Assembly (NCBI RefSeq): GCF_014696715.1
Contig: NZ_JACJQO010000019.1
Location: 310,001 to 374,000, forward strand
Direction: 5' to 3'
Length of the DNA: 64,000 nt
Source of the DNA: Pseudanabaena sp. FACHB-2040
GTDB lineage: Bacteria; Cyanobacteriota; Cyanobacteriia; Phormidesmidales; Phormidesmidaceae
In this document: one piece after another, positions 1-64,000 of the stretch
Numbering within the stretch: the stretch's first letter is position 1
How the letters are laid out: every line of letters starts with the position of its first letter
The notes under the pieces: model-generated
What the model saw: only the letters and a program-made list of their open reading frames with translations
What the model was told of the DNA's origin: nothing
Databases searched by the model: none
Position numbers and translations under genes: made by a program

Positions 1-645
1 GCCCAGAGGCGCTCGTCTTCTGAGGCCCCTCCAACCCAATCTGCTGGCAACCCCATCTTTGGCTTTGCTGAGGCAGATGTGGTCTCTCTAGTCGTCGAGC
101 GCGACGGCGAAACTCTAGCTTTTGAGCGAGATGATCAGAACACCTGGCAGATGGTGCAGCCTGTGCAAGCTATAGCCGAGGAAGGAGCCGTTGCCTTTCT
201 GCTAAGTCGCCTGACAAGTGATGCCCCGGTTCAAGAACTGACGCTGAACCCCGATCAGCAGGCTGAGTTTGGCTTCACGCCACCCTCTGGCACCATCGAA
301 CTCGCCCTAGCAGACGGCACCCGCCATACTCTCGTCTTAGGAGGCAAGGACTTCAGTGGTACTGCCCTCTATGCGCTGATCGATCCGGAGCAGGTGCCGC
401 TGCCTGAAGACGCTGGGGAGGTGCCCCTCTATGTCGTGTCTCTTGACGTGGCAAACGGGGTCAACCGTCCTTTGGCAGAGTGGCAAGTTGCTACAGATGC
501 GCCAGCCAGCACCCCCACTAGCGAGGCTTCGACTGAGGAGCCAGCAACGCCTGCAGCCGAAGATACCACTCAGGAGTCTCCAGAAGCTGCACCTGAAGAG
601 CCAACGGCAGAAGAGGGTGAATCTGCACCACCGACTACTCCTTAA
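1..645 (+). CDS. DUF4340 domain-containing protein (5' end outside window)
   Basis: The frame is open from the first base to the TAA at 643-645, so the gene starts upstream of the window. The visible part looks like the C-terminal portion of a DUF4340 protein: repeated beta-strand units such as LVVERDGETLAFER and IELALADGTRHTLVLGG, a pattern this family uses for tandem small beta domains. After about residue 160 it becomes a Pro/Thr/Glu/Ser-rich acidic tail, probably disordered. DUF4340 proteins often sit next to GldG-type ABC transporter genes, but the upstream neighbour is not visible. Biochemical function is unknown. The nearest downstream gene, purU, lies on the same strand. Confidence 0.8.
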   Translation, partial: AQRRSSSEAPPTQSAGNPIFGFAEADVVSLVVERDGETLAFERDDQNTWQMVQPVQAIAEEGAVAFLLSRLTSDAPVQELTLNPDQQAEFGFTPPSGTIELALADGTRHTLVLGGKDFSGTALYALIDPEQVPLPEDAGEVPLYVVSLDVANGVNRPLAEWQVATDAPASTPTSEASTEEPATPAAEDTTQESPEAAPEEPTAEEGESAPPTTP

Positions 646-750
646 AGGTTTTCAGCTTTGGCTTCTGGAGCACAAAAACTGAAGCCCAGAAAACGGACTG
701 GCCCGGAACCGAATGATAGGCTAGCGAAGCGCCTGCATGAAAAGATCGCT

Positions 751-1605
751 ATGAGTGTTCCTACGGCAACCCTATTAATTTCCTGCCCCGATCAGAGAGG
801 GTTGGTGGCAAAAATTGCCAGCTTTATTTACTCCAATGGCGGCAATATTGTTCACGCCGACCAGCATCGGGACGAAGAGGCGGGGCTGTTTTTGTCACGA
901 CTGGAGTGGCAGCTAGAGGGATTTAACCTGCCTAGGGAGCTAATTGGTCCGGCTTTTAATGCGATCGCACAGCCCCTAGGAGCCGACTGGCGACTGCAGT
1001 TTTCTGATGCCGTGCCCCGCATCGCTATCTGGGTCAGCCGTCAAGATCACTGCCTCTTAGATCTGCTCTGGCGACACAAGGCAGGGGAGTTAGCTGGGCA
1101 CATTCCGCTAATCATCAGCAACCACCCCAACCTCAAGCCCATTGCCGACCAGTTTGGCATCGACTATCACCATATTCCCGTCACTGCCGAGACCAAAGCT
1201 GAGCAGGAAGCTCAGCAGGCTAAGCTGCTGCGGCAGTACCAGATCGACTTAGTAGTGCTGGCTAAATACATGCAGGTGCTCTCGCCCGATTTTGTGGCTC
1301 AGTTTCCCAGCATCATCAACATTCACCACTCATTTTTGCCCGCCTTTGTTGGGGCCAATCCTTATCACCGCGCTTACGAACGGGGTGTCAAGATCATTGG
1401 GGCTACCGCCCACTACGTCACCTCTGACCTAGATGCAGGCCCCATTATTGAGCAAGACGTCGTTCGCATTAGCCACCGCGACGAGGTCAAAGACCTAATT
1501 CGCAAGGGCAAAGATCTAGAGCGCATGGTGCTGGCTCGTGCAGTCAGGCTACACCTACAAAACCGCACCCTGATCTACGGCAACCGAACCGTCGTGTTTG
1601 CTTAG
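751..1605 (+). CDS. purU: Formyltetrahydrofolate deformylase
   Basis: Hydrolyses 10-formyl-tetrahydrofolate to formate and THF, balancing one-carbon pools and feeding formate to purine synthesis; cytosolic. Residues 1-80 form an ACT domain (ATLLISCPDQRGLVAKIASF), followed by a formyl-transferase fold with the catalytic Asn-His-Asp set seen in INIHHSFLP and SDLDAGPII. From ATG 751 the protein is 284 residues, the usual family length. The frame stays open upstream to a TTG at 658, but the extra 31 residues are basic and unlike the family. A 10-bp stem hairpin follows the stop. Confidence 0.93.
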   Translation: MSVPTATLLISCPDQRGLVAKIASFIYSNGGNIVHADQHRDEEAGLFLSRLEWQLEGFNLPRELIGPAFNAIAQPLGADWRLQFSDAVPRIAIWVSRQDHCLLDLLWRHKAGELAGHIPLIISNHPNLKPIADQFGIDYHHIPVTAETKAEQEAQQAKLLRQYQIDLVVLAKYMQVLSPDFVAQFPSIINIHHSFLPAFVGANPYHRAYERGVKIIGATAHYVTSDLDAGPIIEQDVVRISHRDEVKDLIRKGKDLERMVLARAVRLHLQNRTLIYGNRTVVFA

Positions 1606-1633
1606 CACAAGAGTTTTAGGTGGCATCACAAAA

Positions 1634-1658
1634 ATGGGACGGAATTACTCCGTCCCAT
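1634..1658 (+). terminator. Terminator-like hairpin after purU
   Basis: Perfect 10-bp inverted repeat (ATGGGACGGA / TCCGTCCCAT) with a 5-nt loop, 28 nt after the purU stop and between convergent genes (purU and the ATP synthase operon). There is no strong T-run, so termination is inferred from position. Confidence 0.55.
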
Positions 1659-1702
1659 CAATGCATCAAGACCTGATTAAATTCAACGTATTTTCTGAGT
1701 TC

Positions 1703-1730
1703 TTAGAGACGGGATTAATCGCGTCTCTAA
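1703..1730. repeat. GAGACG palindromic repeat
   Basis: Arms TTAGAGACGGGATT (1703-1716) and AATCGCGTCTCTAA (1717-1730) pair in 13 of 14 positions. The same GAGACG-N-CGTCTC hairpin recurs near 40924 and at 50755-50788, so it is a dispersed palindrome. Here it lies between convergent genes and could also work as a bidirectional terminator. Confidence 0.6.
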
Positions 1731-1755
1731 GCCTCGTACTCATCGTGAAGCCGAT

Positions 1756-2703
1756 TTAGCCTAGCGCCTCAGCACCAGACACAACTTCCAGAAGTTCCTG
1801 CGTGATGGCGGCCTGACGGGCCTTATTGTAAGAGAGCGTCAGATCTTTAGCCAGTTCCTTAGCGTTGTCGCTGGCGTTGTTCATGGCAGTCATTCGAGCC
1901 GCTAGTTCGCTGGCGGCCGATTCCTGCAGCGCCCGCAGAATCTGGTTATTCAGATAAAGCGGCAGCAGCGCATCTAGAATCTGCACCGGATCTTGCTCAA
2001 AGATCATGTCTTGGGGCAGAGACTGCAGCGGAGACTGCACCTTCTCACGGGCTACCTCAAAGGCACCGCCGCGAGTTGTCAGCCGGAAAATTTCATCGTC
2101 TGCGGCTTCTAGCCCTTGAGGGTCGAGCGGCAGCAGAGTTTGAATGACAGGGCGAGAGCTGACTAGGGAAACGAAGCGGGTATACACTAGCTCCACCCGG
2201 TCAACCGACTCCGAAAGAAACAGAGAGAGCAGCTGATCAGCAATCCGAGAGGCCTCATCAGCCGTTGGGATTTGCTCTAGGCCGGTGAAGGTGGCATCAA
2301 TCGGCTGGCTGCGTCGCTGGAAGTACTGGGTAGCTTTGCGACCCACCAGGACGTAGTTGTAAGCAACCCCTTCTGCAGCCAGTTCTTTGGCTCGCAGCTC
2401 GGCGCGACGAATGACGTTTGTGTTGTAACCGCCGCATAGACCCCGGTCGCCGGAAATAACCAGCAAACCGACCCGCTCAACCTCGCGCTTTCGCAGCAGG
2501 GGCAGATCTGCCTCCTCAAACCGCAGCCGGGTTTGCAGGCCATAGAGCACCTGAGCTAGCCGATCCGCAAAAGGCCGGGTAGCAATCACCTGCTCCTGGG
2601 CCCGACGGACTTTGGCGGCTGCCACGAGGCGCATCGCTTCAGTAATTTTGCGCGTGTTCTTGACGGACTGGATGCGATCGCGAATCGCTTTTAAGTTTGG
2701 CAT
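1756..2703 (-). CDS. atpG: ATP synthase F1 subunit gamma (cyanobacterial name atpC)
   Basis: Central rotor shaft of F1, coupling c-ring rotation to catalysis on the thylakoid or plasma membrane. It starts [31 protein letters not shown], the conserved N-terminal coiled coil, and ends with the partner helix ([21 protein letters not shown]). At 315 residues it is the long cyanobacterial/chloroplast form with a central insertion. The only cysteine is in [10 protein letters not shown], so the chloroplast redox-switch cysteine pair is absent, as known for cyanobacteria. Last gene of the operon, 65 nt after atpA. The symbol atpG follows E. coli usage; cyanobacterial papers use atpC. Confidence 0.96.
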
Positions 2704-2729
2704 AGCTTCTTCTCACCAATCGGGTTGTT

Positions 2730-2758
2730 GGTCGGCAGGGTTAAACTGCCTACCGACC
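2730..2758 (-). promoter_or_regulatory. Intercistronic hairpin between atpA and the gamma gene
   Basis: Arms GGTCGGCAGG (2730-2739) and CCTACCGACC (2749-2758) pair in 9 of 10 positions in the 65-nt spacer between atpA and the gamma subunit gene. Possible RNA processing or stability element; the role is inferred only from position. Confidence 0.4.
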
Positions 2759-2768
2759 AGGGCAGTGT

Positions 2769-4286
2769 CTAGACTGCGGCCATGAAAGCTTGCTTGGCTT
2801 CGTTAATGGCGTCTTTCAGCAGCGTTTCGCTCTCATCCGACAGCTTCTTCTCACTGCGAATCAGCTCAGCAAACTGGGGCTTGCTGTTACGCAGGTATTC
2901 GCGCAGTTCCTTAGCAAAGTCGGTGACTTTGGCTACCGGCACCTCATCCATATAGCCGTTAATGCCGGCATAGATGATAGCGACCTGCTCTTCGACTGGC
3001 AGGGGAGAGTACTGGGCCTGCTTCAGCAGTTCCCGCAGCCGCTGGCCTCGGGCTAGCTGCTTCTGAGTAGCTGGATCCAGGTCAGAGGCAAACTGGGAGA
3101 ATGCCTGCAGTTCGTCGAACTGAGCCAATTCCAGCTTCACCTTACCGGCAACCTGCTTCATTGCCTTAATCTGAGCGGCAGAACCCACGCGGGAGACCGA
3201 AATACCGGCGTTAATAGCAGGGCGCAAACCCGAGTTAAATAGGTCAGAGGAGAGGAAGATCTGACCATCGGTGATAGAGATCACGTTGGTGGGAATGTAG
3301 GCAGATACGTCGCCAGCCTGGGTTTCGATGATCGGCAGGGCGGTCATGCTGCCCTCACCCAGTTCGGGGCTAAGCTTAGCAGCCCGCTCTAGGAGGCGAG
3401 AGTGTAGGTAGAACACATCGCCGGGGTAGGCTTCCCGACCGGGCGGACGACGCAGCAGCAAGGACATCTGACGGTAAGCGTTGGCCTGTTTGGAAAGGTC
3501 GTCGTAGATCACCAGGGTGTGACGGCCCTTGTACATGAAGTACTCGGCCAGAGATGCCCCAGTGTAGGGAGCTAAGTACTGCAGAGACGCGGGTTCGTTG
3601 GCGTTAGCAGCCACTACGATGGTGTACTCCATCGCACCACGCTCTTCCAGCACGTTGACAATCTGAGCGACAGAAGACGCTTTTTGGCCGATGGCTACGT
3701 AAACGCAAACCACGTTCTCAGACTTCTGGTTGAGAATGGTGTCGATTGCGATCGCAGTCTTACCCGTCTGCCGGTCTCCGATAATCAGCTCTCGCTGACC
3801 CCGACCGATGGGAATCATCGCGTCGATAGCGGTAATCCCAGTTTGCAGCGGCTCATACACCGACTTCCGCTGAATGATGCCAGGAGCGGGAGACTCAAGC
3901 AGGCGGCTATCAGAAACCTGAATGTCGCCTTTGCCGTCAATGGGGCGGGCCAAAGCATCTACTACCCGACCCAGCATAGCGTCGCCTACGGGAATAGACG
4001 CAATTTTGCCAGTAGCGTTTACGGCGCTACCTTCTTGAATATTGACCCCGTCGCCCATCATCACGGCACCAACGTTGTCTTCTTCCAAGTTCAGAGCGAT
4101 ACCAATCGTACCGTCTTCGAACTCAAGCAGTTCGCTGGCCATGACCTGCTCGAGGCCATAGATGCGGGCAATACCGTCACCTACCTGGAGCACGGTTCCT
4201 ACATTAGAAACCTTGACATCCTGGTTGTACTGCTCAATCTGCTGCCGAATAATGCTGCTAATTTCGTCAGGTCTGATGCTAACCAT
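2769..4286 (-). CDS. atpA: ATP synthase F1 subunit alpha
   Basis: Non-catalytic nucleotide-binding subunit of the F1 hexamer. 505 residues, standard length. Walker A GDRQTGKT lies at residues 170-177, with the N-terminal beta-barrel before it ([20 protein letters not shown]) and the conserved region [30 protein letters not shown] after it. It lies between the delta and gamma genes in the usual cyanobacterial order. The beta and epsilon genes are not in this window; in cyanobacteria they normally form a separate pair elsewhere. Confidence 0.98.
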
Positions 4287-4339
4287 AGGAGTTGCTCTGC
4301 TAAACCTAAGTGAAAACTAAATGACTTTAACTGCCCTAA

Positions 4340-4897
4340 TTAGGCAGGCGCGCCCAATTGCATACCAATACGACGGAGCTGTCCCCGCAGACTGGCATCA
4401 ATGACTTGAGAGCCGACTTTAATAATCAGCCCACCCAACAACGACGGATCTACCTGAACTGAGAGATCTACCTGCCGAGCTTGAGAAATTTGAATCACCC
4501 GCTGCTTAATCGCCTCTTTCTGCTCGTCAGACAGTTCCACTGCAGACGTCACCTCTGCCAAAACTGTCTGATTGAGTTCGCGCAGCAGCGCCTGATATTG
4601 CCGCAAAATACCCTCTAGAAAACCAATGCGGCCCCGATCTACCAGGAGCATCAAAAAATTGGCAACGAAGGGGCTCACCTGATCTGCAGTGATTTGGCTT
4701 AAAACTCCCTTCTTGGCCTCAGAACCCACTAGAGGGTTGCTTAAGAACAGAGCCAATTCATCGGAAGATCCTAGGAGCTCAAGAATACGGCTGGATTCTT
4801 CCCCAACTTGATCTGTCAGGTTGTTGTCCTTAGCAAGGGACATCAGTGCCTGAGCATAGGGTGCAGAAACTTCAGATGTAATCGTGCTGTCATTCAC
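4340..4897 (-). CDS. atpH: ATP synthase F1 subunit delta
   Basis: Peripheral-stalk subunit (OSCP type) joining F1 to the b/b' stalk. 185 residues. N-terminal helical domain (VSAPYAQALMSLAKDNNL) and conserved C-terminal motif DPSLLGGLIIKVGSQVIDAS. The start is GTG at 4897; its G is the last base of the atpF stop codon (TAGTG overlap), which implies translational coupling. Cyanobacterial literature calls this gene atpD. Confidence 0.95.
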   Translation of the reverse strand: MNDSTITSEVSAPYAQALMSLAKDNNLTDQVGEESSRILELLGSSDELALFLSNPLVGSEAKKGVLSQITADQVSPFVANFLMLLVDRGRIGFLEGILRQYQALLRELNQTVLAEVTSAVELSDEQKEAIKQRVIQISQARQVDLSVQVDPSLLGGLIIKVGSQVIDASLRGQLRRIGMQLGAPA

Positions 4898-5427
4898 TAG
4901 CGATCTCCTCCCAACTGAGCGATGCTGGCATCTACCAAGCGAGTCTGAACGTCACCCTGGAGGCGATTGGGCAATTCAGCCTCAGCCCGCTCAACAGCTG
5001 CCGCTGAAATTTGCTGTCTCAGCTCCCGCACAATGCGCTCCTGCTGAGAGGTCAAATCCTGAGCAGCATTGGCCTTGAGCCGTTCTACATCGGCTTGGGC
5101 CTGCATAAGAATAGCTTCCCTCGCTCGGGCAGCAGATTGCTCACCGTTGGCCAAAATTTGCTGGGCCTCATCTTGGGCCAACGCTAGCCTCTGTTGCTGC
5201 TCTGCTAACGCTGACGCTGCTTCCTGCTTGCGCCGCTCTGCGTCCCGAATAGACTCTTCGATAGTCGCTTTCCGTGTTGACAGGGTATTGCCAAGGAACT
5301 TACGACCGAAGTAAACCAGAATGCCGATCACAAGGGCTAAGTTAATGAGGTTGGTCTCAAGAATGTCAAAGTTAAGACCAAATCCCCCTTCTGTAGCTAG
5401 AAACCAACCAATATCCATACTTTTCAT
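4897..5427 (-). CDS. atpF: ATP synthase Fo subunit b
   Basis: Peripheral-stalk subunit: an N-terminal membrane helix (NLALVIGILVYFGRKFLG, about residues 30-48) followed by a long charged coiled coil rich in Glu, Arg, Ala and Gln that reaches up to F1. 176 residues from ATG 5427; ATG 5418 (MDIGWFLATEG) is an alternative start. It overlaps the delta gene by one base and follows the paralogous b' gene, giving the heterodimeric b/b' stalk of photosynthetic organisms. Confidence 0.95.
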   Translation of the reverse strand: MKSMDIGWFLATEGGFGLNFDILETNLINLALVIGILVYFGRKFLGNTLSTRKATIEESIRDAERRKQEAASALAEQQQRLALAQDEAQQILANGEQSAARAREAILMQAQADVERLKANAAQDLTSQQERIVRELRQQISAAAVERAEAELPNRLQGDVQTRLVDASIAQLGGDR

Positions 5428-5498
5428 CCGTCAAGGGCGCAATCAGTCAAAAGAAAAGCAGCCGCAAAGAAGAACTGAGGCAGCAGCCTGACCAAACG

Positions 5499-5990
5499 TT
5501 AAGCAGCAATAGAGCTGAGTAGCTTGTCTAGAATCTGACGGCTCAGATCGTCAACCTGCTGCTGCAGCGTACCTAGAGCAGCCTGCTTTTGTTCGTCTAG
5601 TTCCCGCTGGACCTGCTCTCGCTGAGCCTGAGCTTCTTGCTGAGCCTCAGCAATGGTTTTAGCAGCCATTTTCTGGGCAGACTCTTGAGCATCTGCAATA
5701 ACAGACTGCACCTTGCGGCGAGAATCGGCCAGTTCTTGCTCGTACTGCTTTGCCAACTGCTCAGCCTTGGCTAGACGCTCTTGAGCATCAACTTTATTGT
5801 TACGGACGTAGCTATCCCGCTCGTCAATTGCCTTGCCCAACGGCTTATAAAAAATAGCGTTGAGAATAACCGCCAGCAAAATAAACTGAACGGCCATCAA
5901 GGGCAGAGTGGCATCTAGGTCAAACAGACCCCCACCCTCTTCTGCTGCTTCTGCTGCTTCTACGGCTAATAGCCAGATCGAGTCAATCAT
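5499..5990 (-). CDS. atpF2: ATP synthase Fo subunit b' (cyanobacterial atpG)
   Basis: Second, diverged copy of subunit b. From ATG 5990 it is 163 residues: an acidic start ([23 protein letters not shown]), one membrane helix ([21 protein letters not shown]) and a coiled coil. An in-frame upstream ATG at 6047 exists, but ATG 5990 has a GGGAGGGT Shine-Dalgarno just before it and matches family length. It lies between the c and b genes, as in chloroplast and cyanobacterial operons. A hairpin precedes it. Confidence 0.93.
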
Positions 5991-6061
5991 CCCTACCAAC
6001 CCTCCCCTTTTTCGAGAGGGACTGTGTGAACACGACTTAGATAACAAAAAGAGTTAAACGA

Positions 6062-6079
6062 GGGGGAGCATGGCCCCCC
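6062..6079 (-). promoter_or_regulatory. G/C-rich hairpin in the spacer after the c-subunit gene
   Basis: A run of G (6062-6066) and a run of C (6073-6080) flank the short AGCATGG, giving a strong small hairpin in the mRNA between the c-subunit stop and the b' start. Its position suits a stability or attenuation element favouring the multicopy c subunit. This is inference. Confidence 0.4.
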
Positions 6080-6101
6080 CTTTGGCATTTATCCAACCGG
6101 C

Positions 6102-6389
<288 letters not shown>

Positions 6390-6501
6390 TCACATACACA
6401 AGAGACCGAGGTCTCTCACAGTGCGGCCCTTACAACCGCAGGAACTGATAGGGTTAGTGACTACCAGTCAGCGGGCATTCAACTGGGCGATCGCTTGGAG
6501 A

Positions 6502-7251
6502 TCACCCATGCTCTTCTCCACCGTGCCCTTCAATGGCTTCCCCAATGTAGGCGGCGGCCAGGGTTGCAAAAATCAGAGCCTGAATGGCGCTGGTAAACAA
6601 CCCAAGGATCATCACTGGTAGGGGTACGAAGAGAGGTACCAGCAGCACCAGTACAGCCACCACAAGCTCATCCGCCAAGATGTTGCCAAACAGACGGAAG
6701 CTCAGGGAAAGGGGCTTGGTGAAATCTTCTAAAACGTTGATGGGCAGCAGAATTGGGGTTGGCTCAATGTACTTAGCGAAGTACCCCAATCCTCGATTGC
6801 TAAACCCGGCATAGAAATAGGCCAGGGAAGTCAGCAGCGCCAGCGCCACCGTCGTATTAATGTCGTTGGTTGGGGCAGCTAGTTCACCAGATGGTATGTG
6901 AATTAGCTTCCAAGGAATGAGGGCCCCCGACCAGTTGGAAACAAAAATGAATAGGAACAGGGTTCCAACGAAGGGCACCCAGGGCCGGTATTCTTTTTCA
7001 CCAATCTGGTCTTTAGCCAGATCCCGAATAAACTCCAGCGCGTACTCCATCAAGTTCTGTATTCCTGACGGAATCCGTTGGATGTTGCGGGTCGCCAATA
7101 GGGAGACGATGACCAAAAGACCAATCACGAACCAGGAGGTCAAAAAGACTTGTCCGTGTAGCTTTAGGTTACCGATCTGCCAGTAAAAGTGCTCGCCAAC
7201 TTCCAGTTTGGCAAGCGTTATGTAGGGTAAGGCGTGAATATTGATTAACAT
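6502..7251 (-). CDS. atpB: ATP synthase Fo subunit a
   Basis: Stator channel subunit that passes protons to and from the c-ring. Multiple membrane helices; conserved [20 protein letters not shown] carries the essential arginine, and the C-terminal helix is [21 protein letters not shown]. The frame extends to a TTG at 7260; ATG 7251 (MLINIHALP) is chosen, giving 249 residues. It ends with a short His/Gly/Glu tail (EGHGGEEHG). Follows atpI in the operon. Confidence 0.95.
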
Positions 7252-7319
7252 CTCCACCAAACTTAAGATTTCCGCAGGAATCCACGAGAAAAAGGATGCT
7301 AGACTACCGAATTAAGACT

Positions 7320-7817
7320 CTATTCGGGTAGAACAGAGGTCCAAAGAGTATAGGCAATCAGCGCGGCTTTATAGGTCAAAAACCCGAGGAAAACGGGCAT
7401 GACTTGGAGCTGGTTCCATTGAGTTGCCACTAAGATAAGGCCAATGAACAGGGCTAAGCGGCCACTGCCAATCTTTTGGCGGCCTCGTCCCAAGTCGGCT
7501 ACATTTTTAGCCAACATTCTCAAGTAAACCACACCTGTGCACGCCCCAATCAGATAATTCAGAGCAATGTCTAAGGAGTAAAATCCCCAGACAGAGAAAA
7601 AGATGATGATGGTGAAAACCAGCGTACAAATCAGCAAGTTTTGCTGAAGCCGAAAGTACTCCCCCATCGCAGAGTCAGAGGGAGGGGGCAAGTTAGGGGC
7701 AGCTTCGGCAGGCTGCTCCTGGTCGTCTGGCTTTTCGTCGAGTGGGGCTCTAGATACCGTCACCGAATCTCTGAAATCCCTAGTGCTGCAAGGTCTGTCG
7801 CGTTTGTAACAGACCAC
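7320..7817 (-). CDS. atpI: ATP synthase subunit I (AtpI-like)
   Basis: First gene of the ATP synthase operon. AtpI is a small membrane protein thought to help c-ring assembly or Mg uptake. After a polar, proline-rich N-terminus it shows [10 protein letters not shown] and about four hydrophobic helices ([67 protein letters not shown]). The start is uncertain: GTG 7817 gives 165 residues, and GTG 7763 gives 147 and is closer to the family length. No strong Shine-Dalgarno decides. Confidence 0.82.
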
Positions 7818-7929
7818 AGAAGATCATATCACGGCAATAATACTTAATGTTGAGGGCTCTTGGGATCTCTGGCAATTTCCTCTCAATGACAGCCAGAAAT
7901 TTATCAGCCCTTCAAGTGCGTCAAACAAA

Positions 7930-9111
7930 CTACGGCTTTAGCAGAATTAGCTGGCGTTGGAGCAGCTGCCGCACTTGGGCCAACGTTAGCTCAACAGCGG
8001 GCAAGAGATCTTTAATGGAGTTGCTGCCGTCGCCACAGGCTTCTAAAAAGGCAAATTCTGCCTCGCTTAGGTTAACGATCTGGTAGTCATAGTCAAAAAT
8101 ACTGCGGCTGGGCCAGCCTTCCATACAGGGGTTGCGCTTGGGCTTGGCGTTCAGCAGAGCGGCATCATCAGACCAGTCGTAACGGGGCAAGGGCGGCTTG
8201 GCTAGAAAAAACTCAAAGTGGGTAATTTCGGGGTCTAGCAGTTCGATCAGGCGATAGCGATCTTTTTCAGGCAGCTGATTGGCCCGCGCCAGCAGTTCTG
8301 GGTTGTCGCTCAGCAGCCGCTCTAGCTGCCAGACCCGAGGGTTGGAGAAGCCTAGAAACTCCAAACCAGAGGCTTCGATCAGATCAAACAGTGTATCCAG
8401 GGTGTAGTCGATCTCCTGGGGGTGTACGTACATGTCAGCGAAGCATTCATCACGCTGGTTTTCCATGGCCCAGCGCTCCTGCTCCCGACGCTTGAGACGA
8501 TTACCATCGGGCAGACTGGCAAAGATCTGGCGACCAACGCTTACACCATCCTGGTAGTCGCCGCGCTGCTCCCCCTGGACCAGGGCGATTGCCTTTTGCA
8601 TCAGGGCAATTTCCCAACGACCAATCGCAGCATAAACAAAGATATGAAAAATGCCGCCGGGGGCCAGTTTGTCGGCCAGGGCCTGAATGCCGCGCTTGGG
8701 GTCGGGCATGTGATGGAGTACGCCGACACAGTTGATCCAATCAAACTGTCCAGTTAGCTGGTCGACGTCGTAAATGCTTAAGTTGTAGAAGGTGGCGCGG
8801 TCGGCCCCGGAGCGACGACAGCGTTCTTGAGCAGTTGCGATCGCACGTTCACTCAAATCTATCCCTGTCACCTGCGCCTGAGGATTTAGGTGCACCAAAT
8901 ACTCCGTCCCCACGCCGGTGCCACAGCCCGCATCGAGGATCTTCACATCCTGCCAACCCGGGGTTTGCCCCGTACAGAAACTGTAAGCGGCCAACCAATG
9001 CCAGCGCCAGTTGTAGCCAGGTGGTGGCTCATCTAGCAGCGGTTCAGGCGGAAAAGGATAGGTGTTATACAGCTTGGCAACTGCGTCGCTAACTGACTGA
9101 GTCGGGTCCAT
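7930..9111 (-). CDS. Class I SAM-dependent methyltransferase
   Basis: 393 residues. SAM-binding motif I is KILDAGCGTGVGTEYL (about residues 57-72), with an acidic post-motif at VTGIDLSERAIATA and motif IV-like FDWINCVGVLHHMPDP. The C-terminal half (from about residue 220) has no motif I recognise and probably holds substrate recognition. The substrate is unknown. It lies between the ATP synthase operon and the divergent phycobilisome genes and shares no obvious pathway with either. Confidence 0.85.
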   Translation of the reverse strand: MDPTQSVSDAVAKLYNTYPFPPEPLLDEPPPGYNWRWHWLAAYSFCTGQTPGWQDVKILDAGCGTGVGTEYLVHLNPQAQVTGIDLSERAIATAQERCRRSGADRATFYNLSIYDVDQLTGQFDWINCVGVLHHMPDPKRGIQALADKLAPGGIFHIFVYAAIGRWEIALMQKAIALVQGEQRGDYQDGVSVGRQIFASLPDGNRLKRREQERWAMENQRDECFADMYVHPQEIDYTLDTLFDLIEASGLEFLGFSNPRVWQLERLLSDNPELLARANQLPEKDRYRLIELLDPEITHFEFFLAKPPLPRYDWSDDAALLNAKPKRNPCMEGWPSRSIFDYDYQIVNLSEAEFAFLEACGDGSNSIKDLLPAVELTLAQVRQLLQRQLILLKP

Positions 9112-12887
<3,776 letters not shown>

Positions 12888-12902
12888 ATTCCTGGCATTA
12901 AC

Positions 12903-12933
12903 TGTAGAGGTATAGGGATCCTATACCTCTACA
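12903..12933 (+). repeat. Perfect palindrome after apcE
   Basis: Arms TGTAGAGGTATAG (12903-12915) and CTATACCTCTACA (12921-12933) are perfectly complementary with a 5-nt loop. It sits 16 nt after the apcE stop, just before the rho-independent terminator, and could stabilise the 3' end or be a tandem terminator. Confidence 0.6.
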
Positions 12934-12942
12934 AAGTTAGCT

Positions 12943-12975
12943 GGATTCGGAGACTTGCACCTCCGAATCCTTTTT
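12943..12975 (+). terminator. Rho-independent terminator of apcE
   Basis: Perfect 10-bp stem GGATTCGGAG (12943-12952) / CTCCGAATCC (12961-12970) followed at once by TTTTT. Classic intrinsic terminator on the plus strand, separating apcE from apcAB. Confidence 0.85.
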
Positions 12976-13322
12976 GTGTCTGTCTTTCAAAAGCCTGACC
13001 GACCCAGAGAGTGAGTAAAACTGAGGGCGAGTGTTACAAAATATTTCGCCTGTTCTAAGAAGGCTAACGCAATACCGGAAAATAAATCGGGAAGGTTGCT
13101 GAACCCAAAGGATTAGGAGAGATGGCAGTGTCATCCTAAAAAACTCCTAAAACTTGAAAGGATTGCATCCCCTGCAAACTGGTTTGCCAAATCCTGAGTT
13201 AGCTCTGAGCGGGTCTGCTCTAGAAGCTCACTAGCCCAGTTTGGCAACAGGGTTCAGCCGTCCAAGCAGGTGAATGCCAGTTTCCTAGATATCTGGTCAT
13301 AATTTTTCGGAGGAATTCATCA
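12976..13322 (+). promoter_or_regulatory. apcA upstream and leader region
   Basis: No gene seen. It carries the block TTGCATCCCCTGCAAAC (13163-13179) plus GGTTT and AATCCT, shared with the apcE leader, followed by CTCTGAGCGGG (13203-13213), which also has a counterpart (TTCTGAGCGG) in the apcE leader. A GGAGG Shine-Dalgarno precedes the apcA ATG at 13323 by about 10 nt. Confidence 0.55.
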
Positions 13323-13808
13323 ATGAGTATTGTCACGAAGTCAATCGTGAATGCAGATGCTGAGGCCCGCTACCTCGGCCCTGGCGAACTAGATCGGATC
13401 AAGACTTTCGTCACCTCTGGTGAGCGTCGTCTGCGCGTTGCTCAGGTTCTGACCGACTCCCGCGAGCGCATCGTCAAAGAAGCTGGTAACCAGCTGTTCC
13501 AGCGTCGTCCTGACGTCGTTTCCCCCGGTGGCAATGCCTACGGTGAAGAAATGACCGCTACCTGCCTGCGGGACCTCGACTACTACCTGCGCCTCGTCAC
13601 CTACGGAATCGTAGCGGGCGATGTCACTCCCATCGAAGAAATTGGTCTGGTGGGCGTTCGTGAAATGTACAACTCCCTGGGCACCCCCATCCCTGCAGTG
13701 GCTGAAGGTGTGCGTGCAATGAAAGCAGTTGCAGCTTCCTTGCTGTCCAGCGAAGATGCCTCTGAGGCTGCTTCTTACTTCGATTACGTGGCAGGCGGCC
13801 TGCAGTAA
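13323..13808 (+). CDS. apcA: Allophycocyanin alpha subunit
   Basis: Core phycobiliprotein, pairs with ApcB into trimers that stack into the core cylinders and pass excitation to the terminal emitters. 161 residues, standard. Phycocyanobilin-binding Cys81 is in [15 protein letters not shown] strong GGAGG precedes ATG 13323. Codon use is strongly biased toward common codons, as expected for a very highly expressed gene. apcB follows after 65 nt. Confidence 0.98.
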
Positions 13809-13873
13809 TAGCTGATTGCCCCCTTGTTATTGGTTTAGTTGAGATTAGGTCAGTTTAAGGAAGCATCAAAAAC

Positions 13874-14359
13874 ATGCAAGACGCAATTACCTCCGTTATC
13901 AATTCCTCCGACGTTCAGGGCAAGTACCTGGACAGCACAGCTATTGATAAGCTGAAAGCCTACTTCAAGACTGGTGAGCTGCGCGTTCGTGCCGCTACTA
14001 CCATCAGCTCCAATGCTGCTGAAATCGTGAAGGAAGCTGTGGCTAAGTCCCTGCTGTACTCGGACATCACCCGTCCCGGCGGCAACATGTACACCACCCG
14101 TCGCTATGCTGCCTGCATTCGCGACCTGGACTACTACCTCCGCTATGCCACCTACGCCATGCTGGCTGGAGACCCCTCCATCCTGGATGAGCGCGTGCTG
14201 AACGGCCTCAAGGAAACCTACAACTCCCTGGGTGTGCCCATCGGTGCTACCGTCAACGCCATCCAAGCCATGAAAGAAGTCACCGCTAGCCTAGTGGGCG
14301 CTGACGCTGGTAAGGAAATGGGTGTTTACTTCGACTACATCAGCTCCGGCTTGAGCTAG
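13874..14359 (+). CDS. apcB: Allophycocyanin beta subunit
   Basis: Partner of ApcA in allophycocyanin. 161 residues. Phycocyanobilin Cys81 lies in [13 protein letters not shown]; Asn71 in RPGGNMYTT is the position methylated (gamma-N-methylasparagine) in this family. Start at ATG 13874 after a 65-nt spacer with an AAGGAAG ribosome site. Followed by a 272-nt spacer before apcC. Confidence 0.98.
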
Positions 14360-14631
14360 TACCCTTTGGTGCCTAGCCGAGTACTAGTTTTCTGTTCTCA
14401 ATGACTGCGTTGGAGTGAGCCGGAGTCGGGAGTAAGTGTTAAGGACGATAGGTTGTGCTTGGTTGTCTTCCTAATGTCCCTAGCATTGGCTTCAGACTTC
14501 GGCTTTCCAGCAGTTTAGGGTGACTAGATGGAGCGTGAGGGGCTTTTAGTCATCTGTGGTTTAAGGCAGGTGTTTGTCTCTACTCAACCCCTCTAGCACC
14601 TATTTGTTCAGGTTTAGGAGAAGTCATTTCC

Positions 14632-14835
14632 ATGCGTATGTTCAAAGTCACCGCCTGTGTCCCCAGCCAAACTCGGATTCGGACCCAGCGGGAATTGCAA
14701 AATACCTATTTCACAAAGCTCGTTCCCTACGAAAACTGGTTTCGGGAGCAGCAGCGAATTCAGAAGATGGGCGGCAAAATCGTTAAGGTTGAGCTCGCCA
14801 CCGGTCGTGCAGGTGCCAACACCGGCCTGCTCTAA
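14632..14835 (+). CDS. apcC: Phycobilisome core linker LC7.8
   Basis: Small linker that caps the end trimers of the allophycocyanin cylinders. 67 residues: MFKVTACVPSQTRIRTQREL, then KLVPYENWFREQQRIQKMGGKIVKVELATG, which is the CpcD-like linker fold. Two adjacent ATGs (14632, 14638) are possible; TTAGGAG lies about 11 nt before the first. The 272-nt spacer from apcB contains no gene and may hold an RNA processing site that lets apcC be made at lower level. Confidence 0.96.
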   Translation: MRMFKVTACVPSQTRIRTQRELQNTYFTKLVPYENWFREQQRIQKMGGKIVKVELATGRAGANTGLL

Positions 14836-14860
14836 GCCATCCTCCTTTAAATTTGGCAAT

Positions 14861-14905
14861 ACGAAAGCGGAAGCACAGACATCTATGCTTCCGCTTTCGT
14901 GTTTG
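14861..14905 (+). terminator. Terminator of the apcAB(C) transcript
   Basis: Perfect 15-bp stem ACGAAAGCGGAAGCA (14861-14875) / TGCTTCCGCTTTCGT (14886-14900), 10-nt loop, then GTTTG. Located 25 nt after the apcC stop. Confidence 0.8.
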
Positions 14906-14970
14906 TACCTTACAAACTACGCCCAGTCATACTGCAGCAAAGCATCTGCTGTGACTATCTGTAATCTTGA

Positions 14971-14998
14971 TTGACACTCGATTGGACTCCGCTATACT
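14971..14998 (+). promoter_or_regulatory. Sigma70-type promoter for ftsW
   Basis: Consensus TTGACA (14971-14976), 16-nt spacer, TATACT (14993-14998). Transcription would begin near 15005, about 25 nt before the ftsW start. Confidence 0.7.
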
Positions 14999-15030
14999 AA
15001 ACCCTGAAATCCACGAGCCTGAAACGATTG

Positions 15031-16218
15031 GTGCTTGCCCGCCTGATTCCGTTTATTGACCGCTCTACCCAAGACTGGACTGCCGAAGCTCGTTGGCTGC
15101 GCTGGCTAACCTTTGTCTGGCTAAGCCTGGGGATTCTGATTCTATTTTCAGCTTCTTACCCTGCCAGTTTGGCCGAACAGGGCCATGGCCTGCACTACGT
15201 GCTGGTTCAGCTCCTGTGGGTCGCGATTGGGCTAATGGGCTTTAATCAAATTGTCCATACCCCGCTAGATCGGCTGCTCAAGCTCTCAGGAACGCTTGTT
15301 CTAGTACTGCTGGGTCTGATTGGGTTAACGTTAATCCCGGCGTTGGGCATCACAGTCAATGGAGCGACCCGGTGGCTGGCCCTAGGGCCCTTTCTGATTC
15401 AGCCGTCGGAGCTGATCAAGCCTTGCTTGGTGCTGCAGGGGGCCAGGCTATTTGGCCGTTGGCCGCAGTTGACCTGGGCAACCCGGCTATCCTGGTTGGG
15501 CATTTTCGGTGCTGTTTTAGGCAGCATCCTGATTCAGCCCAACCTCAGTACTGCCGCTATTTGCGGACTAACGCTCTGGCTAGTGGCCCTAGCATCTGGG
15601 ATTCCATACCTGTACATGCTGATGACAGCGGCAGGCGGATTAAGTGCTGCATTTTTAAGTGTCAGCATTAATGAGTATCAGCGGCAGCGCATTGTTTCGT
15701 TTCTCAATCCCTGGGCCGACCCCACGGGCAATGGCTATCAGCTAATTCAAAGCCTACTGGCAATTGGCTCAGGTGGGTTGACAGGGCAAGGGTTTGGCCT
15801 GTCTCAGCAAAAGATCCACTACTTGCCAATTCAATACACCGACTTCATTTTTGCGGTGTACGCAGAAGAATTTGGTTTTATTGGGTGCGTGGTGCTTTTG
15901 ATTATGCTGGTCACCTTTGCCACCGCAGCTCTGCTGGTAGCGCTGCGGGCTAGTCAGCCCCTGCATCGGCTGGTTGCCTTGGGCAGCATGATTTTGTTGG
16001 TGGGGCAGTCTCTGCTCAATATTGGGGTGGCTTCAGGATCGCTGCCTACGACAGGTCTGCCCTTTCCCTTCTTAAGCTACGGGGGCAGCTCTATGTTGGC
16101 CAGTCTGGCGACTGCTGCCCTGCTGGTTCGCGCAGCCCGAGAAATTTACGACGCAGAAGTTTTGGAGCTGCCGATTCGCCGCCCAGCCTGGTCCCCATTC
16201 TCTAGAGGCCGGTCCTAA
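15031..16218 (+). CDS. ftsW: FtsW/RodA-type lipid II polymerase, probable FtsW
   Basis: SEDS-family glycosyltransferase that polymerises septal peptidoglycan with a class B PBP. About ten membrane helices; the family signature is seen in NPWADPTGNGYQLIQSLLAI and DFIFAVYAEEFGFIG, and the end has LPTTGLPFPFLSYGGSS. 395 residues from GTG 15031; TTG 15028 is adjacent. A near-consensus promoter lies just upstream. Assignment to FtsW rather than RodA is based on general resemblance and is less certain. Confidence 0.85.
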   Translation: MLARLIPFIDRSTQDWTAEARWLRWLTFVWLSLGILILFSASYPASLAEQGHGLHYVLVQLLWVAIGLMGFNQIVHTPLDRLLKLSGTLVLVLLGLIGLTLIPALGITVNGATRWLALGPFLIQPSELIKPCLVLQGARLFGRWPQLTWATRLSWLGIFGAVLGSILIQPNLSTAAICGLTLWLVALASGIPYLYMLMTAAGGLSAAFLSVSINEYQRQRIVSFLNPWADPTGNGYQLIQSLLAIGSGGLTGQGFGLSQQKIHYLPIQYTDFIFAVYAEEFGFIGCVVLLIMLVTFATAALLVALRASQPLHRLVALGSMILLVGQSLLNIGVASGSLPTTGLPFPFLSYGGSSMLASLATAALLVRAAREIYDAEVLELPIRRPAWSPFSRGRS

Positions 16219-16290
16219 GCGAGGCACGAGCCGACCCCAGCAACTCGCTAGAATAGAGAGTGCTGCTGCACTTAAGGTTGCTGTGAGTTG

Positions 16291-17037
16291 ATGCTGGAGA
16301 CGCTTCAGGTTTACCTTTATCACGTCAGCCAATGGGCTAACCAGCTGGTCAATGCCCAGTTGAGCCACCTGTCTTGGGTTAGCCTGACGGTAGTAGGGTT
16401 GGCCGGCCTGCTGACCAGCCTTTCCCCCTGTTTGCTGTCTATGTTGCCGATCATGGTGGGCTACATGGGGGGCTATGAAAGCGAGAGCCGAAGCGAATCA
16501 GCGCTGAGGGCAGTGGGGTTTGCGCTAGGGCTGGCAACCACGCTGGCTATTTTGGGATTATTTGCCGGACTGTTTGGCTATGTGTACGGCCAGGTTGCGA
16601 TGGGCCTACCAATCGTGGTCAGTCTGATCGCTATTTTGATGGGGCTTAACCTGCTAGGGGCTTTGCCCTTGTCGCTCCCTACGGTGAGCGGGCCTACCTT
16701 AGTCGATTTGAACTTGCCCCCAGGCTTAAAAGCTTATTTGCTGGGTCTGACCTTTGGTATTGTGGCCTCTCCCTGCAGCACTCCAGTGCTGGCTACACTA
16801 CTGGCCTGGATTTCGACGACGGGAGATCCGGTCTTGGGCGGGGCGTTGCTATTAGCGTATGCCGTGGGGTATGTGCTGCCGCTGGTGCTGGCTGGTACCT
16901 TTACAGCGTTTGTGAAGCGGCTCTTAGAGCTGAGACAGTGGTCAGGCTGGATCACGCCCGCTAGCGGAGTGCTGCTGGTGGGATTTGGGGTCTTTTCTCT
17001 ACTGCTCAGGTTTTTACCGTCAGCGGCTTTGGTTTAG
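16291..17037 (+). CDS. ccdA: Cytochrome c biogenesis protein CcdA
   Basis: Membrane thiol-electron carrier that reduces apocytochrome c heme-binding cysteines across the thylakoid (system II). About 248 residues with six hydrophobic helices and the two redox cysteines in SPCLLSMLP and ASPCSTPVL. ATG 16291 chosen; the frame also contains TTG 16288. It lies 34 nt before ccs1, which acts in the same pathway. Confidence 0.92.
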   Translation: MLETLQVYLYHVSQWANQLVNAQLSHLSWVSLTVVGLAGLLTSLSPCLLSMLPIMVGYMGGYESESRSESALRAVGFALGLATTLAILGLFAGLFGYVYGQVAMGLPIVVSLIAILMGLNLLGALPLSLPTVSGPTLVDLNLPPGLKAYLLGLTFGIVASPCSTPVLATLLAWISTTGDPVLGGALLLAYAVGYVLPLVLAGTFTAFVKRLLELRQWSGWITPASGVLLVGFGVFSLLLRFLPSAALV

Positions 17038-17071
17038 CGGTTAGCGGTTTGCAAATCTCATTTAGAAACTT

Positions 17072-18484
17072 ATGACTTCGGGTTCTTCGGGCATTTCTGG
17101 AGCGGGCATTTTGAGCTGGGTCAAGCGGTACTTTAAGCAGGACTTGCTGCCCCTGTTGGCGGATTTAAGACTTGCGATCGCACTCCTCCTAGTCATCGCC
17201 CTGTTTAGCATCAGCGGCACCGTCATCGAGCAGGGCCAGTCCCTCGACTTTTACCGGAGCAACTACCCTGAAGACCCGGCGCTCTTTGGATTTCTAAGCT
17301 GGAAGGTGCTGCTCACGGCAGGGCTAGACCATGTTTACCGCACCTGGTGGTTTCTAGCGCTGCTGATCCTGTTTGGCGCTAGCCTCACTGCCTGCACCTT
17401 TACCCGCCAGTTTCCGGCCCTGGGAGCAGCCCGTAAGTGGAGCTACTACACCAGCCCGCGCCAGTTTCAAAAGCTGGCCCTGAGCGCAGAAGTGGCTAGC
17501 CAGCCCCTAGAAGCGGTCGTGTCTTTTTTGAAAACCAAAAAGTACCTGGTTTTTCAAGAGGGCAACACGGTCTACGCCCGCAAGGGCATCGCTGGCCGCA
17601 TCGGCCCTATCATCGTCCACGCCAGCATGCTGATTATTTTGATGGGGGCAATCTGGGGAGCCATGACTGGCTTTTTTGCTCAGGAAATGGTGCCCAGCGG
17701 CCAGACCTTCCAGGTACGCAATATTTTCGATGCTGGTCCCTGGGCTGCTGCTCAAATTCCCAAAGACTGGTCGGTGCGGGTCAACCGCTTCTGGATCGAC
17801 TATACCCCAGAGGGCAGCATCGACCAGTTCTACTCTGACCTGTCGGTTTTAGATGCAGCGGGAAATGAGGTCAAACAAAAAACGATTCACGTTAATGAAC
17901 CCCTGCAGTACCAAGGGGTAACGCTGTACCAGGCCGACTGGTCAGTGGCAGCAGCACGGGTCAAGCTCAACAACAGCCCAGTTCTAGAAATTCCCATGAC
18001 GCCCCTTGAGCCAGAAGGCGGCGGACGCTTCTGGGGAGCCTGGCTACCCACCAAACCAGACTTAAGTGAAGGGGTGACCCTCTTAGCCCGCGATCTGCAG
18101 GGCACGCTGCTGGTCTACGGCAACGACGGCTCCTTGATCTCCACCGTTCGCACCGGCTTTGCCACCGATGTCAACGGCGTTACTGTGTCTTTGGTAGACA
18201 TTGTGGGCAGCACGGGCCTACAAATCAAGGCAGACCCCGGCATTCCTATGGTTTACACAGGCTTTGGCCTGCTGATGATCAGCGTGATGATGAGCTACGT
18301 GTCTCACTCCCAGGTTTGGGCGCTGGAGCATGAAGGCAAGCTCTATGTTGGGGGCCGCACCAACCGAGCACAGGTGGCTTTTGAGCGAGAAATGTTGGGC
18401 TTGCTAGAGCAGCTTGAAGCCGCCAGCACTGACAGTTCAGACTCGACGCTGGTGCCACACGAAGCCGTTGTTTTTGGCCCCTAG
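17072..18484 (+). CDS. ccs1: Cytochrome c biogenesis protein Ccs1/CcsB (ResB family)
   Basis: Part of the system II heme-handling and ligation complex with CcsA. 470 residues: three N-terminal membrane helices ([59 protein letters not shown]), a large lumenal domain (about 215-395) and a last helix near [17 protein letters not shown], followed by a conserved cytosolic His-containing stretch. The pair ccdA-ccs1 is probably one operon. It supports cytochrome f, c6 and c550 maturation. Confidence 0.93.
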
Positions 18485-18529
18485 GAGCTGAATCGCTTTT
18501 CTGCGCCTCATGCTGATACCAATCAACCC

Positions 18530-20284
18530 CTAAATCACGGACCTTTCCTGAAACTGTTGGGCATAGAACTGGGCATAGCGGCTCTTTTGCAGCAGCAGTT
18601 CGTCGTGGGTACCCGATTCGATAATCTGGCCCCGTTCTACCACCAAGATGCGGTCGGCCCGTCGCACTGTAGCCAGCCGATGGGCAATGATAAAGACGGT
18701 GCGATCGCGCATTAGCCGTTCCAGGGCTTCCTGCACCAGCGCTTCCGATTCGGCATCAAGGGCTGAAGTGGCTTCATCCAAAATGAGAATGCGGGGGTTG
18801 AGCAAGACGGCGCGTGCGATCGCAATTCGCTGCCGCTGCCCTCCCGACAGGTTAACGCCCCGCTCTCCCACCCAGGTGTAGTAGCCCTGGGAAAACTGAC
18901 TAATAAAGCCGTGAGCATTGGCAATTTCAGCCGCCTTCTGCACCGCCTCAATATCAAAGTCTTTTTGCCCAAAGGCAATATTTTGAGCAATACTGCCTGA
19001 AAACAAGATTGTTTCCTGTGGCACAATGCCAATCTGACGGCGCAGGCTGCGCAGGGTAATGCTGCCAATATCGATGCCGTCAATCAAAATCTGACCCGCT
19101 TGCGGATCATAAAAACGAGGCAGCAAGTTGACCAAAGTCGTCTTGCCCGCCCCCGAAGATCCCACCAGAGCAATCTTTTCCCCAGGCTGAGCTAGCAGGC
19201 TCAAGTCTTGCAGCACCAGTTCACTAGCGTCATAGCCAAAGGTGACCTGGCGGTACTCCACCTTGCCCGTCACCTTGGGTAGTTCCTGGGCCTGAGGCAG
19301 TTCCCGCACCGCTGGCTCAATCTGCAGCAGTTCAGCCACCCGATCCACCGAGGCCTCGCCCTGCTTAAATTCCCCGTAGTTGTTGATGAAGTGGGTCACC
19401 GGATCAATCAGCATTAAAGCGGCGGCAATATAGCTGCCAAAGGAAGCCCCCGTCAGGTTACCCTGCGAAATTTGCCAGGTGCCCACCAGCAGAATACACA
19501 GCACCACAAAAGCATAAAGAAAACCCACCACCGGATACTGAACCGACTGTAGCCAGGCCGCCTTGTACCGGGCCTGCCGGTTCTTCTCAGCCTCGGCGGT
19601 AAACTGCTCAATCGCATACTCTTCGGCTGCAAAGGCTCGCACCAGGCGAATGCCGCTAAAGACCTCCGTCACCAGCGAAGACAGATCAGAGACTAGGTTC
19701 TGGCTGTTGCGGGAAAAGCTCAACATCTTGTCGCCAAACCAGCCTGCCAAAATCGCCAGAATCGGCACCAGCACCAACGCCGTTGCCGTGAGCTGCCAGT
19801 TGAGGTAGATCATGTAGCCCAGCACGACAATTAGCTGCAGCGCTGAGGGAATGAAGTCGTGAAACAGCTTAAGCACCACTTCCCCAATCCGGTCAATGTC
19901 CTCTGTCAGCCGGTAGGCCAAGTCCCCCGTCTGGGCCCGTTCAAAATAAGATAGGCTGAGCTTGTGAACGTGGGTATAGACTTCTCTGCGAACTTTAAAG
20001 GCAGCCTGCAGAGCGACTTTTGCCATCAGCGAGTCTTGCCCATACTGCCCTAGCTTCTGGATGAAGAAGCCCACTAGGGTGATCACCATTAGCTGCGCCA
20101 CCCCTTCCACATTTCCCTGGCTCAAAAGCTCTAGCGTGCGCCCCGCCAGGTAAGCCAAAATAGGCCAGTACGCTACAAACACCAGAGTGCACAGCAGCGC
20201 CTGCAAAATAGTGGGCCACTGACTACGCACATAGGGAGCCAAAATCCAGTAGTTGGAAGGCTTTGGGGGCTTACGCTTCTTCAA
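18530..20284 (-). CDS. ABC exporter, fused permease and ATPase
   Basis: 584 residues: a six-helix transmembrane domain (about 20-320) and a C-terminal nucleotide-binding domain with Walker A VGSSGAGKTT, Q-loop GIVPQETILFSG, signature LSGGQRQRIAIARA, Walker B ILILDEATSALD and switch histidine IIAHRLAT. This is the MsbA/multidrug half-transporter layout, working as a homodimer. The substrate (lipid, peptide or drug) cannot be told from the sequence. The 3' end converges on ccs1 with about 45 nt between. Confidence 0.9.
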   Translation of the reverse strand: MKKRKPPKPSNYWILAPYVRSQWPTILQALLCTLVFVAYWPILAYLAGRTLELLSQGNVEGVAQLMVITLVGFFIQKLGQYGQDSLMAKVALQAAFKVRREVYTHVHKLSLSYFERAQTGDLAYRLTEDIDRIGEVVLKLFHDFIPSALQLIVVLGYMIYLNWQLTATALVLVPILAILAGWFGDKMLSFSRNSQNLVSDLSSLVTEVFSGIRLVRAFAAEEYAIEQFTAEAEKNRQARYKAAWLQSVQYPVVGFLYAFVVLCILLVGTWQISQGNLTGASFGSYIAAALMLIDPVTHFINNYGEFKQGEASVDRVAELLQIEPAVRELPQAQELPKVTGKVEYRQVTFGYDASELVLQDLSLLAQPGEKIALVGSSGAGKTTLVNLLPRFYDPQAGQILIDGIDIGSITLRSLRRQIGIVPQETILFSGSIAQNIAFGQKDFDIEAVQKAAEIANAHGFISQFSQGYYTWVGERGVNLSGGQRQRIAIARAVLLNPRILILDEATSALDAESEALVQEALERLMRDRTVFIIAHRLATVRRADRILVVERGQIIESGTHDELLLQKSRYAQFYAQQFQERSVI

Positions 20285-20441
20285 TCGAAAAACCTGTCAA
20301 ATGCTGAGTTGATGCCATCACGCTATCAGGTTTCGGCCCCTTCGGCGTAACCAGCTGTGACAGATCTGAAGTTGCCGCTAGGGTCACAACTTGCTTCAAT
20401 AGCAGACGGTCCATTCAGGTTTATCTCAACAGGTAAGACAC

Positions 20442-21020
20442 ATGGCAACGGTAGTTGTGGCAACAGGCAACCCTGGTAAGTTGACGGAAATGCAGGCCCA
20501 TTTGCAGGATTTGGGCTGGACCCTGGTGCTCAAGCCAGAGGCGGTGGAGGTAGACGAAACCGGCACCACCTTTATTGAAAATGCCCGACTAAAGGCGTCA
20601 GAAGTCGCAAAAGCTACTAACCAATGGGCCATCGCAGACGACTCTGGGCTAGCGGTAGACGCCCTCAACGGAGCTCCTGGCCTCTACTCAGCCCGCTATG
20701 GCAGCTCCGACAGCGATCGCATTAACCGCCTCCTCTCAGAACTGGGCGATACCCCCGACCGGGGCGCTCAATTTGTCTGTGCGATCGCACTGGCCCGCCC
20801 CGACGGCACCATCACCCTCGAAACCGAAGGCATCTGTCGAGGCGAAATTCTCACTGCGCCCCAAGGCACCGGCGGCTTTGGCTACGACCCTATCTTTTAC
20901 GTGCCAGCAGCAGGGCTGACCTTCGCCGAAATGTCTCCCGCTCAGAAAGACGCCATCAGCCACCGAGGCATCGCCTTTCAGCAGATCATGCCAGAGTTGC
21001 GATCGCTCAGCCTGACATAA
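20442..21020 (+). CDS. rdgB: RdgB/HAM1 XTP/dITP pyrophosphatase
   Basis: House-cleaning enzyme that hydrolyses deaminated purine triphosphates (dITP, XTP) to monophosphates. 192 residues with family motifs VVATGNPGKLTEM (nucleotide binding), ADDSGLAVDALNGAPGLYSARY (metal/catalytic) and TGGFGYDPIFYVP. Start ATG 20442. Divergent from the ABC exporter. A hairpin terminator follows. Confidence 0.95.
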   Translation: MATVVVATGNPGKLTEMQAHLQDLGWTLVLKPEAVEVDETGTTFIENARLKASEVAKATNQWAIADDSGLAVDALNGAPGLYSARYGSSDSDRINRLLSELGDTPDRGAQFVCAIALARPDGTITLETEGICRGEILTAPQGTGGFGYDPIFYVPAAGLTFAEMSPAQKDAISHRGIAFQQIMPELRSLSLT

Positions 21021-21051
21021 CCCACACCAAGCCCTAAAAGCCAAAAATTAA

Positions 21052-21077
21052 GGTGCGACCCCAATAGGCGTCGCACC
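21052..21077. terminator. Hairpin between rdgB and psbY
   Basis: Arms GGTGCGAC (21052-21059) and GTCGCACC (21070-21077) are perfectly complementary. It lies between convergent rdgB and psbY, so it may terminate both. Confidence 0.55.
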
Positions 21078-21126
21078 AGTAAGCCATGAGCATGACTTCA
21101 GAAATCTTCTCAATCCCTGTCGGAGT

Positions 21127-21249
21127 TTAAGCTTCCCGATTATTCAGAAAGGTTTGAACTTGAGCCAAGGCGGCCCGACCAATGTTGAAAACGGCCCAGC
21201 TTCCGGCAATGATAATCGGCAATAGAACGACCACAACTCGCCAGTCCAT
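21127..21249 (-). CDS. psbY: Photosystem II protein Y
   Basis: Very short gene found by reading the minus strand: 40 codons, ATG at 21249, TAA at 21127-21129. The product begins [20 protein letters not shown], one membrane helix, then [10 protein letters not shown] and a short polar tail. The MDWRV start and helix match PsbY, a single-span peripheral subunit of photosystem II near cytochrome b559. A perfect AGGAGG lies about 8 nt before the ATG, which strongly supports translation. It is too short for most ORF filters. Confidence 0.88.
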
Positions 21250-21616
21250 TAATACTTTCCTCCTAATCCAAGGCAAAAGTTAAAAGGTTGTCACAATTTT
21301 CTCATAATTTACACCAGACCGGGAGAGAAAGGTAGAGGTAAGAAGAAGATGGGGTGACGGGGGCATGGAGATACGGGGAAATGAAGAACAGCTCCCGTTC
21401 TCGAACTCGACCCGGAATACCTCCTACAAGCTCTGCCTCACTATCCAAAGACAAAGCAACACAAAAGCAAATAAACGCAAGAAGGGATACTGGGTATTCG
21501 GCGCAGCCTCCAGCGGCAGCTAAAGAGGACACAGACAAACCACTCCCCTTTGCCCTAAACCCTGTACCCTAAACCCTCTACCCTCCGCCCTCCCCACATC
21601 CCCACACCTCCCTCCC
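21250..21616. repeat. Low-complexity intergenic stretch
   Basis: 367 bases with no gene beyond the psbY ribosome site. From 21319 to 21380 the plus strand is purine-rich (GGGAGAGAAAGGTAGAGG and so on); from 21541 to 21616 it is pyrimidine-rich, with CCCT-based repeats including two CCCTAAACCCT units (21554-21582). The two ends are roughly complementary in composition. Short reading frames inside are low-complexity and not credible. Confidence 0.55.
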
Positions 21617-22162
21617 CTAACTAAACCCCAAATCCCGCCCCTTCCCTGCATGAACCAGAGCCAGCTGGTGATATTTCTTAGCGTGTTCAATCAGTTCCGC
21701 GGCCTGCTCGTCGGAGACGGGGCGGACTACTTTCCCAGGCAACCCCACCACCAGAGATTGGGGCGGCACATTCTTGGTGACAACAGCGCCAGCACCGATG
21801 ATGCTACCAGCACCAATACGAACGCCGTTGAGAACGATGGCACCAATGCCAATGAGGCTGCCCTGCTCAACCTGGGCACTGTGGATGACGGCTCGGTGGC
21901 CAACCGTGACGTAATCTTCTAAAACAGTGGGCTGGCCTGGGTCGCCGTGAATCACGGCTCCGTCTTGAATATTAGTAAAGGCTCCGATACGAATGACCTC
22001 TACATCACCGCGCAAAACGGCGTTGTACCAGATATTTGTGCCTTGAGAGAGTTGCACATTGCCGATTACAGTGGCATTAGGGGCGACAAAGGCGGCTAGA
22101 GAGATATCAGGCTCTGCCCAGTAACCGCCTGGGGTCTGCAAAAGGGGAGTCGAGTTACTCAC
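21617..22162 (-). CDS. Gamma-carbonic-anhydrase-like hexapeptide-repeat protein
   Basis: 181 residues from GTG 22162. Left-handed beta-helix of hexapeptide repeats (VAPNATVIGNVQLSQGTNIW onward). The histidine pattern VIHGDP ... VGHRAVIH matches the zinc ligands of gamma-carbonic anhydrase and YrdA/PaaY-type homologues; trimeric. The frame extends to 22315, but that would overlap the divergent gene starting at 22287 and adds residues unlike the family, so the short start is preferred. Carbonic anhydrase activity is not certain; many such proteins are inactive or act otherwise. Confidence 0.85.
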   Translation of the reverse strand: MSNSTPLLQTPGGYWAEPDISLAAFVAPNATVIGNVQLSQGTNIWYNAVLRGDVEVIRIGAFTNIQDGAVIHGDPGQPTVLEDYVTVGHRAVIHSAQVEQGSLIGIGAIVLNGVRIGAGSIIGAGAVVTKNVPPQSLVVGLPGKVVRPVSDEQAAELIEHAKKYHQLALVHAGKGRDLGFS

Positions 22163-22286
22163 AATGTTTCGGTATTCTGGGCACAATGGTATGTAGGGAC
22201 TACTGAGCGAACAGGCGTCCAAAGTTATAATACGGCTACCGAATACGTCGGGAAGCCATCGCGAGGAGTCACCTGGTTCGAGCCCA

Positions 22287-22799
22287 ATGGTAAATTCAGC
22301 GTTGCAATATCCCATCTATGGCCCAGAGATCCAGTGCCCGCACTGTCGTCAGACGATTCCGGCCCTGACCCTGACAGACACGTATCTATGTCCTCGGCAT
22401 GGGGCTTTTGAAGCCGATCCTGACAGCAAGGAACTGGTGCACCTCCAGTCTGGACGACACTGGCGGCAGTGGGACGGCGAATGGTATCGCCAGCACACTC
22501 ACCCCGACGGCATTCGCTTTGAGATCCACGAGGCGCTGGATCGTCTTTACACTCAGGGCTATCGGGCCACCCGGGTAATTATTGCTGATCGCTACAAAGA
22601 CTTGGTCAACGCCTATCTGGAGCGCAGCACCCCTTGGCGCGGACAGGTTGATCCAGCTACTCCACCCCGTCTTTATGGTCTGCCGGTTGAGTTTAGCTCC
22701 TCTTCCGAGGAAGACCCGCAGTGGGCGGTGATTAACTTCAACCTGGAAAAAGAGCCAGGTGTGCCAGTTCGCTATCCCTACTTTCGGCTTTTTGAGTAG
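22287..22799 (+). CDS. Cyanobacterial conserved protein, TIGR02652-like
   Basis: 170 residues from ATG 22287 (MVNSALQYPIYGPEIQCPHC). It has CPHC near the N-terminus and CPRHG about 15 residues later, which could form a small zinc site. The rest (RHWRQWDGEWYRQHTHPDGI, RATRVIIADRYKDLVNAYLE) is conserved in cyanobacteria as I recall the TIGR02652 family. Function unknown. Probably cotranscribed with the VOC gene 9 nt downstream and the AAA gene that overlaps it. Confidence 0.8.
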   Translation: MVNSALQYPIYGPEIQCPHCRQTIPALTLTDTYLCPRHGAFEADPDSKELVHLQSGRHWRQWDGEWYRQHTHPDGIRFEIHEALDRLYTQGYRATRVIIADRYKDLVNAYLERSTPWRGQVDPATPPRLYGLPVEFSSSSEEDPQWAVINFNLEKEPGVPVRYPYFRLFE

Positions 22800-22808
22800 C
22801 TACGCTCC

Positions 22809-23240
22809 ATGATGCACCATGCGTCTATCCGTACGGCGGATATCCACCGTGCGATCGCATTTTATGAACGGCTGGGCTTTACGGTTCACGAACGCTTTAC
22901 CGCCGGTATTACACTAGCCTGCTGGATGGAAGGCTTGGGCGGGCGCATTGAGCTAATCCAGGTGCCTGAACCTAAACCTGCTGCCGATGCCTTTGCCGAT
23001 GAGAACTACACTGGCTACTACCACCTCTCTTTTGACTTGACACAGCTAGTTCCCAGCTTGCCTGACTGGTTGACCAGCCTAAAGCAGCAGTTTGACCAAG
23101 CTGAGGCTAACGTTCCGCTTAAGGTGCTGCTCGAGCCCCGCCAGCAGATTATCGGCAGCAAGGTCTATGAGGTGGCCTTTTTGGCCGATACCGATGGCTT
23201 GCCGCTGGAATTTATACGGGTCATAGGCGATGTCCAATGA
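22809..23240 (+). CDS. VOC-superfamily (glyoxalase-like) protein
   Basis: 143 residues with paired beta-alpha-beta-beta-beta modules: MHHASIRTADIHRAIAFYERLGF at the start and AFLADTDGLPLEFIRVIG at the end, the usual glyoxalase I/dioxygenase metal-fold ends. His near residue 4 and Glu in LEFIRV are positioned as metal ligands. Substrate unknown. The last 11 bases overlap the following AAA gene, so the two are probably translationally coupled. Confidence 0.8.
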   Translation: MMHHASIRTADIHRAIAFYERLGFTVHERFTAGITLACWMEGLGGRIELIQVPEPKPAADAFADENYTGYYHLSFDLTQLVPSLPDWLTSLKQQFDQAEANVPLKVLLEPRQQIIGSKVYEVAFLADTDGLPLEFIRVIGDVQ

Positions 23241-24669
23241 GTCTGTTGCGCCAGTTCCTAACGAATCTGCCACGCCTTTTACCGACAACTGGGCCTATCT
23301 CAAAACCGAACTCAGCTGGCTCGACCGGCTGCTGATGCTAGCTGTTGCCAGACAGCGCCAAGACGTCAAGGAAGTAGACCGAATTGCCCGTCATTCCGGC
23401 GAACGGGCTACCAGCCACTGGTGGAAGGGCATTATTACCTTGGAAGGGCAGTCTGGCCACGACGACCACCGCAAGCCGGTGCGTGCTACCGAGCCCAAGG
23501 TCAGCTATTCTCAACAGCTCGAAGCTCGCATTCAGGCCAGCTATCAGCAGGGCGTGGCGTTGGCGCTGCCGCTGCTGCGCGACCATCTCCGCCTCAGCCT
23601 GTTTGAGAAAAATATCATCTTGCTGACGCTGGCCCCCGAGATCAACCGCCGCTTTGGTCGGCTCTACAGCTACCTGCAGCGGCAGGATGACGATGCTGAC
23701 TGGGATGTGCCCTCTGTCGATCTCTGTCTCAAGCTGCTCTGCCGCAATGATCGAGAATGGCGGCAGGCCAGAGAAAAGCTAGCTTCTCCAGATTCTCTGA
23801 TTGAACGGGGCGTTTTGGAATGGCTCGATTCGGGAGAGGCCACGATGCTGAGCCGCCACCTGCGCCTGAGCGATGCTGTCTCTGCTTATCTGTTAGCTGA
23901 GCAGCCAGACTCAGACAACCTCATGCAAATCATTCAGCCTGTGGAGGTGGAAGCCGCCCCAGTAGTGGACTGGCTAAGCCAGGAAAAGCCGACCCTGCCG
24001 TGGCGATCGCTCATTTTGCCTGAGCCGCTGGTAACCCATCTCAAGTCTCTAACTCAGAGCGTCAAAGCTAGCCCCCACGGGCCAGGTCGCGTGGTGCTGC
24101 TAACCGGAGAACCTGGCACCGGTAAGACGACAGCAGCGCGTGCGATCGCACATGCTCTCCACCTCCATCTCACCTGGGTCGATCTGGCCGCAATTCCTGA
24201 GGAGGCAGCCGAGAGCGTTTTTAGCCAGCTTTATCAGCCAATGCTGGAAATTTTGCTAATCAAGTCGGCGCAGCACTGGTTTGGCCGCCATACGGCGCTA
24301 GAAACTGCCCAGCTTCAGCGCTGGCTGCAGGAACGCCAAAGCCAGCCCGGCCTGACCCTGCTCACGGTGCATCACCTACAGTCGATCAAGCCCTCCTGGC
24401 GGCAGCAGCTTGATGGCGTGCTCACCCTGCCTCGCCCTGATGCCGCTGCTCGCCGCAAGCTCTGGAAAAAGGCCATTCCTTCCGGTACCCAGGTAGAGCG
24501 TAAGGTGCGCTGGACCCAGGTAGCCGAGGAACTAAACCTGAGCGGCGGAGAGATTGATGCGATCGCAACCACCGCCCTCTCCCTAGCGGATGCCAAGTCC
24601 CCTACCCTGACATTGGCACACCTGCAGCAGGCCCTTGCCCTTCGCAACCTGGAGTTCCCCAAGCCTTAA
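23230..24669 (+). CDS. AAA-type ATPase with degenerate catalytic motifs
   Basis: 479 residues. The N-terminal ~250 residues are helical, with no motif I recognise; the C-terminal part has a clear Walker A GEPGTGKT at residues 293-300 preceded by RVVLLT. The expected Walker B position (about 340-348) reads EILLIKSAQHW, with Lys-Ser where Asp-Glu is normal, and the sensor region is LLTVHHLQSI. The end has a small helical lid (AARRKLWKKAIP ... SGGEIDAIATTA) as in AAA proteins. It may bind but barely hydrolyse ATP. It overlaps the VOC gene by 11 nt. Function unknown. Confidence 0.78.
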   Translation: MSNESVAPVPNESATPFTDNWAYLKTELSWLDRLLMLAVARQRQDVKEVDRIARHSGERATSHWWKGIITLEGQSGHDDHRKPVRATEPKVSYSQQLEARIQASYQQGVALALPLLRDHLRLSLFEKNIILLTLAPEINRRFGRLYSYLQRQDDDADWDVPSVDLCLKLLCRNDREWRQAREKLASPDSLIERGVLEWLDSGEATMLSRHLRLSDAVSAYLLAEQPDSDNLMQIIQPVEVEAAPVVDWLSQEKPTLPWRSLILPEPLVTHLKSLTQSVKASPHGPGRVVLLTGEPGTGKTTAARAIAHALHLHLTWVDLAAIPEEAAESVFSQLYQPMLEILLIKSAQHWFGRHTALETAQLQRWLQERQSQPGLTLLTVHHLQSIKPSWRQQLDGVLTLPRPDAAARRKLWKKAIPSGTQVERKVRWTQVAEELNLSGGEIDAIATTALSLADAKSPTLTLAHLQQALALRNLEFPKP

Positions 24670-24763
24670 TGTCCATCCGTCTCAGATCGCTGGGCATTCT
24701 TCTCAAAAGTAGAAGCGTAGCGTCGTTACAGACAGACTCTTCTACCTAGTCTTAGAGGGCTGT

Positions 24764-25369
24764 ATGGCGACGATCTTTTACAGTTCGCTGATTGGAGCGC
24801 TGTTTTTCTTTGGGCCTGCGCTGGCTGCGATCGCAATTCGGCGTTCTCTTGCCATTCCCTGGCAACTGCTGCTGCTGGGAATTTGCATCATCTACGGGGT
24901 CTTTCCGCTGCTGCTGGCCTGGGGAGGGCTGAGCCTAGCTGAAAGCTATGGCTGCGAGGCCGACATCACGATATACGAGTGCCCCGGAAATGCCGCGTTG
25001 GGGGATTGGGTTACTGGCATGACCTTTGCCCACTGGGGGGCTATCATCACGCTTCCCTCCGGCCTTTTAGGGGCGATTGGGCTGATTATTTCCATAGTTT
25101 TGAAAGCCAACCGATCGCAAACCGGGGCACCCATCTCAGCCAACTCCGCTGCGGCTTTTTACCGCAGTCGTCGCCACAAACTCATTGCAGGCGTGTGTAC
25201 GGCGGTAGCCCAGCGGTCAAGCCTGTCAGTTCTAGGAGTGCGGATTGGCACTGTTGCGTTAACCCTCGTCGCTCCTGGATTTGGGGGGCTGTTATATCTC
25301 TGGATGTGGTTAGCCTTTCCACTAGAGCCCACAGGCAGTAGCTTTGAGCCACCGACTTATGAAGGTTAG
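24764..25369 (+). CDS. PspC-domain membrane protein
   Basis: 201 residues. Three hydrophobic helices come first (SSLIGALFFFGPALAAIAI; LLLLGICIIYGVFPLLLAW; IITLPSGLLGAIGLIISIVL), then a C-terminal PspC domain: FYRSRRHKLIAGVCTAVAQR ... LVAPGFGGLLYLWMWLAFP. PspC domains act in membrane-stress responses, but their role in cyanobacteria is unclear. The first part has two cysteines (GCEADITIYECPG) in a loop that may be outside the membrane. Ends 14 nt before a strong hairpin. Confidence 0.82.
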   Translation: MATIFYSSLIGALFFFGPALAAIAIRRSLAIPWQLLLLGICIIYGVFPLLLAWGGLSLAESYGCEADITIYECPGNAALGDWVTGMTFAHWGAIITLPSGLLGAIGLIISIVLKANRSQTGAPISANSAAAFYRSRRHKLIAGVCTAVAQRSSLSVLGVRIGTVALTLVAPGFGGLLYLWMWLAFPLEPTGSSFEPPTYEG

Positions 25370-25382
25370 GCCCTAAAACAAA

Positions 25383-25400
25383 ACCCCTCCTAGGAGGGGT
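25383..25400. terminator. Bidirectional terminator
   Basis: ACCCCTCC (25383-25390) TA GGAGGGGT (25393-25400): perfect 8-bp stem between two convergent genes (PspC protein and the protease), with A-rich sequence on the left that becomes a T-run on the minus strand. Confidence 0.7.
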
Positions 25401-25461
25401 CTGCCGGACTCAGCATTTAGCATTCCTAAGGTAGGGCTGACAGGGCTTAGGGTTGGTCGAG

Positions 25462-26736
25462 TTATTCCTCTTCGTCAAACTCCTCCTCGGATTCTTCCTC
25501 CTCAAATTCGTCCTCAGATTCTTCCTCTTCGAACTCCTCCTCCTCGGATTCTTCCTCTTCGGATTCCTCCTCTTCAAACTCTTCTTCGTCCTCAGATTCT
25601 TCTTCGGACTCCTCTTCAGATTCCCCTTCGTCCGTGTTGCCGTAGCTGAAGCCGTACTCTTCGTCCGTCGCGTATTCCTGACAAAGGGTGTCTAGCTCAC
25701 CTATGAATTCGGTAGCATCGTCAATCGTGAGATCGAAGTTGAGGACATTCACCAAATGGGTGCCGTCTTCCGATTCCTCGTATTCATAGTCGAAGTAATA
25801 GTCTTCTTCGGCTTCGACGTAGCCTTGGCAAAGTTCATCGAGTGCTCCAACGAAGCCCTCTGGATCTTCAGTGCAGACGTAAAACTCATAGAGCAAGAGA
25901 GAGCCATCGTCGGCAAAGAAGGACTCGTCTTCTTCCCAAACTTCGGCGCTAAAGTCGAGGTCGCTCAGCGCTTTGATAATCCAGGAGTCGTGAGCGTTGT
26001 AGTCACAGTGAATGACGTAGTCGTAGGGAATGTAGCAGTAGCCTTGGTCGCCCCACGCCGGCCCCCAGGAGTTGCGCACAATAAACATGCGGTCTTTGTC
26101 GGAGTAGCCAACGCACAGCATGGCGTGCCAGCCGTGGGTTTCGCGCACGTTGTCAGACCGCTTGGGCATGGGTACCCGGCCCCGGCTGCGGGTAGCGTCG
26201 TCAAATGATTCAAAGGTGTTGAGGGCAAAGGCGATGGGGTAGCCTTCAGCTAGGGTATGCCGCCACAGGTCGAGGTCAGTTTCGATCACCTCTGCCTCGA
26301 CGATTTTGAAGTTGGCCGCGTGCTCGTAGGCACTGGCATCCGGCTCTGTAAAAATTAGCCCCTCGTCGTTAGGCCAGAGATCTTCTGAGCAGGCCCCATG
26401 ATGAATCAGGCTCTCGATGGCGCAGTACATCTGGGTGCCGCCGTCTTCGTTTTGGCGGCCCGATTGCGATCGCGCATTGTAGTAAACAAACAGGCGGCTC
26501 ACATCAGCAGCATCGCCCAAGTCACGTTTAGCCAGGTACTCATAAGCCCCGACAAAGGCATTGGCCACGCAGCTACTGCCAACCTGCTCCTCCACCTCGG
26601 TCATGTGCTTTCGCAGATCCACCTTGTGCGGCAGCTGGTCTTTGCCAAACCGACCTGCCTGGTGGTGCTTAGCATTGTCTGGTTTTTGACCAGCTTGGTA
26701 GCCACCTATGCGAAACTTTCGGGTCTGCGTGAACAT
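25462..26736 (-). CDS. Papain-like C1 peptidase with polyacidic tail
   Basis: 424 residues, no signal peptide. Catalytic set of the C1A fold: Gln51 and Cys56 in EEQVGSSCVANAF, His204 in HGWHAMLCVGY, Asn222 in VRNSWGPAWG. Residues 282-365 hold two related units (FYVCTEDPEGFVGALDELCQ and VLNFDLTIDDATEFIGELDTLC). From about residue 369 to the end the chain is almost only Glu, Ser and Asp. AGAAGG precedes ATG 26736. The tail is encoded by GAA/GAG/TCC-type repeats and may vary in length. Cytosolic by lack of signal; role unknown. Confidence 0.85.
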   Translation of the reverse strand: MFTQTRKFRIGGYQAGQKPDNAKHHQAGRFGKDQLPHKVDLRKHMTEVEEQVGSSCVANAFVGAYEYLAKRDLGDAADVSRLFVYYNARSQSGRQNEDGGTQMYCAIESLIHHGACSEDLWPNDEGLIFTEPDASAYEHAANFKIVEAEVIETDLDLWRHTLAEGYPIAFALNTFESFDDATRSRGRVPMPKRSDNVRETHGWHAMLCVGYSDKDRMFIVRNSWGPAWGDQGYCYIPYDYVIHCDYNAHDSWIIKALSDLDFSAEVWEEDESFFADDGSLLLYEFYVCTEDPEGFVGALDELCQGYVEAEEDYYFDYEYEESEDGTHLVNVLNFDLTIDDATEFIGELDTLCQEYATDEEYGFSYGNTDEGESEEESEEESEDEEEFEEEESEEEESEEEEFEEEESEDEFEEEESEEEFDEEE

Positions 26737-26824
26737 GCTTTACCTTCTCAGGATGAGTCCCTTTAGCATTCCCATGGCAGACACAGCGGCAACTGAGTTC
26801 ACACAGTCGTTACGCTGGGGAGAG

Positions 26825-27199
26825 CTACACGCCCCGTACGTCAGTAGGTTCACGCGGAGGCAGGTGCCGCTCCAGGCTCCAATAGCTGATTAGCCGCGCG
26901 CCCAGCAGCCACGCATTGACCACCAGCAGCAGTTGCCCTAGCCCTAACCATTGTGAGGGGGCAACAGGCGCGACAGTAAAGTGTAGGGCCAGCACGAGCG
27001 ACAGCAGCAGCGCGTTAAAAGGCAGTAGCGATCGCCAGCGGTTGACCGGCCAGCCAGGCTTGCGATACCAGGGCTGTTGCGCTACATAAGCTGGGTAGCA
27101 GCGAGTGTGCAAGGGTTGCAGGCCACGCCCCACCACCGCCAGCGTCGCGCGCGAGCGGATTGGCACTCCACAGTACTTACAAGAGATACCCTGCTTCAT
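26825..27199 (-). CDS. Small zinc-finger membrane protein of unknown function
   Basis: 124 residues from ATG 27199, with GGAGGT just before it; the frame opens at TTG 27211. The N-terminus has CKYCG and, 23 residues later, HTRCY, a CxxC...HxxC pattern that could bind one zinc. Two hydrophobic helices follow (FNALLLSLVLALHFTV and WLGLGQLLLVVNAWLLGARL), then a basic/proline tail. Same strand as the protease gene, 88 nt upstream of it, so the two may form an operon. I do not recognise a family. Confidence 0.6.
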   Translation of the reverse strand: MKQGISCKYCGVPIRSRATLAVVGRGLQPLHTRCYPAYVAQQPWYRKPGWPVNRWRSLLPFNALLLSLVLALHFTVAPVAPSQWLGLGQLLLVVNAWLLGARLISYWSLERHLPPREPTDVRGV

Positions 27200-27544
27200 A
27201 GTCACCTCCAATGCGGGTGAGAACCCGTTGGTTAATATTTCCCACTAACTGCTGCACAGGCTCTTTGCAGCCTATGCACTTAACCCGAAGCGTACGAACA
27301 CTGTAGGACAGCAAGACCAGCAGATAAACCAGAGCAAAATAGCCCTGCCGCAGGTGAAGCTTATATCAGAAGTAATTAAACGGTGACATTAAATCAGAGC
27401 AACCGTATCCCTGAATACTTATTAACCCGTTATCCGTTGATAAAAACTTAAACAGGCAACATTTAAGAAGTGCTCAAAAAAGTATTTATTCCCAATGCTT
27501 TTCTAGCGCTTTTAGCTGTTTGCGGATTGCAGAAATTTAAGGTC
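27200..27544. promoter_or_regulatory. Divergent intergenic region, upstream part
   Basis: About 345 bases of mostly AT-richer DNA between the divergent zinc/membrane protein gene and the riboswitch. No reading frame or strong hairpin was seen. It must contain promoters for both sides, but no consensus promoter is convincing by eye. Confidence 0.4.
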
Positions 27545-27660
27545 ATAGTGTCTAGGGTTCCGGCTTAGCTCGCAGTTAAGTGTCTGGTCCAAGAGATGCT
27601 GCCAAGTCAAATCTTTATGGATTTAACTTGGTTCACGGAGGGATAAAAGCCCGGGAGAAA
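27545..27660 (+). ncRNA. Guanidine-I (ykkC type) riboswitch aptamer
   Basis: Cis-regulatory RNA 96 nt before the sodium symporter start. Conserved ykkC elements appear in order: CTAGGGTTCCGGC (27552-27564), CTGGTCCAAGAGATG (27584-27598), a variable hairpin closed by CCAAGT/ACTTGG, then CACGGAGGGATAAAAG (27634-27649) and CCCGGGAGA (27650-27658). These blocks and their order are those of the ykkC family, whose main subtype senses free guanidine and turns genes on. Minor subtypes with other ligands (ppGpp, PRPP) exist, so the ligand is inferred. Confidence 0.88.
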
Positions 27661-27703
27661 GTAGCTAATCGCGCTGTAGATTAGTATCTTTCCCTCGGGC
27701 TTT
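27646..27703 (+). terminator. Riboswitch expression platform: terminator-like hairpin
   Basis: Left arm 27646-27670 (begins AAAGCCCGGGAGAAAG) and right arm 27679-27703 (ends TTTCCCTCGGGCTTT) pair in 22 of 25 positions, counting two G-T pairs. The left arm includes the aptamer's 3' conserved segment CCCGGGAGA, so folding of the hairpin and ligand binding exclude each other, as in other ykkC ON-switches. The right arm is followed by GCTGTACC rather than a T-run, so this may work as a weak terminator or by another mechanism. Confidence 0.75.
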
Positions 27704-27755
27704 GCTGTACCTCGCCGCTCAAAGATTACGGGTTTAGTCTTAGGAGATCAGGCGT

Positions 27756-29255
27756 ATGGAAAACACAGTTTTTTCCTGGGGAATTATTTCATTCCTCCTA
27801 GGAACACTGGGGATAGGGGTTTGGGCTTCGAAGCAGGTAAAAGGTGACAGTGAGAATTTTTTAGTGGCAGGGCGGGGACTTTCCTTGCCTTTGGCCGCTG
27901 CTACGCTAATGGCACAGTCGGTTGATTCTAATGCCACCTTGGGCAACACCGATTTGGCGGCAGAATTTGGCTTTTGGGCCGGGGCAGCACTGCCTATGGG
28001 TCTAGCAATGTGTTTGTTCTTAGCAGGCACGTTTTTTGCTAAACCCATGAACCGTATGGGGCTAATGACCCTGCCAGATTTTTACCGAATTAAATACAAC
28101 CGCATCACTGAGGTTGTAGCTGCCATCATCATGGTGATTAGTTTCTCGTTTCTATTAGCGGGGAATTTGGTGGCCGGGGGCTATATCTTCCAAACCTTTT
28201 TGGGCATGAGCTATGTTGGCGGCGTTACCATGCTGGCCACTTTAGTGTTTGTATACACGGCTTCTGGTGGGCTTTTTGCCGTAGCCTACACAGATGCTAT
28301 CCAGCTACTGATTGCTCTAGTCGGGTCTTTAGGTGTGCTCACCTATCTCGCCCTTACGTTTGGTCTAGGGGCTGACTCTGGCATGGGGCCTCTGGCGCTT
28401 GATCAGCTAACGTCGGTAGGATCTGGGGCGGCGATTAATTGGGCTAGCATTTTAGCCCTGGGGTTTGGCAACTTGGTGGCTATTGACTTTATGGCCAGGA
28501 TTTTTGCAGCTGAGAGCCCACAAACTGCTCGCAGGGCTTGTTTTACCGCTGCTGTAGGCACGCTTGTGATTGGTATTCCATTTTCTATTGTTGCTTTGTC
28601 GGCAAACCGGATTTTGGATCAGGCTGGAATTACGCCAGACGGCCCTATTCTGTTTAGCTTGATTCAAAATGTGGTGCCTCCGTTTTTGGCATTACTGGTT
28701 ATTGCTGCTATTTTGTCAGCGTCTCTCTCAACAGCAGACGGTGCTATTCTCGGCACGTCTTCGGTACTGGCTCACAACGTACTAGGCATTCGCCACAATA
28801 CGGCTCAAGGAGTGGGAGGCGATAGGCTACTGCTCATTACGCGCCTCATGGCCGTATTTATCACGCTGCTGGGCGTGTTTCTGGCCCTGGTTGTGCCCCA
28901 GACTGGCGTGCTGCTGCTGCTGGCCTTTGACCTTAGCTTTGCGGGATTGGTGGGGCCTTTGGCGGGGGGGCTATTTTGGTCTCGATCCACTTGGCAGGGG
29001 GCGTTGGCCTGCATTGTCGCTGGGTCGCTGACACGGCTGACGTTCTTTGTCTTAATGCCGACGATGTTTGGGGTTGACAATACGCTGCTGCACATTTCCA
29101 ATGGGCTTTTTACGCCTGACTTTGACGGGTTTCCGACTTTGATTAGCCCGCTGGTAGGTCTAGTTGCGTTTGTTGGAGTTTCTAATCTGACTTACAAGCC
29201 GTTGAGCCCTGAACAGCAACAGGCAGAGTTAAAAAAGAGTATCCATACGCTATAG
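27756..29255 (+). CDS. Sodium:solute symporter family transporter
   Basis: 499 residues, about 13 hydrophobic helices. SSS-family features: VAGRGLSLPLAAATLMAQSVDSNATLG near helix 2, YTASGGLFAVAYTDAIQLLI in the middle, and LSASLSTADGAILGTSSVLAHN with the Ser/Thr-rich sodium-site helix. AGGAGAT precedes ATG 27756. It lies directly under the ykkC-type riboswitch, so the substrate is predicted to be guanidine or a guanidine/urea-like compound (inference). The family includes proline, pantothenate, sialic acid and urea transporters. Confidence 0.88.
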   Translation: MENTVFSWGIISFLLGTLGIGVWASKQVKGDSENFLVAGRGLSLPLAAATLMAQSVDSNATLGNTDLAAEFGFWAGAALPMGLAMCLFLAGTFFAKPMNRMGLMTLPDFYRIKYNRITEVVAAIIMVISFSFLLAGNLVAGGYIFQTFLGMSYVGGVTMLATLVFVYTASGGLFAVAYTDAIQLLIALVGSLGVLTYLALTFGLGADSGMGPLALDQLTSVGSGAAINWASILALGFGNLVAIDFMARIFAAESPQTARRACFTAAVGTLVIGIPFSIVALSANRILDQAGITPDGPILFSLIQNVVPPFLALLVIAAILSASLSTADGAILGTSSVLAHNVLGIRHNTAQGVGGDRLLLITRLMAVFITLLGVFLALVVPQTGVLLLLAFDLSFAGLVGPLAGGLFWSRSTWQGALACIVAGSLTRLTFFVLMPTMFGVDNTLLHISNGLFTPDFDGFPTLISPLVGLVAFVGVSNLTYKPLSPEQQQAELKKSIHTL

Positions 29256-29578
29256 GGATTGGCTTTTTAGCAGCACTGTAGCCGATAACGACGAGGGGTT
29301 TGCCCTGTCCACAATCTCACTGCACCCGATCGTTTGAAAGTCGCTCTGCATAGACGATTGGCCTACAAAAGCTTGTGCTGCAGTGTATTGAACAATGTCT
29401 CGGACGATCGCTATCGGGAACGTCGTGCAACCCGTGCCCATCTTATGAAGCTTTGATGGGCACGCTTCGCTTTGCTTATTTTACAAATCTACTTTTCCTT
29501 CTTACTAAAGAAGGAGTTTAAGGTCTAAGCCTAGGAATATCGTTAATAGTAAAAATGTAAGGTAGATTACAATCTTTT
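29256..29578. other. Spacer between symporter and cysteine hydrolase genes
   Basis: 323 bases with no credible gene. It contains a degenerate palindromic repeat copy (29431-29482) and an AT-rich stretch (29520-29578) that probably holds a promoter for the hydrolase. Transcription through from the symporter is possible, as no strong terminator is seen right after its stop. Confidence 0.4.
29431..29482. repeat. Degenerate copy of the GATGGGCAC palindromic element
   Basis: CCCGTGCCCATCTT ... CTTTGATGGGCACGCTTCGCTTTGC followed by ATCTACTT. The same order and most bases occur in the intact element at 30251-30335 (CCCGTGCCTATCTT ... TTTGATGGGCACGCTTTGC ... ATCTACTT), so these are two copies, one eroded at its left end. 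Confidence 0.6.
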
Positions 29579-30127
29579 ATGACAATTCCGTTACTTGTTG
29601 TAGACGTGCAAACAGGATTTATTAATGACTTTACCCATCATATTCCTCAACGGGTTGCTCGTTTAATTAAGCAGAAGATCTACTCTCCCTTATTATTCAC
29701 TCGCTTCATCAATTCAGCGGAGGGGCCTTATACACGCTTTCTCAAGTGGGACGGCTGTAATGAGGCACCTGAAACAGATTTATCGGAAGACTTAGCTCCC
29801 TACATTAAGCCTGAGTTCGTTTTTAGTAAACGGGGATTATGCGGGATGCCAATTGAGTTGGTGGATTATCTCTGTGACCGGCAAACTCAGCAGGTTGCTG
29901 TCGTGGGGATCGACACAGATATGTGTGTGTTAAAAATTGCGATGGATTTGTTTGACCGGGGCATTGAGCCGATTGTGTTGACTGATTGCTGTGCCAGTAC
30001 TGCGGGGTTGCAGGCTCATCTAGCGGGGTTAGCGGTTCTTAGCCGCAATATTGGAGCTCAGCGGTTGCGAGATGCGGGTCTGGGAGGAGGAACCCTTGCC
30101 GCTCCTATGGTGAATGGGGGCAATTAA
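29579..30127 (+). CDS. Isochorismatase-family cysteine hydrolase
   Basis: 182 residues. Catalytic triad positions of the family: Asp9 in LLVVDVQTGF, the lysine in VFSKRGLCGM, and the nucleophile Cys in GIDTDMCVLKIAMD. The family includes isochorismatase, nicotinamidase, N-carbamoylsarcosine amidase and biuret hydrolase; this one lacks clear nicotinamidase metal ligands. The gene is visibly more AT-rich than neighbours and is bracketed by two copies of the same palindromic element. Downstream of the riboswitch-controlled symporter, an amidase for a guanidine- or urea-related compound is a reasonable guess, no more. Confidence 0.82.
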   Translation: MTIPLLVVDVQTGFINDFTHHIPQRVARLIKQKIYSPLLFTRFINSAEGPYTRFLKWDGCNEAPETDLSEDLAPYIKPEFVFSKRGLCGMPIELVDYLCDRQTQQVAVVGIDTDMCVLKIAMDLFDRGIEPIVLTDCCASTAGLQAHLAGLAVLSRNIGAQRLRDAGLGGGTLAAPMVNGGN

Positions 30128-30250
30128 ATCAAATCAGAGATTTTTTTCTGATGGCAGTGGTGGGGAGGTGCGATCGCATTTCACTAGCCGATATATTGAT
30201 AGCCTATCGAGCAGTCAACATTGCGTTGATGTGAGCAAATCTCGCCAAAA

Positions 30251-30335
30251 GTAGGATGGGCAAAGGGCTTAAAGCCCGTGCCTATCTTCTAGCGATATAA
30301 GTTTTGATGGGCACGCTTTGCTTTGCCCATCCTAC
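30251..30335. repeat. Palindromic MITE-like element, 15-bp inverted ends
   Basis: GTAGGATGGGCAAAG (30251-30265) and CTTTGCCCATCCTAC (30321-30335) are perfect inverted repeats enclosing 55 nt with inner partial symmetry (CCCGTGCC / GGGCACG). No coding capacity. Elements of this look are common in cyanobacterial genomes; mobility by a transposase in trans is possible but unproven. Confidence 0.7.
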
Positions 30336-30445
30336 AGATCTACTTACTAATTGTTAGTACTCCGTTTTGACAAAGCTACTCTGTTCAGGTAGAGAGTTCG
30401 GAAATTTTACAACCGTCTTACATACCTAAAGAACCCTAGATGTTG

Positions 30446-30478
30446 AGAAACCGGGTTTCTTTAAGAAACCCGGTTTCT
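30446..30478. repeat. AGAAACCGGGTTTCT palindromic repeat
   Basis: AGAAACCGGGTTTCT (30446-30460), TTA, AGAAACCCGGTTTCT (30464-30478). The arms are perfectly complementary and each arm is itself nearly palindromic, so it can form a 15-bp hairpin or two small ones. Typical dispersed cyanobacterial hairpin. Confidence 0.65.
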
Positions 30479-30742
30479 GGCTGTATCTCTTTTTACTTGC
30501 CTTTAAGGATCAAATCGGATAGCATTCTCTGCTATAGCTGTTTCGTCGCAGCTTGTCTTACCCCGAAAACTTGGTCTGCGGCACTGGAAGATGGTGGCAC
30601 ATCAACCAGCGCCTAACCCGCGAACAGTCAAAGGCTGTCGCACGGGCTGTGCCTATTTTAGGTCGCCCTGCTGCTAGCACACGTCGAGGGCGACCAACTT
30701 TTCGGGGATTCCTACCCATTGATTTCAAAGGAATCCCCTTAA

Positions 30743-31036
30743 ATGCTGCAAATTCAATACTTCCTGCCGACCTCTTTAGGAGAGTCGGCACAGCCTCCTG
30801 CATCTGTAAACTTCACAGGCCAGCCGAGGCGCAGACGATTACGCCTGTATTTGGTAGGCTCCGAGGCCGATACCCGTAGCGCCATCGATAGCCTGCACGT
30901 CTTGGGCTACGCTGAGCGAATTGAGTGGAGCCGTGCGATCGCAATTCCCGAAAATGGCTTGCTCATTTACCGCGACCCTGGCGACGTCCTGCACTACCTG
31001 CAGCGCTACCGTCCCACGATTCCGCCAAACGCATAA
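30743..31036 (+). CDS. Small conserved-looking protein of unknown function
   Basis: 97 residues, MLQIQYFLPTSLGE at the start, then a compact alpha/beta-like region RRLRLYLVGSEADTRSAIDS ... LHYLQRYRP. Codon use and GC match neighbouring real genes, and a perfect terminator follows the stop, which supports it being a gene. I do not recognise a family with certainty. A hairpin (GGGGATTCCT/AGGAATCCCC) abuts the start codon and no Shine-Dalgarno is evident, so the exact start is open. Confidence 0.6.
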   Translation: MLQIQYFLPTSLGESAQPPASVNFTGQPRRRRLRLYLVGSEADTRSAIDSLHVLGYAERIEWSRAIAIPENGLLIYRDPGDVLHYLQRYRPTIPPNA

Positions 31037-31058
31037 CCGTAGGCGGCCAGCACCAGCT

Positions 31059-31091
31059 AGATCTCGGGGTTCTTAAAGAACCCCGAGATCT
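31059..31091. terminator. Strong bidirectional terminator hairpin
   Basis: AGATCTCGGGGTTC (31059-31072) and GAACCCCGAGATCT (31078-31091): perfect 14-bp stem, extendable through TT/AA, between convergent genes 30743-31036 and 31109-32473. Confidence 0.7.
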
Positions 31092-31108
31092 GACAAGCGC
31101 CTACCCCT

Positions 31109-32473
31109 TTAGCCGCCGATCCGCTCTAGCCAGCCGCGACACTTGCCAGGGTTCAACAAACCGTAGGGGTCAACCTGGGCCTTAAAGTCCACCTGCACCG
31201 GGTCTACCGTCTTCATGCCGCCATCTTCAAGCATGTAGGTATGAGGGTTGGCAATTAGTGCGCCCTGCTCCTCGTGGTACTGAATAATTTCAAACAGCCG
31301 CTCATCAGTTGTATAGCGCACCACCTGCAGCGCCGCCGGAACCACCTTGCCGCCCACTCGGAAATACTCCAGGTGCATCATCACCTCATCTCCGAAGTGA
31401 TGGTAAAGCTGCTCGATCAGCTCCAGGTTCGCGTCCGTTAGAAACAGCGTTTGCAGGTAAGTCAGCGAGGGAACCACACTGCGCCCGTGCAGCGTAGTGT
31501 GGTTCCAGGTAAATTCTGCTAAGAGGGTGCCTTTGCTGGCATCTTGTGCCGCCTTGCTATAGGTAACCGTTCCGCCAAACGCCTTCACTAGCTCACCAAA
31601 GGGTTCTATATTTGGCTCGGCTACCATCAACAGAGCAGCGGCTTTGCCCTCAGGCAAGAAGGGCTTGAGCGGCACAAAATAGCTGGGAATCGGCCACGCA
31701 TGAATGCTGATCATTTTCTTGATGATGCCGTCAGCATCGCCCAAAGCCTGACCAAAGCGGGCAGCGGTCATAAAGTCATCGAAGGCGACAATTACCTCGG
31801 TCCAGGGGTAAGCAGGCCCCAGCGGAATTTCTAGCTCGGTGATAATGCCGTTGGTGCCGTAGGCGTGGTTGACCTTCTGCACCTCATCGCCCCGCAGCTC
31901 AATCACGCGCGGTTCGTCTTCCATCGTCACCACGCGAACGGCGATCAGGTTGCCTCTATCTCTCAACTGCCCGTACAGCACCGAACCAATGCCGCCGCTG
32001 CCGCCGCCGATAAAGCCGCCAATCGTTGCGGTGCGGTAGGTAGAGGGATACATGCGCAGCTCCCAGCCTGACTCGCGCGTCACTTTATCGATAGCAGATA
32101 GCTTAGCCCCCGCCTCCACACAGGCAATCCCTGGCTTCACCCACTTGACTGCATTCATCCGGCTGAGGTCGAGAATGACCCCACCTTCCAGCGGAATGCA
32201 CTGCCCATAGTTGCCGGTGCCCGCCCCCCGGACGGTAACTGGCACTTTCGCTGCCACACAGGCCTTAGCCACCTTGAGCACTTCGGCCTCGGTTTTGGGC
32301 CGCACCACCAAGTCTCCCGTCTTGTCGGCTAGCTGCTTCACCAGCACTGGGCTGAAGTTGTAATAATCCTTCGACAGTTTCTCAACCTGGCCCGGCTCTC
32401 GGATAACTTCAATATCACCAAGGGCTGCAACGAGAGCGTCCCAGTTAATTGCAGGAGTACTGGTAAGGGTCAT
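31109..32473 (-). CDS. FAD-binding (GlcD-like) oxidoreductase
   Basis: 454 residues from ATG 32473 (MTLTSTPAINWDALVAALG); a longer frame begins at 32539, but the extra residues are not family-like. Vanillyl-alcohol-oxidase-type FAD-binding domain: RPKTEAEVLKVAKACVAAKV, then RGAGTGNYGQCIPLEGGVILDLS and GGFIGGGSGGIGSVLYG for the FAD pyrophosphate. C-terminal end LLNPGKCRGWLERIGG. The substrate, probably a hydroxy acid, is unknown. No neighbouring genes of an obvious shared pathway. Confidence 0.85.
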   Translation of the reverse strand: MTLTSTPAINWDALVAALGDIEVIREPGQVEKLSKDYYNFSPVLVKQLADKTGDLVVRPKTEAEVLKVAKACVAAKVPVTVRGAGTGNYGQCIPLEGGVILDLSRMNAVKWVKPGIACVEAGAKLSAIDKVTRESGWELRMYPSTYRTATIGGFIGGGSGGIGSVLYGQLRDRGNLIAVRVVTMEDEPRVIELRGDEVQKVNHAYGTNGIITELEIPLGPAYPWTEVIVAFDDFMTAARFGQALGDADGIIKKMISIHAWPIPSYFVPLKPFLPEGKAAALLMVAEPNIEPFGELVKAFGGTVTYSKAAQDASKGTLLAEFTWNHTTLHGRSVVPSLTYLQTLFLTDANLELIEQLYHHFGDEVMMHLEYFRVGGKVVPAALQVVRYTTDERLFEIIQYHEEQGALIANPHTYMLEDGGMKTVDPVQVDFKAQVDPYGLLNPGKCRGWLERIGG

Positions 32474-32674
32474 AGGGCTGGAATACGGACTGACAGCAAT
32501 TCCAGTGTAAGGCCCAACAGCCTGAGCCTGTCTGTACATCTGACAACCTTACATCAACTCGTACCTTGAAAAATTGCAAAAGGGGCCAAGCCTTTCGCAT
32601 CGAACCTTGGGCAAATTGCCTCAGATTACAGATGGAATGCTTCGCCCCTACAGCCTATTGACCAGTGTGGGAAT

Positions 32675-33859
32675 TTATCGGTCTACAGAGCCCATGATGA
32701 TGTCGATGCTGCCCAAAATTGGCATGATGTCGGCAACCTTCATGCCGCGTACCAGCTGGGGCAAAATTTGCAGGTTGACAAAGTCAGCGGCGCGAATTTT
32801 AAAGCGCCAGGGGAAAACGTTGTCGTCTCCAATGATGAAGACACCGAGTTCGCCCTTGCCGCTTTCGACTCGAACGTAATGCTCACCTGCAGGAATTTTG
32901 AAGGTGGGAGCAATCTTCTTGCCGATGAACTGATACTCGAAGCCGTTCCACTCCGACTTAGGACCACCCGCAATCCGCTTGGCTTCCAGGTTTTCGTAGG
33001 GGCCACCAGGAATTTGGTTACAGGCTTGCCGGATGATCTTCACCGACTCGCGCATTTCCCGAATCCGCACCACGTAGCGGGCCAGGCAGTCCCCAGCAGT
33101 TTCCCACTGGATATCCCAATCAAAGTCGTCGTAGCACTCGTAGTGATCGACCTTGCGCAAGTCCCACTTAACGCCAGAGCCACGCAGCATCGGACCTGAG
33201 AGGCCCCATGCGATCGCATCTTCCCGCGAGATTGTGCCAATGCCTTCAACCCGGCGGCGGAAGATGGGGTTGTTGGTGATTAGCTTCTCGTACTCATCGA
33301 CTTTAGGAATGAAGTAGTCGCAAAAGTCGAGACACTTATCGATCCAGCCGTAGGGCAGGTCGGCAGCCACGCCGCCAATGCGGAAATAGTTGTTGTTGAC
33401 CATGCGGTAGCCGGTCGCAGCTTCCCACAGGTCATAGATCATCTCCCGTTCCCGGAAGATGTAGAAAAATGGAGTCTGAGCGCCCACGTCTGCCAGAAAG
33501 GGGCCAAGCCAAAGCAGGTGGTTGGCAATGCGGTTTAGCTCCAGCATGATCACTCGGATATAGCTGGCCCGCCTAGGCACTTCAATATTGGCTAGCTTTT
33601 CTGGAGCGTTCACCGTGATGGCTTCGTTGAACATGCCCTCAGCGTAGTCCCAGCGGCTCACGTAGGGCACGAACATAATGTTAGTGCGGTTTTCGGCGAT
33701 TTTCTCCATGCCACGATGGAGGTAGCCAATGACCGGCTCACAGTCGATAACGTCTTCGCCGTCCAGGGTCACAATCAGGCGCAACACCCCGTGCATAGAG
33801 GGATGGTGCGGTCCCATGTTGAGGACCATGGGTTCGGTCTTGGTCTCAATTCTTGCCAT
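32675..33859 (-). CDS. ndhH: NAD(P)H-quinone oxidoreductase (NDH-1) subunit H
   Basis: 394 residues, the 49-kDa-type peripheral-arm subunit near the quinone site of the cyanobacterial NDH-1 complex on the thylakoid, used in respiration and cyclic electron flow. Start [18 protein letters not shown] is diagnostic, followed by [17 protein letters not shown]; end [15 protein letters not shown]. Monocistronic here: divergent from the 34017 gene, with the FAD oxidoreductase about 200 nt downstream. Confidence 0.98.
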
Positions 33860-34016
33860 AGGGTCAGCGAGGTATGTCTGCTTGGTCTAGCCCAGGGTGT
33901 CTGCGGGGTTTACCGGCAGGTGGCTCCCTTTATGCATCTTAATGTGATTTTCCTGCCTTTGTAGATGAACATCGCCTATATAGACCATTTAAGTTCAAAA
34001 ACTAGGCTCCAAAACG

Positions 34017-34295
34017 ATGCGTACATCCTTGCTGCTGCTGCTCGTCATTGCGCCTGCGATCGCAGGTGTTGCCGTGTTTGGCAGAGCAGCTCTGATCGAC
34101 TGGGATAGCCTACAGCAGGCATATCAGCGGTTTGAGCTGACGATTCAGACCTCAGACGACCTCACCCAAATCTTCATTGCTGAGTCTTTGCAGTCAATCC
34201 ACCGAATTAACCTGTTTGCTGACGGAGTTTGGACCTTGCTCAGCGCCATCTTAGGGGCCATTGGCCTACATGGCCTGGAGCGGCATCGGCTCTAG
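34017..34295 (+). CDS. Small membrane protein of unknown function
   Basis: 92 residues. Hydrophobic N-terminus (LLLLLVIAPAIAGVAVFG), a polar middle with helical character (QQAYQRFELTIQTSDDLTQIF) and a second hydrophobic segment (GVWTLLSAILGAIGLHGL). Codon use fits the genome. It could be a two-span membrane protein or a secreted one with an anchor. No family recognised. The gene stands alone between ndhH (divergent) and rsmH. Confidence 0.6.
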   Translation: MRTSLLLLLVIAPAIAGVAVFGRAALIDWDSLQQAYQRFELTIQTSDDLTQIFIAESLQSIHRINLFADGVWTLLSAILGAIGLHGLERHRL

Positions 34296-34409
34296 CTGGC
34301 AAAGACGATGGGCCGTAACCAATTGCAGTAGACTCAATCGAGGGGCGCAGAGCCCTTTTTGTGCGCTAATCTACAGCCCTTTTCACCTGCATTCGCCACC
34401 CATCTACTC

Positions 34410-34450
34410 ATCCACCCCAGCCCGTAGCTTCCTGATCTGAAAATCGCTGT
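34410..34450 (+). repeat. 41-bp dispersed repeat upstream of rsmH
   Basis: The sequence up to the rsmH start codon (ATCCACCCCAGCCCGTAGCTT ... ATCTGAAAATCGCTG, positions 34410-34450) matches 63504-63544 in 34 of 41 positions on the same strand. Here it is the ribosome-binding region of rsmH. Confidence 0.55.
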
Positions 34451-35380
34451 ATGACTGCTGAGCCCCCCACCTTTGAACATATTCCCGTCTTGCCCCAGGA
34501 AACCATTGCCGGGCTGCAGCCCCGACCGGGAGGGCAGTATCTCGATGCCACTGTGGGCGGCGGCGGCCACAGCAAGCTCATCTTAGAGGCCGACCCTACA
34601 ATTCGGCTGACGGCTTTGGATCAAGATGGGGCTGCGATCGCAGCGGCCCAGGCTGAACTGGCGGAGTATTGCGATCGCATCACCTTCTGCCGCAGCAATT
34701 TTGCCGAGTTCAAACCTGGTAACCAGCAGTTCAACGGCATTCTGGCAGATTTGGGCGTCAGCTCTGCCCAGTTCGACATTCCAGAACGCGGCTTTAGCTT
34801 CCGGCTGACCGCCCCGCTAGACATGCGCATGGACCAGCGCCAAGAGATTTCCGCCGCCGAAATTGTCAACCACTGGGAGGAAGTAGAGCTCGCCCGAATT
34901 ATCTACATCTACGGCGAGGAGCGGCTATCTCGACGCATTGCCCGCCAGATCGTCGCCCAGCGCCCCTTCAACACCACCACCGAACTAGCAGACGCCATCT
35001 CCAAGTGCGTTCCCACCAAATACCGCTATGGCCGCATTCACCCCGCCACCCGCACCTTTCAGGCCTTGCGCATTGCCGTCAACCGCGAGTTAGAAGTGCT
35101 GGAGCGGTTTCTAGAACTCGCCCCCACCTGGCTGGAGCCAGGTGGCCGACTGGCCATCATCAGCTTCCACAGCTTAGAAGATCGAATCGTCAAGCACGCC
35201 ATCAAGGGCTCGCCCCTACTCTCAGTAGTCACCAAGAAACCCATCATCGCCACTGATGACGAGATCCAGCAAAACCCCCGCGCTCGCTCGGCCAAGCTGC
35301 GTGTGGCAGAGCGGAGGGAAGACGACATGGGAGAGGGGGAACGCGGAGAGTGGAAGACGCGGAGAGGTAGAGATAGATAG
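34451..35380 (+). CDS. rsmH: 16S rRNA (cytosine-1402 N4)-methyltransferase
   Basis: Methylates C1402 of 16S rRNA with SAM. 309 residues. SAM site YLDATVGGGGHSKLIL and TALDQDGAAIA; conserved GILADLGVSSAQFD, ERGFSFRLTAPLDMRMD, RIHPATRTFQALRIAVN and GGRLAIISFHSLEDRIVK. Core length is typical, but the last 25 residues (REDDMGEGERGEWKTRRGRDR) come from purine-rich repeat DNA and are unlike the family. Start ATG 34451. No division (mra) cluster context here. Confidence 0.95.
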   Translation: MTAEPPTFEHIPVLPQETIAGLQPRPGGQYLDATVGGGGHSKLILEADPTIRLTALDQDGAAIAAAQAELAEYCDRITFCRSNFAEFKPGNQQFNGILADLGVSSAQFDIPERGFSFRLTAPLDMRMDQRQEISAAEIVNHWEEVELARIIYIYGEERLSRRIARQIVAQRPFNTTTELADAISKCVPTKYRYGRIHPATRTFQALRIAVNRELEVLERFLELAPTWLEPGGRLAIISFHSLEDRIVKHAIKGSPLLSVVTKKPIIATDDEIQQNPRARSAKLRVAERREDDMGEGERGEWKTRRGRDR

Positions 35381-35461
35381 GGGAGGTAAAGAAGGCCAGC
35401 CCCGTAGGTTGGCGTCAAGCGTAGCGCGACTCAACATCCTAAAAGAGGACATGGGGGCGCG

Positions 35462-36367
35462 TCAAAGACTCGCCTCCGGCAGCACCAACTGATCCGTCGG
35501 TGTTACACCCGTAATAGACAGGGTAAATTCAACCGAACTGCCGCCATTGCCGCTCCAGCCAACAACTTGACCCTCAGCATTGAAGATAGGGTCATTGTTG
35601 TAGGTAGTCACCGCCACGTAGTACAGGCCCGACTGCGGCAAGATGTAGTTAGTAATTCGGGATTGAAGGCGGCTGAGGTCATCGTTCTCGACGAGTAGTC
35701 GGCCCTGGCTGTCAAACAGAAATATCTGAGAGTCGTCATCAAAATACAGCAGACCCGGAAAGACTCGGTTCACGTCCACGTCGATTGTGACTTGATCGCC
35801 CAGCCCACCGACAAAGGTAAACACCCGGTAGTCTTGACCTACAGCTCCTGCTGATACACCTGAGCCGGTGCGCATATCGATCGGCACCGTGGGCGTTAGC
35901 GCTGGAATATTCGTGTCAAGCTGGCGAGCTAAACCCGCCACTGCGAAGCCTTCAGCCTGGCGGGCGCGCTGATTATTAGAGGGGATATAGGGAACGCTGG
36001 AGAGCGTTGCGATCGCACTCTCCCAATTCAAAGGAGGAGCCACCTCTGGCACCAAATCTGCCGGAATAAACTGAGCTAGGGCTGTATCACAGTTTGTAAA
36101 CCTCGGTACCGTCCTAGGATCATCACGCCAGGTTTTAAGCTGCTGGCGAAAGGCAACCAGCGTCGCCCGATTGGCGGGGGAAATCTGCGGCAGCGCCATC
36201 AGAGCGCCAGTATGATCCACCGCCTGATTCCAATCACCGCGACAAATCGCCACCTGAATATCTTGCTGCAGCGACTGCACCGTTTGAGCCAGAACGCCGC
36301 GCGCCGGAAAAACGCCGACAGCAGCCAGTAAGAGGGCACACCCCCAACGTCTGATCAAACTCTGCAT
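35462..36367 (-). CDS. Secreted protein with PPC-like beta domain
   Basis: 301 residues with an N-terminal signal peptide (MQSLIRRWGCALLLAAVGVF ... VLAQ, cleavage near residue 28). The middle is helical with paired cysteines (AICRGDW and FTNCDT). The C-terminal ~120 residues look like a pre-peptidase C-terminal (PPC) beta-sandwich: DYRVFTFVGGLGDQVTIDVD, LYFDDDSQIFLFDSQGRLLVEND and PQSGLYYVAVTTYNNDP. Probably periplasmic or extracellular. No protease domain is attached, so the role is unknown. Confidence 0.75.
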   Translation of the reverse strand: MQSLIRRWGCALLLAAVGVFPARGVLAQTVQSLQQDIQVAICRGDWNQAVDHTGALMALPQISPANRATLVAFRQQLKTWRDDPRTVPRFTNCDTALAQFIPADLVPEVAPPLNWESAIATLSSVPYIPSNNQRARQAEGFAVAGLARQLDTNIPALTPTVPIDMRTGSGVSAGAVGQDYRVFTFVGGLGDQVTIDVDVNRVFPGLLYFDDDSQIFLFDSQGRLLVENDDLSRLQSRITNYILPQSGLYYVAVTTYNNDPIFNAEGQVVGWSGNGGSSVEFTLSITGVTPTDQLVLPEASL

Positions 36368-36434
36368 ACTCGCCCCCTATGCCAAAGGTTTTTAAGCAGG
36401 CCATAATCAACACTAGTGTATGCCTGACTGGGCA

Positions 36435-36455
36435 TTCCCGGAAAAAATCCGGGAA
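36435..36455 (+). promoter_or_regulatory. Leader hairpin before the phosphatase gene
   Basis: TTCCCGGA (36435-36442) and TCCGGGAA (36448-36455) form a perfect 8-bp stem in the 126-nt region between divergent genes. Possible leader structure or operator; no further evidence. Confidence 0.35.
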
Positions 36456-36493
36456 CCTTGAAAGCATTAACTGAAAGCACTGGCAGAATTGCG

Positions 36494-38260
36494 ATGCTGA
36501 TCAGCTCTGGTCTTCAAACGTCGCAATCGTTCCCTGGGATTAATGGCTATGGGTCACAGCACATGAGTGTAGGCGAACACGACAAGCTCAAGCTAATGGT
36601 GGTAGACGACGAGCCAGACAACCTAGATCTGCTCTATCGCACCTTTCGCCGGGAATTTCAGGTTTTCAAAGCTAGCAGCGGTCTTGAAGCCCTGACAATC
36701 CTAGAGCAGGTCGGAGAAATGGCCATCATCATCTCCGACCAGCGCATGCCTAGGATGAACGGAACCGAATTTCTTAGCCGCACCGTAGAGCGGTTTCCCG
36801 ATACCATCCGGATTGTGTTAACGGGCTATACCGATGTCGAAGACCTGGTAGAAGCCATTAACTCGGGCAAAGTCTTTAAGTACATCACCAAGCCCTGGAA
36901 TCCCGAGGCGCTCAAAAATGTGGTGCTGCAGTCTATCGAAACTTACCGGCTAGTCAAGCAGCGCACCCGAGCATTGACCCTGGCCCTCCGGCGAGAGTCT
37001 CTGATCAACGCAGTCATGAGCGCAGTCCGAGAATCTTTGGACTATCACAGCATGCTGCAAACAGTCGTCGATACCCTAGGCGAACGGTTCGAGGCCGACC
37101 ATGTCATCCTGCGGCCTCAAGAGGATGGGTGCCCCAAGCCTGAAACCAGTCCCACGGCTCCCACTCCCATCTTTCAATACCCGACCCCACCAACGGCATC
37201 CGACAGTCATACTGAAGCGGCCCCAGATCCTCTCTGGCCAGTACTGTACAGCCACCATCTCAAGCAAGAGAGCCACATCAAGTTCGAGGCCGAAGCCACT
37301 CTAACCACGATTGACCACTCCCACCAGCCTATTGCCGTCCTGACGCTGCCCCTAATCTTTCAGCAGCGCTGCCTAGCAGTCACCTCTCTCTACCAGGTTC
37401 GATCTCCCAACTGGTCTGAAGAAACCCTCGATCTGATCCGCAGCGTAGCTGACCAGGTGGCTCTAGCAATCGCCCAAGCACAGCTTTATCAGCAGGTTCA
37501 AGAGCGAACTCGGCAGATGCGGGCAGAGCTAGAAGTCGCTCGCCAGATCCAAATGAACCTGCTGCGCCAGAGCTGGCCCAGTGTCCCCGGTGCCAAAATT
37601 CAGGCCCGGTGCTTGCCAGCCAGCGAAGTAGGCGGCGACTTCTTCGAGGTCCTTGTCCACCCCCAAGGAGATGTGTGGCTGGCAGTCGGAGATGTCTCTG
37701 GTAAAGGCGTTCCCGCTGCGCTGTTTATGGCCAGCGCGATCTCAGTGCTGCGGCGAGAACTCTCCCAAGAAACTTCCCCTGCACCCGACGCGGTGATGCA
37801 AAGCCTAAATTCAAGCTTGTTAGACGATTTGGTGAGCAATAACTGCTTCATCACGCTGGTGCTGGTGCGCTACTCTCCCACTACCCGCCACATGACCTAT
37901 GCCAATGCGGGTCATATCTACCCCCTAGTCTGGTCGCGGGCAGCCCATACACCTCAATATCTAGAGACCCGAGGGGTGCCCTTGGGCATTTTACCGAGCT
38001 GGCAAGCCAAGGCTGGGGAACTCGATCTTTCGCCAGGTGATACGCTGCTGCTAGCTAGCGACGGGCTCACCGAAGTCACCCCGGAGCAGGGAGCAGGCAG
38101 CCTGGCTATGCTTCAGCAGGCTGGGCTGTGGGCCTTGCTAGAGCAGCAGCCTCCCCCCCTCGATCTCGATAAACTCCTAGAGGCTATTCAAAAGCTGAGT
38201 AGTCAGCAGGAGGACGACCAGACAGCCTTATCTCTGGAGGTGCTGCCAGATGAGGACTGA
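36494..38260 (+). CDS. Response regulator-GAF-SpoIIE/PP2C phosphatase
   Basis: About 588 residues from ATG 36494; ATG 36563 (MSVGEHDKLKLMVVDDEPDN) is an equally plausible start and TTG 36458 less so. Domains: receiver (phospho-acceptor Asp in IIISDQRMPRMNG, Lys in YITKPWNPEALKNV), a GAF-like middle (about 180-340), a linker helix, then a PP2C/SpoIIE phosphatase (ASEVGGDFFEV, VGDVSGKGVPAALFMASAIS, LLASDGLTEVTPEQGAG). This is the layout of RsbU-type phosphatases in partner switching. Overlaps the RsbW-like gene by 11 nt. Confidence 0.88.
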   Translation: MLISSGLQTSQSFPGINGYGSQHMSVGEHDKLKLMVVDDEPDNLDLLYRTFRREFQVFKASSGLEALTILEQVGEMAIIISDQRMPRMNGTEFLSRTVERFPDTIRIVLTGYTDVEDLVEAINSGKVFKYITKPWNPEALKNVVLQSIETYRLVKQRTRALTLALRRESLINAVMSAVRESLDYHSMLQTVVDTLGERFEADHVILRPQEDGCPKPETSPTAPTPIFQYPTPPTASDSHTEAAPDPLWPVLYSHHLKQESHIKFEAEATLTTIDHSHQPIAVLTLPLIFQQRCLAVTSLYQVRSPNWSEETLDLIRSVADQVALAIAQAQLYQQVQERTRQMRAELEVARQIQMNLLRQSWPSVPGAKIQARCLPASEVGGDFFEVLVHPQGDVWLAVGDVSGKGVPAALFMASAISVLRRELSQETSPAPDAVMQSLNSSLLDDLVSNNCFITLVLVRYSPTTRHMTYANAGHIYPLVWSRAAHTPQYLETRGVPLGILPSWQAKAGELDLSPGDTLLLASDGLTEVTPEQGAGSLAMLQQAGLWALLEQQPPPLDLDKLLEAIQKLSSQQEDDQTALSLEVLPDED

Positions 38261-38684
38261 ACTGAAAATTCCTAGCGACCTGAAATTTTTGTCTGTGGTT
38301 GAGAGCTGGTTACTAGAGTCTCTAGCCACAGAGCTTAAGGAGTCAGAAACCTGGCCTCAGCTGTCTACCCGCTTGCGACTAGCCCTCGTCGAAGCCTATT
38401 CCAACGTGGTTCGCCATGCCCACAAAGACAATCCGGAGACGCCCGTCATCCTGCGGCTAACCCTAGACCAGCGCTCTGTGACTCTAGAAATTTGGGATTC
38501 GGGGCAGGGCTACGACACAGACACCTACCTGGCCCCTGTCCCTGAAACCTTTCAGGAGGGGGGCTATGGCTGGTTAATCTTAAACCGGCTGATGGATAAG
38601 GTGCAGTACCAATTGCGAGCTAAGGACGGGCAGAATTGTCTGATGCTAGAGACTGAGCTACCGATTTTTCAGGAGATGCCCTAG
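38250..38684 (+). CDS. RsbW-like serine kinase / anti-sigma factor
   Basis: 144 residues, a stand-alone GHKL ATPase of the RsbW/SpoIIAB class: N-box LRLALVEAYSNVVRHAHKDN and G1 box EIWDSGQGYD; later GGYGWLILNRLMDKVQY. Such proteins phosphorylate an STAS-domain antagonist and bind a sigma factor or other target. The upstream overlap with a PP2C phosphatase makes a partner-switch pair very likely. No STAS gene is visible next to it. The 3' end overlaps the convergent VanX-like gene by 65 nt. Confidence 0.85.
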   Translation: MRTELKIPSDLKFLSVVESWLLESLATELKESETWPQLSTRLRLALVEAYSNVVRHAHKDNPETPVILRLTLDQRSVTLEIWDSGQGYDTDTYLAPVPETFQEGGYGWLILNRLMDKVQYQLRAKDGQNCLMLETELPIFQEMP

Positions 38685-39405
38685 GGGGCTCTAGGGGCTC
38701 TGGGGCGCAACCGTAGCGGGCAATCTGCTCAGCCTGATAGCCTGCTTGGAAACCTAGCCAAGTCCAGAGCTGATCGCCCAAAGAAAAGTGCCACCACTCC
38801 TGGGGATGTCGCCGAAATCCGGCAGCGACCATTACCCGATTGAGCAGAGTGCGGTGGCGGTGCCACTGCTGCTCAGAAGGATCATCGCTACCCGCAAAGT
38901 GGTCAGGAAAAGAGCGGGCCGAAATTTCATCAATGGGCGACCCCATATCCACTTCACTGCCCCGCTGATCGACCAGAGTGACATCTACTGCGGCTCCGGT
39001 ACTGTGGGGCGGCGGCATGGCCGGATCGGAGCTAGGCGGAGCCCAAAACTGATAGACCTGAGCTGTCAGCGCCTGCCGCTGGTCATCACTTAGATCAGCC
39101 TCGTCCAGTCCTTGAATTTGCAGCAGTTCACGAAAGGTGTAGTCCACCATAAACTGCTGTACAGCCACGGGCCGAAACGCATCGAATACCCGAATGCGCC
39201 AGCCAGGATACTCTGCCGCTAGGGTGGCTTGGGCCTGAAGGAGTGCGGCCAACACCCCTTGGCGCAGGTAGAAGGGAGATTTGTCAGCGTAAGGAGCCCC
39301 TAAAGATTGGTAAAAGTGGGGATCTGCCAGATCAAACTGATCCGGCGGCAGCGGCACTAGGGGTTCACCGCAGTCTTGAATGGGAATGGATTGGTAGGGT
39401 TTCAT
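38620..39405 (-). CDS. D-alanyl-D-alanine dipeptidase (M15D, VanX/DdpX-like)
   Basis: 261 residues. Zinc-site motifs of M15: PPHSTGAAVDVTLVD (first His and Asp ligands) and EWWHFSLGD (catalytic Glu and last His). Also RVFDAFRPVAVQQFM, conserved in this subfamily. Hydrolyses D-Ala-D-Ala; in non-resistant bacteria it serves wall turnover or nutrition. No vanHA-like genes nearby, so a resistance role is not indicated. No clear signal peptide. Its last 21 codons overlap the RsbW-like gene on the other strand. Confidence 0.88.
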   Translation of the reverse strand: MKPYQSIPIQDCGEPLVPLPPDQFDLADPHFYQSLGAPYADKSPFYLRQGVLAALLQAQATLAAEYPGWRIRVFDAFRPVAVQQFMVDYTFRELLQIQGLDEADLSDDQRQALTAQVYQFWAPPSSDPAMPPPHSTGAAVDVTLVDQRGSEVDMGSPIDEISARSFPDHFAGSDDPSEQQWHRHRTLLNRVMVAAGFRRHPQEWWHFSLGDQLWTWLGFQAGYQAEQIARYGCAPEPLEPPRASPEKSVAQSLASDNSARP

Positions 39406-39494
39406 GAGTTTAGCGATAGGCGCACCTGGGGATGTACCCGATGCAAGCGACGGCCATTTCTTACGATTAGGCCACTGGTAGATTAGGCCGCCGA

Positions 39495-40031
39495 TTAAGC
39501 TACCAGCGGCAAAGGCGCTGTCGCCGGTAGGCTCAGCCGTTGCAGGATTAGCGTAAAGTCTGCGGCAACAAACTCCTGATTTAGCGGGTTGAGCGGGGGC
39601 ACATGAATAAAAATGGCCTGGGTCGAGCAGCGTGTGCGCTGGATGAATTCCAGCACTTTGAAATAGAGGTGGTTGCAGACGTAGGTTCCAGCGCAGTGGC
39701 TGATCTCGGTGAGTCGAGTACCTGCTATCAATTCAGGTAGGTTTAGGGCAGTTTTGAGGGTTTTGTCCTCGTAGCGGCCATTTAGCTCCAGGCTTAAACA
39801 GTGGCGCTTTTCTGCCATGCCGCAGCAGATTAGAACAGCCGGACGCAGTTCTACCAGTTTGGCAATGATATGACAGGGGGCAAGGTGAAAATTGACTGGT
39901 ACCTGCCGCATCAAAAGGGCATTGTCTGGCAGTTCCTGTCGCTGTTGCAAGCTAACCAGCAAGTCATCCGAAGAGTTTGACCGTTGGTCAGCTTTCCAAG
40001 GAGCAAAAGAGGTGAGAAGGATAGTGGACAT
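39495..40031 (-). CDS. Pyroglutamyl peptidase I-like (C15)
   Basis: 178 residues, shorter than the usual ~210. The Glu-Cys-His triad is visible: ICCGMAEKRHCLSLE, HCAGTYVCNHLYFKVLEF and IFIHVPPLN. Opening ILLTSFAPWKADQRSNSSDDL fits the family's N-terminal phosphate-loop-like motif. Removes N-terminal pyroglutamate from peptides; cytosolic. Gene order next to the dipeptidase gene suggests a shared peptide-recycling role, but the two could be separate units (89-nt spacer). Confidence 0.85.
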   Translation of the reverse strand: MSTILLTSFAPWKADQRSNSSDDLLVSLQQRQELPDNALLMRQVPVNFHLAPCHIIAKLVELRPAVLICCGMAEKRHCLSLELNGRYEDKTLKTALNLPELIAGTRLTEISHCAGTYVCNHLYFKVLEFIQRTRCSTQAIFIHVPPLNPLNQEFVAADFTLILQRLSLPATAPLPLVA

Positions 40032-40212
40032 GACGCTTTGCTTTGGTTAAGCCCATAGAAACCAAGCCGGTGAAAACAAGCTGGTAGAAACGTCATCCTG
40101 ATGGCCCTGCCAACTTTAGCGTGAAATTTCGAGGGGCGTCGTGAGCCTTTAGGCGGAACTGCGGGCCGACAGGTAGGATAGGGGAGTATTGCTGTTTGCT
40201 GGGGAGGCTGCT

Positions 40213-40857
40213 ATGACCTTGATTGCCGTCATTGACTACGACATGGGCAACCTGCACTCGGCCTGCAAGGGTCTAGCCAACTCCGGAGCTACCCCCCACA
40301 TTACCGATGTCGTTGCCGAGCTAGAGCAGGCTGATGCGGTGGTGCTGCCCGGCGATGGGGCCTTTGATCCGGCAATGCAGCACTTGCGATCGCGCGACCT
40401 GGTTCAGCCTATCAAAGACATTATCGCTAGCGGCAAACCCTTTCTGGGTATCTGCCTCGGTCTACAGCTTCTATTTGAGGCCAGCGAGGAAGGTCGAGAA
40501 GCAGGGCTGGGCATCCTGCCAGGACACATCCGGCGATTTCAGCCCGAACCAGGCATCACTATTCCCCATATGGGCTGGAACCAGCTCACCTTGACCCAAC
40601 CCGATGCTCCTATCTGGCAGGGCATTGAGAACGGCGACTGGGTCTATTTTGTCCACTCTTTCTATGCTGACCCTGCCGATCCCGCAGTAGTAGCGGCGAC
40701 GGTGACGCACGGCAGTCAGACGGTGACGGCTGCGATCGCACGCGATAACCTAATGGCAATGCAGTATCACCCAGAAAAGTCTGCCCCTGCCGGGCTCAAA
40801 ATGCTGGACAACTTTGTGGCCATGGTCAAGGCCCAAGAACTGGCAGTGAGCCGTTAG
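40213..40857 (+). CDS. hisH: Imidazole glycerol phosphate synthase subunit HisH
   Basis: Glutaminase subunit that supplies ammonia to HisF in histidine biosynthesis. 214 residues from ATG 40213, which has GGGGAGG nearby; the frame begins at 40189. Class I amidotransferase triad: Cys in FLGICLGLQLLFE, His and Glu in MAMQYHPEKS. The start IAVIDYDMGNLHSACKGL is diagnostic. Not clustered with other his genes here, as is usual in cyanobacteria. Confidence 0.96.
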   Translation: MTLIAVIDYDMGNLHSACKGLANSGATPHITDVVAELEQADAVVLPGDGAFDPAMQHLRSRDLVQPIKDIIASGKPFLGICLGLQLLFEASEEGREAGLGILPGHIRRFQPEPGITIPHMGWNQLTLTQPDAPIWQGIENGDWVYFVHSFYADPADPAVVAATVTHGSQTVTAAIARDNLMAMQYHPEKSAPAGLKMLDNFVAMVKAQELAVSR

Positions 40858-40923
40858 GAACAACGGTTTTGGCAGTACGTTCTGGAGATTTTGATTAAGA
40901 GCCTGGAATATTTTCACCGGATT

Positions 40924-40947
40924 TAGAGGCGGGTAATTGCGTCTCTA
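40924..40947. repeat. Degenerate GAGACG palindrome
   Basis: TAGAGGCG ... TGCGTCTCTA in the hisH-rsmD spacer, followed by a second half copy (AATTGCGTCTCTA at about 40994-41006). Related to the hairpins at 1703 and 50755 but eroded. Confidence 0.4.
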
Positions 40948-41007
40948 CGAGAAGATTTCAGGGCCTGTTTACGCTGTTTATAAACGCGATCAATTGCGTC
41001 TCTATGG

Positions 41008-41562
41008 ATGTCGCTTCGAATTTACGGCAATCGCACCATCAAGACCCTGCCAGGGCAAGACACTCGCCCTACCGCATCGCGGGTACGGCAGGCCCTATTT
41101 AACGTCTGGCAGGGCAGCATTGCTGGCTGCCGCTGGCTAGACTTGTGTGCGGGCAGCGGCGCAATGGGAGCCGAGGCGCTATGCCGTGGAGCGGCTGAGG
41201 CCGTTGCCATTGAGCTGTCACCCTTGGCCTGTCGGGTTATTCGAGAAAATTGGGAGCGGGTAAGCCAGCCCGACCAAAAGTTTCACGTTATTCGCGGCAA
41301 TGTTTTGCAGCAGATGGATCGGCTGAGAAACCAGCCCTTTGAGCGGATTTATGTTGACCCGCCCTACGATAGCGAACTCTATATGCCCGTCCTCACCGGC
41401 ATTGTTCGATTTGGCCTGTTAACGCCGATGGGAGAGGTCGCAGTAGAGCACAACCCCGATATCTGGCAGGCCATTGAGGTGCCAGGCTTGAACTTGATTC
41501 GGGAAAAACGCTACGGCACCACCCAGCTGACGTTTTATACTCCAGAGACTGTTTCAGCGTAA
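41008..41562 (+). CDS. rsmD: 16S rRNA (guanine-966 N2)-methyltransferase
   Basis: 184 residues. Starts LRIYGNRTIKTLPGQDTRPTASRVRQALFNV, the family opening. SAM motif WLDLCAGSGAMGAEALCRGA; catalytic motif IV YVDPPYDSELY. Start ATG 41008. Located 16 nt before the transporter gene, so they may be cotranscribed. Confidence 0.94.
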   Translation: MSLRIYGNRTIKTLPGQDTRPTASRVRQALFNVWQGSIAGCRWLDLCAGSGAMGAEALCRGAAEAVAIELSPLACRVIRENWERVSQPDQKFHVIRGNVLQQMDRLRNQPFERIYVDPPYDSELYMPVLTGIVRFGLLTPMGEVAVEHNPDIWQAIEVPGLNLIREKRYGTTQLTFYTPETVSA

Positions 41563-41578
41563 GGAGCCAGCTCCCCTT

Positions 41579-42826
41579 TTGAAAGCCACCCCATCGTTTC
41601 TCAAGGTTTTCGAGAGCCGCAAGATGCTGGCTCTGCTGTTTCTGGGCTTTGCCTCTGGTTTACCGCTGTTTCTCACCAGCCAAACTCTGCAGGCATGGAT
41701 GACTACCGCTGGGGTGGATCTGGGCACCATTGGCTGGTTTACGCTGGTGGCGCTGCCCTACTCGCTCAAGTTTCTCTGGTCGCCGCTGCTAGATCGCTAC
41801 ATTCCTCCCTTTTTGGGACGGCGGCGAGGCTGGCTGGTAATTACCCAGGTGGCGCTAGTGCTGGCAATCGGGGCGATGGCCCTACAAAATCCCCAGCAGG
41901 CGCTGACCATGGTGGCCGTCAATGCGCTGATCATTGCCTTTCTTAGCGCCAGCCAAGACATTGCCTTTGATGCCTACCGCACCGATGTGCTAGAGCCCCG
42001 AGAGATGGGGGCAGGGGCCGCGGTGGCTGTGTTGGGTTACCGCATCGCGCTGCTGGTAACGGGTTCGGCAGCGCTGATTCTAGCTGACCAGATTCCCTGG
42101 CCGCTGGTGTATATGGTGATGGCTGGGCTGATGGGACTTGCGATCGCATTCTCCTTCTTTGCCCCAGAACCCGTCAGCGACTACCACCATCCCGCTACCC
42201 TGGCAGAAGCAGTGGTCATGCCGTTTAGAGAGTTTTTCCAGCGCTCCGGCGTCAGTCGAGGCGTTCTCATCCTGGTCTTCATCGTGCTTTACAAGCTGGG
42301 AGATGCCCTTGTCAACAACATGGTGACACCCTTCCTGCTGGCGCTCGATTTCACCCAGACCGACATTGGCGCGATTCGCGGCGGCATGGGGCTATTTGCT
42401 ACCATTGTCGGCACGCTAGTAGGCGGCGCACTGCTAAGCCAGATCGGCATCAACCGCTCCCTCTGGATCTTTGGCATCCTCCAGGCCTTCAGCAATCTGG
42501 CCTATTTCGTGTTGTCTCAGGTGGGGCAAAACTATCCCCTGATGATCCTCAGCATCAACATCGAAAACTTCTGTGCCGGTTTGGGCACCGCTGCCTTCGT
42601 AGCGTTTCTGATGAGCCTCTGCAACCCCCGCTTCTCCGCCACTCAATACGCCCTGCTCTCCAGCCTAATGGCCGTCAGCCGCGATATCTTATCAGCCCCC
42701 GCCGGCCAAATCGTCAAAGCCACCGGCTGGCCTCTGTTTTTTCTGATAACGCTGATAGCAGCGCTGCCAGGACTGGTGCTGCTGCCGTGGTTTGCTCCGT
42801 GGCAGGTGAGAGAGGAACAGGGGTGA
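41579..42826 (+). CDS. AmpG-like MFS transporter
   Basis: 415 residues with 12 predicted membrane helices. AmpG-type start KMLALLFLGFASGLPLFLTSQTLQAW, then SLKFLWSPLLDRYIPPFLGRRRGWL and SASQDIAFDAYRTDVLEPREMGAGAA. In proteobacteria AmpG imports muropeptides for wall recycling; in cyanobacteria the role is unproven. Start is TTG 41579, since no ATG fits the conserved N-terminus. The 3' end enters purine-rich repeat DNA. Confidence 0.87.
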   Translation: MKATPSFLKVFESRKMLALLFLGFASGLPLFLTSQTLQAWMTTAGVDLGTIGWFTLVALPYSLKFLWSPLLDRYIPPFLGRRRGWLVITQVALVLAIGAMALQNPQQALTMVAVNALIIAFLSASQDIAFDAYRTDVLEPREMGAGAAVAVLGYRIALLVTGSAALILADQIPWPLVYMVMAGLMGLAIAFSFFAPEPVSDYHHPATLAEAVVMPFREFFQRSGVSRGVLILVFIVLYKLGDALVNNMVTPFLLALDFTQTDIGAIRGGMGLFATIVGTLVGGALLSQIGINRSLWIFGILQAFSNLAYFVLSQVGQNYPLMILSINIENFCAGLGTAAFVAFLMSLCNPRFSATQYALLSSLMAVSRDILSAPAGQIVKATGWPLFFLITLIAALPGLVLLPWFAPWQVREEQG

Positions 42827-42830
42827 GGGG

Positions 42831-43014
42831 GTAGCGGAGACGCGGGCGAGGGAGTGTCGATTTTTGTCTCTTGCCCTTTGCTTGATCAGGTCAGAAGTCA
42901 CAATGGACAAAGGAAAACCAACTACCTCTGCTCCGCCACTCCCTGGTTCCTCCGCTGCCTCGACCCCTTGCTGCCTCAACCTCTTGCTTCTTTGCTCCCC
43001 CGCGTCTCTGCCTC
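42831..43014. repeat. GA-rich / CT-rich inverted repeat element
   Basis: GCGGAGACGCGGGCGAG (42834-42850) on the left and CTCCCCCGCGTCTCTGCC (42995-43012) on the right are inverted copies, about 145 nt apart, filling the whole spacer between the transporter and sulfurtransferase genes. The inside is low complexity. Open frames inside are not credible. Confidence 0.55.
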
Positions 43015-43026
43015 AAAATTACAGCG

Positions 43027-43860
43027 ATGACTTACCCTACAAATCTAGTCGAGCCTGGCTGGCTAGCTGACCACTTAGATGACCCGCAGGTAGTCATAGT
43101 AGACTGCCGCTTTGCGCTGATGGAGCCGGAGAAGGGGCGGCGACAGTACGAGGCTGGGCACATTCCAGGGGCACATTACCTAGATTTAAACCAAGATTTG
43201 TCGAGTCCGGTGCAGGTGCATGGGGGGCGGCATCCACTACCAGATTGGGAGAAGTTTGGGCAAAAGCTGGAGGCGATGGGCGTATCTTCTGCGCTACCTG
43301 CGGGCCCGACTTTGGTGGTGGCCTATGATGATGCTCGCTATGCTTTTGCCTCGCGGCTCTGGTGGCTGCTGAAGTATCTGGGCCACGATGCGGTGGCGGT
43401 ACTCAATGGCGGACTACAGGGTTGGCAGAGCCAGGGATATGCGCTTAGTCAGGCGGTGCGTGAAGCCGGTTCAGGCAAATTTACGCCCACGCCACGAACG
43501 GATTGGGTCGTTGATATTGACACTGTGCGACGGCGCAAGGATGAACCGGGCATGTTGCTGGTTGATGCGCGTGAGCCATCTCGCTACCGGGGTGAGCAAG
43601 AACCGATTGACCCAGTTGCAGGCAGCATTCCTGGCGCGGTGAATTATTTCTGGCAAGATGTCAGTGAGGGGGATGGACGAATGCGATCGCACGCCGAACT
43701 CGCCGTCCACTGGTCAACCTTAGACGATGTCGACGATGTAATTGTCTATTGCGGCTCCGGCGTCACCGCCTGCGTTAATCTGCTAAGCCAAGCGATCGCA
43801 GGCAAGCCTACGGGCAAGCTCTACGTAGGCGGCTGGAGCGACTGGTGCACTTATCTGTAG
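43027..43860 (+). CDS. Sulfurtransferase (two-domain rhodanese)
   Basis: 277 residues, two rhodanese domains. N-terminal domain inactive-like (VIVDCRFALMEPEKGRRQYE ... HIPGAHYLDL); C-terminal domain has the active loop CGSGVTA with Cys242 and the substrate Arg/acid context VDAREPSRYRGEQEPIDPVAG. CGSGVTA is more like mercaptopyruvate sulfurtransferase than thiosulfate sulfurtransferase (CRKGVTA). Start ATG 43027 in weak Shine-Dalgarno context. Confidence 0.9.
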   Translation: MTYPTNLVEPGWLADHLDDPQVVIVDCRFALMEPEKGRRQYEAGHIPGAHYLDLNQDLSSPVQVHGGRHPLPDWEKFGQKLEAMGVSSALPAGPTLVVAYDDARYAFASRLWWLLKYLGHDAVAVLNGGLQGWQSQGYALSQAVREAGSGKFTPTPRTDWVVDIDTVRRRKDEPGMLLVDAREPSRYRGEQEPIDPVAGSIPGAVNYFWQDVSEGDGRMRSHAELAVHWSTLDDVDDVIVYCGSGVTACVNLLSQAIAGKPTGKLYVGGWSDWCTYL

Positions 43861-43919
43861 TTTCGCCTGGGCTCTTGAGTCTAGAGATTGGGCCTATAGT
43901 TGCAGGAACCGTTGCTATA

Positions 43920-43935
43920 AAGTACAAATGTACTT
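43920..43935. terminator. Small hairpin between convergent genes
   Basis: AAGTAC AAAT GTACTT, a perfect 6-bp stem just before the stop of the minus-strand response regulator. Possible terminator; weak. Confidence 0.35.
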
Positions 43936-43937
43936 AG

Positions 43938-44336
43938 CTAGATGTCTGTCATCATAGCCTTAACCTGATCCACAAACTGCTGGTGATCCACTACCGGCTT
44001 AGAGATGTAGCCATCGGCTCCGCTCAGCTTGAGGAAATTCTCGCGATCGCCATCCATCGCGTGGGCCGTCACCAGAATCACCGGCAGATTGGCTGTATCT
44101 GGGTTGGCCTTGAGCATTTGGGTAATTTTAATGCCATCGACCGGCTTCCCCTGGTAAACGCTGTGGGCCAAAGAAACATCCATCAAAATAATGTCGGCCT
44201 CCCGGTTTTGGGCAATCTGTATGACTTCGTCAACATTCTCCGTATGCTTTACTGCCAAGCCTCCCCGCTTGGTCAAAATCTTTGAAAAGACCCGGGCATT
44301 GATCGGGTCATCTTCCACAATCAGGACGGTTTTCAT
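43938..44336 (-). CDS. Single-domain response regulator (CheY-like)
   Basis: 132 residues, receiver domain only: acidic pair in VLIVEDDPINARVF, phospho-acceptor Asp53 in ADIILMDVSLAHS, Thr in VILVTAHAMDGD, Lys in GADGYISKPVV. No output domain. It resembles cyanobacterial stand-alone regulators of the DivK/Rcp class, but the partner kinase is not adjacent. Divergent from the topoisomerase gene. Confidence 0.88.
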   Translation of the reverse strand: MKTVLIVEDDPINARVFSKILTKRGGLAVKHTENVDEVIQIAQNREADIILMDVSLAHSVYQGKPVDGIKITQMLKANPDTANLPVILVTAHAMDGDRENFLKLSGADGYISKPVVDHQQFVDQVKAMMTDI

Positions 44337-44540
44337 GATGAGTAATCCACCGCTTAAAGAGGGAATTGTGTTGAAAGAACGTCAATAAACCGGTCGATGC
44401 ATCTGATAATCAGCACAATTCATAAGATTCTGTAGGTGCTTAAACGCTTGCCACGTTCTTGCCCTTGGATATAAGTTACAGCATTGTTATTGCTGACATA
44501 GAGCAACCCCCAACTAACTTCATTCAGGACCGTCACGCTC

Positions 44541-47066
44541 ATGGCCGACCCACTCAACACCCTCCCCTCAGGACAGGTAATCACGACTTCACTCCATTCA
44601 GAGGTGCAGCGGTCTTATCTGGAATATGCCATGAGCGTGATTGTAGGCCGGGCCTTGCCCGACGTGCGCGACGGGCTCAAACCGGTGCACCGCCGCATTC
44701 TCTACGCCATGCACGAACTGGGTTTGACTCCCGATCGGCCCTACCGCAAGTGTGCCCGCGTGGTGGGCGATGTGCTGGGTAAGTACCACCCTCACGGCGA
44801 TCAGGCCGTCTACGATGCCCTGGTTCGCATGGTGCAAACCTTCTCTAGCCGCTACCCGTTGCTCGATGGCCACGGCAACTTCGGCTCGGTAGATAACGAC
44901 CCCCCTGCCGCCATGCGCTACACCGAAACGCGCCTGGCCTCGGTTGGTCATGAAGCGCTGTTAGGCGATATCAGTGAGGCCCTGGTCGACTTCACCGACA
45001 ACTTCGATAGCTCCCAGCAAGAGCCGGTTGTGCTGCCAGCCCAGCTACCCAACCTGATTCTCAACGGCAGTTCTGGCATTGCCGTGGGTATGGCCACCAA
45101 CATTCCCCCTCACAACCTAGGGGAAGTAGTCGATGGACTCATTGCCTTGATTGATCGGCCTGGCATCACCGATGAGCAGCTATTTGAAATCATCCCCGGC
45201 CCAGACTTTCCGACGGGTGGAGAAATTATCGGCACTGAGGGCATTTATGATGCCTATCGCACTGGGCGGGGCAGCATTCCGCTGCGGGGAGTGGTCCGGT
45301 TTGAGGAGGTTCGTCCTGGCCGGGGCAAGCAGCGGCGCAATGCCATTATCGTGACGGAGCTGCCTTTTCAGGTCAACAAAGCTGGCTGGATTGAAAAAAT
45401 TGCCGACCTGGTTAACAACGGACGGCTTGATGGCATTGCCGATATTCGAGACGAGAGCGATCGCGAAGGCATGCGGGTCGTCATTGAGCTTAAACGGGAA
45501 GCCCAGGCCCAGCGCGTGCTCCACGATCTGTATCGCATGACCCCACTGCAGACCAACTTTGGAGCCATCATGCTGGCTCTAGAAGACGGTCAGCCCCGGC
45601 AGATGCCGCTTCGGGAAATCTTGCTGGCCTTCCTCAACTTCCGAGAAGAAACCCTCACCCGCCAGTACCAGCATGAGCTGGATAAAACCCAGGCCCGGCT
45701 GCACATTATTGAGGGGCTGCTGACTGCCCTAGGCAACCTCGATACCGTCATTGATATTCTTCGCAATGCCCCCGATGGCACCACCGCTAAGCAGGTGTTT
45801 CAGCAGCAGTTTGACCTCTCCGAGCGGCAGTCTGACGCGATTTTGGCCATGCCGCTGCGGCGCTTAACTGGGCTGGAGCGCCAGAACCTAGAAAAGGAGT
45901 TCCAAGAAGCCAGCACGCAGCGCAACGAACTGCAGCGGTTGCTCAACGATCGCAAAGAGCTGCTAAAAGCGCTCAAGAAAGAGTTGCGATCGCTCAAGAA
46001 AAAGTTCAGCGACCCTCGGCGCACTCGAATTCCGTCGGCTGCTGCCATTGCCAAAGAATCACAGCAGCTAGCCGAGATCATTTCAGAAGCAGCGGAAGAA
46101 GAAGCCATTCTCGAATTTACTCAAAAAGGCTACGTGCGCCGCTCCTCGCCCCGCTCTTATCAGCGGCGACAGGGCAAACAGGAAGCAGCCAGCACCGGCA
46201 CCTTGCAGGAGGTAGAAGACGTCATCCTGCAGGTCGAATCGGCCCTCACGAACCAGGAAGTGCTGGCCCTGACCCGAGACGGTCGAGCGTTTACCGTAAA
46301 AGTTGACGACATCCCTCAGGCGCAGCGGCAGGCTAAGGGAGTACCTCTGGTGCGGCTACTGCCCGACTCGGTGCCCTCAGAAGCAGGAGCCGTTGTCCGA
46401 CAAATTCTGCTAACAGAAGCGGCCTTGGAGCAGGATTTGGTGGTTGTGACCCGACAGGGCCGCATTAAGCGGGTGCCCCTGAAGGAATACAGCCAGCTCA
46501 CCGGCCGAGGGCTGACCGTGATGAAGCTCAAAGACGGCGATGAACTGGCCTACGCCGTGCTGGCTAGGGCGGGAGAGCATCTGGTGCTGGCGACCTCCGG
46601 CGGGCGGCTGCTGCGCTTTGAGATCGACGATGACAACCTGCCGATTATGGGCCGTAATGCCCAAGGCCCTCAGGCTCTGCGGATGCGAAAACAGGAAACG
46701 CTAGTGGGCTGCGTGGCCATAGCTAAGGAGAGTAGCTGTGTGCTGCTGATCTCGGCTTTGGGCTTTGCTAAGCGTATGCCTGCCAACAGCGTAACCCTAG
46801 CCAGCCGGGGTGGTTTGGGAACGCAGGCGTTCCAGTTCAGTCTCAAGAGCGACACGCTGGCAGCTCTAACCGCAGCCGATCCAGGCACAGAAGCAACACT
46901 GATCACAACGGCGGATCGGGTGGCGCAGATTACGGTAGCCAAGGTGCCCCGGCAAGGGCGCAGTACGCCGTGCGATCGCATTCTCAAGCTGAACAAAGGA
47001 GAATCAGTTGCCGCTGTCACCATCGCCACCTTGCCTGATAATGGGTCAAATGGAAACGAGGGATAA
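44541..47066 (+). CDS. gyrA: DNA gyrase/topoisomerase IV subunit A
   Basis: 841 residues. Breakage-reunion domain: [35 protein letters not shown] and catalytic Tyr127 in [13 protein letters not shown]-terminal beta-pinwheel from about residue 520. The GyrA box, canonical QRRGGKG, is here YQRRQGKQ, i.e. degenerate, so this may be the second A-type paralogue that cyanobacteria carry, with weaker DNA wrapping (more topo IV-like). The quinolone-position serine (E. coli Ser83) is Gln88. Start ATG 44541. The ABC ATPase gene follows after 8 nt. Confidence 0.88.
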
Positions 47067-47074
47067 GCACCACC

Positions 47075-48376
47075 GTGGCTCCTGTTCTAATTGAGAACGT
47101 CTACAAGACCTTTCCAGCCGCTCAGTTAAACCGTGCGGCTGATCCGTCAGGCTCCCATGAGGGGCTGACGGTGCTGCGGCGCATTCATCTAGACGTGGCC
47201 GACGGCGAGTTTATGGTGCTGGTAGGGCCTTCGGGCTGCGGCAAAAGCACCCTGCTGCGGCTGATTGCCGGACTAGAGGACATCTCTGCAGGCACGATTT
47301 GGGTGGGCGGGCAGCGGGTCAACGATTTGCCGCCCAAGCTGCGAGACATTGCCATGGTGTTTCAGAGCTATGCCCTCTACCCTCACCTGACGGTGTACGA
47401 CAACTTAGCCTTTGGGCTGCGGCGAATGCGGCAGGGGGCAGGAGCAGTGCGGCCCGGCGTAGAAGACATAAAGGACGGGGATCTAGAGAAAGATGCCAAT
47501 TTAGAACTGGCACAGATCCTCGCAACTAGCCGTTGGTGGGAAGACGCTCTGGGGTCGCTGACGCGGCGGCTGCCGCCTGCTCTGCGCTACATCTCTGAGG
47601 CCGAGCGGCTGATCGACGAGCGGGTGCGGGCCATTGCCAAAATGCTGCAGATTGGGCTGCTGCTGCATCGCTTTCCCCGGCAGCTATCGGGCGGGCAAAA
47701 GCAGCGAGTGGCCTTAGGCCGAGCCATGGCCCGCAACCCTCAGGTCTTTTTGATGGATGAGCCGCTGTCTAACCTCGATGCCAAGCTGCGCACCGAGACG
47801 CGGGCTCAGATCGTCAACCTGCAGCGCCAGCTCGGCATCACCACAATCTACGTCACCCACGACCAGGTAGAGGCAATGACCATGGGCGATCGCATCGCCA
47901 TCATGAACCAGGGCCAAATTCAGCAGGTGGCTGCGCCGCTAGAGCTGTACCAGCGACCGGCCAACCGCTTTGTGGCTGAGTTTATCGGCTCTCCAACTAT
48001 GAACTTTCTCACGGTGCAGGTGCAGTCTCCCAGTCTGCTGATTCACCCCAAATTCCGGCTATCCATTCCTAGCGAGTGGGATGAGCTGCTCAAGCCCTAC
48101 GATGGCCGCACCGTGATATTGGGGATTCGGCCAGAGCACTTGAGCTTGGGTCTGCCTGCCCCCAAGAACCTAGAAACGCGGGTGAGCCGGGTGGAGGCAC
48201 TGGGCAGCGAGACTTACCTGAGCGTTCAGTTTGAGGGCGAAACGCTGCAGGCCCGCATTGCGCCCGACCATGCTGTGACGCTGGGCGATACGGTGTGGCT
48301 TGCGATCGCAGCCGACAAAGTGCATCTGTTTGACCCCGATACCGGTCAGTCTCTGCGGGCAGCTGTTCCGGCTTAA
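47075..48376 (+). CDS. ABC transporter ATP-binding protein (MalK/UgpC type) with insertion
   Basis: 433 residues from GTG 47075. Walker A GPSGCGKST, Q-loop MVFQSYALYPHLTVYDNLAFG, signature [14 protein letters not shown], Walker B VFLMDEPLSNLDAK, switch VTHDQVEAMTM, and a C-terminal MOBE/TOBE domain (ILGIRPEHLSLG ... VWLAIAADKVHLFDPD). Between FGLRRMRQG and MLQIGLLLHRF there is about 60 extra residues compared with standard MalK-type proteins. A sugar or polyol importer is likely; no permease genes are adjacent. Only 8 nt after gyrA. Confidence 0.87.
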   Translation: MAPVLIENVYKTFPAAQLNRAADPSGSHEGLTVLRRIHLDVADGEFMVLVGPSGCGKSTLLRLIAGLEDISAGTIWVGGQRVNDLPPKLRDIAMVFQSYALYPHLTVYDNLAFGLRRMRQGAGAVRPGVEDIKDGDLEKDANLELAQILATSRWWEDALGSLTRRLPPALRYISEAERLIDERVRAIAKMLQIGLLLHRFPRQLSGGQKQRVALGRAMARNPQVFLMDEPLSNLDAKLRTETRAQIVNLQRQLGITTIYVTHDQVEAMTMGDRIAIMNQGQIQQVAAPLELYQRPANRFVAEFIGSPTMNFLTVQVQSPSLLIHPKFRLSIPSEWDELLKPYDGRTVILGIRPEHLSLGLPAPKNLETRVSRVEALGSETYLSVQFEGETLQARIAPDHAVTLGDTVWLAIAADKVHLFDPDTGQSLRAAVPA

Positions 48377-48518
48377 GCAGGTGTCCATTGCCCCGGCCAT
48401 AGGCACAACATGCATGTGTTATGCTGGCCAAGATTAAGGCGTTAGGGCTAAGGCCTTTAACGCTCTGCTTCGATTTCGACACCGTCTGCTGCGTGTCGCT
48501 TGGCACCCAGTTTTGTGA

Positions 48519-48749
48519 ATGAAGAAATTAGACTACACGTCGCTGTTTTTAAGCATGGTTTCCCTGGTATGGATGCTGACCATGCTTCAAGAGTTGCCTG
48601 CGTTGGCTCAAGCTGCTACGGCTCATTCAGCCAATTCGCTGCTGGCTGAAAGGGTCTCTTTAACCCAACTAATCGAGCTACGTGCGGCTGCTCAAGGGAA
48701 GCCGGAAAAGCTGGCTCAGGGACGCGATCGCAGCTTATTAACTCTCTAA
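48519..48749 (+). CDS. Small hydrophobic-start protein, uncertain
   Basis: 76 residues with an N-terminal signal-like stretch (SLFLSMVSLVWMLTMLQELPALAQ, possible cleavage after ALAQA) and a short polar mature part. No clear Shine-Dalgarno and no family recognised. It sits in an otherwise empty spacer before the cobalamin riboswitch. It may be a real small secreted protein or chance. Confidence 0.4.
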   Translation: MKKLDYTSLFLSMVSLVWMLTMLQELPALAQAATAHSANSLLAERVSLTQLIELRAAAQGKPEKLAQGRDRSLLTL

Positions 48750-48818
48750 TTACGTTCCATTGCGTGGCCACACCCGCGTGATATGCTGACCAATGCTAAG
48801 CCAGTTCCGGTGGGGACC

Positions 48819-48934
48819 AGCCATCGGGCGCTTTGTCATTTTGACGAGCGGGGGAAAGTCCGGTGTCAGTCCGGCACTGTCCCGCAGCTGTGATGAAAAG
48901 CCCAGCTTTTCTAAGTCAGAATGCCCGCTGGCGA
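48819..48934 (+). ncRNA. Cobalamin (B12) riboswitch
   Basis: Conserved core in order: GGGGGAAAGTCCGGTGTCAG from about 48850, TCCGGCACTGTCCCGCAGCTG (48870-48890), and the B12 box AAGTCAGAATGCCCGC (48913-48928). P1 pairs GCCATCGGGC (48820-48829) with GCCCGCTGGC (48923-48932), 9 of 10. These are the standard cobalamin riboswitch elements. It ends 29 nt before the hupE start, so it probably blocks hupE-cobW translation or transcription when cobalamin is plentiful. Confidence 0.93.
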
Positions 48935-48963
48935 TCGCTTTGTTCCCCATCTGCGAGGTACAG

Positions 48964-49641
48964 ATGCCCGTGTTGAATAAGATTTCTCAGCGGTTCAGCC
49001 GATCCCTTCTGGCTGGCTTGAACCGCAAGTTGATTGTCGGTGGGAGTGTGGTTCTAGCATCATCGCTGCTGATGCTGCCCGCTCAAGCCCACCATGCTAC
49101 CGGCGGCAGCACGCCTACGAATGCCTTCACAGGCTTTATTTCTGGGCTGGCCCACCCTGTTATTGGTCCCGATCACTTTGCTTTTGTGGTTGCCGTTGGC
49201 CTGATTGCCGCCTTTAGCCTGCGCGGCATAGTGCTGCCCATTGCCTTTGTCTTGGCAACGCTAGCGGGCACCGGCCTGCATTTGCTGGGGCTGACCTTGC
49301 CGGGGGCTGAGATCGGGGTTTCTCTATCGGTGGTGCTGGCCGGGGTGGTGCTGGCGACTAACCGTAAGTTGGGAGTGGAGCCGTTGGCTGGGCTGGGTGC
49401 ATTAGCGGGTCTGCTCCACGGCTATGCCTACGGTGAAGCTATTGTCGGAGCGGAAATGGCTCCCTTGGCGGCTTATCTGGCCGGATTTGCAGTCATTCAA
49501 CTGCTGGTTTCTCTAGGCGTATTTTGGGCAGGCCGCAGGGTATTCAATCTCTCGGCTGGCCCGTCGCTGAATCTGCGCTTTGCCGGATTTGCGATCGCAG
49601 GGGCCGGATCCGCCTTTCTCTCTTCTGTCCTGCTGGGGTAA
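48964..49641 (+). CDS. hupE: HupE/UreJ-family metal permease, probable cobalt transporter
   Basis: 225 residues from ATG 48964, with GAGGT 6-10 nt before it. An ORF from 48793 runs through the riboswitch and is not the real start. Signal peptide (LIVGGSVVLASSLLMLPAQAHH), then six hydrophobic helices; family motif HPVIGPDHFAFVVAVG with metal-binding His/Asp, and LLHGYAYGEA. HupE/UreJ proteins carry nickel or cobalt; control by a B12 riboswitch points to cobalt uptake. Followed after 6 nt by cobW. Confidence 0.9.
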   Translation: MPVLNKISQRFSRSLLAGLNRKLIVGGSVVLASSLLMLPAQAHHATGGSTPTNAFTGFISGLAHPVIGPDHFAFVVAVGLIAAFSLRGIVLPIAFVLATLAGTGLHLLGLTLPGAEIGVSLSVVLAGVVLATNRKLGVEPLAGLGALAGLLHGYAYGEAIVGAEMAPLAAYLAGFAVIQLLVSLGVFWAGRRVFNLSAGPSLNLRFAGFAIAGAGSAFLSSVLLG

Positions 49642-49647
49642 AGCACT

Positions 49648-50700
49648 ATGCATAAAATTCCAGTTACCGTCGTCACCGGCTTTCTTGGAGCGGGCAAAAC
49701 CACGCTAGTGCGCCATCTACTGCAAAACAACCAGGGCCGCCGCATTGCCGTTTTGGTCAATGAGTTTGGTGAAGTCGGCATTGACGGCGAGTTGCTCAAG
49801 TCCTGCCAGGTTTGCGATGAAGACGGCACCCCGTTAGACAGCAATATCGTTGAACTGGCCAACGGCTGCCTCTGCTGCACTGTGCAAGAAGAGTTTCTGC
49901 CCACCATGCAGGCGCTGATCCAGCGCCGCGACCAGATCGACTGCATTGTCATTGAAACTTCTGGACTGGCCCTGCCCAAACCCTTGGTGCAAGCGTTTCG
50001 CTGGCCCGAAATCCGCACCAGCGCTACGGTCGATGGGGTTGTGACCGTGGTCGATTGTGATGCGCTCGCCTCAGGTCGTCTGGTGGGTGACCTGGAGGCC
50101 CTAGAAGCCCAGCGCCAGGCCGATGACAGTCTCGATCACGAAACGCCCATTGAAGAATTGTTTGAAGATCAGCTCAACTGCGCCGATCTGGTGCTGCTGA
50201 CTAAAGCCGATCATGTCTCTTTAGAAACCCGCCAGCATGTCGAGTCTTGGCTCAAAAATCAGCTGCCTGCTGGGGTGAAGATTGTGCCCTGTGAGCACGG
50301 GGTGATTAGCCCAGACGTGTTGCTCGGCTTTAATGCAGCGGTGGAAGACAACCTGGAGCAGCGCCCCAGCCACCACGACCACGAAGAGGAGCACGAGCAC
50401 GACGACAACATTACCTCAGTGCCGCTCACCCTCGATCAGGCGTTTGAACCTAAGGCTCTCGTCGAGCGACTGCAGGCTCTAGTAGAAACGGCTGAGATTT
50501 ACCGAATCAAGGGATTTGTAAACGTGCCCAACAAGCCGATGCGGCTGGTGCTGCATGGGGTTGGTAACCGGTTCGACTACTTCTTTGATCGGCCCTGGCG
50601 ACCCGGTGAGCCACGCTTAACGCAGCTAATTGTGATTGGTCAGAATCTTGATTCAGACCAAGTACGTGCAGCGGTATTACAGCCACCCGTCTCGGTTTGA
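49648..50700 (+). CDS. cobW: CobW-family GTP-dependent metal chaperone
   Basis: 350 residues. G1 loop VTGFLGAGKTTLVRHLL, switch NEFGEVGIDGELL, metal site NGCLCCTVQEEF (CxCC), G3-like VIETSGLALP, G4 LTKADH. A His/Asp/Glu-rich linker (SHHDHEEEHEHDD) precedes the C-terminal CobW domain (KGFVNVPNKPMRLVLHGVG). Thought to deliver cobalt to the cobalamin pathway. Transcribed with hupE from the B12 riboswitch, so it is the CobW rather than zinc type. Confidence 0.93.
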   Translation: MHKIPVTVVTGFLGAGKTTLVRHLLQNNQGRRIAVLVNEFGEVGIDGELLKSCQVCDEDGTPLDSNIVELANGCLCCTVQEEFLPTMQALIQRRDQIDCIVIETSGLALPKPLVQAFRWPEIRTSATVDGVVTVVDCDALASGRLVGDLEALEAQRQADDSLDHETPIEELFEDQLNCADLVLLTKADHVSLETRQHVESWLKNQLPAGVKIVPCEHGVISPDVLLGFNAAVEDNLEQRPSHHDHEEEHEHDDNITSVPLTLDQAFEPKALVERLQALVETAEIYRIKGFVNVPNKPMRLVLHGVGNRFDYFFDRPWRPGEPRLTQLIVIGQNLDSDQVRAAVLQPPVSV

Positions 50701-50754
50701 CCAGTGTGCTTTGATTAGCGGTGTCACACCTGAGATTTGCAGGCCCTTTTCAAC

Positions 50755-50788
50755 AAAGTAGAGACGTGATCAATCACGTCTCTACTTT
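50755..50788. terminator. Strong palindrome after cobW (GAGACG family)
   Basis: AAAGTAGAGACGTGAT (50755-50770) and ATCACGTCTCTACTTT (50773-50788): perfect 16-bp stem with a 2-nt loop, between convergent cobW and the amino acid transporter operon. Followed by TG on the plus side and preceded by A-run, so terminating both directions is plausible. Same family as 1703-1730. Confidence 0.65.
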
Positions 50789-50842
50789 TGAGATTAAACC
50801 TGTGATTGAACCTAAGAGACAATGCCCACGATGATCGAACGC

Positions 50843-51565
50843 TTACAGAACCTTTTCTAAAAATTGTTGCGCCCGCTCGCTCTTAGGAGTGCTGAAAAAC
50901 TCATCTGGCGGGGCATCTTCAACCAAATAGCCCCCATCGAGAAAGAGAACTCGGTTTGCCACTTCCCGCGCAAAGCCCATCTCGTGGGTGACGATGGCCA
51001 TCGTAATCCCCGTATCGGCCAGGGATTTCATGACGTCTAGCACCTCTTTCACCATTTCTGGGTCAAGGGCAGAAGTGGGTTCGTCAAACAGCATGATGTG
51101 GGGTTCCATCGCTAGGGCGCGTGCGATCGCAACCCGCTGCTTCTGCCCCCCCGACAGCCGGGAAGGATACACGTTTGCTTTCTCTGAAAGACCTACCTTG
51201 TTCAGCAGATCCAGACCAATCTTACAGGCATCGGCCTTGCTCAACTTCCTGATCTTCGTGGGCGCATAAGTGACGTTCTGCATCACCGTCTTATGCGGAA
51301 ACAGATTGAAGTGTTGAAACACCATGCCGATGTTTTGCCGCACCTTCATAATGTCGCACTTAGGAGACGTGATATCGAGGCCATCGATATAGACGTTGCC
51401 TGCGGTCGGCGTCTCCAGCAGATTAACGCAGCGCAGCAAGGTTGATTTACCCGAACCCGAGGGGCCGATGATTGCCACCACTTCTCCGCGGGCGACTTCC
51501 GTAGAGATATCTTTCAACACCTCTAGCTGACCAAAGGACTTGACGAGATGCTCAATCCTAATCAC
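50843..51565 (-). CDS. Polar amino acid ABC transporter, ATP-binding protein
   Basis: 240 residues. Walker [19 protein letters not shown]-loop [15 protein letters not shown], signature [15 protein letters not shown], Walker [15 protein letters not shown], switch IVTHEMGFA. HisP/GlnQ type. Overlaps the permease gene by 8 nt. Last gene of a three-gene operon. Confidence 0.93.
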
Positions 51566-52232
51566 TGCGCCGCAACCTCCGCTCCAAAACTTGGGCTCCC
51601 TGGGTCAGGGTCATAACCATAATGTAGTAGATGACCCCTATGACAAGCAGTGGCTCAAAATATAGATATTTTTCTGCCGCTACTACCATGCCCCGCCGCA
51701 TCAAATCAAGGGCTCCGATGGTAGACACCAGGGCCGAATCTTTTAAGAGGGCAATGCTCTCATTCACCAGCGCAGGCAAGATGTTCTTAAAAGCCTGGGG
51801 CAAAATGATGTCCATCATCATTAGCTTGTAAGGCACTCCCAGAGACATCGAAGCCTCTCGCTGCCCCTTATCAACCGCCATAATGCCCGCTCGAATAGTC
51901 TCCGAGCTGTAGGCTGCCGAGTTAAGAGAGAAGGTAATCACCCCCGCCTCAATGGCCGAAATTTCGTAGCCAATGAGTTGGGGAGTGGCGAAGTAGATTA
52001 GCGCCAACTGCAGGATCAGCGGTGTGCCTCGGAAAATCGAGGTGTAAAATTCCGCAAACCACTTAAGCGGCTTAATCGAGGAGATTTTTAACAGCGAAAG
52101 CAGCGTTCCTAGCGCAAACCCAAATAGGGCAGAGAGCAGGGTAAAGCGCAGCGTTGTCAGAACCCCAGTCAGAATAAACGGCAGAGACGGAACAATCTGA
52201 GAAAAGTCAAGGTTCATAATCGCCGCTATCAA
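51558..52232 (-). CDS. Polar amino acid ABC transporter, permease
   Basis: 224 residues with about five membrane helices. The HisM/GlnP signature is [20 protein letters not shown], and the EAA loop reads [21 protein letters not shown]. One permease gene implies a homodimer. It overlaps the substrate-binding gene by 4 nt (ATGA type) upstream and the ATPase gene by 8 nt downstream. Confidence 0.93.
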
Positions 52233-53029
52233 TTACCGCGATCTCGAAACCACTTGTTGACCAGCTCCTCAATTTCCCCACTGGCCTGCATTTCCGCTAA
52301 AGCAGTATTAAAATCGTCTACCAGCTCAGAATCTTTGGGAAATGCGATCGCAGATCCAGAAGGCCCCTCTGCAGGAATCACAGCTACCTGCAGATCTGGA
52401 TTGGCCTGCAAGAATCCCTCAGCCACAGCATCTTCAATGATGGCTGCATCAATACGACCGGCCTTGATCTCCTGAACGATTTCGTTGATTCGGTTGAGCT
52501 GCACAATTTCCATTGCAATACCCCCCTCTTCCTGCAGGTCCTTGGCCAATCTCTCTTGAATTGACCCTAGCTGCACTCCAATCTGCTTGCCTGCCAGATC
52601 TTCAGGTGTGCTAATGCCGCTATTTTGTTGAGATACTATGGTTTGCTGAGCTTCGTAATAGATTTCAGAAAAATCAACGTTCTGCTTACGATCTTCGGTC
52701 GGCGTCATGCCCGCCATCACAAAGTCAGCGCGGCCTGCCTGTAGAGCTGGAATTAAACCATTGAAATCAATGTTGTTAATTTCCACCTCGTAGCCCAACC
52801 GTTCAGCGATGCCTCGGGCAATATCGACATCAAAACCAACAATCTCCTCCGTCCCTCCAGAGGTTTCTACAAACTCATAGGGAGGATAATCGGCAGAGGT
52901 CGCCATGACTAAGGTCTGAGCCCCGTCACTATCGGCAGTTCCCGTCCCTCCTTGGTTACAGGCTGTTAGCATACCGCCCGTAAACGCTGCCGAAACCACA
53001 CAAGTTGCAATAAACCTACGACGTTTCAT
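52229..53029 (-). CDS. Polar amino acid ABC transporter, substrate-binding lipoprotein
   Basis: 266 residues from ATG 53029, with GGGAGA before it; a longer frame opens at 53050. Signal and lipobox: RRRFIATCVV ... GMLTAC, so it is anchored in the membrane. Binding-fold SBP3 features: LVMATSADYPPYEFVE, VGFDVDIARGIAERLGYEVE and AGMTPTEDRKQNVDFSEIYY. The amino acid (Arg, Gln or Glu type) cannot be told. First gene of the operon. Confidence 0.93.
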   Translation of the reverse strand: MKRRRFIATCVVSAAFTGGMLTACNQGGTGTADSDGAQTLVMATSADYPPYEFVETSGGTEEIVGFDVDIARGIAERLGYEVEINNIDFNGLIPALQAGRADFVMAGMTPTEDRKQNVDFSEIYYEAQQTIVSQQNSGISTPEDLAGKQIGVQLGSIQERLAKDLQEEGGIAMEIVQLNRINEIVQEIKAGRIDAAIIEDAVAEGFLQANPDLQVAVIPAEGPSGSAIAFPKDSELVDDFNTALAEMQASGEIEELVNKWFRDRGN

Positions 53030-53324
53030 TGGGTCTCCCGAAACAAACAAAATTCAGGCTAGACAAGATAGCTTAACAATCCAGTAGAGTTACAGATAAA
53101 ACCCGTACAAAAATGTACATACAGCTACAAATTCAGACTATTGAGAGGCTTTTCTCCCAAATTTGCCTTAATAGTAGAAATAATAATTTTTGCCGCTCAG
53201 TGCATCCATCTTGCAACAGCAGCAGCATCTTTCCATTGACAGATATCTTCCGTGTCTTCTGTGACGGCCACCTAAGCAGGCTCAGGAAAGGCCTACAATA
53301 GAGTAGTTCATGCGTTCTAAAACC

Positions 53325-53798
53325 ATGGTTCAATATACGCTAGCTCAAAGTCCAGACGTCATCATCCCTATTCCCGGCAAAGATTCCCTCAAAGCTCGTG
53401 AAAAGGCCATGGATCAGCTCATAGAGATGATGGATGACGGTAGACTAACCACAGCCCTTTCCGACGGTTTTGCCCCCGATCAGTTTATTGAAGTGAAAGA
53501 ACCCCAGCTCACAGACACTGTCAAGCAGCAGGAAGATGACGTTGTAGAAGCAGTTCAGGTCCTCAGCAACCTGGCCAATCTAAAAGTAAAAGTGCAGGAA
53601 GTTCGCACCGATGCCCTCAAGGTGCGAGAACTTGTTGATTTGCTCTTTACCGACGAACCCATCAGTGAGGAGCAGGTTAATGAACTCAAAGATGGCTTCA
53701 AAGTGCTCAAGACCTTTGCCCAAAACAACTTGCGTTATCGGGAAGCTCGCTCCCAGGCTGAAGAGGCTCGCAAGGTGCTAGATGCAGCCCTCAAGTAA
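53325..53798 (+). CDS. Helical protein of unknown function
   Basis: 157 residues from ATG 53325 (MVQYTLAQSPDVIIPIPG); 53310 is an alternative ATG. Mostly charged helices with heptad-like spacing (TVKQQEDDVVEAVQVLSNLANLKVKVQEVRTD and YREARSQAEEARKVLDAALK, both coiled-coil-like). No signal peptide or membrane segment. Codon use fits the genome. No family recognised. About 295 nt of non-coding AT-rich DNA lies upstream. Confidence 0.7.
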   Translation: MVQYTLAQSPDVIIPIPGKDSLKAREKAMDQLIEMMDDGRLTTALSDGFAPDQFIEVKEPQLTDTVKQQEDDVVEAVQVLSNLANLKVKVQEVRTDALKVRELVDLLFTDEPISEEQVNELKDGFKVLKTFAQNNLRYREARSQAEEARKVLDAALK

Positions 53799-54021
53799 AT
53801 GGTTCTAGCTGCACAGCGGCCCTAGCCTCTGTGCTCGCAGTCAGCAATCAACCCTATCTGAGCACCCCTCATCAGTCAGGGAGGCCAGTTCTTAGAATGT
53901 GCCTGAGGGTAGAGCGCTCGCAGCATTCGGTTTCGTAACATACAGTTCAAGTCTGGTATTCACTCCTGACTAGCAACCTTACGATTACCTAATCGTGTCT
54001 CTCTTCACCCAAGGAGTTTTT

Positions 54022-54375
54022 ATGAAGCACCTGACCCTTTTTGCTGGGCGATTTTTGAATGGCGGTTTGCGATCGCTATTGTTAGTTTGTTTAGTCAGCT
54101 TAATGAGCTGGTTAATGGCTGCTAACCAACCAGCGTATGCAATCAAAGCAGATCCGTCAGTGGCTCCAACCCAGGAGCACGCCGCCCCTGACAAGCAGGG
54201 AAAAATTTATGACGAGTCCCTAAAAGTAGTTGACCCTCCTAGAGGTGAAAGCAAAGAGATTCAGGAGAGCTTAAGGAAATATCGCCAGGAAAGCCCAGAC
54301 CAAAACGCAGATCAAGGTGGCTTGGTTGAGGGGTTAAAAGAGCTAGTCGATAACTTCACTCCTGGTGACAAGTAG
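54022..54375 (+). CDS. Small secreted protein of unknown function
   Basis: 117 residues from ATG 54022, with AAGGAG 5-10 nt before it; the frame begins at 53995. Hydrophobic N-terminus LLLVCLVSLMSWLMAANQPAYA looks like a signal peptide with cleavage after YA. The mature part is hydrophilic (KIYDESLKVVDPPRGESKEI, LRKYRQESPDQN) and probably partly disordered. No family recognised. Ends about 55 nt before the convergent kinase gene. Confidence 0.7.
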   Translation: MKHLTLFAGRFLNGGLRSLLLVCLVSLMSWLMAANQPAYAIKADPSVAPTQEHAAPDKQGKIYDESLKVVDPPRGESKEIQESLRKYRQESPDQNADQGGLVEGLKELVDNFTPGDK

Positions 54376-54429
54376 GGCAAACGCAAACGCCGCTGATATG
54401 GTTTCCTTTTGGAACTGGCACGCGCTCCC

Positions 54430-56877
54430 TCAGCCTTGACTTACTAGCTCGGCCCTAGTGCTTACCAAAAGCATCAGGGCCTCTTGACGTACCTTGTGCA
54501 GAGCAGACTGCACTTTGGCATACTCGCCTTCAAGCCGTGAAAGGTCATTCTCTGCTGCGAGTGGCTGCCCTTGTGACCTATGCTCAAGCTGCTCGCACAG
54601 CTGAGCCAGCACAGTTGCACCTACCGTCGCGCTTCCTGATTTAAGCGTATGGGCCGACCGCCGAAAGGTAGCAGTGTCTTGAGCAACAGATGAAGACCGA
54701 ATTGCCTGCAACAGCTTTGGTGCCTCATCTAAATAACAGTCGATTGCTTCTACAAGAAACTCGGGTGCAGAGTCACCCGCCAAGTGCCGGAGCTGATCCA
54801 ACGACTCCGGGTCTAAAACACCTTTTTCCGTTGCTTCAACTTCAGGGCTGGAAGCGAGATCTGAAGTTGAAGCAATAGCAGACCTTTCTGAGGCAGCAAT
54901 ATTCAGTGGAGAACAACGCCTGAGGGCAGCTATCAGCTCTTCTCTACGAATGGGTTTGCTGATGTAGTCATCCATCCCGGCTGCCAAACACTGTTCGCGA
55001 TCGCCCTGCATTGCATTGGCAGTGATCGCAATAATGCGGGGCCGGGTTTCTGCGCTCCACCCCTGACAGATGTGCTGAGCCGCAGTTAATCCATCCATTT
55101 TGGGCATTTGTACATCCATCAGCACAACATCATAAGGCTGATGGTGCAGCGCTGTTAGCACTTCTAACCCATTTGTTGCTAAATCCGCGTGGTAGCCCAT
55201 CCTCAGCAGCAACAGCAGCAGCATTTTTTGGTTGACGATATGGTCTTCTGCCAGCAGGATTTTAAGCGGCAGAGTTTGGGCTAAAACAGGTATTTGCGCT
55301 GCTCGCTCAGGTGGGCAACTCGTAGCGTCAGCAATAGCACGCGCAACGAAAGTGAAATAAAAGGTAGACCCCTGGTCTGCTTGACTTTCCATCCACATGT
55401 GCCCCCCCATCAGCTCACTTAATCGGCTGCTGATAGCCAATCCTAATCCTGTTCCTCCATACTCCCGCGTGACTGACACATTAACCTGGCTAAATGCTTT
55501 AAATAGCTGGTCATGGCGATCGCTCGGAATGCCAATTCCGGTGTCTCGTACCGCAAACTGAATTTCGTAAAGTCCTTCAGCTTCTGTGCCTAGCCTTGAT
55601 CGATTCGCAACCGCTTCAGTCTTTAGCTGCTGCGCTGTCGCCGTTACAACAACTTCTCCAGACTGAGTAAACTTGACTGCGTTGTTCAGGAGATTGACTA
55701 AAATTTGGCGAAGACGAGTCACATCCCCAACAACGGTGTTAGGTATATACCCCTCAACAAGATAGGCTAACTCTAGCCCTTTGGCAGCCGCTTGAGGAGC
55801 CAACAAATCAATCGCCTCTTTCACACATCTCCCTAAATTAAGCGGCTGTGCTTCTAGCTCCAGTTTGCCAGATTCAATTTTTGAGAAATCGAGAATATCA
55901 TTGATGATAGTTAGCAGTGCTTCGCTGCTGTTGCAAATAGTTTCTACAAAATCTTGCTGCTGTGCTGTTAAAGGGGTATCTAACAACAGCTCTGTCATAC
56001 CCACTACGCCATTCATCGGGGTACGAATCTCATGGCTCATCATTGCTAAAAAGGCGCTTTTAGCCCGATTGGCGGTTTCGGCCTCTCGTCTCGCTTGCTC
56101 AAGCGCAATATTCTGGTCAAACGCCTGATGAAGCTGTTGCTGAAGCGCAAGATTCACCTGCTGCCGTTCAATTTCGCCGCCACACCACTGCGCCATGAGC
56201 CTGAGCAGTTCTCGATCAAAAGCTTTGAAAGGAGCCCGGCGGGGAGTTCGACTGTAAAAACAAAGCGTCCCGTAGATTTTTCCATTCACCCAAAGACGGC
56301 TGCCGATATAGCTCTCTATTTGCAGGGCAGCATAACAGGGATGAAAGCACCACGCTGATTGATTAGCATGAACGATGTCAACAGGCTCTGAAGATTTTAA
56401 GGTTTCTACGCAATACGTTTGCTTGACATCAAAAACATCATTAGGAGCAATCGAATTGTCAGGCGTTTGAACGCTGATAACTTCATAACGATTGTCCTCA
56501 ATGTGAGCCAAAACTCCAAAGTCAAGACCAAAATGACGGCAGCCTATGCCTAAGAGCTGCTGGAAACGCTCTTCAGCGCTAAGAGACTGAGCAATTGTGA
56601 CCTCATACAGCTCTCGAATGACAGTTTCACTTTCTCGTAGTGTGGTCTCAATTTGCTTACGATTGGTGACATCTCGAATGATTACCAGAACTGCAGATAC
56701 GCTGCTAGCCGCAACAACTAGCATCAGGATTTGAGGGCTAGTTGCAAGGTTCCAGCAGGATGCCCCCGCCATAGCAATTAGGAGCAGCAACGCTGTGGTT
56801 AGACCCGCTGCTATCTTGTTCCTGGTAGAGAGGTTCATACAAGTTACCCGTAACACAATCTGACGAGGCAGCTTCAT
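54430..56877 (-). CDS. Hybrid histidine kinase (GAF-HK-REC-HPt)
   Basis: About 815 residues from ATG 56877; ATG 56838 ([13 protein letters not shown]) is also plausible, and TTG 56913 opens the frame. Two membrane helices, a GAF-like domain (about 105-245), HisKA with [14 protein letters not shown], HATPase ([42 protein letters not shown]), a receiver ([38 protein letters not shown]) and an HPt domain with phospho-His in [16 protein letters not shown] complete four-step phosphorelay in one protein. Divergent from a REC-PAS gene. Confidence 0.93.
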
Positions 56878-57175
56878 CTGAAGAGACCCATAGTTGTGGG
56901 CTCGGGGTCTCAAGTCACAGCTAGGGGCCTTTTCCAGGCACCCTGCTATAAAACCGCTTCATCCGTAAAGAGTGCCCAGAATCGTTGAAATCAAAAACTG
57001 TGTAGCTGTAAATAGGGATGTTGGAGGAGCACAAGCTGTGAACGCCTTGTCATAAACCGAGCCATAGCTGCCCACTATCTCATTGTAAAAATTGATTAAC
57101 ATCCAGCCAACGCCAGCCCAGCGCTAATCAGACGACCATTACGGGAATGCTAATTAGGCTAAGAGGCGCTTTGAG

Positions 57176-58381
57176 ATGACTACTCATCAACCTCTCAGCT
57201 ATTTGTCTGTGTGCATTGCCATCCCCGTAGTCTCTATGTTTCCTGACCCCAATATTGGCCCTCCGGCAGCTTCCTTTAAGAATCGAAAGCCTTTATCAGT
57301 AACTACTGCCTACTACATTCGCAAGCTTCTGCATCAGAACCTTGACCGTCTAACCTCGGTTGTGGCCATGGGAGCCGGGCTTAAAGCAGATGCATTAAGC
57401 GATCTAAATTCGGTGATCGAAAGTTTGTATTTAGAGGATGAGGAAATCAATGCAACGGTTCAGCAACTTGACAACCTTGCAGTATTTCACCAAACTCTGA
57501 GCCACCAGGGAGCCCGATACCGCCAAGACTTGCAGAAAACAGAGCAGCAAATTTTTTGGCTGCTTGGATTTAGGCCAAAGGAGTCAGTCAACCAGGGGAC
57601 AATCTTAATTGTGGATGACTCTCAGCTTAACGTCCATCTATTGTCTACCGCTTTAAGCAAGCATGGATATACAACTTGTCATGTTAGTGGCGGTAGGCTG
57701 GCTTTAAGCGAAGCAGAGTCTTTAGAACCAGATCTAATCTTACTAGATATTATGATGCCGGAAATGGATGGCTATGAGGTGTGCGAACGGCTCAAGGCTA
57801 ACCCCGCCACCCGTGATATCCCATTGCTATTTGTCAGCACGATCAATCTTGTTTTGGATAAAGTCAAGGCTTTTAGTCTTGGGGGTGTAGATTACATTAC
57901 TAAGCCATTTCAACTGGAAGAGGTCTTGGCTCGGATTGACCATCAGATCAAGCTTCGAAATCTGCAGAAGCGATTGGAGGAGCAAAACGTTCGATTGCAA
58001 CACGAGATTAAAGAACGCAAGAAAGCAGAAACTCAATTTCGCAGCCTATTTGAAAACGCTGTTGATGGCATCTTTCAAACAACAGTGAACGGACAGTATA
58101 TCAATGCTAACTCAGCGCTTGCCCAGATCTACGGCTATGAATCGCCGGAAGTGCTGATAGCAGCGATCAACAATATTGCTCAGCACCCCTATGTGGAGCC
58201 ATTGCGACGAGAACAGCTCATGGCTGAACTGCGTCAACATCAGGTGGTTCGAGAGTTTGAATCTCAGATCTATCGAAAAGACGGCAGCATCCTTTGGATC
58301 TCAGAAACCATTCGCGTCGTTCAAGAAGCCGACGGCAACTTACTCTACTTTGAGGGAACGGTGCGAAGCCTGACCAAATGA
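57176..58381 (+). CDS. REC-PAS regulator without output domain
   Basis: 401 residues. N-terminal helical part (about 40-130), receiver (LIVDDSQLNVHLL, phospho-acceptor in LILLDIMMPEMDGYEV, YITKPFQLEEVL), coiled-coil linker (RLEEQNVRLQHEIKERKKAE), PAS domain (FRSLFENAVDGIFQTTVNG). The chain ends just after the PAS core (FEGTVRSLTK), so no kinase or GGDEF follows. It may be a sensor that passes signals by protein contact, possibly with the divergent hybrid kinase 262 nt away. Confidence 0.87.
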   Translation: MTTHQPLSYLSVCIAIPVVSMFPDPNIGPPAASFKNRKPLSVTTAYYIRKLLHQNLDRLTSVVAMGAGLKADALSDLNSVIESLYLEDEEINATVQQLDNLAVFHQTLSHQGARYRQDLQKTEQQIFWLLGFRPKESVNQGTILIVDDSQLNVHLLSTALSKHGYTTCHVSGGRLALSEAESLEPDLILLDIMMPEMDGYEVCERLKANPATRDIPLLFVSTINLVLDKVKAFSLGGVDYITKPFQLEEVLARIDHQIKLRNLQKRLEEQNVRLQHEIKERKKAETQFRSLFENAVDGIFQTTVNGQYINANSALAQIYGYESPEVLIAAINNIAQHPYVEPLRREQLMAELRQHQVVREFESQIYRKDGSILWISETIRVVQEADGNLLYFEGTVRSLTK

Positions 58382-58475
58382 TGGAGATTGCCTTGAATAG
58401 CAAAGCCATAGTTGCGCCATTTAAAGCGAACTCCATCATCGAATCTACCCCTAACAGGTCAGGCGCTATCTATTG

Positions 58476-59045
58476 TTAAGCGGAGAGACGCTGCTCTGCA
58501 TGACGTCCCTCTGCAATTTCCTCAATGACTTTTTTGTTGAAGGCAGGGATATCTTGAGGGTTGCGGCTGGTAACCAGGCCCCGGTCAACCACGACTTCCT
58601 GATCTACCCAGTTCGCGCCAGCATTTTGCAAATCTGTTTTTAGAGAGGGCCAGGAGGTCATAGTGCGGCCCCTGACAACATCGGCTTCAACCAGTGTCCA
58701 AGGACCGTGACAGATGGCTGCAACCGGCTTACCGGCTTGGAAGAAAGCCTTCACAAACTGAACAGCCTTTTCCTGGGTTCGTAGCTGGTCTGGGTTAACC
58801 GTTCCTCCTGGAAGAATTAGCGCGTCGTAATCCTCAGGATTAGCGCTGTCGAGGGTGAGATCTACGGGGATTTCATCGCCCTTGTCGTAGTGGTTCCAGC
58901 CTTGAATGGTGCCACTCTTAGGCGCGATGATCGCAGTTTGGGCTCCGGCTTCTTCCAGGGCCTGTTTGGGCTGGGTCAATTCTACCTGTTCAACTCCGTC
59001 GGTTGCTAAGATGGCGACCCTTTTATTACTTAGTTGTTCGGTCAT
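58476..59045 (-). CDS. DJ-1/PfpI-family protein
   Basis: 189 residues from ATG 59045; a TTG start at 59051 is less likely. The nucleophile elbow AAICHGPWTLVEA holds Cys112-His113, with the acidic partner in the LILPGGTVNPDQ region. Close in look to YhbO/PfpI general stress proteins, which degrade peptides or deglycate. Same strand as the P460 and propeller genes upstream, but an 87-nt gap makes cotranscription uncertain. Confidence 0.88.
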   Translation of the reverse strand: MTEQLSNKRVAILATDGVEQVELTQPKQALEEAGAQTAIIAPKSGTIQGWNHYDKGDEIPVDLTLDSANPEDYDALILPGGTVNPDQLRTQEKAVQFVKAFFQAGKPVAAICHGPWTLVEADVVRGRTMTSWPSLKTDLQNAGANWVDQEVVVDRGLVTSRNPQDIPAFNKKVIEEIAEGRHAEQRLSA

Positions 59046-59132
59046 AGTCAATCTCTTTTCGTCCCTTTTAGACTAAAGAAGTTGGCATGTGAACGCCGTC
59101 CTGCTTGCGGCTTAGTTTGGGTAGCGGGTTGT

Positions 59133-59735
59133 CTATTGACTAGCACCAGGCAGGTAAGATTCTGGGGTGCAAGGGCTACGTCCTGCGCGATCGCAATACG
59201 CAACCTGCACCTGCTGGCGCTGCAGTGCTGCTTCGAGCAGTGGCTTGGTCAGGGTAAAGTCGGTTTCGGGAAAGGGCGCGTGGCAACTGTGACAGCTATT
59301 TTGAAGGCTCACCTGGTAACTTGGCTGAGCCGGGCTGAAAGAGCCGTACTCCCAAGTTCCACCCCGTTTCTGCTTGATAAAGACGGTGCCGAGAGACTCT
59401 GGCGCATGCCAGGTTTCCATCAGAATTAGCGTACCCTCTGGCAGCGGTTGCCCGGCTTTCACCTGGCTGGCATTTTCAGCAGCGATGAACATTTCTCGAA
59501 AACTGCGATCGCTCCGGGTCACCGTGCCGTAGTGAACCCACTGCCGACCGTAGCGTTCTTCACTGACAAAATCGCTGCCGCTAGCCCTCACGTCAGCAGG
59601 CAAGTCAACGTCTGTAGAAGGCGTTTCCACCGGTAGCAGGCCGTACTCCGAAGAGTTTAGCCCTTGGGTCAGCGCTATAGCCAGGGTGACTGAGGCGATG
59701 AAAAGCGCCAGCAGCGTAAATCCTTTTTGCCGCAT
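59133..59735 (-). CDS. Cytochrome P460-family c-type heme protein
   Basis: 200 residues with a signal/anchor helix (GFTLLALFIASVTLAIALTQ). The heme c motif is CHSCH (Cys148, Cys151, His152) in LQNSCHSCHAPFPETDF. The earlier part (EERYGRQWVHYGTVTRSDRSFREMFIAAENA ... LPEGTLILMETWHA) is the P460 beta fold. P460 oxidises hydroxylamine in nitrifiers; here the role is unknown. The gene starts 9 nt after the propeller gene stop, so the two are an operon. Confidence 0.82.
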   Translation of the reverse strand: MRQKGFTLLALFIASVTLAIALTQGLNSSEYGLLPVETPSTDVDLPADVRASGSDFVSEERYGRQWVHYGTVTRSDRSFREMFIAAENASQVKAGQPLPEGTLILMETWHAPESLGTVFIKQKRGGTWEYGSFSPAQPSYQVSLQNSCHSCHAPFPETDFTLTKPLLEAALQRQQVQVAYCDRAGRSPCTPESYLPGASQ

Positions 59736-59744
59736 CTCTCCCTC

Positions 59745-61091
59745 CTAAGGCACCAACACCATCGAATGTGCGCCTCGTGTTACCGGAATTGAGTAGCGTG
59801 TTGGCACTAGCTGCGGCTGCGGATTGAGCGGGTCGGCGGCAATACGCCAGAAGTCAATTGAGCCACCCTCCACGCGATCATCAAAGTGGTCGTAGTTCAC
59901 CACTGCAAGGTACTGGCTGGAGGCATCAAAGGCAGCAGCTTCGGGCAAAATGCCGTCAAAGGGATAGTCTGCAACATGGTTCAACTGCCCGGTTTGCGGC
60001 TCTAGGGTGAAAAGGCTGATGGACGCAAACCAGGTGATACGCTCATCACCGTAGGGAAGGTAGCTGCGCTCTAAGTTCGTAGTGACCACGTATTGGCCGT
60101 TAGGACTTACTGCTAACCCCTCGGGGCTGACGCCAGTCATGGCACGCGACACCAGCGCATGACGAGGCGAACCATCTGCCTGAGTGCCAGCAGCCAGTCG
60201 AATGCTGACAACACTGCCGCGCGGTGCTTCAGACCAGGTACCTTCTACATCGGGTCCCCAGAAGAGATTATTGACAATCACATGCCGACCGTCAGGGGTA
60301 AACCGGGCCATGTAGGGAGCCTTTTCAATCTTCACGGTATTGCCCCAGGGCTGAAGCTCAAAGCTGCCGCTCTGAGGAGCGACCTGCACGAATGAGACTT
60401 CTGCGGCGGTTTCGTTGACCAGTGCCAGCACGTTTTGGGTAGGGTGCCATTCGGCATGAATTAGCCGTTGTTCCCTTGGCAAGGTAGATACCGGAGGATA
60501 AATAGGCTGGCCTAACCTGCCATTGTTGAAAGGAATTAGAGCAAGAGGCGTTTCTGTACCATCGCCTTGGGGATTGATGGCAACGGCTACCAGCGAACCA
60601 TCTGCATTGACGCTGACTGAGTCGGGACGCTCGGCAATGGTTAACGTCTGCACTAGGGTAGGCTGAGCCGGGTCAGCCAGATCAAACACTTTGATGCGAT
60701 TACCATGCTGCAGGTCGGCGAAGGTTTGGTCTTCCCAGTTTCCCTCTGGACGCTGGGCAAAGGTTTCAACGACAAATACATACCGTCCGTCAGGCGTGGT
60801 ATCCAACACCACAGGCGGGCCTGCGACGGAGTTGCTCGCCTCCGTTTCATAGGCTTGCAAATCTCTGACATGACCTCCTAGAGGAATCACGCTGAGGGCA
60901 TCTCGTCCTTCTCGTGGGCCAAGACTGCCATCTATGTAAGCCGATGCAAGCATATCGGCATCGGATACCGAAATCAGGTAGCGGCCTCGAAAGTCAAAGG
61001 GGGCTGCCCGATCCGGCGTCTGAGCAACTGCGACTGCAGGCACGACTGTGGCTGCCAACAAACCAAGGACGAACAGACGTTGATACATCAT
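59745..61091 (-). CDS. Secreted beta-propeller protein, YncE/lactonase-like
   Basis: 448 residues with a signal peptide (LFVLGLLAATVVPAVAVAQ). Repeating blade-like stretches: PVVLDTTPDGRYVFVVETFA, DSVSVNADGSLVAVAINPQG, PYMARFTPDGRHVIVNNLFW, GLAVSPNGQYVVTTNLERSY and AAAFDASSQYLAVVNYDHFD. About seven blades. Ends TRGAHSMVLVP. Periplasmic. First gene of a unit with the P460 gene, divergent from tetR across 102 nt that holds palindromic operators. Confidence 0.8.
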   Translation of the reverse strand: MMYQRLFVLGLLAATVVPAVAVAQTPDRAAPFDFRGRYLISVSDADMLASAYIDGSLGPREGRDALSVIPLGGHVRDLQAYETEASNSVAGPPVVLDTTPDGRYVFVVETFAQRPEGNWEDQTFADLQHGNRIKVFDLADPAQPTLVQTLTIAERPDSVSVNADGSLVAVAINPQGDGTETPLALIPFNNGRLGQPIYPPVSTLPREQRLIHAEWHPTQNVLALVNETAAEVSFVQVAPQSGSFELQPWGNTVKIEKAPYMARFTPDGRHVIVNNLFWGPDVEGTWSEAPRGSVVSIRLAAGTQADGSPRHALVSRAMTGVSPEGLAVSPNGQYVVTTNLERSYLPYGDERITWFASISLFTLEPQTGQLNHVADYPFDGILPEAAAFDASSQYLAVVNYDHFDDRVEGGSIDFWRIAADPLNPQPQLVPTRYSIPVTRGAHSMVLVP

Positions 61092-61104
61092 TACGCTCCG
61101 TAAA

Positions 61105-61122
61105 GTGAAACACTCGTTTTAC
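61105..61122. promoter_or_regulatory. Putative TetR operator O1
   Basis: GTGAAAC-ACTC-GTTTTAC: imperfect inverted repeat, 6 of 7 arm positions paired, 4-nt centre. It lies 14-31 nt before the propeller gene start, so binding would block transcription or its start. Confidence 0.6.
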
Positions 61123-61174
61123 CATAACAGCTCAGCAATGCTGTTGGCCGTATGATGGAAGAAGTATAAGTAAA

Positions 61175-61192
61175 ATAAAACTATCGTTTTAC
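61175..61192. promoter_or_regulatory. Putative TetR operator O2
   Basis: ATAAAAC-TATC-GTTTTAC: six perfect arm pairs, the same 4-nt spacing and the same right half as O1 (TCGTTTTACCAT follows in both). It abuts the tetR start codon (61194), fitting autoregulation. Confidence 0.6.
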
Positions 61193-61193
61193 C

Positions 61194-61817
61194 ATGGGAC
61201 TTGCCCGCTACCGAGCTGAAGTCAGCCGCCAAAAGCAAGAAGCCATCCTCAAGGCAGCGCTAAATGCCTTTTTAGAGCTGGGCTACGATCGCACCACAAT
61301 CGACTACGTAGCTCAGCAGGCCGAAGTTTCGACCGCCACGCTATACAAGCACTTTCCTAGCAAGGCCGATCTGTTTGGCGGCATTATGGCGCAGGTTTGG
61401 CGCACAGACCAGATTAGCGCGAGGCCCATCTCTACGGACTTGCCGTCGCGTGATGCTCTGACAGCCATCGGTCAAGAATATGCTCAGCTGCTGATGAGTC
61501 CAACCATTCAAGCCCTGTTTCGGGTCATTATCGCGGAGGCTCCCCGGTTTCCCGAGTTGGGCACTGAGCTGTATTACCGGGGCAAGGAGCCTTTTCTGAA
61601 GCGGCTGAACGTTTACCTAGAGGCTCAGAATGAGGCAGGGCAGTTGGCGGTTGGGGAGGTTGCGATCGCAACCCGCCAGTTCCTCGGCATGATCAACGAC
61701 ATCATCTTCTGGCCCCGATTTCTGATTATGGACCTGCAGGTGAGCGAGCAGGAAGTTGAGACGGTGATTGAGAACGCCGTAGAAACGTTTTTAGCCCGCT
61801 ACGGAGTCGTTCAGTAG
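61194..61817 (+). CDS. TetR/AcrR-family transcriptional regulator
   Basis: 207 residues. N-terminal helix-turn-helix: AALNAFLELGYDRTTIDYVAQQAEVSTATLYKHFPSKADLF (about residues 19-60). The C-terminal ligand domain has no signature known to me. Start ATG 61194; there is no Shine-Dalgarno and the operator touches the ATG, so the mRNA may have a very short leader. Probable repressor of itself and of the divergent propeller-P460 pair. Confidence 0.9.
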   Translation: MGLARYRAEVSRQKQEAILKAALNAFLELGYDRTTIDYVAQQAEVSTATLYKHFPSKADLFGGIMAQVWRTDQISARPISTDLPSRDALTAIGQEYAQLLMSPTIQALFRVIIAEAPRFPELGTELYYRGKEPFLKRLNVYLEAQNEAGQLAVGEVAIATRQFLGMINDIIFWPRFLIMDLQVSEQEVETVIENAVETFLARYGVVQ

Positions 61818-62005
61818 CCTACGCGATCTAAAGCGACCAGGGTTACTTAATTTGTGTGAAATCCGCACAGCAGGATAAACGGCAACCGCTATACTGCTGA
61901 GATCGCTGCAGCAGGTGCACCTTTGCCGCAGCTCTGCCTGCCAAGCTTCTCCATACCCTTCCATAAAGGGATGGGTACACGCCTCCTACAAGAAAACTGA
62001 GCACT

Positions 62006-63454
62006 ATGGCCTACAGGTCAATTGGTTTGGCTGCTTTACTTGGGCTTATGGCCTCTATGGCCGGAGCTTCGGTGGCGCTGGCAAGCCCAGTGAAGGACGA
62101 TTCTGTGAAGCTCCCTACCCCTGTTGACGACTCCCCCAATCAGCGCCAGCTGGCACCATTTGATTTAGAAGCGGCGGACATTTCCCCCGCGAACCACCCC
62201 AATTCTGGGCTTCCTCAGTCGGGCCGCCTCTTAGCCGAGTTTCAGGGGGAGGTTCGCGCGCTCAGCACCGACCAACAGTATGTGTTGACAGACTCCTCTA
62301 CTGCGGATGCTACCTATCTATACGATCGCTCAGGCAACCTGGTTGCTGAACTGGCAGGGTATCTCAGTGACTTTAGCCCAGATGAGCAATTTGTTGTTGC
62401 CAGTTCATTTGAAACCAACACAACGGGTGTATACGACCTTTCTGGCCAACAGGTAGCTATACTGCCAGGCTACCTTACCGGATTTGGTGCAGACGGCCAA
62501 AGCCTGACAACCTACTCAGAACCCGAGGATTTAGGGCGGCTTTACGACTTCTCTGGCAAGCTTTTGGCCGAATTTCAGGGGTCAACGATTGCCCTCAGCA
62601 CCGATGGACAAGTTGTAGCTACCAACAGTAGTGACCAGATTAGCCACGTGTACAACACGGTTAGCGGCCAACTGATTCGTCTAGAAAAGGGATCGCTGCG
62701 AGGGGATCGCCCTGTCTTTGTTTTAGAGGATCAGTATGTGGCAACCCACCCTTGGGGGCTAGAAGAGGAAATGGGTTATCTCTACAGCCGAGCAGGTAAT
62801 GAGGTGGCACAGCTTCGAGGATCTCTAATTAGCGTTAGCCGAGATCAGCAGCACCTGATCACATTTAATAGCAACACTTACCTTTATGATCGTTCTGGTC
62901 AGCAAACTGCTCAGCTAGAAGGCCAATTTAGAGCCCTTGGTCTGGATGACCAACACCTAATTACCCACAGTTACGGGGGCAACATCAGCCGCCTTTATGA
63001 CTTCTCTGGCAGATTAGTTGCCCAGTTCTCAGGGGAATTTGCAGGCTTCAGCCCAGACGGCCAAGGAATCTTGACGAACTTCTGTGCCGATGGAAACAGC
63101 TGCCTCTTTGACTTAAACGGCAGCGAAGTCGCTCAGTTTCAGGGATGGTTTAGCGACTTTAGCCCTGATGGGCAGCATCTACTCACAACCACTGAAAATA
63201 CCAGCTATCTCTACAGGCTTTCTGGTGAATGGGTGGGTCAGTATGAGGGCGGCAGAGGGACTTACAGTGCTGATGGTCAACACTTTGTTACCTCATCGTT
63301 TGGGGAGGATGTTTTGAATGTTTACGACCGCTTCGGCAACCCGGTTGACCAACTGCGAGGGCAGCTCTCCATTTTTGTCCCCAATCAGCCGCAGGTGATT
63401 ACCTATTCCGAACGTCAGGGGGCCAGCTATCTTTATGACCTTTCAGATGACTAG
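62006..63454 (+). CDS. Secreted protein with eleven propeller-like repeats
   Basis: 482 residues with a signal peptide (SIGLAALLGLMASMAGASVALA). From about residue 75 to the end there are eleven units of 33-43 residues, each of the pattern G-x-(V/L)-A-x-(F/L)-x-G-x(5)-S-x-D-x-Q-x(3)-T-x(n)-L-Y-D-x-S-G, e.g. LYDRSGNLVAELAGY, LYDFSGKLLAEFQG, LYDRSGQQTAQLEG. They look like WD40-type blades with YDxSG in place of WD. Eleven exceeds the usual seven or eight. Function unknown; periplasmic or extracellular. Confidence 0.72.
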   Translation: MAYRSIGLAALLGLMASMAGASVALASPVKDDSVKLPTPVDDSPNQRQLAPFDLEAADISPANHPNSGLPQSGRLLAEFQGEVRALSTDQQYVLTDSSTADATYLYDRSGNLVAELAGYLSDFSPDEQFVVASSFETNTTGVYDLSGQQVAILPGYLTGFGADGQSLTTYSEPEDLGRLYDFSGKLLAEFQGSTIALSTDGQVVATNSSDQISHVYNTVSGQLIRLEKGSLRGDRPVFVLEDQYVATHPWGLEEEMGYLYSRAGNEVAQLRGSLISVSRDQQHLITFNSNTYLYDRSGQQTAQLEGQFRALGLDDQHLITHSYGGNISRLYDFSGRLVAQFSGEFAGFSPDGQGILTNFCADGNSCLFDLNGSEVAQFQGWFSDFSPDGQHLLTTTENTSYLYRLSGEWVGQYEGGRGTYSADGQHFVTSSFGEDVLNVYDRFGNPVDQLRGQLSIFVPNQPQVITYSERQGASYLYDLSDD

Positions 63455-63503
63455 CAAGTTTGTCTCATTGGGGTTTTGATAGCTATCTCTGCTTGCTTCA
63501 TCT

Positions 63504-63544
63504 ATCCACTCCAGCCTGTAGCTTAATAATCTGAAAGTCGCTGC
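63504..63544 (+). repeat. 41-bp dispersed repeat, second copy
   Basis: ATCCACTCCAGCCTGTAGCTT ... ATCTGAAAGTCGCTG, matching 34410-34450 in 34 of 41 positions. Here it sits just past the stop of the minus-strand SWIM gene. Confidence 0.55.
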
Positions 63545-63549
63545 AGTGG

Positions 63550-64000
63550 CTATAGCGGGCCTTTGTTCTTGACCTGGTCGTAAAGGGTTTCCATCGCCTC
63601 TAAAAAAGAGTTGTCGCGGTGCCAGAAGGCGGGGTAATCGCCCTGTTTTTTCACGGCGATGCCGGAGACACGAGTTTCGGGCAGCGGCTCCATGGTTTGG
63701 GGCAGGCGTTTGGCCCCCTGCCAAAAGTCGCGCAGGCTGGTGATGGGTGCTGCTGGAGCCGTTTGCAGACGGGTGTAGTACGAAGTAACGGGCTGGGGCG
63801 GGCGTTGCTCTAGCTGAAGTTCGGCAGAGAGGGCTTGGCCTAGGGGAGATTTAGCCAGTTCCTTGTGCAGGTCTGCTCGCGACAGCCCCCGCAGCTCAAA
63901 CAGCAGAAAGGGGTCGCGATCAAGTTCGGCGGCGACTAGGTAATAAACTCCGGCGATGTGCTTGCAGGGGTTGCCCCAATCGGGGCAGGAGCAATTGGCC
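63550..64000 (-). CDS. SWIM zinc-finger protein (5' end outside window)
   Basis: 150 visible codons; no start within the window, and the TAG stop is at 63550-63552. Near the window edge the product reads NCSCPDWGNPCKHIAGVYYL, the SWIM motif CxC...CxH, which binds zinc and contacts DNA or protein. Then LDRDPFLLFELRGLSRADL, and a C-terminal part with FWQGAKRLPQTMEPLPETR and FWHRDNSFLEAMETLYDQ. Cyanobacterial SWIM proteins often accompany a SNF2 helicase gene, which would lie outside this window. Confidence 0.85.
   Translation of the reverse strand, partial: ANCSCPDWGNPCKHIAGVYYLVAAELDRDPFLLFELRGLSRADLHKELAKSPLGQALSAELQLEQRPPQPVTSYYTRLQTAPAAPITSLRDFWQGAKRLPQTMEPLPETRVSGIAVKKQGDYPAFWHRDNSFLEAMETLYDQVKNKGPL

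Follow-up and report, generated by a model that had tools for sequence, protein, structure and literature searches.

A Guanidine-I riboswitch upstream of a predicted sodium-coupled guanidinium importer in Pseudanabaena sp. FACHB-2040

In Pseudanabaena sp. FACHB-2040, a Guanidine-I riboswitch precedes a gene for a transporter of the sodium:solute symporter (SSS) family (TC 2.A.21). We propose that the two form a guanidine-inducible one-gene operon and that the symporter is a Na+-coupled importer of guanidinium; from the comparison of genomes and a model of the protein fold, we estimate the probability of this reading at roughly 0.78. As suggested by a conserved and mutually exclusive fold of the leader, the 3' strand of the aptamer would, without guanidine, pair downstream in a long hairpin and transcription would stop early. 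With guanidine bound, the aptamer would keep this strand and the symporter would be made. The protein would then import guanidinium on the Na+ gradient, for use as a source of nitrogen, and two invariant aspartates at the points where TM1 and TM6 are unwound probably hold the cation, judging from their position and conservation. The Ni guanidine hydrolase GdmH, encoded about 92 kb away in an operon that has a Guanidine-I riboswitch of its own, is expected to split guanidine into urea and ammonium, and urease would then split the urea.

Riboswitch, leader and symporter in the window

The DNA analysed, called the window here, is a contiguous stretch of 64,000 nucleotides; the features under study are collected in Table 1. 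A cmscan search of the window with Rfam 15 matched RF00442 at 83.7 bits (gathering score 63, E=1.9e-13) over model positions 1-107 of 107, and no other Rfam family exceeded its threshold at 27541-27659. The assignment to the Guanidine-I class made in the initial annotation therefore holds under Infernal. The conserved consensus blocks of RF00442 are intact in the cmscan alignment, and an alignment of this aptamer with others of the class, 22 Guanidine-I aptamers in all, has 44 invariant columns. Each of the four ykkC blocks quoted earlier has a single copy in the window (27552, 27584, 27634 and 27650, all on the + strand), and the reported spacing of 96 nt was recovered between the last base of the aptamer and the ATG.

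Table 1. Features of the riboswitch-symporter locus (coordinates within the window)
Feature	Coordinates	Strand	Basis
Guanidine-I (ykkC) aptamer	27541..27659	+	RF00442, 83.7 bits, full length
Attenuator hairpin	27646..27703	+	5' arm is the aptamer 3' strand (AAAGCCCGGG); fold and conservation
Shine-Dalgarno-like AGGAG	27742..27746	+	read from sequence
SSS-family symporter, 499 aa, predicted Na+/guanidinium importer	27756..29255	+	PF00474, fold model, linkage in relatives
Isochorismatase-fold gene, next 3' of the symporter	29579-30127		

The 77-nt segment 27636-27712, which contains the attenuator hairpin, folds at -34.7 kcal/mol with a z score of -4.96. The outer stem of the hairpin is kept in 20 of 20 aligned riboswitch-symporter leaders, with single pairs broken in 3 cells of this alignment. 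In the apical stem, changes on both sides were found at 5 pairs, each pair being broken or gapped in 2-5 rows of the same 20 leaders. The T-run after the hairpin is weak in the window and present in several relatives, and the window hairpin is absent from the list produced by a terminator scan. The hairpin takes up the aptamer's 3' strand as its 5' arm and thereby excludes the ligand-bound fold. A 3' strand shared in this way is the usual on-switch layout of this riboswitch class, and guanidine should therefore switch the symporter gene on. At the Shine-Dalgarno site, the 20 aligned leaders share the consensus GGAG.

The gene behind the riboswitch encodes an SSS-family transporter, in agreement with the initial annotation: the ORF matched PF00474 (SSF) with 109.8 bits and E=1.9e-31, well over the cut-off of 22.8. 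Among the NCBIfam models, none exceeded its own cut-off with this protein. TIGR00813 (sss) reached 110.6 bits and stayed under its cut-off of 184, though model positions 1-411 of 411 were matched. The top-scoring equivalog model was that of the proline symporter PutP, yet its 105.8 bits are far below the cut-off of 515.5. Identity with PutP was therefore rejected, as was identity with PanF (84.6 bits, cut-off 328.05) and ActP (33 bits against 750 for this subfamily model).

The next gene in the 3' direction encodes an isochorismatase-fold protein, which showed a weak match to biuret amidohydrolase (31.6 bits, cut-off 370). We considered an operon of both genes and rejected it. In the fetched stretches, no homolog of the neighbour (tblastn, E<=1e-8) was found at 122 other symporter loci, and the regulated unit is therefore most likely the symporter alone.

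Association with the guanidine pathway in other genomes

We then compared 388 genomes of the class, including the window's own. Relatives of the symporter (E<=1e-60) were found in 43 and RF00442 in 205 of them. At the 43 symporter loci (the window and L064-L105), riboswitches were sought with a covariance model built from 22 of 32 fetched aptamers. At 25 of the 43 loci, a Guanidine-I leader belonging to the symporter itself was found within 450 nt; in 22 of these the symporter stands alone, and in 3 it is divergent from gdmH. Two leaders of the symporter-alone group score low (31.8 bits in L080, 38.1 bits in L081), and the symporters behind them are full length. At six loci the symporter lies downstream in a gdmH operon headed by a riboswitch, and at one it belongs to a gdmH operon in which no riboswitch was found; for 11 symporters, neither riboswitch nor gdmH was found in the fetched locus. 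The order riboswitch, gdmH, hypA, hypB, symporter was observed in L087, L088, L092, L096 and Kaiparowitsia implicata (L152), and with one extra ORF after gdmH in Xenococcus sp. PCC 7305 (L137). The symporter had been regarded as a non-standard target of this riboswitch, a view that the comparison corrects: it recurs, often with a leader of its own and in gdmH operons besides. Against the 25 leaders in 43 loci, chance alone would give very roughly 1 in 10,000 per genome, but this estimate ignores common descent, and the case therefore rests on the variety of arrangements instead. Many of the named loci L123-L167 duplicate records of class genomes; the two tallies were kept apart and not summed.

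In the genome of the window, the same contig carries another Guanidine-I riboswitch (63.9 bits), located about 92 kb further upstream. It heads gdmH, a member of the arginase family, followed by hypA and a hypB/CobW-type gene; the genes that come next are encoded on the opposite strand, and ABC genes do not directly follow. The GdmH protein matched PDB entries 7esr and 7oi1 (deposited as 'Probable agmatinase 2'), which we take to be Synechocystis GdmH, at 4e-240. Urease is present in this genome. A search for the binding protein of a guanidine ABC importer gave no match in it, either for type 1 at 1e-70 or for type 2 at 1e-30, and the SMR family was represented by one match barely over threshold (24.2 vs 23.7 bits). 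From the content of the operon, the ABC search and the symporter locus, we conclude that the gdmH operon lacks an importer and that a separate transporter is under riboswitch control.

Co-occurrence in the class was evaluated with a gdmH threshold of E<=1e-120, which defined 159 gdmH-positive genomes. The gene is present in 38 of 43 symporter genomes vs 121 of 345 others (Fisher p 1.2e-11; this and the following association statistics treat genomes or genera as independent, although genomes are related). At this threshold gdmH was not found in five symporter genomes (G188, G210, G317, G341 and G344, 86-97% complete). Among gdmH-positive genomes, the ABC binding protein was detected in 20 of 38 with the symporter vs 105 of 121 without it (p 2.7e-5), that is, it is missing from 18 and 16 genomes, respectively. 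When the majority state of each of 85 genera was counted, the ratio of ABC-positive to ABC-negative genera was 7/12 with the symporter vs 56/10 without (p 9.3e-5). The negative association was seen within the family to which the window belongs (p 0.014) and likewise beyond that family (p 6.7e-4).

A second, more distant ABC type emerged at loci of gdmH-positive genomes that seemingly had neither importer; stretches had been taken from 12 of these 16 genomes as 13 loci, with G054, G056, G081 and G291 left out. A search of all 34 ABC-negative gdmH-positive genomes revealed this type (E<=5.8e-141) in 8 of the 16 symporter-negative genomes and in none of the 18 that carry the symporter, while weaker relatives were 41-46% identical in G024, G159 and G233 and 32% identical in G113. 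With both ABC types counted, the figures are 20 of 38 with the symporter vs 113 of 121 without (p 6.6e-8). A less favourable count, in which G024, G159, G233 and G334 were treated as ABC-positive and G113 was kept as ABC-negative, still gave p 2.0e-6. Because the symporter and an ABC binding protein coexist in 20 of the 38 gdmH-positive symporter genomes, replacement is a tendency and not a strict rule. The best reading of these distributions is that the symporter can, as a tendency, stand in for the ABC route.

To look beyond the Cyanobacteria, GTDB species genomes were scanned, which yielded 174 symporter relatives; the best 80 were used, and the symporter tree groups largely by phylum. Among these best 80 of 174, both Guanidine-I and GdmH (60-70% identity) are encoded beside the symporter at 7 of 14 actinobacterial loci; at the other 7, an Rfam scan that covered all 14 revealed no guanidine riboswitch, and no gdmH was found in the fetched stretch. 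At three mycobacterial loci (L195-L197), a Guanidine-III riboswitch lies on gdmH and a Guanidine-I riboswitch on the divergent symporter, so that enzyme and transporter have guanidine sensors of two different classes. A plasmid of Rubrobacter indicoceani carries a riboswitch (66.8 bits with the Guanidine-I model R1), a gdmH homolog (62% identity, annotated 'agmatinase family'), the symporter, fmdA on the other strand, and urease genes. In Nonomuraea gerenzanensis (L209), a divergent gdmH (63%) is located beside the symporter, and no Guanidine-I match was found at this locus.

In haloarchaea, an arginase-family gene 34-36% identical to GdmH lies within 2 kb of the symporter at 20 of 21 loci (among the best 80 of 174). 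A protein with a MazE/AbrB or PhoU domain is encoded between the two at all four loci inspected, and the formamidase gene fmdA was found near the symporter in Haloarcula marismortui, as in R. indicoceani. The Guanidine-I model R1 alone was applied to the haloarchaeal loci and detected a riboswitch at 0 of 21. One haloarchaeal enzyme was compared with the PDB and gave GdmH as its best match (1.1e-58), with guanidinobutyrase next (1.3e-46); being closest to GdmH, the enzyme may share its substrate, as this ranking suggests. Altogether, 8 of 35 non-cyanobacterial loci showed neither a riboswitch nor an arginase-family match, and 20 haloarchaeal loci have the distant enzyme only. The motifs D-x-N-A-T-L-G-N in TM1 and A-x-D-F in TM6 are kept in Cyanobacteria, Actinobacteria and haloarchaea. 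We tentatively put at a little under even the chance that a subfamily of Na+-driven guanidinium symporters spans these three groups, and that its haloarchaeal members mark a pathway for guanidine or a near relative that has an arginase-family hydrolase of its own and may be regulated by the MazE/PhoU-domain protein.

Predicted substrate site and competing explanations

An AlphaFold model of the symporter, built with 40 sequences, reached a pLDDT of 87.9. It breaks TM1 at residues 56-57 and TM6 at 242 and shows the SSS/LeuT-type fold. Human CHT1, the high-affinity choline transporter, is both the closest fold (Foldseek E 4.3e-17) and the best sequence relative in the PDB; the superpositions gave Z 46.5 (461 residues, 2.8 A) and Z 47.5 (473 residues, 3.9 A). 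SiaT, SGLT and NIS are also among the fold matches, as are DUR3 structures (Z 25.9-33.1). CHT1 (SLC5A7) is a Na+-coupled importer of an organic cation, choline. The two proteins share about 24% identity, but the choline site differs: the tryptophans of CHT1 that presumably form the choline cage align with Ser55 and Ala242 of the symporter, and an aromatic site was not found there.

Two acidic residues are located at the breaks, D57 in the first (TM1) and D244 two residues past the second (TM6). D57 is present in 45 cyanobacterial rows of the alignment, the 46th having a gap, and in every actinobacterial and haloarchaeal row (14 and 21, respectively); D244 is found in all 81 rows (46 cyanobacterial, 14 actinobacterial, 21 haloarchaeal). 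The same 81 of 81 rows have the Na2-site pair S325/T326 of core TM8, which is aligned with Ser-Ser of vSGLT. D180 is kept in the other groups but gives way to Ala or Ser in the Actinobacteria (13 of 14 rows). At the positions of D57 and D244, CHT1 has Gly and Ala and vSGLT has Ser and Gly. The second SSF protein of the window's genome (L204) lacks both aspartates and has Gly at either position, in a row that is very distant. The PutP residue matching D57 is Ser57, which we assume to matter for proline. According to a review of the family, residues of unwound TM1 and TM6 always join in substrate binding across SSS proteins (PMC7918813). Judging from position and conservation, D57 and D244 are likely cation ligands, and two fixed carboxylates beside a kept Na+ site would suit a small cation such as guanidinium. 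The sodium-driven guanidine importer suggested in the initial annotation is thus supported, at the level of sequence, by the linkage to riboswitch and gdmH across arrangements and phyla, by the negative association with the ABC importer, and by the kept Na2 site and acidic residues.

Alternatively, the symporter could carry a compound close to guanidine, be it methylguanidine, formamidine, agmatine or a different guanidino compound, which is either converted to guanidine or sensed by way of it. This would agree with the low identity of the haloarchaeal arginase-family gene to GdmH (only 34-36%) and with fmdA near the symporter in H. marismortui and R. indicoceani, and a methylguanidine pathway under guanidine riboswitches is described in PMC12508155. 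We nevertheless regard such a substrate as unlikely. The recurrent partner of the symporter in cyanobacteria and actinobacteria is GdmH itself, other enzymes being found in some loci only, and the best PDB relative of the one haloarchaeal enzyme compared is also GdmH, though guanidinobutyrase comes next.

The chance that the symporter retrieves urea leaked after GdmH action, much as the plant protein DUR3 of the same family imports urea, appears very small to us. Urea is indeed the product of GdmH, DUR3 is among the fold matches and urease genes lie beside the symporter in Rubrobacter, but CHT1 fits the model better than DUR3 (Z up to 47.5 vs 25.9-33.1), two invariant aspartates at the predicted site suit a cation, and a urea importer would not need a negative association with the guanidine ABC importer. 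Slightly less probable still is a guanidine exporter for detoxification, for which one could cite that guanidine riboswitches often control exporters such as Gdx (PMC12186494) and that the only SMR-family match of the genome is barely over threshold. However, the SSS family is described as driving uphill solute transport with the sodium gradient (PMC7918813), and import is the direction that fits both the association with an enzyme degrading guanidine and the inverse relation to the ABC importer. Na+-coupled import of guanidinium remains our preferred explanation: the symporter would act in a guanidine regulon that is already known, where a Na+ symporter can apparently fill the place of the importer, and the import hypothesis draws good support from the comparison of genomes.

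Comparison with known guanidine transporters

Guanidine import by ABC systems has been described in Synechocystis, Raoultella and Klebsiella (PMC12186494). Such systems are not the sole route on record, which corrects the initial annotation: an APC permease is already predicted for guanidine import in comammox Nitrospira (Nitrospira inopinata; PMC11410670). As stated in PMC12508155, no study has addressed guanidine importers. In the available portions of the literature on guanidine, its riboswitch and GdmH in combination with importers or symporters, we found no SSS guanidine importer, and an earlier mention in full texts or supplements is possible. None appears in the parts at hand of PMC12186494, PMC11410670, PMC12342949, PMC12508155, PMC8390497 and PMC12930504, or in those of PMC2211319, PMC9699525, PMC7918813, PMC11018352, PMC10119275 and PMC10094980; in the text of the SSS review PMC7918813, 'guanidin' has 0 occurrences.

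The symporter is therefore put forward as a concrete candidate for a single-gene, Na+-coupled importer, with a prediction of the residues that hold the cation and with culturable hosts. It would explain guanidine use by gdmH-bearing cyanobacteria without an ABC importer. As a sequence marker it also extends to Actinobacteria and haloarchaea; records there still read 'sodium:solute symporter' and 'agmatinase family'.

The Gdx/SMR proteins are exporters with a four-helix SMR fold that is unrelated to SSS. They share with the system proposed here that they are guanidinium carriers controlled by guanidine riboswitches (PMC12186494). The ABC importer of cyanobacterial gdmH operons (Synechocystis sll1080-sll1082) is likewise controlled by Guanidine-I, linked to gdmH, hypA and hypB, and presumed to import guanidine (PMC8390497, PMC12186494, PMC10119275 and PMC10094980). 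It consists of three genes, is ATP-driven and has a binding protein, whereas the symporter would do the same work as a single protein of an unrelated, Na+-coupled family. The APC permease of Nitrospira, which is under Guanidine-I together with a guanidinase, resembles the symporter in being a single secondary transporter placed immediately behind the riboswitch (PMC11410670). It belongs to the APC superfamily and possibly works by proton symport, whereas the gene of the window is a member of SSS/SLC5 with a conserved Na2 site.

Neighbours and leaders of the symporter genes

In three mycobacterial loci (L195-L197), a Guanidine-III and a Guanidine-I aptamer lie back to back in one intergenic region, flanked by the divergent gdmH and symporter genes. 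An fmdA formamidase gene is found near the symporter in Rubrobacter indicoceani and Haloarcula marismortui, a proximity that hints at a tie to formamide or formamidine. In four class loci (L090, L093, L094, L102) the symporter lacks a riboswitch, and the ORF ahead of it spans about 474-493 aa; this ORF encodes an MFS transporter in both of the loci tested (L090, L102). Their counterparts among the loci of named strains, L143, L145 and L159, come from Acaryochloris.

When scored with a covariance model built from 22 Guanidine-I aptamers of the class, the leaders of two further symporter loci, L080 and L081, reached only 31.8 and 38.1 bits, respectively; the symporter behind each is full length. 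These Guanidine-I-like leaders may be decaying switches or variants for another ligand.

Additional features of the window

Besides a cobalamin riboswitch, the window encodes a papain-family protease domain protein with a long, repetitive, Glu/Asp-rich C-terminal tail.

Locations of the features
Feature	Location	Strand	Bits
Glutamine synthetase-like/ABC/Rieske cluster	L109:881-6721 (G229:C20)
Glutamine synthetase-like/ABC/Rieske cluster	L122:802-6566 (G335:C493)
Guanidine-III and Guanidine-I aptamers	L195-L197, about 5612-5910
fmdA	L207:10556-11800, L208:12207-13478
Guanidine-I-like leader	L080:6785-6906		31.8
Guanidine-I-like leader	L081:6577-6697		38.1
Cobalamin riboswitch (RF00174)	window 48811-48946	+	41.5
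Protease domain protein (PF00112)	window 25462-26736	-

Rieske-bearing Guanidine-I clusters

Two loci (L109, L122) have a Guanidine-I riboswitch at the head of a cluster that combines a gene resembling type III glutamine synthetase with the genes of a guanidine-type ABC transporter and a gene for a Rieske oxygenase; the L109 oxygenase has a 90% identical counterpart in L122. The synthetase-like gene matches TIGR03105 with 572-589 bits (L118, L109). Such a gene also belongs to the gdmH operon of L118 and L119, and homologs lie close to gdmH or ABC genes in five other fetched loci (L216-L218, L220, L221). The Rieske-bearing cluster could possibly serve N-demethylation of methylguanidine. In marine Synechococcus, according to PMC10119275, a Rieske gene is located close to the guanidine cluster.
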